Positions 1 through 44,040 of a stretch of DNA of 44,040 nt are shown piece by piece. The notes below the pieces were generated by a model that saw nothing but the letters and a program-made list of their open reading frames with translations, had not been told where the DNA came from and searched no databases. The stretch spans positions 1 to 44,040 of the forward strand of contig JAHFQA010000004.1 of NCBI GenBank assembly GCA_023266475.1. Reading direction: 5' to 3'. The position numbers were made by a program, and so were the translations under genes. The stretch is from Candidatus Woesearchaeota archaeon. Its GTDB lineage: Archaea > Nanobdellota > Nanobdellia > Woesearchaeales > GW2011-AR4. How positions within the stretch are numbered: position 1 is the stretch's first letter; each line of letters begins with the position of its first letter.

Positions 1-1
1 A

Positions 2-241
2 CAAGGGAAGAATTTAGATGGCACAGCACTTTTAATTCCTGCAAACAAATATTTGAAAGATAATCCTAATCTCGCTTCTACTTATTTAAATTTAGCTTCA
101 AGTTACGCAAAGGCTAACAACATAGACATACCTTTCCAAGACGAGATTAAAATACGAAGAGCGATTTATGAAGCTGCGACCAATAAATGGAAGAAAGCAG
201 ATGAAGGTATAGAAGGAAGGTTGTTTAAAGGTTCTAAATAA
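2..241 (+). CDS. 3' end of a truncated hypothetical protein (starts outside the window)
   Basis: Open frame continues upstream of the tabulated TTG at 53 to the window edge (QGKNLDGTALLIPANKYLKDNP...). Confidence 0.6.
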   Translation, partial: QGKNLDGTALLIPANKYLKDNPNLASTYLNLASSYAKANNIDIPFQDEIKIRRAIYEAATNKWKKADEGIEGRLFKGSK

Positions 242-344
242 TTTATTTTTTATTATAAGGCGTAATACAATAGTTTATGGTGTCACCGAGATTTTTCGTT
301 AACTATTTAAACACATCTTCATTATTTATTACTGGTGGCTTAAA

Positions 345-527
345 ATGCACATAAAAGCGAAATTCCAGGATGGATACCTAGTTCCTTTGGAAAAAGTTAA
401 ATTAAACGAGGGGGAAATTGTTGAGTTAGACTTAGTGCCGCAGAAAAAGTTTTCATGGAAAGGCGCTTTAAAAAACATAAAGCTGACTTCGGTTGGCTTA
501 CAGCATAAGATTAAAGAGAAATGGTAA
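345..527 (+). CDS. DUF104-like antitoxin (VapB-type)
   Basis: 60 aa, MHIKAKFQDGYLVPLEKVKLNEGEIVELDL; immediately upstream of a PIN-domain ORF. Confidence 0.7.
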   Translation: MHIKAKFQDGYLVPLEKVKLNEGEIVELDLVPQKKFSWKGALKNIKLTSVGLQHKIKEKW

Positions 528-528
528 G

Positions 529-924
529 ATGTATTTAATAGATACGAATATATTTCTTGAAATTTTGTTGGAGCAGGAAAAATCAAAAGAATGTGAAGCT
601 TTGATTAACAGGGCAATTAAAAGCAGTGGCTTCCACATTAGTTCTTTCACTCTTCATTCAATTGAGGTCATAATGTTAAGGAATAACAAAGTGAATGAAT
701 TAAAACAATTCTTATCGGATATAAATGAAAGCAGAATTTTGAGGATTGAAACAAATTCCGAAGACGAGCTAAATGCATTATCTATAATGATAAAATTTAA
801 ATTGGATTTTGATGATTCCTTGCAAAATCATATTTGTGAGAAACAAAATCTTAAGATTATAAGCTATGATAAGCACTTTGATAAAACATCGATAAAAAGA
901 TTAGAGCCAAAAGATTTGATATAA
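529..924 (+). CDS. PIN-domain toxin (VapC-type)
   Basis: ATG at 529 gives MYLIDTNIFLEILL..., D...D pattern of PIN domains; paired with upstream antitoxin. Confidence 0.75.
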   Translation: MYLIDTNIFLEILLEQEKSKECEALINRAIKSSGFHISSFTLHSIEVIMLRNNKVNELKQFLSDINESRILRIETNSEDELNALSIMIKFKLDFDDSLQNHICEKQNLKIISYDKHFDKTSIKRLEPKDLI

Positions 925-927
925 AAA

Positions 928-2568
928 ATGAAAGCAAGCGATTTATTTGTAAAATGCCTTGAAAATGAGGAAGTTGAATATATTTTCGGAGTTCCAGGAG
1001 AGGAAAACGAAGACATAATGATTTCTCTGATAAATTCCAAAATAAAATTTATTCCAACAAGGCATGAGCAAGGTGCTGCTTTCATGGCTGCCATTTTCGG
1101 AAGGCTAACTGGTAAGGCTGGAGTTTGCCTTGCTACACTTGGCCCTGGCGCAATGAATTTGACTACTGGATTGGCAGAGGCGCATCTTGGAAATATGCCT
1201 GTTGTCGCTCTTACCGGCCAAGGAGGCTTACATAGATTCCACAAGCAAAACTTCCAATTTATTGATGTTGTAAATTCGTTTAAGCCGATTACAAAATGGA
1301 ATGCGTCTATTACAACGCCTTCAATTATACCTGAAGCTGTAAGAAAGGCATTCAAGGTTGCAGAGATGGAAAGGCCAGGAGTTGCACATTTGGAGCTGCC
1401 AGAAGATGTTGCAAAAAAAGAGGTTGATGCAAAGCCACTTGCAAGATTGAAGGTAAGAAGGCCAAGCGCCGACCACAAGGCAATTGAGCAAGCTGTTAAG
1501 ATGATAAAAGAAGCCAAAAATCCATTAATTTTGGCAGGAAATGGGTGTGTAAGGACAAGGGTAAGCAAACAGCTGAATTCTTTTGTTGACGAAAGAGGAA
1601 TTCCAATTGTCCACACTCAAATGGGAAAAGGCGCTGTTAGTGACCGCTCAGAATATTCACTCTTTACAACAGGAATTCATGCAAAAGACTACTATGTATG
1701 TGGCTTTGACAGGGCTGATTTAATAATTACATTAGGGTATAACATTGTTGAGTTTTCTCCATTGCACTGGAACAAGAATAAGGACAACAAGATTCTGCAT
1801 ATAGATTTCCTGCCGAGCGAGGTTGATGAATACTACAATCCGGACCTCGAAGTTATTGGTGATATTTCAAACACATTATGGATTTTGAGGGAAAAATTAA
1901 AGAACGAGCAGAAAAAAAACCCGGAGTATTTTTTCAGGCTGAGAAAAACAATTCTGGAAGACCATCATGAAAAAGAAAATGACAATAGCTTTCCTTTAAA
2001 GCCACAGCGAATAATTCATGACATAAGAAAGTCATTGGCTGATTCTGATATTTTAATTTCGGATGTTGGCATGCACAAGATTTGGACTGCAAGGATGTAC
2101 AAAACTTATGAACCGAATACATGCCTAATCGACAATGGATTGTGCTCGATGGGAATATCTCTTCCTGGAGCGGTTGCAGCTAAATTAGTCCATCCCGATA
2201 AAAAGGTTGTTGTTGTTACAGGCGATGGCGGCTTTATGATGAATTCGCAGGAATTAGAGACTGCAATTAGGTTTGGCTTGAGCTTTGTGGTTGTCATATT
2301 TAATGATTCAAAATACGGCATGGTAGAATGGAAGCAGCAAACCCATCATCAGAAAACCTTCGGAATAGATTTTAAAAACCCGGATTTCGTAAAATACGCT
2401 GAAAGCTTTGGTGCAAAAGGCTATCGTGTTGGAAAAGCAGAAGATTTCTCAAGAATTCTGAAAAAGTCTTTGGAAGAAAACACTGTAGCAATAATAGACG
2501 TTCCTGTTGACTATTCAGAGAATTATGAATTGATGAAAAAATTAGGGCAGGAGATTTGTCCTATATAG
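928..2568 (+). CDS. Acetolactate synthase-like thiamine diphosphate-dependent enzyme
   Basis: 546 aa; IFGVPGEENEDIM, RHEQGAAFMAAIFGRLTGKAGVCLATLGPGAMNL, GDGGFMMNSQELETA...N TPP-binding motif. Confidence 0.88.
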   Translation: MKASDLFVKCLENEEVEYIFGVPGEENEDIMISLINSKIKFIPTRHEQGAAFMAAIFGRLTGKAGVCLATLGPGAMNLTTGLAEAHLGNMPVVALTGQGGLHRFHKQNFQFIDVVNSFKPITKWNASITTPSIIPEAVRKAFKVAEMERPGVAHLELPEDVAKKEVDAKPLARLKVRRPSADHKAIEQAVKMIKEAKNPLILAGNGCVRTRVSKQLNSFVDERGIPIVHTQMGKGAVSDRSEYSLFTTGIHAKDYYVCGFDRADLIITLGYNIVEFSPLHWNKNKDNKILHIDFLPSEVDEYYNPDLEVIGDISNTLWILREKLKNEQKKNPEYFFRLRKTILEDHHEKENDNSFPLKPQRIIHDIRKSLADSDILISDVGMHKIWTARMYKTYEPNTCLIDNGLCSMGISLPGAVAAKLVHPDKKVVVVTGDGGFMMNSQELETAIRFGLSFVVVIFNDSKYGMVEWKQQTHHQKTFGIDFKNPDFVKYAESFGAKGYRVGKAEDFSRILKKSLEENTVAIIDVPVDYSENYELMKKLGQEICPI

Positions 2569-2621
2569 AGATTTGGATGATATGAGATAAACTATATTCC
2601 ATAAAATTTTAATTGGTTTGA

Positions 2622-3431
2622 ATGAAAAAAGTCATATTGTTTTTTATTTTTAGTATTTTGTGCTTACCGGTAGTTTTTTCTTTGCCAAAAGAATGTTATC
2701 CGAAATTTAATATCGATCTAAATCTAGTTTCTAAAGTTCGAGGAAGTGAAGAGAATAGTGATTTTCAATTTAATTACTTCAAAGAAGCAGATATTTTATG
2801 GGTTGATAAATTAAGTATATATAATTTTGGAGACTGTGATATCACCGGAATTGTTGTTCATCTGAACATAAGGCCACAAGTTGGTTATAAGTTTAAAGAA
2901 AAACATTCTGCAAATTATAATGATATGCTTATACCATTTCCAGACATTGGTATTAACAAAACTGTGACATTAGTTCGCAGTAATTTTAGTTATTATCATT
3001 TTATCATTAATAATACTACAAACAAAACCTATGGACATTGGGGCATTGACTTAGACGAAACAGGAGACTGGATTATAAGTTACGAAATACGAGATAAAAT
3101 AGGCCATCAAATTCCTTTTTCTGCTAATTTCTGGATAAATAGAGGTAATGTAGAGTGGTTTAAGGTTATAACTCTTTTAGAAGCCTCATTAATAGATTAC
3201 AATAAAACTACTTTGAGTAATAATATTCAAATATTATGGTTAACGAGGTTTCTCTATATTTTAACTGGTTTATTATTTGCTGTATCGGTATTATCTTATT
3301 ATTTTTCTTATAAGTCTGATGTGCATCAAACAAAAGAACTGAAAGAGATTAAAATTATTTTAAAAGAGGTGTTAGAAAAAATCCCTAGAAGAATAGAAGT
3401 AAAAATTGAAAATAAAAAATTTAAAAAATAA
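2622..3431 (+). CDS. Hypothetical membrane-anchored extracellular protein
   Basis: N-terminal signal-like segment, C-terminal TM (FLYILTGLLFAVSVLSYYF). Confidence 0.6.
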   Translation: MKKVILFFIFSILCLPVVFSLPKECYPKFNIDLNLVSKVRGSEENSDFQFNYFKEADILWVDKLSIYNFGDCDITGIVVHLNIRPQVGYKFKEKHSANYNDMLIPFPDIGINKTVTLVRSNFSYYHFIINNTTNKTYGHWGIDLDETGDWIISYEIRDKIGHQIPFSANFWINRGNVEWFKVITLLEASLIDYNKTTLSNNIQILWLTRFLYILTGLLFAVSVLSYYFSYKSDVHQTKELKEIKIILKEVLEKIPRRIEVKIENKKFKK

Positions 3432-3471
3432 ATCCTTATGGATAAACAAAAAACACTTTTCAGTCTTTAAT

Positions 3472-3849
3472 CTACAACATCTTCACATTTTCTAAATCCT
3501 TAAAATGGAAGTCTTTTGTAAGAATTTTCAAATTATACAATAATGCAGTAGCCAAAATAAAAGAGTCAATCATTCCCCAATTCTTGACAATTTTCTTTCT
3601 GTCATAGTTGATTTTTCCAGCAGAAATGATAATTGTTTCATCTAATTCCAAAATTTTCGAGCCTTTCTTAATTCCACCTATGTACTCAATAATCTTATCA
3701 TCAATGTTATTCTTCAAGCACCAATTAACAATTTCAGCAAAAGTAATGGCACTTGTGAAATTTTCTTCTGTTTCGAGCACATTTTTGACTATTGCAGTTT
3801 TATCTGATTCCTGAAAAAGTTCAATCCAAGCTGAAGTATCTAGCAACAT
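3472..3849 (-). CDS. PIN-domain toxin (VapC-type)
   Basis: MLLDTSAWIELFQESDK...; D and E residues of PIN domain; overlaps upstream antitoxin. Confidence 0.8.
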   Translation of the reverse strand: MLLDTSAWIELFQESDKTAIVKNVLETEENFTSAITFAEIVNWCLKNNIDDKIIEYIGGIKKGSKILELDETIIISAGKINYDRKKIVKNWGMIDSFILATALLYNLKILTKDFHFKDLENVKML

Positions 3850-4079
3850 CAGTATCTGTCCAACCTATCAATCCTATCCCTTTCAAACGGTTTTGTTCCT
3901 TTAGCCGTTCCAATTAGTTTCCATACTTCCTCGAGCTTTCGTCTTTTTAATAGGCTTAATTCCACTTCCTGCCCCTCTTTTATTTCCTCTTCCTCTATTA
4001 CTTGCTTTGGAATCAAAACTCCTAATGAAGTTCCAACTTTCCTAACTTTTGCTTTAAACAAATCTGACATTTTAATCAC
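3849..4079 (-). CDS. AbrB/MazE-type antitoxin (VapB-type)
   Basis: KVRKVGTSLGVLIPKQVIEEEEIKEGQEVELSLL swapped-hairpin AbrB motif. Confidence 0.8.
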   Translation of the reverse strand: MIKMSDLFKAKVRKVGTSLGVLIPKQVIEEEEIKEGQEVELSLLKRRKLEEVWKLIGTAKGTKPFERDRIDRLDRY

Positions 4080-4270
4080 ATTATAATGTATTATAATAAG
4101 TATATAAAACTTTTGTTTTTTACCTTCTATATAGAAATTAATTCTATTTACTGGTATACTTTTTTCTATATTAATATATAAAAACGTAATATTTAAATAT
4201 AACCTATTCGTAAGAAATAAGGATTATTGAGATAATTATATATTATATATAAATAGTGAGGTGAATGTAG

Positions 4271-5212
4271 ATGAGAAAGATAGCAATTTTCAACCAAAAA
4301 GGTGGTGTCGGAAAAACAACAACAGCTGTTAACCTGGCAGCGGGATTGTCCAGAAACAATAAAAAGGTGTTATTGATTGATTTAGACCCCCAAGGCGATA
4401 TAAGCGTGTGCCACAACACAGATGCACACTACAACCTTTACCATTTTTTAATTGAAGGTGCAGAAATAAATGAATGCGTAAGCAAGCTTGGAAAAAATCT
4501 TGATGTAATTCATTGCGACCACAAGATGGTTGATGCTGAAAGCCAGATTTCAAAGGCAAAAGATAATGTAAGCTATCTTTCAAACAAATTTTCTTTGAAA
4601 CTGGATTATGATTACATAATTCTTGACTGCCCGCCTTCGTTAAGATTACTAAACAAAAATGCGTTGTTCTATGCAAATGAAATTATAATTCCATCTTCAA
4701 CAGATGTTCTTGGCTACGATGCTTTAGAAAAAACCGTAAAAAGGCTTGTGGAATTCAACAGAGTGTATGAGCATAAAATTCTGGTAAGTTCGATCCTGCC
4801 AACAATTTTTGACGCAAGAAACAGTATATGCAATGAAATACTATCAAGAATGAGAAAAGAGTTCACTCCATTGCTTGTTGTAGACCCAATCAGGGCAAAT
4901 TCAAAGCTTAAGGAAGCTCCAAAATCAAAAATGTCCATTTTCACCTACGACAAAAAATCTTCTGGTGCAGAGGACTATTGGAAATTTGTAAAGTCTATAT
5001 TGGAAAACGAGCACATGTATGACTTAAGCATTCCACAATCTCAAAGAGAAAGGTCGATAAGGGATTATTACGTCAACGGCAAGAAAAGAGAAATGATGAT
5101 AGTAAACAACAAAGTGACTTTTGGATTTAAGTTCGTAGCCAATATCAAGGATTCAGTCAGGAATCATTTCACAGAAGGAGCTAAAAGGCAGAAGAAAGCC
5201 GGACATGCTTAA
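4271..5212 (+). CDS. ParA/Soj-family ATPase
   Basis: MRKIAIFNQKGGVGKTTTAVNLAAGL deviant Walker A; DYIILDCPPS. Confidence 0.9.
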   Translation: MRKIAIFNQKGGVGKTTTAVNLAAGLSRNNKKVLLIDLDPQGDISVCHNTDAHYNLYHFLIEGAEINECVSKLGKNLDVIHCDHKMVDAESQISKAKDNVSYLSNKFSLKLDYDYIILDCPPSLRLLNKNALFYANEIIIPSSTDVLGYDALEKTVKRLVEFNRVYEHKILVSSILPTIFDARNSICNEILSRMRKEFTPLLVVDPIRANSKLKEAPKSKMSIFTYDKKSSGAEDYWKFVKSILENEHMYDLSIPQSQRERSIRDYYVNGKKREMMIVNNKVTFGFKFVANIKDSVRNHFTEGAKRQKKAGHA

Positions 5213-5333
5213 GAAATTAAAATTTTTGCTGGTTTTTATCCTAAGTTTTTTGAATTTGGGAAGATTTTACGACGCAGATTATTATTTTGTCAAGTCATTG
5301 TTTTATTTAGCAAGAAATAAGATTTTTGGCTAA
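5205..5333 (+). CDS. Small hydrophobic protein (42 aa), overlaps the 3' end of parA
   Basis: ATG at 5205 inside parA tail: MLKKLKFLLVFILSFLNLGRFYDADYYFVKSLFYLARNKIFG; not in supplied ORF list. Confidence 0.4.
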   Translation: MLKKLKFLLVFILSFLNLGRFYDADYYFVKSLFYLARNKIFG

Positions 5334-5761
5334 ATATCAACAACAACAGTCGCTATCCAATTATTCTTTCCTTTCCTGACTTCAAACATGTGCATTGTAA
5401 TAGCCTTTATATCATTCTCAAGATGCTGTTTCTCGGGATTTATTGTGTCACCCATAAGAATTGATGTCAAATAATATTTTTTATTTTTTTCATTAATTGA
5501 AACTTCCACATCCTTGAAAACCATGTACTTTGAATCTTTTAAAAACAAAATTTCAGATAAAAAATCATATAATAAATTATCAATTTTCTCATGCTCTAGT
5601 TTAATTTCAACTTTTTCTTTGGATTCAATTGTTTTGATGTCGGCGCTTAATTCAAAAATAGCAAGAGCTGCATTCTCAAACATTTCATTTAGGTTTTTGC
5701 CGTATGCCTCATATGCAATGTCAGCGATTGCAACGTCTTCAAGAAATTTGTATTTTGGCAT
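5330..5761 (-). CDS. Archease (RtcB cofactor family)
   Basis: 143 aa: KYKFLEDVAIADIAYEAYGKNLNEMFENAALAIFEL...KAITMHMFEVRKGKNNWIATVVVDI. Confidence 0.88.
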   Translation of the reverse strand: MPKYKFLEDVAIADIAYEAYGKNLNEMFENAALAIFELSADIKTIESKEKVEIKLEHEKIDNLLYDFLSEILFLKDSKYMVFKDVEVSINEKNKKYYLTSILMGDTINPEKQHLENDIKAITMHMFEVRKGKNNWIATVVVDI

Positions 5762-5771
5762 TTTTTATAAA

Positions 5772-6515
5772 TTAACCGCCTTCAAATGTTTTGCTTATAA
5801 ACCAAATCAATCCTATGCCAAAAATCATAAGCACTAACTGAACAAAAGACCTTTTTATCTCTTTTTCTTTGTGAATTTCAGGTATTAAGTCTGTTGTTGC
5901 AATGTAGATTAGCCCACCTATCGCTAAGGAAGTTATATAAAAATTAATATTCTGTATTCTTGTAGAGTAAAAGTATGCAGCTAAAGCTCCGATTACTGCA
6001 GTCAATGCGCTTATAAAATTATAAAAAGTTGCCTTTAACCTTGAAAATCCTCCGTAGAGCAGTATGGCAAAGTTCCCAAGCTCGTGCGGAATTTCGTGGG
6101 CAACAATTGCAACTGTGGTGGCTATTCCGACTGCAGTGCTGTTCAAAAATGCAATTGCTATTATAACTCCATCTGTAAAATTATGCACGCCATCCCCAAG
6201 AATATTCAAATATGTGAAAGTGTGAATATCTTTCTTGTCAGTGTGGTGATGATGCCAATGAAGGAATTTTTCTATAACAAAAAAAAATAAAATTCCAATT
6301 ATAATAAACATGGGCAATGCCGGCCTGAATCCTTTTTCAATAGCCTCTGGCAGCAAGTCAAAAAATGCAGCTCCAAGCAGTGCGCCTGCTGAAAATGCCA
6401 CCATGTAAAACAAAGATTTTTTCAAAGTTTTTATCATCAAGAATAAGACGCCTAATAGTGATATAATACTGACTATAAAAACAGAAATTAAGATTTGGAA
6501 TAAGATTGATGGCAT
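5772..6515 (-). CDS. ZIP-family metal transporter
   Basis: HWHHHHTDK loop; GDGVHNFTDGVIIAIAF and HEIPHELGNFAILL motifs. Confidence 0.9.
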   Translation of the reverse strand: MPSILFQILISVFIVSIISLLGVLFLMIKTLKKSLFYMVAFSAGALLGAAFFDLLPEAIEKGFRPALPMFIIIGILFFFVIEKFLHWHHHHTDKKDIHTFTYLNILGDGVHNFTDGVIIAIAFLNSTAVGIATTVAIVAHEIPHELGNFAILLYGGFSRLKATFYNFISALTAVIGALAAYFYSTRIQNINFYITSLAIGGLIYIATTDLIPEIHKEKEIKRSFVQLVLMIFGIGLIWFISKTFEGG

Positions 6516-6555
6516 TTTATATATTAAAATAGAACGGGCTTTATAAATCTACTTT

Positions 6556-6732
6556 TTATTTAATCAATTGATTTAATTCCAAAAGAATTGTTAAAAGTTT
6601 TCTTCCCTTATTGGTTATTTCATAATCTACTTTTTGATGCCCAATATCATATTTTACTATAAAACCTTTTTCAGTTAATTCTCTTAAGACAGATGGTAAA
6701 GTAGTATGAGAAACTTTGGTTTTTCTGACCAT
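6556..6732 (-). pseudogene. Winged-helix regulator fragment, out of frame with the upstream ORF
   Basis: MVRKTKVSHTTLPSVLRELTEKGFIVKYDIGHQKVDYEITNKGRKLLTILLELNQLIK; shares DNA with the 3' end of the 6684-7370 ORF in another frame. Confidence 0.55.
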
Positions 6733-7370
6733 TTTGGCATATTTTCTCCTTTGGAGCCTAATAAAAATGAGAAACTTTCTAAATCAACATGGCTTTGAAA
6801 TCTTAACATATGTTTATTTTTAGTTTCTTTATAATTAGTTGGACCATATTTTTCAAATGTTATTTGCAATAAATCCATAAATATCTTATGAGTGGAATGT
6901 GTTATGAGTTTTATAGTATAGTTAGATTTTCTTACTGGAGTTAAATCGCCTAAAACTAAGCCATAGAGATATGCTTTTTCTCGAATAGATAAATCAAATT
7001 TTTGCTTTTCTTTTATGTACCCTATGGCTAATTGAGCTGACCTACTGTCCATTATACTTATTTCATTTTCAACAAGTATCTTTCTTATAGTACCACGATG
7101 AATGTTTGTGTGTCTTGAAACTTTCCTAATCGATTTGCTGTCATTAAAAACTCCTAATAAGTTTTGAATATTGATGCCTTTCCTAAACTTTATTGTAATT
7201 CCTTCTTTATGTGTCCTTAAAATTATTCCAGATTTCTTCAAATGATACTTAACAGTATTTGGATGAATAGAAACTTTATGATTTTGTCCTAGCAATTCAG
7301 CAGTTTCCTTTAAAGAATTACCTTGTTTGTAATATTCACAAGCTAGCTTAATAATTTCATCTGATGTCAT
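6684..7370 (-). CDS. HTH protein with LAGLIDADG homing-endonuclease-like domain, apparently truncated
   Basis: ATG at 7370 preceded by GGAGGT; HTH repeats then EKAYLYGLVLGDLT...MLRFQSHVDLESFSFLL, followed by an out-of-frame tail. Confidence 0.55.
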   Translation of the reverse strand: MTSDEIIKLACEYYKQGNSLKETAELLGQNHKVSIHPNTVKYHLKKSGIILRTHKEGITIKFRKGINIQNLLGVFNDSKSIRKVSRHTNIHRGTIRKILVENEISIMDSRSAQLAIGYIKEKQKFDLSIREKAYLYGLVLGDLTPVRKSNYTIKLITHSTHKIFMDLLQITFEKYGPTNYKETKNKHMLRFQSHVDLESFSFLLGSKGENMPKWSEKPKFLILLYHLS

Positions 7371-7420
7371 TTTTATAACCTCCAAAGTTTTTTATTTTCT
7401 TAAAGACTTTGGATTTTCGA

Positions 7421-7511
7421 GAAAAAGAGAACGTTAAGCGAAACTGCGTAATTGATTTTTGTGTTGAAAACCAAAAATCATTATTTGGCAGTTTTGTGTG
7501 TTCTCTTTTTC
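7421..7511. repeat. Long imperfect hairpin
   Basis: GAAAAAGAGAAC (7421-7432) / GTTCTCTTTTTC (7500-7511); inner AAACTGC/GCAGTTT and GATTTTTG/CAAAAATC. Confidence 0.75.
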
Positions 7512-7601
7512 AGATTTTAGAATAAGAACTAGTTTAAATATTTTAGGCGTAGATGTCCAGTGCTTTTTTGTCCAGTGGTCTATAAATCATTATCTTTTAC
7601 A

Positions 7602-9071
7602 TCAGCCCTTGATATTTCCCAGAGGGAAAAGAGAAACAACAGGCAATGATATTCCAGCTTGTGCCAACGTGTCCACAACTTCATTAATATTCTTATACGC
7701 AAACCCTGCCTCTTCTGCTAATCCCGGCATTGATGTTGCTTTTACATAAATTCCCCTCTTTTCCATATCTTTTTGCAATTCCTCACCCCTAACTTTATGC
7801 TTTGCAGCAGCCCTTGACATTGTTCTTCCGCTTCCATGAGCTGTGCTTCCAAAAGTTTCATCCATTGCTTTTTGAGTTCCTACAAGCAAAAAGCTTCCGG
7901 TTTCCATTGAGCCACCTATAATGACAGGCTGTCCGGTGTCCTTATATAAATTTGCAAGCTCAGGATGATTCGGAGGAAAAGCCCTTGTGCTTCCTTTTCT
8001 GTGCACAATTAATTTTTTCTTTTTTCCGTCAACTATATGCTCTTCAAGTTTTGCAATGTTGTGCGCTACATCGTAGACCATGTGCATATCCAGTTTCTCC
8101 GCTTCTGTTTTGAACACTTTTGAAAATCCCTCCCGTATCCTGTGCAAAATCACTTGCCTGTTTGTGAATGCCATGTTTGCAGCGCAAGCCATAGCCTTGT
8201 AATAGTCCTGGCCTTCATTGCTCTGAAATGGCGCACATGCAAGTTCCCTGTCATAAACTTCAATTTTGTACTTTTTCATAGCACCTTCAAATATTCTCAA
8301 ATAATCAGTTCCAATCTGATGCCCAAATCCTCTTGAGCCGCAATGCACCATAATAACAACCTGCTCCGGCATATTTATTCCAAATTTTTCCGCAATTTTT
8401 CCATCAAAAATATTTTCTGCCCTCGCTACCTGAATTTCTAAATAATGGTTCCCAGATCCAAGAGTCCCTAATTGATTAATTCCTCTTTCCAGCGCTTTTG
8501 AGCTCACTTTTTCTGCATCAGCCCATTCTATTCTTCCATGGCCTTCTGTCCTTTCCATGTCTTCTTTCCATCCATAATTATTTTCTACACACCATTTTGA
8601 GCCATTCTCTATTATTTCTCTGAACTGATTTTTATTTGCACTAACAAATCCTCTTGCTCCAACACCAGAAGGGACTGTTTTGAACATAGTGTCGACTAGT
8701 TCTTTTAATTTTGGCTGGACTTCCTTGAAAGTTAAATTTGTAGTAACCAATCTCATTCCGCAATTTATGTCAAAGCCGATTCCTCCCGGAGAGATTACGC
8801 CTGTTTCCGAATCAAAAGCTGCTACTCCTCCAATTGGAAAACCGTAGCCCCAGTGCCCATCCGGCATACAGAATGAATACTTTTGGATTCCCGGCAGGCA
8901 TGCAACGTTAGTAACTTGGTTGAAAACTCCTGCATCCATATCGTCAAAAAGTTTTTTTGTCGCATAAATTCTTGCAGGAACTAACATACCTTTTTTGTAA
9001 GATGGTGGTATCTCCCAAACAACATCACTAATTTGCTTTACGTCTTTTGGTTTTTCAAAATTCTGTTCCAT
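7602..9071 (-). CDS. rtcB: RNA-splicing ligase RtcB
   Basis: 489 aa: CMPDGHWGYGFPIGGVAAFD, GGIGFDINCGMRL, LGSGNHYLEIQ, MVHCGSRGFGHQIG, HGSGRTMSRAAA. Confidence 0.96.
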   Translation of the reverse strand: MEQNFEKPKDVKQISDVVWEIPPSYKKGMLVPARIYATKKLFDDMDAGVFNQVTNVACLPGIQKYSFCMPDGHWGYGFPIGGVAAFDSETGVISPGGIGFDINCGMRLVTTNLTFKEVQPKLKELVDTMFKTVPSGVGARGFVSANKNQFREIIENGSKWCVENNYGWKEDMERTEGHGRIEWADAEKVSSKALERGINQLGTLGSGNHYLEIQVARAENIFDGKIAEKFGINMPEQVVIMVHCGSRGFGHQIGTDYLRIFEGAMKKYKIEVYDRELACAPFQSNEGQDYYKAMACAANMAFTNRQVILHRIREGFSKVFKTEAEKLDMHMVYDVAHNIAKLEEHIVDGKKKKLIVHRKGSTRAFPPNHPELANLYKDTGQPVIIGGSMETGSFLLVGTQKAMDETFGSTAHGSGRTMSRAAAKHKVRGEELQKDMEKRGIYVKATSMPGLAEEAGFAYKNINEVVDTLAQAGISLPVVSLFPLGNIKG

Positions 9072-9079
9072 TCAATACC

Positions 9080-9826
9080 TCATTGATTTATTTTTAATAC
9101 TTTTAATTCAGCAAAAGGACCTTTTAATTCAGGTAATTTTTCTAATGGCACTAGATTGTACAAAAATCTTGGGCTCTTAGAGTTAACTACAACCCAGTGG
9201 CCAGTGTTAATATCAAAAACTAGTGTTGCATCATGGCCAACTTCTTCTGTTCCTACTCCTATAGCTGTATGTCTAAGGGACGTGTCTAATATTGCCTGGT
9301 CAAATGCTTCTCTTATATATATACCTGCTACTGTACAAATACCAGAGCCAGTTTCGTCGCCTTTCGGTTTGTAATGGGATAAACAACTCTCAAATTCTAG
9401 ATAAGCTTGATGATGTATCGATGGGTCCCTACCATTTTTTTCTGCTTCGAGTGCTAACTTCTGTGTTTTGTCCTTAACTGCCCCCAATGCCCATGAAGAA
9501 TTGTACGTCATTGAACCATTAATCGCTTCTGCTATCATTTCTAGCGATTCATTCAGCGGAGCAAAATTAGTCATAAATAAATTATCCCAAACTCCAATAT
9601 ATCTTTCAGCTAATTCTCTTTCCAAAACTGGACGAGCTATTTTGACTTTACGTTCTTGTGGAAAACCATAATTCTTAAGCTCAAGAGGGATATAAATTCC
9701 AATATCCCAAATATCAATTTCGCAATCGGTTCCTGATGCAAAATAATAAGATCTCCTCTCAAAATTATTGATTACTCTAATTTCAGTTAAACGCGATTCC
9801 AATTCTTCATTACATACTCTTTCCAT
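9080..9826 (-). CDS. Hypothetical protein, possible transglutaminase/papain-like fold
   Basis: GSGICTVAGIYIREAF ... GHDATLVFDINTGHWVVVNSKSP: Cys and His/Asp-like spacing; weak. Confidence 0.45.
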   Translation of the reverse strand: MERVCNEELESRLTEIRVINNFERRSYYFASGTDCEIDIWDIGIYIPLELKNYGFPQERKVKIARPVLERELAERYIGVWDNLFMTNFAPLNESLEMIAEAINGSMTYNSSWALGAVKDKTQKLALEAEKNGRDPSIHHQAYLEFESCLSHYKPKGDETGSGICTVAGIYIREAFDQAILDTSLRHTAIGVGTEEVGHDATLVFDINTGHWVVVNSKSPRFLYNLVPLEKLPELKGPFAELKVLKINQ

Positions 9827-9894
9827 TTTAATTTATTTAATAGTTTAGGTATTAATCCCTTTAACTGTTACCTAAGGATCTTAAAAAATAATTA

Positions 9895-9918
9895 TGCGTA
9901 GAATTTGCATTCCACGCA
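9895..9918. repeat. Compact hairpin TGCGTAGAAT-TTGC-ATTCCACGCA
   Basis: 10-position stem with one mismatch, 4-nt loop. Confidence 0.6.
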
Positions 9919-10149
9919 CACTCTCTGCAAATATGACTTATTGCGAGCATGCGCAGCTGGTTTTGGTATAATTGCTATTTATTTAAACCTTGTGGTTTAT
10001 TTTCCATATTGCAACACTTTACTCGTAAAATGTTTTCTTTCAATATTAAAACAAAATAAATCTTGTGAGCTTTTTCACAAAGCATTTAAATCAAAAAATG
10101 GCTCGGATTTTTGCCGGCAATTAATTAAAACTCAAGGGAGGTGTCAGAT

Positions 10150-10197
10150 ATGGCAAAGAAGAAAAAAGAACAAATACAAGACCAATGCCAGTGCTAA
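10150..10197 (+). CDS. Possible 15-aa small protein MAKKKKEQIQDQCQC
   Basis: Strong SD GGGAGGTG upstream of ATG; stop at 10195; CxC tail. Confidence 0.35.
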   Translation: MAKKKKEQIQDQCQC

Positions 10198-10468
10198 TAG
10201 CATTGAATTGACATTTATTTTAAATTATCTCCTTCTTTTATTTTTTTATTCTTTATATTAAGGGTGCTACTGTAAAGTTCTTCAGATAAGGTATTTAACA
10301 CTGTACAATCATTTCATATACCAATACTGATTATACTTATAGGTAAATGTTTTGTGAGGAGTTGGCAATAAGATTGAAGCAGAATTATAGATAAAAAACA
10401 TAACCAATCCATGTCTTGCCAGCATTTTGGCATAAATTTAAATATAAATTAAATAAATCAATCATAAA

Positions 10469-10888
10469 ATGCAAGTAAAAGACCTAAAGCCAAGGCAAGG
10501 CAATGTTGACATTATTGTTGATGTAGTTGATGTAGGCGAAGCCAGGGAATTCCAGAAGTTTGGAAAGCCAGGCAGAGTTTCAAATGCAATTGCTAAGGAC
10601 GAAACAGGCGACATAAAGCTTACATTATGGAATGAAGATATTGAAAGAGTTCATTCCGGCGACAAAGTTCATTTGACAAACGGATACGTCAACGAATGGC
10701 AAGGGGAGATGCAGCTTACAACAGGAAGGATGGGCAAATTGGAAATTGTGGGTAAAGCAGATGCCGAGTTGAATAAAGGGCCAGATTCTACAATAAGAAC
10801 CAATATTCCGACAGAAAAAAGCGATGACGAAGAAATTAATGTTGAAGAAGAAGATGTAGAAGATGCCAATGATGATGAAGAGATTTAA
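10469..10888 (+). CDS. OB-fold single-stranded DNA-binding protein (archaeal SSB/RPA-like)
   Basis: MQVKDLKPRQGNVDIIVDVVDV...AKDETGDIKLTLWNEDIERVHSGDKVHLTNGYVNEWQGEMQLTTGRMGKLEIV; acidic tail. Confidence 0.88.
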   Translation: MQVKDLKPRQGNVDIIVDVVDVGEAREFQKFGKPGRVSNAIAKDETGDIKLTLWNEDIERVHSGDKVHLTNGYVNEWQGEMQLTTGRMGKLEIVGKADAELNKGPDSTIRTNIPTEKSDDEEINVEEEDVEDANDDEEI

Positions 10889-11015
10889 TTATTTCATTTC
10901 TTGAATGGTATTTTCTCAATAATCTTTCTAATAAAAATTAAATTCATGAAACACAAATAGAAAGTATTTTAAATTATTATCTTGTTCTTGATTTTTGGTT
11001 GGGCAGCTTATGGGG

Positions 11016-11045
11016 ATTCTATAAGCATTGTTTATAGGACCAGAA
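11016..11045 (+). other. tRNA-Phe intron 1 (position 4/5, acceptor stem), 30 nt
   Basis: Bulges GG|A (11014-11016) and AA|C (11044-11046); helix ATGG/CCAG (3 bp + A.G); inner hairpin TTCTATAA/TTATAGGA. Confidence 0.85.
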
Positions 11046-11060
11046 CGGTAGCTCAGCCTG

Positions 11061-11087
11061 AGAAGGAAGCTAAAAGTCTTCGGCTAT
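11061..11087 (+). other. tRNA-Phe intron 2 (D-loop), 27 nt
   Basis: Perfect BHB: CTC-AGCC-TG|A-GAAG ... CTTC-GGCT-AT|G-GAG. Confidence 0.93.
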
Positions 11088-11096
11088 GGAGAGCAC

Positions 11097-11118
11097 ACAA
11101 CTTTTGATGTTGGCTTAA
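11097..11118 (+). other. tRNA-Phe intron 3 (position 27/28), 22 nt
   Basis: GAGC-AC|A-CAAC-TTTTGAT-GTTG-GCTT-AA|A; central helix GAGC/GCTT; no clear outer helix (relaxed BHB). Confidence 0.88.
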
Positions 11119-11137
11119 ACGGCTGAAGACCGTGGTG

Positions 11138-11166
11138 AAAGGTTCACGTTTAGTGTACTTCCACAA
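11138..11166 (+). other. tRNA-Phe intron 4 (variable loop, about 46/47), 29 nt
   Basis: GTGG-TG|A-AAG ... CTT-CCAC-AA|T; central helix GTGG/CCAC; relaxed BHB. Confidence 0.85.
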
Positions 11167-11179
11167 TCATGGATTCAAA

Positions 11180-11206
11180 ACAACCTTAAAAAAGGTTTGC
11201 TGAAAG
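11180..11206 (+). other. tRNA-Phe intron 5 (T-loop, position 59/60), 27 nt
   Basis: GGA-TTCA-AA|A-CAACCTT AAAA AAGGTTTGC-TGAA-AG|T-TCC; central helix TTCA/TGAA, outer GGA/TCC. Confidence 0.88.
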
Positions 11207-11229
11207 TTCCATCCGCCCCATTTTTTTAA

Positions 11230-13404
11230 TCAACCTACAGTTGCTACCAGAATTCTTCCAGCAATTATATTAAACAATAGCATTACAGACCCTGATATAA
11301 AAACATAAAGCAAAGTGCTTCTGATTAAATTATTCCCAAGTTGGTACCTCTCGTTTAACTTATCAGAGCCGTTTTCAACGCCGTTTGCAATAACGGTCAA
11401 TATAAAAGTGATTTGCACAACATAAATTCCCACTATAAGCTGAAAGTAGTATGTCGGAATGCCTTCTCCAAATAATCCAAGAATTCCAGTTGGAGCAGCT
11501 GCACCTTCGCCGCCGACATTTGAAGTGACTTGCTGCAATGAAGTGCTTAACTTTCCCAGAATTGTGGTAATCATAGAAGTAATTCCAATGACAACGCCAG
11601 CAATTGCAGGCGTCAAAAACTTAATCTGGGAATGCATTGAGGAAATTATGTCAGCCATCAGGTCTTTTAGCCTCTCATTAACCTTGTGAATTTCTTTGAT
11701 ATACCTTGCAACATTAGTCAATGCCTGCGCAGCAATCAAAGGGCCCTTTTTTATTGCCTGTGTCAAAACTTTCATAGAACTCTCAATCAAATTGCTTGGA
11801 AATGAAACTAACGCGCCATGCATTGGATCAAATATTGCTTTATCAATACTCATTCCTAATCTTCTTATGTTTAAACTTACCAACTGGAAAAAGCTTCCTG
11901 AAACTGTCCCTTCCATGATATCAGCGACTTTGCCAACAGCAATTTCAACAGGAAGATTGTCTCCAAGCCTATTTCCAAGCTGAAACAAGGCGCTTGCAAA
12001 CTCAAGCTCAAGCTGCTTTGCTTTCTCCCTTATTTTAATGATATTTTTTGACTTAAGCCTGTAATATAATCCAATTGCAAGCCCAAAGCTTAAAGGAATA
12101 AAAAGGCTTGCTAATGCTGCGCCCAAACCATAAGGGCCCCTGTTAAGTGAATCTCCCCTGTATTCCAAAAAGCAATATTTCTGCTTGCACGACGACGTTA
12201 AATCATCTCCGCCAATCCCAAAATCAGGAATTCCCAATGCATGGAATATTAAAGGGCTCAATCCAATCAAAAAAAATAAAACTCCAACAAAAATACTAAT
12301 AATCATTGGAGTAACCTGCAATTCCTGGTTTCCAATTCTTATTATTAGATTTCTGTATTTTTTCAGCTCTGGGTTTTCCTCGGCAATATCGGTATCGCCG
12401 TAGCCAGTTGGCCTTTTAGATAGAATATTTTTTCCAAGATAATATACAACAACTGTTAAAATTACGTTGTAGATAACTGCAAGATGGTACCATTGCACCT
12501 CTTCCATAAAGCTCACAACTAGAGGCAAGATTACTAAGCCAAGGATTGGCAGTATTATTCCAAGCATATGCAGCATCGTAATCGGATTTTGAAGGTTGTG
12601 TGTATAATGAAGCATTTTTTCATAGGTTTCGTCAAGAATCACATCCAATGATTTGTCTAAAGCATTTAACCTCCTCGACTCGTCACCTTCATACAGAGAA
12701 CTCTCAATTAAGTGAAAGGCTTCAATAAACTCAAGATTCCACTTTTTCCATGTTTCAAGGTACATATCAAGGGATTCCTTTACAGAGGAATATTTTTCTG
12801 TCTCGACATCCCACAGCACTTTTTTCAAATCAAGCGACAATGGAGGCGAAAGGTGCTGGCTTGCGAATTCAATTGCATTTTCAAGGTTAGAGGTATGCCT
12901 CATATAGGTCACAGTGTAGAATACGCAAAGAACCATTTGGTTGCTTGCCTTCAGGCGCCAGTTATTTGCAAGAAACTCAGGAATTTTTCCACATGGCCTT
13001 ATCATAACCAATGCCCCAATCAAAAATAAAAAAACAAAAAATGTTGACTGGAATATCAAGTATGCAAGCAATGGAATAAAAATTGCAATAACCGAAGGAA
13101 GCAAAAATGAAAAGGAAACTGCTCCTGAAGGCGTTATCTTAAGGTGAATGATGTCGATTGCCTCCTGTAATTCATTTGCCCTTTGTTGCCCGGGCTTTAT
13201 CCTCAGGATTTTCTCGCTTAGGTTGCATAATTTCTCGTACAAACTCATGTGTTTAGGCAAAAATTCTGCCTTGAATTCTTGGTATTCCCTAGTTGTGGGC
13301 TGAGGCGCAGATTTTTCGAATTTTGCTCCCAGCTCTTTCTCCAAGTGCCTCTTATAAATCTCCATCAATGACAGAAGCTTTTGCTTATCTAATTCCGATG
13401 GCAT
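11230..13404 (-). CDS. Archaeal type IV pilus/archaellum assembly membrane protein (FlaJ/TadC-like, T2SF domains)
   Basis: 724 aa polytopic protein directly downstream of the secretion ATPase gene; LELEFASALFQLGNRLGDNLPVEIAV. Confidence 0.82.
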   Translation of the reverse strand: MPSELDKQKLLSLMEIYKRHLEKELGAKFEKSAPQPTTREYQEFKAEFLPKHMSLYEKLCNLSEKILRIKPGQQRANELQEAIDIIHLKITPSGAVSFSFLLPSVIAIFIPLLAYLIFQSTFFVFLFLIGALVMIRPCGKIPEFLANNWRLKASNQMVLCVFYTVTYMRHTSNLENAIEFASQHLSPPLSLDLKKVLWDVETEKYSSVKESLDMYLETWKKWNLEFIEAFHLIESSLYEGDESRRLNALDKSLDVILDETYEKMLHYTHNLQNPITMLHMLGIILPILGLVILPLVVSFMEEVQWYHLAVIYNVILTVVVYYLGKNILSKRPTGYGDTDIAEENPELKKYRNLIIRIGNQELQVTPMIISIFVGVLFFLIGLSPLIFHALGIPDFGIGGDDLTSSCKQKYCFLEYRGDSLNRGPYGLGAALASLFIPLSFGLAIGLYYRLKSKNIIKIREKAKQLELEFASALFQLGNRLGDNLPVEIAVGKVADIMEGTVSGSFFQLVSLNIRRLGMSIDKAIFDPMHGALVSFPSNLIESSMKVLTQAIKKGPLIAAQALTNVARYIKEIHKVNERLKDLMADIISSMHSQIKFLTPAIAGVVIGITSMITTILGKLSTSLQQVTSNVGGEGAAAPTGILGLFGEGIPTYYFQLIVGIYVVQITFILTVIANGVENGSDKLNERYQLGNNLIRSTLLYVFISGSVMLLFNIIAGRILVATVG

Positions 13405-13470
13405 AAGTTAGAAATTTTCCATTCACCTCTTTTTCTAATCATTTTATTTGCTATTCTATAAAACACAAAA

Positions 13471-15774
13471 TCAAAGCTTGCTGTGGAAATCCATCTTTTT
13501 GACATGTCTTTTAAGCCATTCATTCCATTCAAAAAAAATTCTTTTTGAGTCAGGAGTGCCAACTTCTTCCTTTATCTTTTCAGAGAGCTTGTGGAACTGA
13601 TCATTGCTTTGTATTACAAAATCTGCCTCAAGCAAATCAGGGTTATTGCTTTTTGCTGAGAAGTCAACCAAAGTTTCCTTTATTTTTGCCCTTAAGGTTA
13701 TGTTATCCCAAACACCATCCCAATTGCCTGCCCATTCCTTTACATTGCCAGCAATTGCCTTAAGAATTTCAGAGTCTCCATTAATAAGCTCCTCGCTTGT
13801 TTGAAGCTCGTCTTTTTTAGAGTCATATTTCATCAGATCTACAAATCCTTTCTCCACTAAAGGATCTTCCTCCCAATGCTTTCTTACTTCTGTAATTTGT
13901 GTAACTCTTCTCCACCGATGCAAGCCGTCTGCGCTTCTCACAGGATTTGCGACTACAATTACATCTGTTGCCTTAAAGCTTGTTCTCGGCACTTGCAGGT
14001 CATTAACAACCCTGTCAAATACTCCGTAAGGTGAATCGCCATGAATTGTTCCAGCTACTATATTAGCAAGTGCTCCAATTCTCATTGCTTCATATAAGGC
14101 AAGCGCTTCCTTGCTCCTTATTTCTCCTATTATCAGGGCAGAATCCCCCATCCTTAACGTTGCCCTAATCCCTTCATCTGCAGGAACTTCGCTTGTTCCT
14201 CTTGTCAAGGCAGCAGCTATTTTCAGAGACTGAATATTATAGCCCAATTTTCTTAACGAATCTGTCGGTAATTCCAAAGTATCTTCTATTGTGATAACAC
14301 GATATTTTCTCATTAGCTCAACCAAGACTGCACCAAGCAAGCTTGTTTTTCCAGCACTCCTTGTTCCTGCAATTAGCATAGATCTTGAGCCATCTATCAA
14401 AAAGCTCAAAATTCCAGCTGCTAAAGGATTCATCATCTTATTTTTTATGTATAGCGGCAAAGTCCATGGCTTGTCACGGTGCCTTCTGAAAGCATATGCT
14501 AATCCGCTTGGATTTAAGGGAGGTGCAACTACCGCAATTCTAGCGTTTGCTCCTGGAATGCTCAGCTCTGTATCAAGAATTGGATTTGCTTCATCCAAAG
14601 GCCTTCCTGAAATCAACCTGAGTTTTGATGCCCAAGACTCAGCTTCCAGAAAAGTCGGGACAATGTTTGTCTTGCAGTCTGCATAATCCTGATGCACTAT
14701 AAACATTGGATTTTCTCCCATTGGAGAGTTTATTGTAATGTCCTGAACTTTCTCGTCCTGTAAAAGCACCTCAATCAATCCAAATCCAACTGTGTACCTT
14801 ACTAAAATTTTAGTCATCTCATCAATCTCCGCTGATGTCACCTTCAAATTTCGGTAATTGACAAGCTCCTCAATCAAATCAGAGCCAATGTTGTAAAATA
14901 CCTGCCTCATCCTTTCAGGATCAATAAATTCCTGCCTCGTGGGCTTGTGCTCTGCCATAATCTTTCTTGCAGTGTCAACAATTTCATATTTCTCTTCGCT
15001 AAGCTTGAATTCCGGCGGCATTAAATGGTATAAATATTGAACATTATCTGGCAATTCAAAAATTGTGACTTCTGTGTTCCTGTCTATATTGTAGCTGTCA
15101 ATTTCCTCGCCATCAGAAGGAAAATTAGCCATCAGTTTCGTAAACATAAAATCAGGCCTGATGTCAGGAGTGAATAGCCGTCTGTAAACAGTGCGCTCAT
15201 TCACCTTGTAGCCTGACAAATAAGGCTTCGCAGCTTCTATTATCTTGGTTTTTTCCATCAAGCTCATCAAAAATTGCAGAACTGAAGCAAATTTCTTTGA
15301 GCATTGCGAATAAGCCTGATCAAGCGATCTGTCACTTTTAATTTTTTCATCCCTTAATGCTCTCTTGAGCTCAACATATGCCCCTATTGGATCTCTTTTT
15401 AGCAGGTCTCCAATAGTCTCTTGAATTATTGCATACCACCGTGCAGCCCATCTGGAGCAATTCGGGTCTGCCAAAAAATTAGTGTAACTTAATAAATCCC
15501 TTTTCTTTGTGAGTTGTGAATAGAGTTTAGCAATCTCCTGAACCATTAGAACTTGGTTGTAATCATACTCATAATTCCTCTTTTGAGTGTAAACAATTTT
15601 TGTAACATTTCCAGCTTCTGCAAGTATGTCAACAGTCCTTGACATGCACACAGGGTCATCTTCCAAAGAGGGTATCTGATTGTATTGCTCTAAATCAATC
15701 AGAAGTATTGTTTCCTCGCCCTCCCTAAGTACATCATATGTAAATGGTTTTTTTGTTTCTCCAAATAATGCCAT
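13471..15774 (-). CDS. Type II/IV secretion system ATPase (FlaI/PilB/VirB11-like)
   Basis: 767 aa: MLIAGTRSAGKTSLLGAVLVELM Walker A, VITIEDTLELP, GDSALIIGEIRSKEALALYEAMRIGALANIVAGTIHGDS. Confidence 0.92.
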   Translation of the reverse strand: MALFGETKKPFTYDVLREGEETILLIDLEQYNQIPSLEDDPVCMSRTVDILAEAGNVTKIVYTQKRNYEYDYNQVLMVQEIAKLYSQLTKKRDLLSYTNFLADPNCSRWAARWYAIIQETIGDLLKRDPIGAYVELKRALRDEKIKSDRSLDQAYSQCSKKFASVLQFLMSLMEKTKIIEAAKPYLSGYKVNERTVYRRLFTPDIRPDFMFTKLMANFPSDGEEIDSYNIDRNTEVTIFELPDNVQYLYHLMPPEFKLSEEKYEIVDTARKIMAEHKPTRQEFIDPERMRQVFYNIGSDLIEELVNYRNLKVTSAEIDEMTKILVRYTVGFGLIEVLLQDEKVQDITINSPMGENPMFIVHQDYADCKTNIVPTFLEAESWASKLRLISGRPLDEANPILDTELSIPGANARIAVVAPPLNPSGLAYAFRRHRDKPWTLPLYIKNKMMNPLAAGILSFLIDGSRSMLIAGTRSAGKTSLLGAVLVELMRKYRVITIEDTLELPTDSLRKLGYNIQSLKIAAALTRGTSEVPADEGIRATLRMGDSALIIGEIRSKEALALYEAMRIGALANIVAGTIHGDSPYGVFDRVVNDLQVPRTSFKATDVIVVANPVRSADGLHRWRRVTQITEVRKHWEEDPLVEKGFVDLMKYDSKKDELQTSEELINGDSEILKAIAGNVKEWAGNWDGVWDNITLRAKIKETLVDFSAKSNNPDLLEADFVIQSNDQFHKLSEKIKEEVGTPDSKRIFFEWNEWLKRHVKKMDFHSKL

Positions 15775-16073
15775 TGACTTTCCTCTTTTTTGAAATTAAT
15801 TTTTTATTGAATTTATTTCATTGTTTTATCTTTTAGTATTTTATTGGTTCATTAAAATTTTGTTTAATTTTTAATTTTTAATGTATTTTTTGTCCAATAT
15901 AGTTCTGAATTGATTTTTATGAATGTGAATTTTATGCTTATTGTTATTATTTGCAACCATTCCTAGCGCATTACACGTCTTTGCCATTAATTCTATAATA
16001 TTGAAAAAATATTGAATTTTCCTCTAATTATCAACCGTCATTAAAATTTGTCGTAAATGTTAATTTCATCAAT

Positions 16074-16217
16074 TTATTTTTCTTTTTTTGACTTAAGCAT
16101 TTCAATTGCAAATTCTATCAAATGAGACTTATTCCTGTATTTTCTATTATCATTGACCTCTTTTTCAATCCAAATGATTAAGTCTTGGTCAATTGTGGCG
16201 CTGATTGGTTTTTTCAT
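16074..16217 (-). CDS. Small ribbon-helix-helix (CopG-like) protein, 47 aa
   Basis: MKKPISATIDQDLIIWIEKEVNDNRKYRNKSHLIEFAIEMLKSKKEK; not in supplied ORF list. Confidence 0.7.
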   Translation of the reverse strand: MKKPISATIDQDLIIWIEKEVNDNRKYRNKSHLIEFAIEMLKSKKEK

Positions 16218-16351
16218 TATAGCTGTATATTATAAAATATATTTTATATTATTTTCTATAGTTTATATTAGATTATAATATATTTGGTATTTAAAGTTTG
16301 TGGTTTGAAATTGGTAAATTTTATATAACAAAGATAAGTAACAATATATAT

Positions 16352-17188
16352 ATGCGTAAAACCAAAATCTGTGCCGTGCAATTTCAAGTGTATCAAAATT
16401 TCAGCAAGAATATTAACAGAGTGGAGCAATTCTTTAAAAAAGCAAACAAAAACAATTGTGATATAATATGTTTTCCTGAAGTGTTTTTGACAGGAGGGCT
16501 AGGCAAAAAAAAATACGATCAAAAAATCCCACTCGAATCAAAAAAATTATTTTCAAAGTTGTCAAAAAAATATGGAATTTATTCTATAATGGGTTCAATT
16601 ATAGAAAAAATCCACTGGAATTTCTATAATATTAGTTATTTGTTTGGCAATACTGGAAATATCATCGGCAATTACAAAAAAAATCATCTGGTCCAAAAAT
16701 CAGAAGGAAAGTATATTACATCAGGCAGTGATATTCCAGTTTTCAGGACCAAAATTGGCAATATAGGAATTCAAATTTGCAGGGACCTGCTCTATCCTGA
16801 AATAACAAGAAGAATGCTGCTTAAAGGTGCAGAATTAGTATTCTGCCCTTCATTCTGGAGTGCAAAATCCTCATCTTATGATTGGATTTACAACAATAAA
16901 TATTTCAAGAATAAAACTCCAAAAGAAGTTGGTGCCTTGGTTTCTGCAAGGGCAATTGAAAGCGAGGCAATATTTGTTTATGTCAACGCTGCGGGAATTT
17001 ATAATTCCAATAAAAGAAAGGATATTTTGCTAGGAAAAACCCAAATTGCATTGCCATTTTACGGTACGGTAAGCATCCTAAACAATAATAAGGAAAGGAC
17101 CCTTATCAAAGAAGTTGATTTAAGCATTGTAAAAGATGCTAAAAAAGTATACAAAATTCAAGAGGATTTAAAGGATTATTACCTCTAA
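16352..17188 (+). CDS. Carbon-nitrogen hydrolase (nitrilase superfamily)
   Basis: MRKTKICAVQFQVYQNF...CFPEVFLTGG (Glu), NYKKNHLVQ (Lys), IQICRDLLYPE (Cys). Confidence 0.88.
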   Translation: MRKTKICAVQFQVYQNFSKNINRVEQFFKKANKNNCDIICFPEVFLTGGLGKKKYDQKIPLESKKLFSKLSKKYGIYSIMGSIIEKIHWNFYNISYLFGNTGNIIGNYKKNHLVQKSEGKYITSGSDIPVFRTKIGNIGIQICRDLLYPEITRRMLLKGAELVFCPSFWSAKSSSYDWIYNNKYFKNKTPKEVGALVSARAIESEAIFVYVNAAGIYNSNKRKDILLGKTQIALPFYGTVSILNNNKERTLIKEVDLSIVKDAKKVYKIQEDLKDYYL

Positions 17189-17279
17189 AAATTTCCAACA
17201 AAAGCATAATTTCTTTATATTTTAATCATAGTTAATTCTTGAGTAAACTTTTATATACTACCTAGCCATCAGCTTCTGG

Positions 17280-18071
17280 ATGAAAATTAAAAACAGCATA
17301 AAAAACTCATTGTTTATCAGAAGTTTTTATCTTGCCAAATCAAATCCAAATAAAATTGGGCTTATGATTTTATTTGATGCCATGTTTTTAGCATCTCTTT
17401 TTGCCATGTCAAAACTGGGCACTTATTTTGCCCAATTGCTGTTTGTACCCCAGCCATCCGCATCCCTTTATATGCTCATTATATTGACACTAATTTATTA
17501 TCTGATAATACTGATTGCATATTCATTCTTTAAATATTGTGTTCTGGACTTTATAAAATCCTTATTTGGAAGCACCTCTTTTTCCTTCAGAAGGCTTGAC
17601 CAGTTTTGCGTACTTAACATTATGATTTCAGCAATATTCTTCGCCATAATGTTGGTTTTCAACGCCATTTTGTCAGGCATTAAAGAGTCATTTGCTCCAT
17701 TCATCTTTGTTTTTTTGGCTGTGCCTTATCTATTAATATTGTATTTAACAGCGAACATTTCCCAATCATTATTTTATCAAGAATCATCAGCAAAAATATC
17801 CGTCAAAAAAGGTTTAAAAATTATTTTTACAAACATAAAAAGCTACAGAGAAACTATTCTGATTATGATTTTATTTGCATTGTTTTTCGGGCTTTTGTTC
17901 CTAGGCGGCGGTTATCTTATAAGAACTCTAACTTCTAAAAATTACAGCCTGTATTTAGCCTTGTATTCCTATTCCAAGAAAATTTCCATAATAATATTTG
18001 AGGTAGCACTATATGTGATAATATTAATAAACAGGATTTCATTTTACTCAATAGCAAATCAAGGTAAATAA
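17280..18071 (+). CDS. Hypothetical polytopic membrane protein
   Basis: Multiple hydrophobic segments; 1-nt gap to lgt. Confidence 0.65.
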   Translation: MKIKNSIKNSLFIRSFYLAKSNPNKIGLMILFDAMFLASLFAMSKLGTYFAQLLFVPQPSASLYMLIILTLIYYLIILIAYSFFKYCVLDFIKSLFGSTSFSFRRLDQFCVLNIMISAIFFAIMLVFNAILSGIKESFAPFIFVFLAVPYLLILYLTANISQSLFYQESSAKISVKKGLKIIFTNIKSYRETILIMILFALFFGLLFLGGGYLIRTLTSKNYSLYLALYSYSKKISIIIFEVALYVIILINRISFYSIANQGK

Positions 18072-18072
18072 A

Positions 18073-18888
18073 ATGTATGACCACAACATAAATCCCGTAT
18101 TTCTTGAACTTGGACCTATCCAGATAAGGTATTATGGATTGTTTTATGCGCTTGGTTTTGTTATTGCCTATTTCTTGATTGCTTATCTTGTCAAAAGAAA
18201 AGAGTTGGCTTTGACTAAAGACGACGTAGCTGACTTTCTGGTTTATGAGATTGTAGGAATTGTCGCTGGCGCAAGATTGGCATATGTGATATTTTACAAC
18301 CCATTATTTTATGTTGAAAACATATTTGAAATACTAGCCGTTTGGCATGGCGGCCTTAGCTTCCACGGCGGCTTGATTGGTGCAATAATTGCTGCATATT
18401 TATTCTGCAAAAAGAAAAAAATGGAATTTTATGACTTAGCCGATATTGTAGTTATTCCTGTAGCTCTTGCACTGTCATTGGGAAGAATTGGCAATTTCAT
18501 AAATGCAGAGCTTTATGGAAGATTAACAGATGTTTCTTGGTGCATAGACTACTCAAAAAACAAGTTTGTTGAAAATCTTCCGGATGGCTGTAGGCACCCT
18601 TCCCAGATTTATGAGTCTTTTAAAAATGTTATAATATTTGGAATTTTATGGATTATTAAAGACAAAAAGCTACCGAAAGGGTTTATGTTCTGGAGCTTTG
18701 TGGCTTTATATGGTTTGTTTAGAACTATTGTTGAGTTTTTCAGGCAGCCTGATGAGCAGATTGGGTTTATTCTTAATTATTTTACAATAGGGCAATTGCT
18801 CAGCTTTCCATTATTTTTGTTAGGAGCTTATATGCTATTTAGGTTTAAACAAGAAAAACAGATAATTCATCAATGGTTAAAGAGATAA
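18073..18888 (+). CDS. lgt: Prolipoprotein diacylglyceryl transferase
   Basis: IRYYGLFYALGF, WHGGLSFHGGLIGA, LALSLGRIGNFINAELYGR, HPSQIYES. Confidence 0.95.
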   Translation: MYDHNINPVFLELGPIQIRYYGLFYALGFVIAYFLIAYLVKRKELALTKDDVADFLVYEIVGIVAGARLAYVIFYNPLFYVENIFEILAVWHGGLSFHGGLIGAIIAAYLFCKKKKMEFYDLADIVVIPVALALSLGRIGNFINAELYGRLTDVSWCIDYSKNKFVENLPDGCRHPSQIYESFKNVIIFGILWIIKDKKLPKGFMFWSFVALYGLFRTIVEFFRQPDEQIGFILNYFTIGQLLSFPLFLLGAYMLFRFKQEKQIIHQWLKR

Positions 18889-19031
18889 AAACGTCAAATA
18901 AATCTTATTTTAAGTGTGAAGAATGTAAGTTTATCTATAAAGATAAAAAAATCGCCCAAGAATGCGAATCCTACTGCAAAGATTATCACTCGTGCAATAC
19001 TGAATTAACAAAACATTCAGTTAGAATATAA
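18873..19031 (+). CDS. Small Cys-rich (putative metal-binding) protein, 52 aa
   Basis: [52 protein letters not shown]; overlaps lgt end and abuts the P-ATPase start at 19033; not in supplied ORF list. Confidence 0.65.
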
Positions 19032-19032
19032 A

Positions 19033-21693
19033 ATGGCAAAAGACCCTTTCTGCGGAATGGAAATTGATGAAAAGAAAGCAAAGTTTAAGTTAGTCAGGAA
19101 TAGAAGGAAATACTTTTTCTGCAGCAAAAAATGCTTAGATGAATTTAAAAAAAGAAAGTTTCCATTAATTGAAAATCAATCAAAAAAATCAACATTAACA
19201 AAAAAAGCATTAAAAAATTTACAAAAAATAAAGTCAGAGAATATGCAAAAAGTAACTATTTCTATTTCTGGTATGCACTGCGCAACATGCGCGCAGACAA
19301 TTGAAAAAGCCCTTTCAAAAACTGAAGGAGTCGTCAAAGCCAGCGTAAATTTTGCCTCAGAAAAGGCAAACGTAGAATTTGACAAAGATAAGATAAATGA
19401 TGATTCATTAAAAAATGTAGTCAAAAAAGCAGGCTACAAAGTTCAAGAGGGGCACAAAGCATCTGGAAATATAGCAGACATAAAATTAAAAGTTATTGGT
19501 ATGGATAACCCTCATTGCGTTGGAACTGTTGGAGATGCATTGAATACAATTCCAGGAATAGTATCAAAAGAGCTGAATGTAAATCAAAATGCTTCTATTA
19601 AATATGATCCAGCATTGACAAACATTGAAAAAATAAAAAAAATAATCAAACAGGCTGGCTATGAGCCAATCGAGGTTTCTGGAACGATTACGGTTGATGC
19701 AGAAAAAGAGGCAAGGCAAAAAGAGATAAAAAGGCTTAAATGGGAAGTTATTATCGGCTTTATATTAAGTATTCCAATTTTCTTTCTTTCTTTTCCTGAG
19801 TGGTTTAAGATAAATTTACCTTACCAAAATTATATTTTGTTTATTTTAGCAACTCCTGTCCAGCTGGTTTTGGGCTACAGATTTTATGTTGGAACCTACA
19901 TTGCCTTAAGAAACAAGACAGCAAATATGGACACATTAATTGCTGTTGGAACTTCAGCAGCTTATATATATAGTGTTCTTGTAACTTTTTTTCCTTCAAC
20001 TTTCAGCGGAAAAATTTATTATGATACAGCTGCAATAATAATAGCCTTCATCATTCTGGGTAAATACTTTGAAGCTTTAACAAAAGGAAAAGCATCAGAA
20101 GCAATAAGAAAGCTTATCGGGCTGCAGGCAATGACGGCAATTGTCGTTCGAGACGGCAAAGAAATTGAAGTTCCAATTGAAGAGCTGCAGATTGATGATG
20201 TGTTTATTGTAAAGCCAGGGCAAAAAATTGCAACAGATGGAATTGTTGTTTCTGGTGATTCTCATGTTGATGAATCAATGATTACAGGAGAAAGTATTCC
20301 TGTTTCCAAGAAAGAAGGCGACAAGGTCATAGGTGCTACTTTGAACAAAAATGGTTTGCTGAAAGTGAAGACAACCAAAGTTGGAAATGAAACAATGCTT
20401 GCGCAAATTATAAAGCTGGTTGAAGAAGCGCAAGGCTCAAAAGCGCCTATCCAAAGGCTTGCCGACAAAGTATCTTCAATTTTTGTACCAGTTGTAATTC
20501 TAATTGCAATTGCTGCATTTTTGTTTTGGTATTTTATAGCTCCTAATTTCTTGTCGCTGTCCTTTTCACCCTTCATATTTTCGTTTACAGTATTTGTCTC
20601 TGTTTTGATAATTGCGTGCCCATGCGCCCTTGGATTAGCTACTCCAACAGCAATAATGGTCGGCACAGGAAAGGGTGCAGAGAATGGTATTTTGATAAAA
20701 AATGCAGAAGCTCTTGAGACAGCCCATAAATTAACAGCAATTGTTTTTGACAAGACTGGAACATTAACAACAGGGAAGCCTGATGTTACTGATGTTGTTG
20801 TCTTGGATTCAAAATATGTTGAAAATGATGTTATTAAGCTTGCTGCAATAGCTGAAAAAGGCTCAGAGCACCCTCTTGGAGAGGCTATTATAAACTATTC
20901 CAATACAAAAAATACAGTAATAAATGAACCAAATAAATTTGAAGCAATAAATGGAAAAGGTATCGTTGCAAAATACAAGAATTACAATATTCTAGTTGGC
21001 AATGTTAAATTGATGAACCAATTTAAAATAAAAATCAATAATAAAACTGAAGAAAAAATGAAGCAATTAGAGGGGCATGGCAAGACAACAGTTATTTTAG
21101 CGATAAATAATTCTATAATTGGATTGATTGCAATTGCAGATACTTTAAAGGAAAATTCAAAAGAAGCAATTGATGAATTAAAAAAAATAAATATTGAAAC
21201 AATTATGATGACGGGCGATAATGAAAGGGTTGCAAAGGCAATCGCTTTCCAGCTCGGAATTGACAAAGTTATTGCTGAAGTTCTTCCCAAAGACAAGGAA
21301 AATGAAATAAAAAAACTGCAGAAAGAAGAGAAAATTGTTGCAATGGTTGGAGACGGCATAAATGATGCTCCTGCATTGGCTGCAGCAGATGTTGGCATTG
21401 CAATCGGCGCAGGAACGGATGTTGCAATTGAAACAGGCTCTATAGTCCTGATAAAAAATGACCTGAGGGATGTTGTTAAAGCGATAAAATTAAGCTCCTA
21501 CACAATCAAAAAGATAAGGCAGAATTTGTTTTGGGCTTTCTTTTACAATGCAGCAGGAATTCCAATAGCTGCAGGAATATTGTATCCATTTTTTGGCTTT
21601 CTTTTGAATCCGATTATTGCAGGAGCTGCAATGGCATTTTCCTCTGTTTCTGTTGTTTCTAATAGTTTGTTGATGAGAAGATGGAAAGGGTAA
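19033..21693 (+). CDS. copA: Heavy-metal (copper-type) P1B-ATPase with YHS and HMA domains
   Basis: [24 protein letters not shown] (YHS), GMHCATC (HMA), [40 protein letters not shown]. Confidence 0.92.
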
Positions 21694-21756
21694 TTATTTC
21701 TTTTTTAGCTTTATTCTCTCGCTCCTAGTCAATAATTTTGACTCTTTTTCCCTTAA

Positions 21757-21906
21757 CTACTCTTCTAATCTCTCGATTTCCTTTTTGTAATATCCAGCTA
21801 ATTCTATGTTTCCTTCTTCTATAGCCTTTTCAAGCTTTATATTTTTATGAATATCTATCTGATTCTTAATACTTTCAATTCCTTTTTTATATTTCTTTTT
21901 GCTCAC
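21757..21906 (-). CDS. Small charged protein (49 aa), GTGA overlap with upstream nucleotidyltransferase gene
   Basis: MSKKKYKKGIESIKNQIDIHKNIKLEKAIEEGNIELAGYYKKEIERLEE; GTG start; not in supplied ORF list. Confidence 0.5.
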   Translation of the reverse strand: MSKKKYKKGIESIKNQIDIHKNIKLEKAIEEGNIELAGYYKKEIERLEE

Positions 21907-22694
21907 TTTAGTAAAACTTTAATTTCTTTTAGTAATTTCTCAGCAATTGTCACTAGTTTTTTTATATCTTCTTTATTTATCAAATCACTTTCTCTAATTT
22001 TTATATTGTTTCTTTCATCTGAATAAATTTTATACAGTTCCTCAACTTTATCTCTAGGCATGTAATTGTTCTCTAAAAATCTAAATAAACTTGATTTAAG
22101 ATATGATTTATTATTTAAAATTAATTTAATCATCAATAATCCCCTTATTCTCAACATTAAGGAGTACACAATGCTTCCTATTTCAATATCTAATTTCGAT
22201 CCTTTCTTATTCAATCCTAAAATTTTTGTGGAGCTATCAGTAAAATATTTTGTATTTCTTCTTGTAAATTTGTATTTTTTATAATTTTCTAATAAATCAG
22301 GATTGATTACAGTTTTGGCTTCTTTAACAATTGGAAGGATTAAAACTGCATTATGTTCCAAGGTCTTCTTAATTTCATCTATGGTTACAGAAACAATTGA
22401 ATAATCATCAATTTTATCTAATATTCTCAATTTTGTATTAGTTATCACTAAAATATCTACATCTGAATCAATAGTCTGCTCATTTCTGGCGAAAGAGCCA
22501 TATAAATATATTCCAAGTATATTCTCTAAATAAGGATTTAAAATCTCCAATATTTCTAATTTTATGTCTTCAAAAGTCTTAGGCTCTGCTACAAACCTTA
22601 TCCTCTTACCTATATATTCCTTCGGTAGCACAATATGGCCGCTGTTTCCAAACTTCTGGACTATTTTTGACTGCATGTATATATGTATATACAT
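21903..22694 (-). CDS. AbrB-like domain fused to a minimal nucleotidyltransferase (MNT) and a helical C-terminal domain
   Basis: KIVQKFGNSGHIVLPKEYIGKRIRF (AbrB-like), GIYLYGSFARNEQTIDSDVDILV (NTase GSxxR...DxD). Confidence 0.75.
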   Translation of the reverse strand: MYIHIYMQSKIVQKFGNSGHIVLPKEYIGKRIRFVAEPKTFEDIKLEILEILNPYLENILGIYLYGSFARNEQTIDSDVDILVITNTKLRILDKIDDYSIVSVTIDEIKKTLEHNAVLILPIVKEAKTVINPDLLENYKKYKFTRRNTKYFTDSSTKILGLNKKGSKLDIEIGSIVYSLMLRIRGLLMIKLILNNKSYLKSSLFRFLENNYMPRDKVEELYKIYSDERNNIKIRESDLINKEDIKKLVTIAEKLLKEIKVLLK

Positions 22695-22907
22695 TACTAT
22701 TTAAAGGTTTCGGTTTTAACAACAAGATTATTCGAACTTAACAGGGGGAATGTAGTCAATAGTGAGGGAATGTATAATTTTCATTAGAATATAATATTAT
22801 TGTAATTTTACCACTCATATCGCACAAAAAAAGCAAAATCTTAGCCGAAAATTTTAAATACTACCTACTTTGAATATGAAAACTAGCAAAATTTGGGGGT
22901 GTAATTA

Positions 22908-24071
22908 ATGAAAAAAATATTATTAGCAATTCTTGCAGTTTTAGTTTTAATTATTAGCGCCTGCGCTCAGCAACAGCAAGCTCCTCCGCCAAGCAGTGGA
23001 CAAAATCAGCCTGCACAACCACAGGGCTCTTATAAAATTGGAATCATGATGCCTTTGAGCGGCGATGCTGCATCCTATGGCATTCCGGTTCAGAAAACAA
23101 CAAAGTATGCAATCGACGAGATTAATGCAAAAGGCGGTGTAAATGGGAGAAAGCTTGAGGCTATATGGGAAGACAGCAAATGCAATCCAAAAGATGGAAA
23201 CGCTGCTGCGCAAAAGCTGATCAACATTGACAAGGTCAAAGTTATAATTGGCGGAATCTGCTCAGGCGAAACTCTTGGAGCAGCGCCTTTGGCAAATGAC
23301 AATAAAGTAGTAATGATTTCCCCTAGCGCAACTTCTCCAGACATTACAACAAAAGGAGGCGACTTCGTATTTAGATTGAGCCCGAGCGATGCTTTTGCAG
23401 GAGTGGTTGCATCAGATTATGCATACAATAATTTAAATGCCAAAAAGGCAGGTGTCATATCAGAAGCAACTGATTATTCGCAAGGTCTTAGAAGGGTATT
23501 CAAGGAGAATTTTGCCAAACTTGGTGGCGAAATAGTTGCTGACGAAACTTACAATCCAGAAGACACTGATTTCAGGACACAAGTAACAAAAGTAAAGGCA
23601 GCAAACCCTGATGTTGTTTATCTCGTGCCTCAAACCAAGGCAAAAGGTGTTTTGCTTGTCAAGCAGGCTAAGGAAGCTGGCATAAAAACCCAATTGTTGA
23701 CAGCAGAAGTTATGATTGGAAGGGATGTCGTCAAGGAAAGTGCCACTGATGTTGACGGCATGATTGGAGTTGAGCAGAAGTTTGATGATAAAAATCCAAA
23801 GGCAGCTCCAATACTTGCAAAATACAAGCAGGACACAAAGGAAGATGCACCATTCCCGGCTTTCATGTCAGCTTCATACGATATAGTTTACCTGATTTCT
23901 GATGCTATAACAAAGAACGGCTATGATGGAGAAAAGATAAGAGACTACCTTTACAATGTCAAAGATTATGATGGGGCTGTTGGAAAAGTAACTCTTGACA
24001 GCAACGGGGATGTAATTTTGGATTTCTCAGTCAAGCAGATTAAGAATGGCGAGCTTGTAACTTTGAAGTAA
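22908..24071 (+). CDS. Branched-chain amino acid ABC transporter substrate-binding lipoprotein
   Basis: Lipobox MKKILLAILAVLVLIISAC; KIGIMMPLSGDAASYGIPVQKTTKYAIDEINAKGGVNGRKLEAIWEDSKC. Confidence 0.92.
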   Translation: MKKILLAILAVLVLIISACAQQQQAPPPSSGQNQPAQPQGSYKIGIMMPLSGDAASYGIPVQKTTKYAIDEINAKGGVNGRKLEAIWEDSKCNPKDGNAAAQKLINIDKVKVIIGGICSGETLGAAPLANDNKVVMISPSATSPDITTKGGDFVFRLSPSDAFAGVVASDYAYNNLNAKKAGVISEATDYSQGLRRVFKENFAKLGGEIVADETYNPEDTDFRTQVTKVKAANPDVVYLVPQTKAKGVLLVKQAKEAGIKTQLLTAEVMIGRDVVKESATDVDGMIGVEQKFDDKNPKAAPILAKYKQDTKEDAPFPAFMSASYDIVYLISDAITKNGYDGEKIRDYLYNVKDYDGAVGKVTLDSNGDVILDFSVKQIKNGELVTLK

Positions 24072-24146
24072 ATTTTTTATTTTATTTTTTTGATTTAACT
24101 TATTCTGTCAAAAAATTTAAATAATGCAATTTTGCAGTATTGAAAA

Positions 24147-25037
24147 ATGCCATTGCAATCAATTCTTCCACAGCTTTTTATCAACGGCCTGATTGCAGGC
24201 TCCGTCTACGCATTGGCAGCTTGCGGTTTCGCACTAGTTTATTATGTAGTAAAATTTCAATATTTCTCTCAAGGTGCAATACTGACAATAGGCGCATATA
24301 TATTCTTTCTATTTTTGAACTTGATGGGTTTAAATTATATTCTTGCAGCTATTTTGTCAATTATTATTTCAATTTTAGCAGCATTGACAACCAATTGGCT
24401 TGTTTACAGGCCATTGAGAAAAAGAAAAGCAGGAGGTGTTCCATTACTCGTTGCTTCTATTGTGATTCTCATTTTTTCGTCGTCTTTGATGCAGGCATTG
24501 TTTGGATCAAGCACGAAAACTCTGCTATTAAGCAATCAAAATAAAGTTTTCACTTTTGGCTTTTTGACCATAACCTTATTTCAAATCGCGATTATAATCT
24601 TGGCATTTATTTTGTTCTTCTTACTTTTTTATATATTAATGAGGACAAGATTAGGAAAAGCAATGCGAGCCCTGGCTGACAACAAGGATGTTGCACAGAT
24701 TGTTGGCATAAACCCCGAAAAAATATACAATTACACTTTTATAATTTCAGCCGTACTTGGCGGCATCTCTGGAATTTTAATCGGGCTTGAGCAAAATCTC
24801 TATCCAAGAATGGGTGTTCTAATAATAATAAAAGGCTTTATCAGCTCTGTCATAGGCGGCCTCGGTTCTGTTCCTGGCGCGATTGTTGGAGGCTTGTTTA
24901 TAGGATTAGTTGAAAATATTGGCATTTGGTTTCTGCCAAGCAGCTATAAAGATGTGATATCATTCAGCATCATGCTTTTATTTTTGCTTTTCAGGCCGCA
25001 GGGAATTTTAGGGGTGAGGATGAGAGATGATAACTGA
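24147..25037 (+). CDS. livH: Branched-chain amino acid ABC transporter permease (LivH-type)
   Basis: FINGLIAGSVYALAACGFALVYYVVKF; MRALADNKDVAQIVGIN; gene order. Confidence 0.9.
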   Translation: MPLQSILPQLFINGLIAGSVYALAACGFALVYYVVKFQYFSQGAILTIGAYIFFLFLNLMGLNYILAAILSIIISILAALTTNWLVYRPLRKRKAGGVPLLVASIVILIFSSSLMQALFGSSTKTLLLSNQNKVFTFGFLTITLFQIAIIILAFILFFLLFYILMRTRLGKAMRALADNKDVAQIVGINPEKIYNYTFIISAVLGGISGILIGLEQNLYPRMGVLIIIKGFISSVIGGLGSVPGAIVGGLFIGLVENIGIWFLPSSYKDVISFSIMLLFLLFRPQGILGVRMRDDN

Positions 25038-25878
25038 TTTTTTTATATCATTTTCAACTTATGTAATCATCTACATTATCATAGTCTCATCTTTTAATAT
25101 ATCCTTTGGATTCACCGGCTTAGTTAACCTCGGGCATATGGTATTTTTTGGCATTGGGGCGTATACTTCTGCAATCTTGACATTGCATGGAATGCCATGG
25201 TATTTTGCACTAATTCTTGCCGGGTTATTTACTTCTCTAATAGGGGCCGCAATAGCGGCAATTACAGTAAGGTTGAAAGGCGATTATTTTCAGATAGTAA
25301 CTCTTGGATTGGTATTCATTGCAATCGCCATATCAAGAAACTGGATTTCATTGACAAGGGGCGCTTTGGGCCTGCCAGGCATTCCTCCAATTATAAAGGA
25401 TAATTTTAACTACATGCTGTTCACTTTTTTAGTGTGTGTTATCTGCCTGGCATTTTTTTACTGGCTCACAAAATCAGAAACGGGAAAAATATTTCAGGCA
25501 ATTAGGGACGACGAAACTGCTGCATCTATACTAGGCAAGAATACCTATTTTTACAAAGTACTTTCCATAACGATATCAACATTTTTTGCTGGCATTGCGG
25601 GTTCCTTATTTGTACATTTTATAAAATTTGTTGACCCTTCCATATTTGATTTGGATTTTTTCGTGATAATACTGACTATGCTCGTTGCAGGAGGTTTAGC
25701 TTCTATAACCGGCTCGATTATTGGAGTTGTTTCATTAGCAATAACAAGTGAAGCTCTGAGATTTGTAGTAGTCAATCCTGAGCTGATAGGTCCTGTAAGA
25801 CATATGTCCCTTATGCTGATTTTAATTTTAATCTTGATTTATAGGCCAAGGGGAATTCTGGGAAAGGTGAATGTCTGA
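25027..25878 (+). CDS. livM: Branched-chain amino acid ABC transporter permease (LivM-type)
   Basis: NISFGFTGLVNLGHMVFFGIGAYTSA; AIRDDETAASILGKN. Confidence 0.9.
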   Translation: MITDFFISFSTYVIIYIIIVSSFNISFGFTGLVNLGHMVFFGIGAYTSAILTLHGMPWYFALILAGLFTSLIGAAIAAITVRLKGDYFQIVTLGLVFIAIAISRNWISLTRGALGLPGIPPIIKDNFNYMLFTFLVCVICLAFFYWLTKSETGKIFQAIRDDETAASILGKNTYFYKVLSITISTFFAGIAGSLFVHFIKFVDPSIFDLDFFVIILTMLVAGGLASITGSIIGVVSLAITSEALRFVVVNPELIGPVRHMSLMLILILILIYRPRGILGKVNV

Positions 25879-26561
25879 TGCTGTCATTAAAGAATGTTTC
25901 AAAAAGCTTTGGTGGAGTTAAAGCAGTAGAAAGGTGCTCATTTGAAGTAGAGGAATGCACAATCACCTCATTAATAGGCCCAAATGGGGCTGGCAAGACA
26001 ACAGTATTTAACATCACAAGCGGACTTACAAAACCAGATTCAGGAACAATAAAGTTGCTTGGAAAAAATATAACTGGCATGCCTGCTTATAAAATTGCAC
26101 AATCTGGAATAAGCAGAACTTTCCAGATTACAAAAGTATTTAAGAATTTAACTATCAGGGATAATTTGCTGATTGCAAAGAGAACAAATGATACAGAAAT
26201 GAATAGAGTTCTCGAAAGCGTTTACCTAAACAAGCCTCTTGATACAATTGCGTCAGAGCTTTCTTATGGCCAGCAAAGGCTGCTAGAACTTGCACGAGCT
26301 CTTTCTATGCCGCACAATCTTCTATTGCTTGACGAGCCAACTGCAGGAGTAAACCCGCAAATAAGGCAGGAACTGAAATCAATTTTAAGGAACTTGAGAA
26401 AAGAGGGGAAAACCATTCTATTGATCGAGCATGATATGGATTTTGTTATGGACATCAGCAACACAGTTATAGTTTTAAACGAAGGAAGGGTTTTGAAGAC
26501 TGGTAAGCCAAAGGAAATTGTGAAAGATAAAAAAGTATTAGAAGCTTATTTGGGAAAATAG
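25878..26561 (+). CDS. livG: Branched-chain amino acid ABC transporter ATP-binding protein (LivG-type)
   Basis: IGPNGAGKTTVFNITSG, LSYGQQRLLELARAL, LLLLDEPTAGVNP. Confidence 0.92.
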   Translation: MLSLKNVSKSFGGVKAVERCSFEVEECTITSLIGPNGAGKTTVFNITSGLTKPDSGTIKLLGKNITGMPAYKIAQSGISRTFQITKVFKNLTIRDNLLIAKRTNDTEMNRVLESVYLNKPLDTIASELSYGQQRLLELARALSMPHNLLLLDEPTAGVNPQIRQELKSILRNLRKEGKTILLIEHDMDFVMDISNTVIVLNEGRVLKTGKPKEIVKDKKVLEAYLGK

Positions 26562-26700
26562 ATTATTTTTTTATAATTTTTTAAAATTTTATTTTATTGG
26601 ATGTAATTTAATTGAGTTGCCTTATTGTATAGGCAAACAGTAAAAAATAAAATAGCTGGAGAAAACTTTAACTAAAACACTATATTTAATTAACGAAATT

Positions 26701-26762
26701 CAATACGCCTTCGGCATAACTTAGTGCTCGAGCTCGCTCTCTGCCATACGCTCGCCCTCACC
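26701..26762 (-). repeat. Structured intergenic element, copy A
   Basis: Reverse complement GAGCGAGCTCGAGCACTAAGTTATGCCGAAGGCGTATTGAA; core shared with 37304-37360. Confidence 0.5.
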
Positions 26763-26763
26763 T

Positions 26764-27501
26764 ATGGATACATTAAAAAAAACATCAAATAAAATGCTGT
26801 CAATTAAAAATCTCGAATCAGGGTATGGAAAAATGCAGATTCTATTTGGAGTAAGTTTGAATGTAAAGCCAAACGAAATTTCAATTTTAATTGGACCAAA
26901 TGGAGCTGGCAAATCAACATTGCTGAAAAGCATATTCAATCTTGTTGATGTTTATAAAGGAAATATAATATTCAAAAACAAAAACATAACAAAAATGCTG
27001 ACTCACGAGTTAATCAAGCTTGGAATCGGCTACGTTCCGCAGGGGAGGCAGGTTTTTCCATCATTAACTGTAGAAGAAAACCTTGAGATGGGCGCTTTCC
27101 TCACAAATGAAAAGGATCTAATTCAAAAAAGAATGGAAGAAATTCTTGAATATCATTTTCCTGACTTAAGGAGAAAAATTAAAGATTATGCATTTAACCT
27201 TTCCGGAGGGCAACAGCAGATGCTTGCAATTGGCAGGGCTTTGATGCAGGATCCACAACTTCTTCTTCTTGATGAGCCATCGCTTGGATTATCTCCAAAG
27301 ATAATGAAAGAATTATTCAAAAAAATAAAAGAGATAAATGGTGAAGGCGTCACTATATTAATTGTTGAGCAAAACGTAAGGCAGGCTTCGCAAATTGCTG
27401 ACAGAATTTTTGTCCTTGAAGATGGAAAAGTTGCGTTAAGCGGAGATAAAAGACTGCTAAAAGACAAGAGGATAGAGAAAATTTATTTGGGTGGTAGGTA
27501 A
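26764..27501 (+). CDS. livF: Branched-chain amino acid ABC transporter ATP-binding protein (LivF-type); start may be ATG at 26794
   Basis: MLSIKNLESGYGKMQILFGVSL, GPNGAGKSTLLKSIF, LSGGQQQMLAIGRALM. Confidence 0.92.
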   Translation: MDTLKKTSNKMLSIKNLESGYGKMQILFGVSLNVKPNEISILIGPNGAGKSTLLKSIFNLVDVYKGNIIFKNKNITKMLTHELIKLGIGYVPQGRQVFPSLTVEENLEMGAFLTNEKDLIQKRMEEILEYHFPDLRRKIKDYAFNLSGGQQQMLAIGRALMQDPQLLLLDEPSLGLSPKIMKELFKKIKEINGEGVTILIVEQNVRQASQIADRIFVLEDGKVALSGDKRLLKDKRIEKIYLGGR

Positions 27502-27688
27502 TCCTTATTCATTTAATAATAATTGCCAAAATAGAGCTCAATATAAGATTTAAAATAATGCAGTCAACAGGAGCTTCTATTTAGATATCAATACTATGTA
27601 TAGCACAGTGCTCTATTGAGACTTTCGTAAATATATCTTATGTTTTTCCTTAAAATTTTTAAATAAGGCAATTTTTCAATTTAATAAG

Positions 27689-28594
27689 ATGGATAGCAAT
27701 ACTGTTAGACTTGTATCATCATTCTACAAATACAAAAAAGTTGGAAATCCCATAATATTGCAGCAAAAGCAGCTTGCACTGTGCAAATTATTGAATTTGA
27801 AAGGCAGAATACTAATTGGAGAGGAAGGCATTAATGGATCAGTGTTCGGATTAAAAAGCAATGTTGAAAAGTATAAAAAAGAATTAAGGAAAAACAAATT
27901 GTTCAAAGACATTGAATTCAAGGAGCAGGAAACTGAAAAGCAGGCATTTAGAAAATTGTTTGCGAGGGTAAGAAAGGAAGTGGTTAATTTTGGTGTTGAA
28001 GTGAATCTAAAAAATTCTGCTCCATTTATTACTCCAAGACAATTGAAGGAAACGCTTGACAGAAAAGATAACATAGTTCTTTTGGATGTCAGAAATAATT
28101 ACGAGGTGAAAATAGGAAAATTTAGGGATGCAAGAACATTAAGCATGAGAAATTTTAGAGACCTTCCAAAATACCTAAATGAAATTGAAGACTTAAAGGA
28201 AAAAAGAATTGTGACCTACTGCACAGGCGGAATAAGGTGCGAGAAGGCAACTGCATTCCTGAAGGAAAATGGATTCAAAAAAATTTCACAGCTAAAAGGC
28301 GGCATCTTAAAGTTTGGAGAAGAATTTCCAGATACTTATTGGGAAGGCAAATGCTTTGTTTTTGATGACAGGATTGCCATTGATATCAACCACAAGAACA
28401 GCAAAAAATTGAATGAATGTGTTTGGTGTTTAGAGAAGTGCGATGATTATGTAAATTGTCATAACATTAGCTGTGACAAGCTCTTCATTTGCTGTGAAAA
28501 TTGCAAAGCATTATATAATAAAAGTTGTTCAAATGAGTGCCTCAAAGCTTCAAAAAGACGAAAAGAATATCCCATAATTATTGGGCAATTATAA
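27689..28594 (+). CDS. trhO: Rhodanese-domain tRNA uridine hydroxylase family protein (TrhO/UPF0176)
   Basis: GRILIGEEGINGSVFG, YCTGGIRCEKATAFLKENGF, Cys-rich C-terminus. Confidence 0.9.
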   Translation: MDSNTVRLVSSFYKYKKVGNPIILQQKQLALCKLLNLKGRILIGEEGINGSVFGLKSNVEKYKKELRKNKLFKDIEFKEQETEKQAFRKLFARVRKEVVNFGVEVNLKNSAPFITPRQLKETLDRKDNIVLLDVRNNYEVKIGKFRDARTLSMRNFRDLPKYLNEIEDLKEKRIVTYCTGGIRCEKATAFLKENGFKKISQLKGGILKFGEEFPDTYWEGKCFVFDDRIAIDINHKNSKKLNECVWCLEKCDDYVNCHNISCDKLFICCENCKALYNKSCSNECLKASKRRKEYPIIIGQL

Positions 28595-28660
28595 CACAAA
28601 GATATATAAAGTATACACGTGAACTATAAATTATTATAATAGATAATATTTAACAAACAA

Positions 28661-30007
28661 ATGACATCAGACATAAATCTTCAGCCAGAACTAGCAAAGG
28701 CATTCGACGAACTTGGATTTCTTCAAATGACCGATATCCAGATTAAGTGCATACCTTTAATACAGCAAGGCAAAGATGTAATTGGTCAGTCCGCTACAGG
28801 CTCGGGAAAAACAGCGGCATTTGGATTTCCTATTCTGGAAAAAACAATTCATAATAATGGCCTGCAGGCGTTGATTTTGGTTCCCACTCGTGAACTGTGT
28901 GAGCAGGTATCAACTGAAATGCGAAAGTTTGCAAAGCACAAGAGAATGAATATAACTGCTGTTTACGGCGGAGTTTCAATCAACCCGCAGATTCATGCTT
29001 TGATGCATGCAGACATTGTTGTAGCTACTCCAGGAAGAATGCTTGACCACGCGCAAAGAGGCACGATTCAGCTAAATAAAATTAAAGTTCTTGTCCTGGA
29101 TGAGGCTGACAAGATGTTCGAAATGGGGTTTATAGAGGATGTCAAGAAAATAATTTCCCAAGTCCCAAAAGACAGGCAGACATTGCTTTTTAGCGCCACG
29201 ATATCTACTCAAGTGCAGGACATTGTCAGGCATTATATGAAAAATCCTGAAAAAATAAAAGTGCAATCATATGTTGACCAGGGAAAACTTGTGCAGCATT
29301 TCTATTCTGTCAATTCAAGAGACAAATTTTCCCTACTTGTGCATATTTTAAAGAATGAATCCCCTGGGATAACAATCATATTCTGCGCAACACGCAACAG
29401 GGTTGATGCGTTAAGCAAGAACCTTTACAAGCAAGGGATTGACTCGCTTAGAATCCACGGCGGCTTAAGCCAAAACAGGAGAAAGCAGGCAATGGACTTG
29501 TTTCACGACAATAAATCAAGCATTTTGGTTGCAAGCGATGTTGCAGCGCGAGGTTTGGATATAAAAAATGTGAGCCACATAATAAATTATGATATTCCAA
29601 AAACATCTAAGGAATATATACACAGGATTGGAAGGACAGCAAGAGCCGGTGAAGAGGGAAAAGTAATTTCATTGCTGTCAGAGCAAGACCACGACAATTT
29701 TAGGAATGTTTTGGGAGACAGGTCATTAATTGTTGAGCAATTAAAGCTTCCTGAATTTCAAAGAGTGCCATTTATAGCATCAGCTAGGAGGCAAGAATTT
29801 GGACACAGGAGATTTGGAGAGCAAAGGCATGGCTATTCAAGAGGCACTTCACGGCCGCACCATTCGAGAGAAAGAAGTGGCTCCTATGGATCACGAGACG
29901 GAAATTCCAGTTCTGGAGAAAATCAAAAATCATACCAACCAAGAGGAGAAAGAAGCTCATATCAATCAGGGGAAAGAAGAAGCTTTGGGCAGAGAAGGTT
30001 TAGGTAA
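28661..30007 (+). CDS. DEAD-box RNA helicase with R/G/S-rich tail
   Basis: SATGSGKTAAFGFP, PTRELCEQV, LVLDEADKM, FSATI, HRIGRTARAG. Confidence 0.95.
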   Translation: MTSDINLQPELAKAFDELGFLQMTDIQIKCIPLIQQGKDVIGQSATGSGKTAAFGFPILEKTIHNNGLQALILVPTRELCEQVSTEMRKFAKHKRMNITAVYGGVSINPQIHALMHADIVVATPGRMLDHAQRGTIQLNKIKVLVLDEADKMFEMGFIEDVKKIISQVPKDRQTLLFSATISTQVQDIVRHYMKNPEKIKVQSYVDQGKLVQHFYSVNSRDKFSLLVHILKNESPGITIIFCATRNRVDALSKNLYKQGIDSLRIHGGLSQNRRKQAMDLFHDNKSSILVASDVAARGLDIKNVSHIINYDIPKTSKEYIHRIGRTARAGEEGKVISLLSEQDHDNFRNVLGDRSLIVEQLKLPEFQRVPFIASARRQEFGHRRFGEQRHGYSRGTSRPHHSRERSGSYGSRDGNSSSGENQKSYQPRGERSSYQSGERRSFGQRRFR

Positions 30008-30156
30008 AGTTAATATTTTATTTTTAATTTGCATATTTTTATTGAATTTTAGTTTAATGTTCAATCGATATTGAATTAAATCTTAATTAATTAACAATAA
30101 TATAACAATGTACTTTTACTAGAAACATTTAAAGATAATAATTAAAGCGATTTAAA

Positions 30157-33100
30157 TTATCCAAATATTCCAAACAATCCCTTTGCCTTCTTTTCTTTGG
30201 ATTTAATCAAGGAATCAATGTCTTCCTGCTGTTTCTTCAAATTCTCAACTTGCTCTTTCAGGATTGATTTTGCAACATCGTTTGGAACTTCATCAAAAAG
30301 CTTTGCTAAGGTATCGATAGAATTCTGTAATTTACTCTTGCTTTCTTCCAATTGATTAATTTCTTCTCTCTCAGCTTTTTTTGCCAGTCCAAAGAACAGC
30401 TTAATCTTGTAGCCAAATCCCTTTTCCGAATCCTTCTTTTCAAGCTCTCCCAGCTGGCCAGAGACATTTAGCACTTCGCTTGCCTTGTCTTCAATAATGT
30501 AAATGTATTCACTAGGAACATTGGAGTCTCGCAGCGAAACCAGCTTGCTTGCAACCTGTTCTGCCTTTAGCCCTGCAACGATTTTTTCTTTAACAAGTTT
30601 AGATTCATCAGAGCTTGCAGGAGCGCTTATTTTTGCATTTACAACAAAAGGAAGCAGTTTTATGTCTCCAAACCTGTTTGGATCAATTGTACCCCTGTAA
30701 ACAGTTGTATCCTGCAGTTTTAAATCCTCTTTTAAATTGTCAACAAAAAGCCTGAGATTCTCAAAATCGCTTGCAGTTGCTGTATTAAGAACAGCCAAAA
30801 CTATTTCTGCTTTTTCAGCATTTCTTACATCGCCTTGGTCCTGGATAATGCCTGTAAACTTGCACCTTTTCTTGACTTCCTCAATAATGAAATTTCTTAA
30901 TTTGTCTTCAGTCATTACCTCGATGCATTTCTCAGCAAGGCCTTTAATCTGCTCGCATCTTTTTATGCTCTGCTCAATGCATCTTTGCCGGTCATTGTCA
31001 ATCCTTGCACATCTTTCCTCAGCATATTTTATTTCAGAACCTGTGTTTATTTCACAATTTTGCTCTATTTTTGCAGTAGAATCCTCGGCATTCTTTTGCT
31101 CATATTCATTGCACTTTTCAATGAAAGTGTCCTTTTCGCAAACGTTTGGGGTGTTTAGGCATAATCTCTGCTGCTCAAGCCAGGATTTTTCACACTGCCT
31201 TAAGAAATCATCATAAGTGCCTAAAGCGCCGATAACATTTCCAGTGATTTTAATTGCGCTGCCTGTTGTTGAGGGTGCTATGGTTACACACACATATGCA
31301 CTTACACAGCCTTTATCATCATATTTTGTTGTTACGCTCTGTCCTTCTGCACATGCTGGTTTTGAAATCTGAGGGCATTGTGGTAATTGATTTGTACATT
31401 GATAGCTTGTCACACAGCCAACATTGTCATAATAAGAGTTTAATGTTTCTCCTGTATTGCACGTTGGCCTTGCAACCTCCTTACATATTGCTGTTGAACC
31501 ATCCGAACAAGTGTAAATTATACAGTTGTTAACATCCCTTTTTCCTGAATCGACTGCACCTTCGCATGCTGGTTTTGGGCAATTAATTACAATGTTTTCA
31601 CAATAATAATATACGCAGCCGTTGGCATCGATTTTTTTTTGCAGGTTAGAATTTTCAGAGCATTTTGGAATTTCACGATACGGACACTGTGGCAATTGGC
31701 AAAGTTCAAAATCACATTTTGGGGGAATTCTCTTAACAAATCTTCCATCAGAACATTGCTGCACATCCGCAGGACATTCAATTTCATACAATTCACAATA
31801 ATATGAAGCACAACCATTACCATCAACTCTTTTTTGGACTCGGTATCCTTCCTTGCACTGTGGAATTTGTTGAGTTGGGCATAATGTACCGGAAGAAACT
31901 AAATTATTTGGCGAGCTTGCACCGCATTCTCCGCTTACGCTGATGCTGTTCAAGCCGCATTTACTTTTATCAGGATAGCAATGCCCTTCACAAGATTTTC
32001 TTGCGAGTCCATTCCAGTTTTCTGAAGGTCTGCATGTTGTTTCGCTTCCTTGGGACTCAGTATGGCCATCATAGCACTCCCATTTTGCATACTTAAATGC
32101 TTTAACAATTTGACTGACAGTTCTCTGGCTTTGGTCAAAATTTTCTTTCTTAATTCCACCCATGCATTGGTTAATATATTTGTCTTTACCACAAATTGTT
32201 GCCTGCTTAAATCTCTCGCATTCCTTCATCAACCTATCGCCTTCATGATTAAACCTCTCCTCACAGGATTTTGCTATTGCACTAATCCTCTGCTGTATTT
32301 TATACTTGTCCCTTAGTTTGCATGCCTGAATTATTGCATCCTTGTTTAAAGGACACGAATAGGCAATTGACTGTATTTTTTCCAACTCAGTTGAATCTTT
32401 ATTAAGCCTAGGTGTTCCAATCTGCGAGCATTCGATTTCCATCATTTCCCTGCATTTCGCTTCATTTTCATCAAATTGGGAGCAAATATCTTGCAAGCCA
32501 CCAACTCTTTCCTTGAATTTGCTTATTACCAAGTCTGCAAATTCGCTCGGATGATCGCAGTATTGCTTAATTTCTCTTGGGTCGATGTCATCCCCTATAA
32601 TTCCAAAAACTCGTCCATAAATCATCTGCTCACTGGAATATCCTTCGTAAGAAGGCCCAAAATCAAAGTGCGCCTCAAAACCTTCATGATTATAAGAAAA
32701 TGCGTCTTTTCTGTTCATTCTCTCTTTGGATTCAAGCATTATTTTCTGAAATTCCATTTCCGAGAATTTATCGCCCATTTTGGCTTGAGCCATTACCCGC
32801 ATATCCTCTTCGGTTACCTCTCCTCGATTAAAGCGCCCCATCATTTCCTTTTCTTTTGCATTGTCCAATTTTTTTTCATTGACACAGCTAAACCGAATGG
32901 TTTCGTCGTCCCCATTAGTAATTGAATATTGGTAGCCGCCGCAGCTGCTTTTCCAAGTAAGTTTCTCTCCGTTAAGGCCTAAAACTTTTATTGAGCAGGT
33001 GCCTTTTCCTTCGCATCCAAATCTTCCATCGTCAGAATAACATTTTTCAATTGAAAAAGACCCTTCAAAAATGCAGGATACTTGCTCTGCCACATTTTCG

Positions 33101-33213
33101 GAACTTGAACTTCCTGAGCCTGAACTTCCTAAACTACTCTGCGCAAAAGCCAGATTGCTGAGAACAAGAAATACTGCTACTAGCAAACTCAATGGCTTTC
33201 CTACTTTAATCAC
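30157..33213 (-). CDS. Large secreted protein with tandem Cys-rich modules and coiled-coil C-terminal part
   Basis: Signal peptide (SLLVAVFLVLSNLAFAQ); repeated CPxxxxPxCxxGxxxxxxxDxxGCxxxYxC units. Confidence 0.8.
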   Translation of the reverse strand: MIKVGKPLSLLVAVFLVLSNLAFAQSSLGSSGSGSSSSENVAEQVSCIFEGSFSIEKCYSDDGRFGCEGKGTCSIKVLGLNGEKLTWKSSCGGYQYSITNGDDETIRFSCVNEKKLDNAKEKEMMGRFNRGEVTEEDMRVMAQAKMGDKFSEMEFQKIMLESKERMNRKDAFSYNHEGFEAHFDFGPSYEGYSSEQMIYGRVFGIIGDDIDPREIKQYCDHPSEFADLVISKFKERVGGLQDICSQFDENEAKCREMMEIECSQIGTPRLNKDSTELEKIQSIAYSCPLNKDAIIQACKLRDKYKIQQRISAIAKSCEERFNHEGDRLMKECERFKQATICGKDKYINQCMGGIKKENFDQSQRTVSQIVKAFKYAKWECYDGHTESQGSETTCRPSENWNGLARKSCEGHCYPDKSKCGLNSISVSGECGASSPNNLVSSGTLCPTQQIPQCKEGYRVQKRVDGNGCASYYCELYEIECPADVQQCSDGRFVKRIPPKCDFELCQLPQCPYREIPKCSENSNLQKKIDANGCVYYYCENIVINCPKPACEGAVDSGKRDVNNCIIYTCSDGSTAICKEVARPTCNTGETLNSYYDNVGCVTSYQCTNQLPQCPQISKPACAEGQSVTTKYDDKGCVSAYVCVTIAPSTTGSAIKITGNVIGALGTYDDFLRQCEKSWLEQQRLCLNTPNVCEKDTFIEKCNEYEQKNAEDSTAKIEQNCEINTGSEIKYAEERCARIDNDRQRCIEQSIKRCEQIKGLAEKCIEVMTEDKLRNFIIEEVKKRCKFTGIIQDQGDVRNAEKAEIVLAVLNTATASDFENLRLFVDNLKEDLKLQDTTVYRGTIDPNRFGDIKLLPFVVNAKISAPASSDESKLVKEKIVAGLKAEQVASKLVSLRDSNVPSEYIYIIEDKASEVLNVSGQLGELEKKDSEKGFGYKIKLFFGLAKKAEREEINQLEESKSKLQNSIDTLAKLFDEVPNDVAKSILKEQVENLKKQQEDIDSLIKSKEKKAKGLFGIFG

Positions 33214-33253
33214 CTTTTTATGATTTTCTTAACAAACTTCTATATAAACTTAA

Positions 33254-33922
33254 CTAAACCTCAAAGCCGTACTTGCCATACATAGGCGTAAACAAAAATG
33301 GCCCGAAGAATTCCAATGATAAATGCCCTTCCTTATCCTTAACTCCCCTGATCATTTCCTGTTCGTTCTGATTTCCAACAGGACCAACAATTATGCCAAA
33401 AGGCTTTAATTGCTCAAGAAGTGGCTTTGGAAATTCTTTGCAAGCTGCTGTGATTATTATCTTATCAAATGGTGATTCTAAAGGCCTTCCGTTTGAGCCA
33501 TCATCTTCATAAACAGTTACATTTTGTATCTTTGCTTTCTTTAGATTTTCTCTTGCAAACTTCACTAATTCAGGCACTACTTCTGTACTTATGAATTTTC
33601 CCCTTGGTCCTATAATTTTGGCAATTATTGCAGCTTGATAGCCAGATCCGGTTCCAATTTCAAAAACTTTGTCGCCTTTTTTCAGCTCAAGCAAAGAAGT
33701 CATAATCATGACTGTTGTAGGCTGCGAAATTGTTTTTCCCCTAAGCAAAGGCAGTGGCACATCCTGATACGCTGCATTTTTTAAGTTTTCTGGTATAAAA
33801 TCTTCCCTATTTATTTGCTTGAAAGCATTTATTTCAACATCATTAAATTTAAAATTATCCTTCCAAAATTTTATCAATTCCATTTTGTATACCATCTTCT
33901 CGAAAGATGCAAAGTTAAGCAA
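33254..33922 (-). CDS. pcm: Protein-L-isoaspartate O-methyltransferase; start may be ATG at 33886
   Basis: KTISQPTTVMIMTSLLELKKGDKVFEIGTGSGYQAAIIAKI. Confidence 0.92.
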   Translation of the reverse strand: MLNFASFEKMVYKMELIKFWKDNFKFNDVEINAFKQINREDFIPENLKNAAYQDVPLPLLRGKTISQPTTVMIMTSLLELKKGDKVFEIGTGSGYQAAIIAKIIGPRGKFISTEVVPELVKFARENLKKAKIQNVTVYEDDGSNGRPLESPFDKIIITAACKEFPKPLLEQLKPFGIIVGPVGNQNEQEMIRGVKDKEGHLSLEFFGPFLFTPMYGKYGFEV

Positions 33923-33988
33923 GTACTTAAATTTTTTGAGTTGGATTGAACAAAAACATTTTTATACAATGAAAAGATTTCTTAGATT

Positions 33989-34285
33989 ATGGCGGATAAA
34001 GAGAAGATTATTGAAGTCTTAAAGAAAATTAATGACCCTGAAATACAGCTTGATATCTGGAGCCTTGGGTTGATTTACAATGTTGAAGTTGAAGGAAACA
34101 AGGTAAAGATATTGATGACATTTACAAGCCCAATGTGCCCTTACGGCCCTGCCCTAATGGACGACGTAAGACGACAGGTTTCCGCAATTGACGGAGTTGG
34201 AGAAGTTGCAATAGAATTGACATTCAACCCAGTCTGGGGTCCTGATAAAATGTCAGAAGAAGCGAAGATTGCATTGGGGATTTGA
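33989..34285 (+). CDS. DUF59/MIP18-family (SufT/PaaD-like) iron-sulfur assembly protein
   Basis: LKKINDPEIQLDIWSLGLIYNVEVEGNKVKILMTFTSPMCPYGPALMDDV. Confidence 0.9.
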   Translation: MADKEKIIEVLKKINDPEIQLDIWSLGLIYNVEVEGNKVKILMTFTSPMCPYGPALMDDVRRQVSAIDGVGEVAIELTFNPVWGPDKMSEEAKIALGI

Positions 34286-34310
34286 AATTCTTGAATTTTT
34301 TAGTATTATA

Positions 34311-34384
34311 TGGTGGGCCCAAAGAGAATTGAACTCTTGCCCCAACCCTGTGAAGGTTGTGTTCTGCCACTAGACCATGGGCCC
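34311..34384 (-). tRNA. tRNA-Val(CAC), CCA end encoded
   Basis: GGGCCCA TG GTCT AGTGGCA GAAC A CAACC TTCACAG GGTTG GGGC AAGAG TTCAATT CTCTT TGGGCCC A CCA; one D-stem C.A mismatch. Confidence 0.9.
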
Positions 34385-34429
34385 CAACGAAAAGGGATTA
34401 TATTGTTAATTTATAAAGTGTTGTTTGGT

Positions 34430-34696
34430 CTACCTGCCTTCAATTATGCCAGCAAAATACAAAGAAATCAATCCAAAAATAAACAACAATATAAGAACTG
34501 GGATGCTAATCAAAACCCTCCTTACATTTTCAGCATCTTCATGCAGCTTATGCTCAAATGAAGTTATTTCGTGCAATGCTTTTAAAGCCTCTTCCTGCTT
34601 TAACCCCCTTTTATTAAGATAGTCTTCAATTCTTGTCAAAGAAAATCCCCTTTCAAAAGCTTCTTTTCCCCATTTGACAAGATGTTCGTGAGCCAT
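34430..34696 (-). CDS. Hypothetical membrane-anchored protein
   Basis: C-terminal TM VLISIPVLILLFIFGLISLYFAGII; preceding helical SHOCT/PPR-like segment. Confidence 0.6.
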   Translation of the reverse strand: MAHEHLVKWGKEAFERGFSLTRIEDYLNKRGLKQEEALKALHEITSFEHKLHEDAENVRRVLISIPVLILLFIFGLISLYFAGIIEGR

Positions 34697-34702
34697 GAGA
34701 AT

Positions 34703-34804
34703 AACCCTCTTATCACCTCTTTTTGGATAAGGGTTTGGCCCCCCTTATTTTACGTTCATACATGGGGGTGGTTTGAGAAGAAATCGTTTTTTAAGGGGGC
34801 CAAA
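34703..34804. repeat. Two adjacent hairpins in an intergenic region
   Basis: AACCC-TC-TTATC (34703-34714)/GATAAGGGTT (34726-34735); TTTGGCCCCCCTTA (34734-34747)/TAAGGGGGCCAAA (34792-34804). Confidence 0.6.
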
Positions 34805-34859
34805 TTGAAGAGTTTGAATTTTTGTTATATACATCAATTTTTTGATGATTTTACGTTTT

Positions 34860-35270
34860 TTATCTAACCAATGACTTTGGAGGCTTCCTCATCTCTCTTA
34901 TCCACATAAGTCCTATGTGCTGCAAATCCCTGTTAAATTTGTCGCTGATCCTGTATGTTTTCTTGTAGAGATCATAATCAATGATGCCCATGCTTTTCAT
35001 AGGCGTCAAAATCCTGTCGTAAAACTGCCTTTTATTGTATGAAACCTTGACTTTTTTGCCCTTGTATGGAGGTTCATCTATCAAATCTGTTATCAGATTA
35101 CCTTCATGAAGCTTAGTTGCGAACAAGGACATCTCTGTTTTTCCAATCTCGCCGCCATTGTCCTTCATCATCTCTATAAGCAGTTTAGCAACGATTATCT
35201 GCTGCTTTGTCGCAAATACCACTTCAAATATATCTTCAGGTAGGTTAAACCTGTCAAAAAGGATAACCAT
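34860..35270 (-). CDS. Hypothetical protein, possibly winged-helix
   Basis: 136 aa, helical N-terminus followed by basic KKVKVSYNKRQFYDRILTPMKSMGIIDYD segment. Confidence 0.55.
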   Translation of the reverse strand: MVILFDRFNLPEDIFEVVFATKQQIIVAKLLIEMMKDNGGEIGKTEMSLFATKLHEGNLITDLIDEPPYKGKKVKVSYNKRQFYDRILTPMKSMGIIDYDLYKKTYRISDKFNRDLQHIGLMWIREMRKPPKSLVR

Positions 35271-35364
35271 TTTACATAGAAAGTGTTACCAGTATTTAAA
35301 TGTTTCGCTTTAAGATACTAGTATAGGAAAAGGTATAGTAATAATTTGGGCTGGAAATCTTTAA

Positions 35365-37242
35365 TCACTTTCTCCCAATAAATTCCTTTAAAATATCAAT
35401 GTAATCCATATCAACTTCAATTTCCCAGTCTTCTGGGAAGCATTGGTAATAATTTCGCCATGCATATCTTTCATCAAGGAATATAATTGCGCCTTTGTCT
35501 GTTTCTGAACGGATGCATCTTCCAGCATTTTGCAAACATTTTGTAATTGCAGGCAATACATACCCATACTCCAGCCCTTTGCCATATTTGTCATCATAAT
35601 ATTCAATTAACAATTTAGCTTCAACATCAGGCTTATTCAATGGTAGGCCGGCAATAATAACTGCTTTTAGAATATTTGGCATGTCAATGCCTTCACCAAA
35701 AGAGCCTGTTGAAATGCCCAAAAGAATAGCCCCAATTGATTTATAAGACTTAAATGCATTAAGCAATGACTCTTTTTCTTCTTTTGTCATTTTTTGTTTT
35801 TCTATAAAGATTGGCTTTTGCGTTTCCTTCCTTAAATGCTCATTGATGTTCAGCATCAAATCATAGCTCGGGAAGAATATCGCAGAATTTCCATCAATTA
35901 AATTAGCGATCTCTCCGCAAATCCTAGCTATTTCAGCATATTGTTTGTGGTTTCTTTCAACAAACTTTGTCGTTGTCTTTGGAATTATTAAATTGATCCT
36001 GTTTTTCTTTGGAAATGGGCTTTTGTATTCTTTTTCAATTACATTTTCATTAAAGCCGAGAATATCCTTGTACATTGTGGTTGGAGTCAAAGTTCCAGAC
36101 ATTAAAATCGTTGAATAACTCTTGTCTATAACTTCCCTAGACGCTATTGAAGGATCAAGGCACTTGTATGAAAGACTAATTTTCAGCTTTTTATCAATTT
36201 CTTTTGCAAGTATTCTTCCAAACCCAGCATCAGGCCCCTGCCATGCCCCAAGAAACTTTGCAACACTAAGAACGAAACTTATTTTTTGTTTTTCCCTTAT
36301 TTCATCACCAATAAATTCAAGTTCAGAAGCAACTTGCCCATAATTCTTTCTTTTAATTATTGCTTCAATAAAGGAATTTTTACTTACAACACCTTCTTGT
36401 TCTATATCCTGACCAATCTCAAAAAGTGCATTCTCGACAATTTCGAGGTTTTCAATGGTTGTATCATAACCATATTTTCTAGCCTCTTTTTTTGCATTTT
36501 CAATTGCCAAGCTTGAAGTCTTTTGCGTCAACAAATCCCTTATTCTTGCAGGAAGATTGTGGGCTTCATCAACAATCAGTATGCATTTATCCAGCTCTTT
36601 TTTAATTTTAAGAAAAAAACTATTCCTTATGCTGCTGTTGAAAACATAATAATAGTCAGCAACAATTACTTTTGCATTTCCTGCTGTCAAGACTGCAAGT
36701 TCATAAGGGCACATTTTTTTCTTTTTACCGTGCTCGATAAAGTCCTGAACATGGGAAGGCCCAATAATTTTCAGTTCTTCAATTATTTGCTTTGCTTCCA
36801 CCGTTGCCTGATTGTTTGGCTTCCTCGCATTAATGTAAAACTCGCATTTGCTCTCGTCCCTTAACGATTTGCAGTATTCATGAAACGAGCCCGATGCCAT
36901 CATTTCAACTCCATTCTGCAGGCACATCCATTTCTTTCCAATGACATCCGCGCATTCCAAATCAATATTGAATTTTTGCTTTATTTGCTTCAATGTATCT
37001 ACAACAATTTTGTGCTGTGTCTGCCTGGAAGTTAGGAAAAATATTGTTAGGCTGTTTTTCATAGCAAATGAAAGGGCAGGAGCCAAAACAGCAGCTGTTT
37101 TTCCAATCCCAGTTGGCGCGTGCATTATAATGTGCTTTTTATTTTTTAAAGCATTATAAACATCAGAAATCATGTCTGACTGTATTTCCCTTATTTTAGA
37201 GTAAGGAAAATATATTTCTTTTTGAAATTCCTCACTTAGCAT
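35365..37242 (-). CDS. XPD/DinG-family (Rad3-like) helicase with probable Fe-S cluster
   Basis: HAPTGIGKTAAVLAPAL, IVDEAHNLP, four spaced Cys (KWMCLQNG...YCKSLRDESKCEFY...KMCPYEL), QNAGRCIRSETDKG. Confidence 0.92.
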   Translation of the reverse strand: MLSEEFQKEIYFPYSKIREIQSDMISDVYNALKNKKHIIMHAPTGIGKTAAVLAPALSFAMKNSLTIFFLTSRQTQHKIVVDTLKQIKQKFNIDLECADVIGKKWMCLQNGVEMMASGSFHEYCKSLRDESKCEFYINARKPNNQATVEAKQIIEELKIIGPSHVQDFIEHGKKKKMCPYELAVLTAGNAKVIVADYYYVFNSSIRNSFFLKIKKELDKCILIVDEAHNLPARIRDLLTQKTSSLAIENAKKEARKYGYDTTIENLEIVENALFEIGQDIEQEGVVSKNSFIEAIIKRKNYGQVASELEFIGDEIREKQKISFVLSVAKFLGAWQGPDAGFGRILAKEIDKKLKISLSYKCLDPSIASREVIDKSYSTILMSGTLTPTTMYKDILGFNENVIEKEYKSPFPKKNRINLIIPKTTTKFVERNHKQYAEIARICGEIANLIDGNSAIFFPSYDLMLNINEHLRKETQKPIFIEKQKMTKEEKESLLNAFKSYKSIGAILLGISTGSFGEGIDMPNILKAVIIAGLPLNKPDVEAKLLIEYYDDKYGKGLEYGYVLPAITKCLQNAGRCIRSETDKGAIIFLDERYAWRNYYQCFPEDWEIEVDMDYIDILKEFIGRK

Positions 37243-37303
37243 AATAAAGGTATAACTTAATCATTTATAAGGATTGTTTTTTGACATGATTAATGCCATA
37301 AAT

Positions 37304-37360
37304 ATGCGAGGCTTGAGCGACTGGTGCCGAGCACTAAATTTTGTCGCGAAGCGACGGATT
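37304..37360 (+). repeat. Structured intergenic element, copy B
   Basis: GAGCGACTGGTGCCGAGCACTAAATTTTGTCGCGAAGCGACGGATT. Confidence 0.5.
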
Positions 37361-37491
37361 AAAATTATTTTTCTAAAGAGCTATTTTAATAATTTTTACT
37401 AATTAGATCTATAACTTTCTGTTTGCCTTGCCAGAAGGGCACTTCCAATAATCTAAAAAAAATTAAATTTATAAAAATAAGAAACAAAATT

Positions 37492-37908
37492 TTAGCGCCA
37501 GACTGCCAAGATTCCGCCCATCACAATCATTGCCACTAACCAGTATCCTGAATTAATTGCGAAAAGCTTGAAAGGCTTGCCTTCCCACAATACTTTTCCA
37601 ATCATTACTGTTGCAACAAACCCAAGCCACAGCCAGAACCCTACTTGCAGACCATCCATTATGGAAGAAGCTTGCACATAGCCAACAAAATGCGCCATTA
37701 CATAGCTCATAATTACCGCCGAGACAAATCCGCCTGCTATGGCTTGTTTTGGCGTAACTTTCATCGACTTCATGCTCTTTGGAGTAAAACCCATTAAGTT
37801 CATCCATTGCTTCCCGAATAAAGGCCCATGCCACAAGAAACCAATAATCATATTTGAAATTGCAGCAGATAAAACTGCCAAATAGTTTATGTTAACAATC
37901 GACGCCAT
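37492..37908 (-). CDS. DUF1761-like membrane protein
   Basis: NYLAVLSAAISNMIIGFLWHGPLFGKQWMNLMGF. Confidence 0.75.
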   Translation of the reverse strand: MASIVNINYLAVLSAAISNMIIGFLWHGPLFGKQWMNLMGFTPKSMKSMKVTPKQAIAGGFVSAVIMSYVMAHFVGYVQASSIMDGLQVGFWLWLGFVATVMIGKVLWEGKPFKLFAINSGYWLVAMIVMGGILAVWR

Positions 37909-38008
37909 TTTTTCACCTCACTTATGGATTATTATTGATCTAAATAATTCGGTTTATTTATATTTTTCGAAAGTAAAAATAGTTTGTTTTAATTCTATTA
38001 TGCATTTT

Positions 38009-39538
38009 TTAGTGCTTAAACAATCTTGTCCCTGTAAATACCATAGCAATATTATGCTCATTTGCAGCTTTTATGACTTCTTCATCTCTAATAGAACCGC
38101 CTGGCTGGATTATTGCAGTCACGCCTGCTTTAGCAGATTGATCAACGCCGTCCCTAAATGGGAAGAAAGCGTCAGAACTCATAACGCTACCATATATTTT
38201 TCCTTCTGATTTCATGACTGCTATGTTAACAGCATCAACCCTTGACATCTGGCCTGCGCCAATTCCGACTGTAACATCATCTTTTGCAAAAACAACAGAA
38301 TTTGACTTCACATGCTTATTAACTTTCCATGCAAAAATCATTGCTTTTACTTCCTCCTTTGTCGGCTTTCTCTTAGTCACAACTTTCAAGTTTTTTTGGC
38401 CAAGTTGAATATTTGGCTCAAACTGTGCAAGCAAGCCTCCAGTAACTTTTCTTAAGTCATATTTTTTATTCAATTTTTTTATTGATCCAGCTTCAAGCAA
38501 TCTCATATTTTTCTTATCTTTCAGCATTTCCAACGCCTCTTTTTCAAATCTTGGGCAAACTACAACTTCAATAAATAATGGCTTCATTAGTTCTGCAGTT
38601 TTAGCATTGCAGTTCCTGTTTAGCGCAACAACGCACCCGAACGCGGACTTTGGATCTGCTTGATGCGCTTTATTGTACGCTTCCTCAATTGTACCAGCAC
38701 AAGCAACACCGCTTGGATTTGTGTGCTTTATTACTGCAGCAGCAGGTTTTTCAAATTCTTTGACAAGCTCAAAAGCAGCATCAATGTCCAATATATTATT
38801 GTATGATAGCTCCTTTCCACCCAATTGCTTGGCTGCTGCAACGCATCCTGGCTCTGTAAATATATCCTGATAGAAAGCTGCAGTCTGGTGCGGGTTCTCA
38901 CCATACCTCAGGTTTTGTATTTTCTTGAATGTTATGTTTAGTTTGTCAGGATAATAATTTTTTGACAAATTATTAAAATACCAATTTATAAGGCAATCAT
39001 AATGCGCCGTAAGCGAAAATGCCTTTGCCGCGAGCCTCATCCTATCTTCATTATTTATTTTTTTGTTCTTGATTTTCTCCAAGATTTCATTGTAATCAGA
39101 TTTATCCACTACAACCAGAACATCCTTGTGATTTTTTGCAGCTGCTCTTGCAAGTGAAGGACCACCTATGTCAATGTTCTCAATCATTTCCCCAAAATTT
39201 AATTTTTGCCTAATTGCATCCTCAAAATCATAGAAATTAACAACCACCATGTCCATCGGATCAACTTTAATTTTATTAAGTTCAGCAAGATGTTTTTTGT
39301 TTTTCCTATCAGCCAGAATTCCGGAAAAAATATTTGGATGAATTGACTTGACTCTGCCTTCCAACATCTCTGGAAATTTTGTAATATCAGAAACAAGAAT
39401 TACGTCAATTTTATTTTCTTTCAATAATTTTGCCGTATTGCCTGTTGAGATTATTTTTACTCCAAGCTTGGCTAATTGACTTGCAAAATCCACTATTCCT
39501 TCCTTGTTTGAAACTGAAATCAAAGCTGTCTTTATCAT
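38009..39538 (-). CDS. purH: Bifunctional AICAR formyltransferase/IMP cyclohydrolase
   Basis: [55 protein letters not shown]. Confidence 0.95.
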
Positions 39539-39915
39539 TTTGCTCCAAGTTTTTTTATTCTGTCCATGCTTTTTTTGTGCAACTCTTTTGTATAATTGTA
39601 GCTTCTTCTTGGCAGTTTTTTAGTATAATTATATGTCCCTTTTACCGTCTTTTTGACTTGAGATTGAATCCTGTTTTGTATAATTTTGACTGTTTCCCAA
39701 CCAACCAAAAATACCCCTGCAAACAACAAAATCCAGCTAAAAGCATAGATAGATAATCCTGTAACCAGATAAACTGGCTGGTAAAATTTAATAAACAACA
39801 AAACTTTCCCATAAACTCCAAGCACAAAACTTAACCCAACCAGAACAACACCAGCCAATAGCCTTTTGTCTTTCCACCACTTAATTTCTTTTCCACTCTG
39901 ACTTTCGTTTTCCAT
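39535..39915 (-). CDS. Hypothetical membrane protein
   Basis: Two hydrophobic segments; stop overlaps the purH start region. Confidence 0.6.
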   Translation of the reverse strand: MENESQSGKEIKWWKDKRLLAGVVLVGLSFVLGVYGKVLLFIKFYQPVYLVTGLSIYAFSWILLFAGVFLVGWETVKIIQNRIQSQVKKTVKGTYNYTKKLPRRSYNYTKELHKKSMDRIKKLGAK

Positions 39916-39928
39916 GTTTTTAATTTCA

Positions 39929-40537
39929 TCAATTTATTATTACTTTATTTTCTTGAACTTTGAGTTTTCCCTTGCTGTATAAATCAATTGATTTTACAAT
40001 AATTTCCTGCTCTGCCTTCTGGACTTTTTCCTTTAATGATTCAACTGTCTCGTTTTTATCTATTTTAACTTCTTTTTGCATAATAATTGGGCCTGTATCA
40101 GCTCCTTCATCAACAAAATGCAATGTTGCGCCGGTTACTTTTTCCTTGTTTTTTAGAACTTGCTCATGCACATTCCTGTCCATTCCGGCTGCATATTTTG
40201 GCAGCAGGCTTGGATGAATATTCATAATCTTGTTTTTGTATTTGTTGACAAACCACGGGCTCAAAAATCTCATATAGCCAATCAGCAAAATTAAATCAAT
40301 CTTGCTTTGATCGAGAATTCTCGATGCTTCCTTGTCAAACTCCTCCCTTGTCTTGTTTTTTTGCTCTACAAAAACAGCTTTAATGCTGTGCTTTCTTGCT
40401 CTTTCAAGTGCGTACGCATCTTGTCTATTGCTAATAACAACAGAAATCTTTGCATCAAGCTTTTTGGAGTTTATAGCATCAATTACAGCCTGCATATCTG
40501 TGCCTTTTGTCGACGCTAAAATACCAATATTAATCAT
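39929..40537 (-). CDS. purN: Phosphoribosylglycinamide formyltransferase
   Basis: INIGILASTKGTDMQAVIDAI, MNIHPSLLPKYAAGMD, GATLHFVDEGADTGPIIMQ. Confidence 0.93.
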   Translation of the reverse strand: MINIGILASTKGTDMQAVIDAINSKKLDAKISVVISNRQDAYALERARKHSIKAVFVEQKNKTREEFDKEASRILDQSKIDLILLIGYMRFLSPWFVNKYKNKIMNIHPSLLPKYAAGMDRNVHEQVLKNKEKVTGATLHFVDEGADTGPIIMQKEVKIDKNETVESLKEKVQKAEQEIIVKSIDLYSKGKLKVQENKVIIN

Positions 40538-40635
40538 GTAGCCCCCTAATGAATCAGATTAAATGGCGATATTTAAAGTTATTGGTTTACAATTAAAATT
40601 TTTCTATATGGAAAAATTCTTTATTCTTATTTTAA

Positions 40636-41337
40636 TTAATACCCAGCAAACTTCTCAATCTTAACATTCTGCTGAAGCACATTCATTGTCTTCAACAAAT
40701 TAGACAATCCTTCAACCATTCCAGGCGGTCCGCAGATGTAAAACATAGCATTGCTTAAATCATTGCAGAATTCTTTTATCATATTTTTATCAATTCTTCC
40801 AGTTTTTCCTTGCCATCCTGTTGCATTTTCAGTTATCGTGTTCACAACTTTTAGGTTGGGATTTTCTTTTTCAAAAACAGGCCATTCTTCTTTGTAAACA
40901 ATGTCATTTGGAGTCCTATTGGAATAAAGCAATGTTAATTTTATTGGCAATTTTTTATCTGTTGCATATTTCACCATATCCCTGAAAGGCGTTATCCCAA
41001 TTCCCCCTCCCAAAAAAACTATTTCTTTTGCATCTTCTTTCAAAACAAAAATTCCCATCGGTCCTTTTATTTTTACTTTATCATTAATTTTCAGATTATT
41101 AAATTTCTGCTTGAATAAAGTGCTGGATATTTTTGTTGAAAATAATAAAAAATTTTCCGTAGGAGAAGAAGCGATTGACAAAGGTCTTGTGTTGCCATTT
41201 TCAGGGTCATCCAAGCCAAGCTCAAACATTGCATACTGTCCTGGATTGAAATTAAAAGATTCCTTTTCTAATTTTACGCTCTTGACATCTGCAGTTTCTG
41301 ATTTTGTTTCAATAACTTTAAATTCACTGTTTATCAT
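40636..41337 (-). CDS. Ferredoxin-NADP reductase-like FAD/NAD-binding oxidoreductase
   Basis: PGQYAMFEL, RPLSIASSP, FLGGGIGITPFRDM, YICGPPGM. Confidence 0.9.
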   Translation of the reverse strand: MINSEFKVIETKSETADVKSVKLEKESFNFNPGQYAMFELGLDDPENGNTRPLSIASSPTENFLLFSTKISSTLFKQKFNNLKINDKVKIKGPMGIFVLKEDAKEIVFLGGGIGITPFRDMVKYATDKKLPIKLTLLYSNRTPNDIVYKEEWPVFEKENPNLKVVNTITENATGWQGKTGRIDKNMIKEFCNDLSNAMFYICGPPGMVEGLSNLLKTMNVLQQNVKIEKFAGY

Positions 41338-41478
41338 TTTTGGATAATATTAATATTATTGGCGCCCATGTAACTCAGACTTTGTATTGATCTTTTATTA
41401 TTTCATATCATAATTTTATATAATGATATTTTTATATTAAGATATTCACATACTATAAAATACAACTAAAAAATAAAA

Positions 41479-42321
41479 TTATATCTTCTTAGACAATCCC
41501 ATTGCCTTCAAAGTGTTATCCATGAGCATTGCTCTTGTCATTGGACCAACTCCGCCTGGAACAGGCGTTATATAGCCTGCAACTTCCTTTACATTTTCAA
41601 AATCAACATCGCCGACTAACTTGCCGTTAACCCTATTTATTCCGACATCAATGACAACAGCGCCTTCTTTCACCATGTCTTTTCTTATCAAATTTTGTTT
41701 TCCAACAGCGACAACAAGTATATCTGCTTTTTTTGTATAACCGGCCAAATATTTTGTTTTTGAATGGCAGATAGTAACAGTTGCATTTCTTTCTAGAAGC
41801 ATCATGGCAGTGGGCTTTCCGACTATGTTGCTCCTTCCCAAAACAACTGCATTCTTTCCTTCAATCCTTACTCCAGTTGATTCAACCAGATAGATTACAG
41901 CCCTTGCAGTTGCAGGAGCCAAAATCATATTTTCACAAATTAAATTTCCAAGGCTTAAAGGTGTAAATCCATCAACATCCTTATGAGGCAATATTGAATT
42001 TATTATTAATTTTTCATCAATATGGCTTGGCAGCGGCAACTGAACCAATATTCCATGCAGACTCTCCTTCTGATTCAAATCTCCAATCAGCTTCAGCAAA
42101 TCTATTTCGCTCGTTTCTTCGCTTAGATTATATCTTTCGCAATAAAATCCCGCTTCCTTAGAATCCTTTTCCTTGAAATTAACATAAACTTCAGAAGCGG
42201 GGTTGTTTCCCACTAAAACTAAAGCCAATCCTGGCTTTTCCTTCATGTTTTTTACTTTATTTTTTATATTTTCAAGAATGCTTTTTGCAATTTTGTTCCC
42301 ATCGATGATTTTTGCTGGCAT
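41479..42321 (-). CDS. folD: Methylenetetrahydrofolate dehydrogenase/cyclohydrolase
   Basis: ATG at 42321: MPAKIIDGNKIAKSI; GILVQLPLPSHID, VLGRSNIVGKPTAMMLL, TPVPGGVGPMT. Confidence 0.95.
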   Translation of the reverse strand: MPAKIIDGNKIAKSILENIKNKVKNMKEKPGLALVLVGNNPASEVYVNFKEKDSKEAGFYCERYNLSEETSEIDLLKLIGDLNQKESLHGILVQLPLPSHIDEKLIINSILPHKDVDGFTPLSLGNLICENMILAPATARAVIYLVESTGVRIEGKNAVVLGRSNIVGKPTAMMLLERNATVTICHSKTKYLAGYTKKADILVVAVGKQNLIRKDMVKEGAVVIDVGINRVNGKLVGDVDFENVKEVAGYITPVPGGVGPMTRAMLMDNTLKAMGLSKKI

Positions 42322-42466
42322 TTTAATGTTATTTTTATTTTTCCATAACTCGGTTTTATTAATGTTCAATGAATATAAATCCTATTCCTTTATTTTATGT
42401 ATTTGTGTCTCACATGATGCATTAATTATTTTGCAACAATAAAATTTTAAGTTCAAAAAAAATCAA

Positions 42467-43819
42467 TTATCTCAAAATATCAAAATCTGGGTAAAGAGGA
42501 AATTCTTTGCACAATTCCATAACTTCTTTTCTAATTTGATGTATTTTTTTATTCTTTGCTATGGATTCTTTAAAGTTTTTCAGGTACTCCTTGATTTCGT
42601 CTTTATTTTCAGGCAAATTAAATTGCTTTACCTCCATTATTATTTCAGCAATCCACTTCCCAATAATTTGCATCTCTTTTTCTTGCATTCCCCTAGTTGT
42701 CAATGACGGAGTTCCCATCCTCAACCCGCTCGGATAAAATGGAGAGCTTGGATCCGCAGGAATTGTGTTTTTATTCATTGTAATATTGGCTTCGTCAAGA
42801 GCTTCCTGCGCAAAAATTCCTTTCCCCTTCCCGAATGGCGTCAAATCGATTAGTATAAGATGATTATCGCTTCCGTTTGTCACAACTTTTATTCCGTTGT
42901 CAATCAATGATTTTGCAAGCGCTCTTGAATTATTTACAATCTGCTCGCAGTATTTTCTGAATTCTGGCTTGCCCATTTCTTTCAGCGCAACTGCAATCGC
43001 TGCTGTCGTATGGTCATGAGGTCCGCCTTGAAGTCCGGGAAAAACAGCCTTGTCTATTTTTGCAGAAAGCTCAGGGTCCTTGTCAATTCCTTTCTGAGTT
43101 ATCATTATAATCCCGCCGCGCGGCCCCCTGAAAGTCTTATGAGTTGTTGTAGTTATGATATGCACATATCTTGACGGGCTTTTGTGAACACCTGAAGCAA
43201 CCAATCCTGAAATATGGGCAATATCAGCTGCAAGATATGCCCCAACTTTGTCTGCGATTTTTCCAAACTCCTCAAAAGGAAATTCCCTCGCATAAGCTGT
43301 AAATCCGACCCACATAAGCTTCGGCTTGTGCTCCATTGCAAGTTTTTCAACCTCCTCAAGGTCAATGTAGCCGTCTTTTCTAACGTGATATGGTACTGAA
43401 TTAAACAATTGGCCAGTATAACTTGCCTTAAATCCATGCGTCAAATGCCCGCCATCAGGCAGATGGAGTCCCATAATTGTGTCATTAGGCTGGCAAACTG
43501 CCATATACACTGCAAAATTTGCAGGGCTTCCGGAATAGGGCTGGATATTGGCATGAACAACATTGAAGGTTTTTTTTACCCTTTCAATTGCGATCAATTC
43601 AACTTCATCAATAAACTGGTTGCCGCCGTAATATCTTTTTTTTGGATAACCCTCAGAATATTTATTTGTCAGAATTGAGCCCATTGCCTGCAAAACGGCT
43701 TTGCTTACATTATTTTCAGAAGGAATCATTTCCAAGCCAAGCTGCTGCCTCTCAAGCTCACTTTTTATTAAATCATATATTTCGGGATCAGATTTTGAAA
43801 TATCATCCATCATTGACAA
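42467..43819 (-). CDS. glyA: Serine hydroxymethyltransferase
   Basis: IPSENNVSKAV, NKYSEGYPKKRYYGG, TTTTHKTFRGPRGG (PLP Lys). Confidence 0.96.
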   Translation of the reverse strand: MSMMDDISKSDPEIYDLIKSELERQQLGLEMIPSENNVSKAVLQAMGSILTNKYSEGYPKKRYYGGNQFIDEVELIAIERVKKTFNVVHANIQPYSGSPANFAVYMAVCQPNDTIMGLHLPDGGHLTHGFKASYTGQLFNSVPYHVRKDGYIDLEEVEKLAMEHKPKLMWVGFTAYAREFPFEEFGKIADKVGAYLAADIAHISGLVASGVHKSPSRYVHIITTTTHKTFRGPRGGIIMITQKGIDKDPELSAKIDKAVFPGLQGGPHDHTTAAIAVALKEMGKPEFRKYCEQIVNNSRALAKSLIDNGIKVVTNGSDNHLILIDLTPFGKGKGIFAQEALDEANITMNKNTIPADPSSPFYPSGLRMGTPSLTTRGMQEKEMQIIGKWIAEIIMEVKQFNLPENKDEIKEYLKNFKESIAKNKKIHQIRKEVMELCKEFPLYPDFDILR

Positions 43820-43936
43820 TTAAACCACCACTATAGAAAAGACAAGATGAATTGTTTATATAATTTTTGGATTTTATTAGAAAGATTTCGCAAGTTTTTT
43901 AATGCAAAAAAAATAAAAATAAATCAATTACCCAAT

Positions 43937-43950
43937 CGCCCCAAGGGGCG
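43937..43950. terminator. GC-rich hairpin CGCCCC-AA-GGGGCG, possible 3' terminator of the leftward CDS ending at 43959
   Basis: Perfect palindrome; on the minus strand it lies after a stop codon and is followed by a T-rich tract. Confidence 0.4.
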
Positions 43951-43958
43951 GGGTATGT

Positions 43959-44040
43959 TTAAAATTCTGATAACTTGAGTTGATTATCATCTCGTCCTTG
44001 TTCCTTAACATATTTCTTTATTCTGTCTAATCCACCAAAT
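43959..44040 (-). CDS. 3' end of a CDS truncated by the window edge
   Basis: ...FGGLDRIKKYVKEQGRDDNQLKLSEF stop; open to the window edge. Confidence 0.5.
   Translation of the reverse strand, partial: FGGLDRIKKYVKEQGRDDNQLKLSEF

Follow-up and report, generated by a model that had tools for sequence, protein, structure and literature searches.

In archaea, tRNA introns are excised by the endonuclease EndA, which cuts both strands of a BHB motif between the second and third nucleotides of the bulges; RtcB then joins the exons. The maximum number of introns in one archaeal tRNA is given as three, both with tRNAscan-SE 2.0 (PMC8450103) and in a review (PMC4033280). For the Asgard lineages Atabeyarchaeia and Freyarchaeia, the main text of the corresponding paper describes 92-95% of tRNAs as interrupted, more than half of them with multiple and often non-canonical introns (PMC11291895). 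Alpha-type EndA enzymes that lack the CSL or ASL have been reported to be inefficient at cutting relaxed BHBs (PMC6379350, PMC12397907). Our full-text literature search returned no report of four or five introns in one archaeal tRNA, and for tRNA introns of Woesearchaeota it returned a single paper, concerning a group I intron.

The DNA analyzed here is a 44,040-nt stretch (the window) from a genome that the first-pass annotation took to be DPANN-like and that belongs to an uncultivated member of the Woesearchaeota. It carries a tRNA-Phe(GAA) gene that spans 209 nt and is divided into six exons and five introns of 22-30 nt. The gene takes a known gene type to a new extreme and is not a type of its own; it exceeds the literature maximum of three by two introns. 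Removal of the five introns leaves a 74-nt cloverleaf with the acceptor stem GGGGCGG/CCGCCCC and A73, D stem GCTC/GAGC, anticodon stem CACGG/CCGTG and loop CTGAAGA, variable loop GTGTC, and T stem ATGGA/TCCAT. ARAGORN names this spliced 74-mer tRNA-Phe(gaa), in agreement with the identity first assigned to it. The raw interrupted gene was detected neither by ARAGORN nor by Rfam model RF00005 at the gathering score, as had been suspected of standard scanners. That both tools overlook a core tRNA indicates that DPANN genomes probably have more tRNA genes than are counted.

All parts of the gene lie on the forward (+) strand. Exon 1 (GGGG, 11012..11015, tRNA positions 1-4) is separated by the 30-nt intron 1 at site 4/5 (11016..11045, a relaxed BHB with an inner helix of 8 bp) from exon 2 (CGGTAGCTCAGCCTG, 11046..11060, positions 5-18). 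Intron 2 (11061..11087, 27 nt) interrupts the D-loop at 18/19 and is followed by exon 3 (GGAGAGCAC, 11088..11096, positions 19-27), by the 22-nt intron 3 at 27/28 (11097..11118), and by exon 4 (ACGGCTGAAGACCGTGGTG, 11119..11137, positions 28-46), which includes the anticodon GAA. The 29-nt intron 4 (11138..11166) falls in the variable loop at 46/47, exon 5 (TCATGGATTCAAA, 11167..11179) covers positions 47-59, and the 27-nt intron 5 in the T-loop at 59/60 (11180..11206) precedes exon 6 (TTCCATCCGCCCCA, 11207..11220, positions 60-73). Upstream, a probable archaeal promoter is recognized by resemblance at 10960..10975 (+), with BRE-like GAAAG at 10960-10964 and TATA-like TTTTAAATT at 10967-10975. 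A T-run directly 3' of the gene (11221..11227, +) is the probable terminator, and T-runs follow the genes of the relatives too.

Full hBHBh' motifs are formed at introns 2 and 5, for which the D-stem and the T-stem, respectively, serve as outer helices; in intron 5, one additional C stands between the inner and central helices. Introns 3 and 4 are relaxed HBh' motifs without an outer helix, and intron 1 is as relaxed as these two. The junctions of introns 2-5 each have a 3-nt bulge beside a central helix of four pairs. At intron 1, the central helix T(-1)G1G2/CCA consists of three Watson-Crick pairs and an A-G mismatch, and it reaches 4 bp in the homologue L030. This helix involves the leader nucleotides AT at positions -2 and -1 (11010..11011, +). 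The sequence ATGG(GG) is kept upstream of intron 1 and pairs with CCA(G/T) in five genomes, and TTAG/CTAA takes the place of this pairing in L042. The intron 3 junction can be placed in three registers (0, +1, +2) with the same product, and the other four junctions are unique. In the T arm, A53-U61 replaces the usual G53-C61; we consider this pair real because it is also found in relatives without a T-loop intron (L029, L033).

To place BHB introns and cloverleaf jointly, we used a beam-search program on positions 10980-11260, without supplying the coordinates of the first-pass annotation. The top parse reproduced the start, the end and all five introns that the annotation had proposed, at the same sites (4/5, 18/19, 27/28, 46/47 and 59/60). 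Its score was 60.5, while 120 dinucleotide-preserving shuffles of the same stretch gave a mean of 19.6 (SD 3.2, maximum 27.6). The earlier description of the junctions as BHB-type, with a textbook motif at intron 2 and relaxed forms at introns 3 and 4, was likewise borne out.

We regard the locus, with high confidence, as a genuine and probably single-copy tRNA-Phe(GAA) gene, whose five BHB introns are cut by EndA and whose exons are joined by RtcB. Among the alternatives, the one that survives best is nevertheless very improbable, namely that a decaying pseudogene or tRNA-like element stands here and a functional tRNA-Phe is encoded in the 12% of the genome that the assembly lacks. Such a reading gains something from the 88% completeness of this MAG and from the heavy interruption of the gene, but it would leave unexplained why all stems are intact and the identity elements retained. 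In the sister species G011 (L080, record JACOZN010000001), the same five introns are present and the mature tRNA is identical, although the introns have diverged. The promoter motif is also conserved, in the form CGAAAG(N)TTTTAAATTATTATCTTGTTCTT at the same place in syntenic relatives, and most of the genus has the gene at this locus. The helices, too, keep pairing through sequence changes. Central and inner helix positions are paired in 433 of 480 cases (90.2%) within species and in 3313 of 4432 (74.8%) when strands are mixed between species, a control that is modest given how conserved the central helix is on its exon side. For intron 4, compensatory changes are seen in the central helix, which is GTGG/CCAC here and TAGG/CCTA in other genera.

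A second tRNA-Phe, which the first-pass annotation had advised looking for, was not found in the 88%-complete assembly with the mature sequence as query; this search returned the present locus and partial matches only. The best partial match (C45:8398) was rejected, being a tRNA-Lys(UUU) with two introns. Other parseable tRNA genes of this genome (L001-L024, L096) have zero to two introns, most of them one or two, which makes this an intron-rich genome throughout, for which standard tRNA counts will come out low; the census itself, drawn from Rfam hits, does not fully cover genes with heavy interruption.

The locus is syntenic across one Woesearchaeota family, with tRNA-Phe at the same place in most members. 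Its neighbours are an OB-fold protein gene on one side and, on the other, a gene for a 724-aa membrane protein without a confident Pfam match, next to which lies a secretion ATPase gene. Outside the family, order-level synteny mostly breaks down. Intron 1 is missing in L029 (GGGGCGT contiguous), L031 and L033 and present in L030, L037, L080 and L085; intron 2 is missing in L085 (CAGCCTGGGAGAGC contiguous) and present in L029, L030 and L080. For intron 3, L031 and L033 lack it (GAGCACACGGCTGAAG contiguous) and L029, L030 and L080 have it. Intron 4 is absent from L030 (GTGGTGTCGAGG contiguous) and L033 but present in L029, L080 and L085, and intron 5 is absent from L029 and L033 (GATTCAAATTCCAT contiguous) but present in L030, L031 and L080. 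Relatives without a given intron have the exons joined precisely where the junctions were proposed, which confirms each of the five boundaries. This bears directly on the idea that there are fewer than five introns, with some segments staying in the mature RNA or with other junctions in use. The three Watson-Crick pairs at intron 1 and the ambiguous register of intron 3 speak for it, but for every segment there is at least one homologue that lacks precisely that stretch, and the runner-up parses of the solver score no more than 56.0 and differ at the 5' end only. We therefore give this idea hardly any weight.

It is just as implausible that the insertions are chimeric strain variants produced by assembly. 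The source is indeed a fragmented MAG, and truncated tRNA-Phe copies occur in the related MAGs G014 and G018; even so, many assemblies made independently have the same introns at identical sites, BHB geometry is found in every insertion, and the gene lies well inside the 44-kb contig. In the two fragmentary assemblies, the 5' part of tRNA-Phe is missing (L083 in G014, L140 in G018). A search of the G014 assembly for a separate 5' half found none, which makes loss during assembly a likelier cause than a split gene. For the gene studied here, a split or permuted tRNA was rejected, as exons 1-6 follow one another in their normal order over 209 nt, and so were group I/II self-splicing introns, given the intron lengths of 22-30 nt and an Rfam scan of the window that gave tRNA-Val only.

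Five introns had been called exceptional at first pass. Measured against the literature maximum of three this holds, but the gene is not unique, since the same five introns occur in G011, five are also present in G030, and three or four are the usual number in the family. Across 29 genomes, the tRNA-Phe gene has no intron in one, one intron in one, two in five, three in eleven, four in seven, and five in four. G030 (L042), from another genus, has its five introns at 3/4, 18/19, 25/26, 46/47 and 59/60 (solver score 70.9). G018 was counted as the fourth five-intron case with four visible introns and an intron 1 remnant, only a remnant because the 5' exon is missing from the assembly. The tRNA-Phe gene is intron-free in L057 and L115. 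In the 29 genomes, introns recur at 4/5, 18/19, ~20/21, 27/28 (or 25/26), 37/38, 46/47 and 59/60, and single or rare sites are 44/45 and 53/54; the genes L031, L032, L036, L044 and L050, with poor solver parses at D-loop or 37/38 introns, were read by eye. On a tree of a neighbouring protein, intron presence and absence change about as often as shuffled labels, so turnover is fast as far as a one-protein tree with some table entries read by eye can tell. Within the family, introns are gained and lost quickly, at some nine sites that recur. As for intron transposition within the genome, the 209-nt locus has no further match there, hence no recent intron copy is visible.

Several other features of the family were observed. 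Intron 5 of L080 is 76 nt long (27 nt here), apparently with a second hairpin inserted inside the intron. The D-loop intron 18/19 and the canonical intron 37/38 almost never co-occur among the 29 relatives: one genome has both, and a single one of the two is present in 10 and 16 genomes (Fisher p=3.3e-5, without control for phylogeny). The 3' arm of the D-loop intron, GTCTTCGGCT, could pair with the anticodon arm GGCTGAAGAC over 10 bp, a cross-pairing that might render the D-loop intron and the 37/38 intron incompatible. The 37/38 introns of L071, L077, L033, L036, L037 and L050 contain k-turn-like CTGA...GATGA motifs, for example CTGAGGCGAAAGCCGATGA in L071, and are perhaps hosts of box C/D guide RNAs. 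In L034, L035, L040 and L051, a sequence starting near ATGTCCAGTG and an adjacent ORF lie between tRNA-Phe and the membrane protein gene; this insert is possibly a mobile element.

Sequence and comparison document the gene, its five junctions, the helices of the BHBs and the occurrence of both endA and rtcB; that the gene is transcribed and spliced, and in which order, we infer. One precursor transcript with a short leader would be made, EndA would excise the five introns, and RtcB would join the six exons. Intron 1 would be excised ahead of 5' trimming by RNase P, because its central helix uses leader nucleotides -2 and -1 and the acceptor strand is split after nucleotide 4. The predicted dependence on the leader makes the order testable, in that splicing should precede 5' trimming. 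When the entire precursor is folded naively with ViennaRNA, the BHBs of introns 1 and 2 do not appear, and the 3' arm of intron 2 can pair over 10 bp with the anticodon arm instead. This is a weak point of the model, in which these BHBs must then be brought about by folding during transcription or by the enzyme.

The likely trans partner for ligation is encoded 2 kb from the tRNA-Phe gene, where rtcB (7602..9071, - strand; Pfam PF01139, E=3.7e-171) specifies a tRNA-splicing ligase. Beside rtcB, a 233-aa ORF (window 6684-7385, - strand) has a weak helix-turn-helix match and, by eye, a LAGLIDADG-like segment. The endA gene lies on another contig (C34) and is the sole PF01974 gene; its 200-aa product has an N domain and a catalytic C domain with an intact Tyr/His/Lys triad. 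Its closest solved relatives are the N. equitans alpha subunit (3iey) and the M. jannaschii alpha-4 enzyme. The CSL/ASL is absent from this EndA, as the loop YGNLLEDGRVQLS (NLLEDGRVQ) has neither an insertion nor a Lys where ARMAN-2 has Y160-K161. From these sequence features the enzyme looks alpha-type, of the M. jannaschii alpha-4 class, and the features of the relaxed-specificity class ((alpha-beta)2 or epsilon-2) were not found in it. A beta or fused EndA subunit was not found in this genome; since a search with this EndA picks up NEQ261, the beta subunit of N. equitans, with E=4.6e-14, a similar beta subunit would probably have been detected. Nearly all of 59 relatives likewise have a single PF01974 hit.

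The enzyme class counts against the favoured reading of the locus, as does the A53-U61 pair in the T arm. Either relaxed motifs are processed by the alpha-only EndA, or it has a highly divergent partner. We lean, with some reserve, towards the view that in this Woesearchaeota family the five introns of a tRNA, relaxed HBh' motifs among them, are spliced by an alpha-only EndA without CSL/ASL, and that five is the new maximum. If true, rampant non-canonical introns in tRNAs would not depend on (alpha-beta)2 or epsilon-2 EndA, contrary to the accepted rule. The finding challenges the proposal that intron diversity and EndA types with such a loop evolved together. It also lifts the stated intron maximum from three to five, for a tRNA that is essential and probably single-copy, within a lineage-wide pattern of intron gain and loss for which the intron-free relatives provide built-in controls.

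Among known systems, the split tRNAs of Nanoarchaeum equitans are similar in that a DPANN archaeon assembles exons via BHBs, whereas here six exons follow in order on one 209-nt stretch. ARMAN-2 (Micrarchaeota) is also a small-genome DPANN archaeon with relaxed BHB introns, but its epsilon-2 EndA of ~395 aa carries the ASL with Y160/K161, in contrast to the 200-aa single-unit enzyme without this loop. Atabeyarchaeia and Freyarchaeia belong to another superphylum, and the main text of their description gives no five-intron count for one gene (PMC11291895). The Thermoproteales (Pyrobaculum and relatives) share small BHB introns, several per tRNA and often at non-canonical sites, for which sequential splicing is expected. 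They differ in having no more than three reported introns per gene (PMC8450103, PMC4033280), compared with five here, and in their (alpha-beta)2 EndA with a CSL, in place of which the Woesearchaeota genome encodes an apparently alpha-type enzyme without it.
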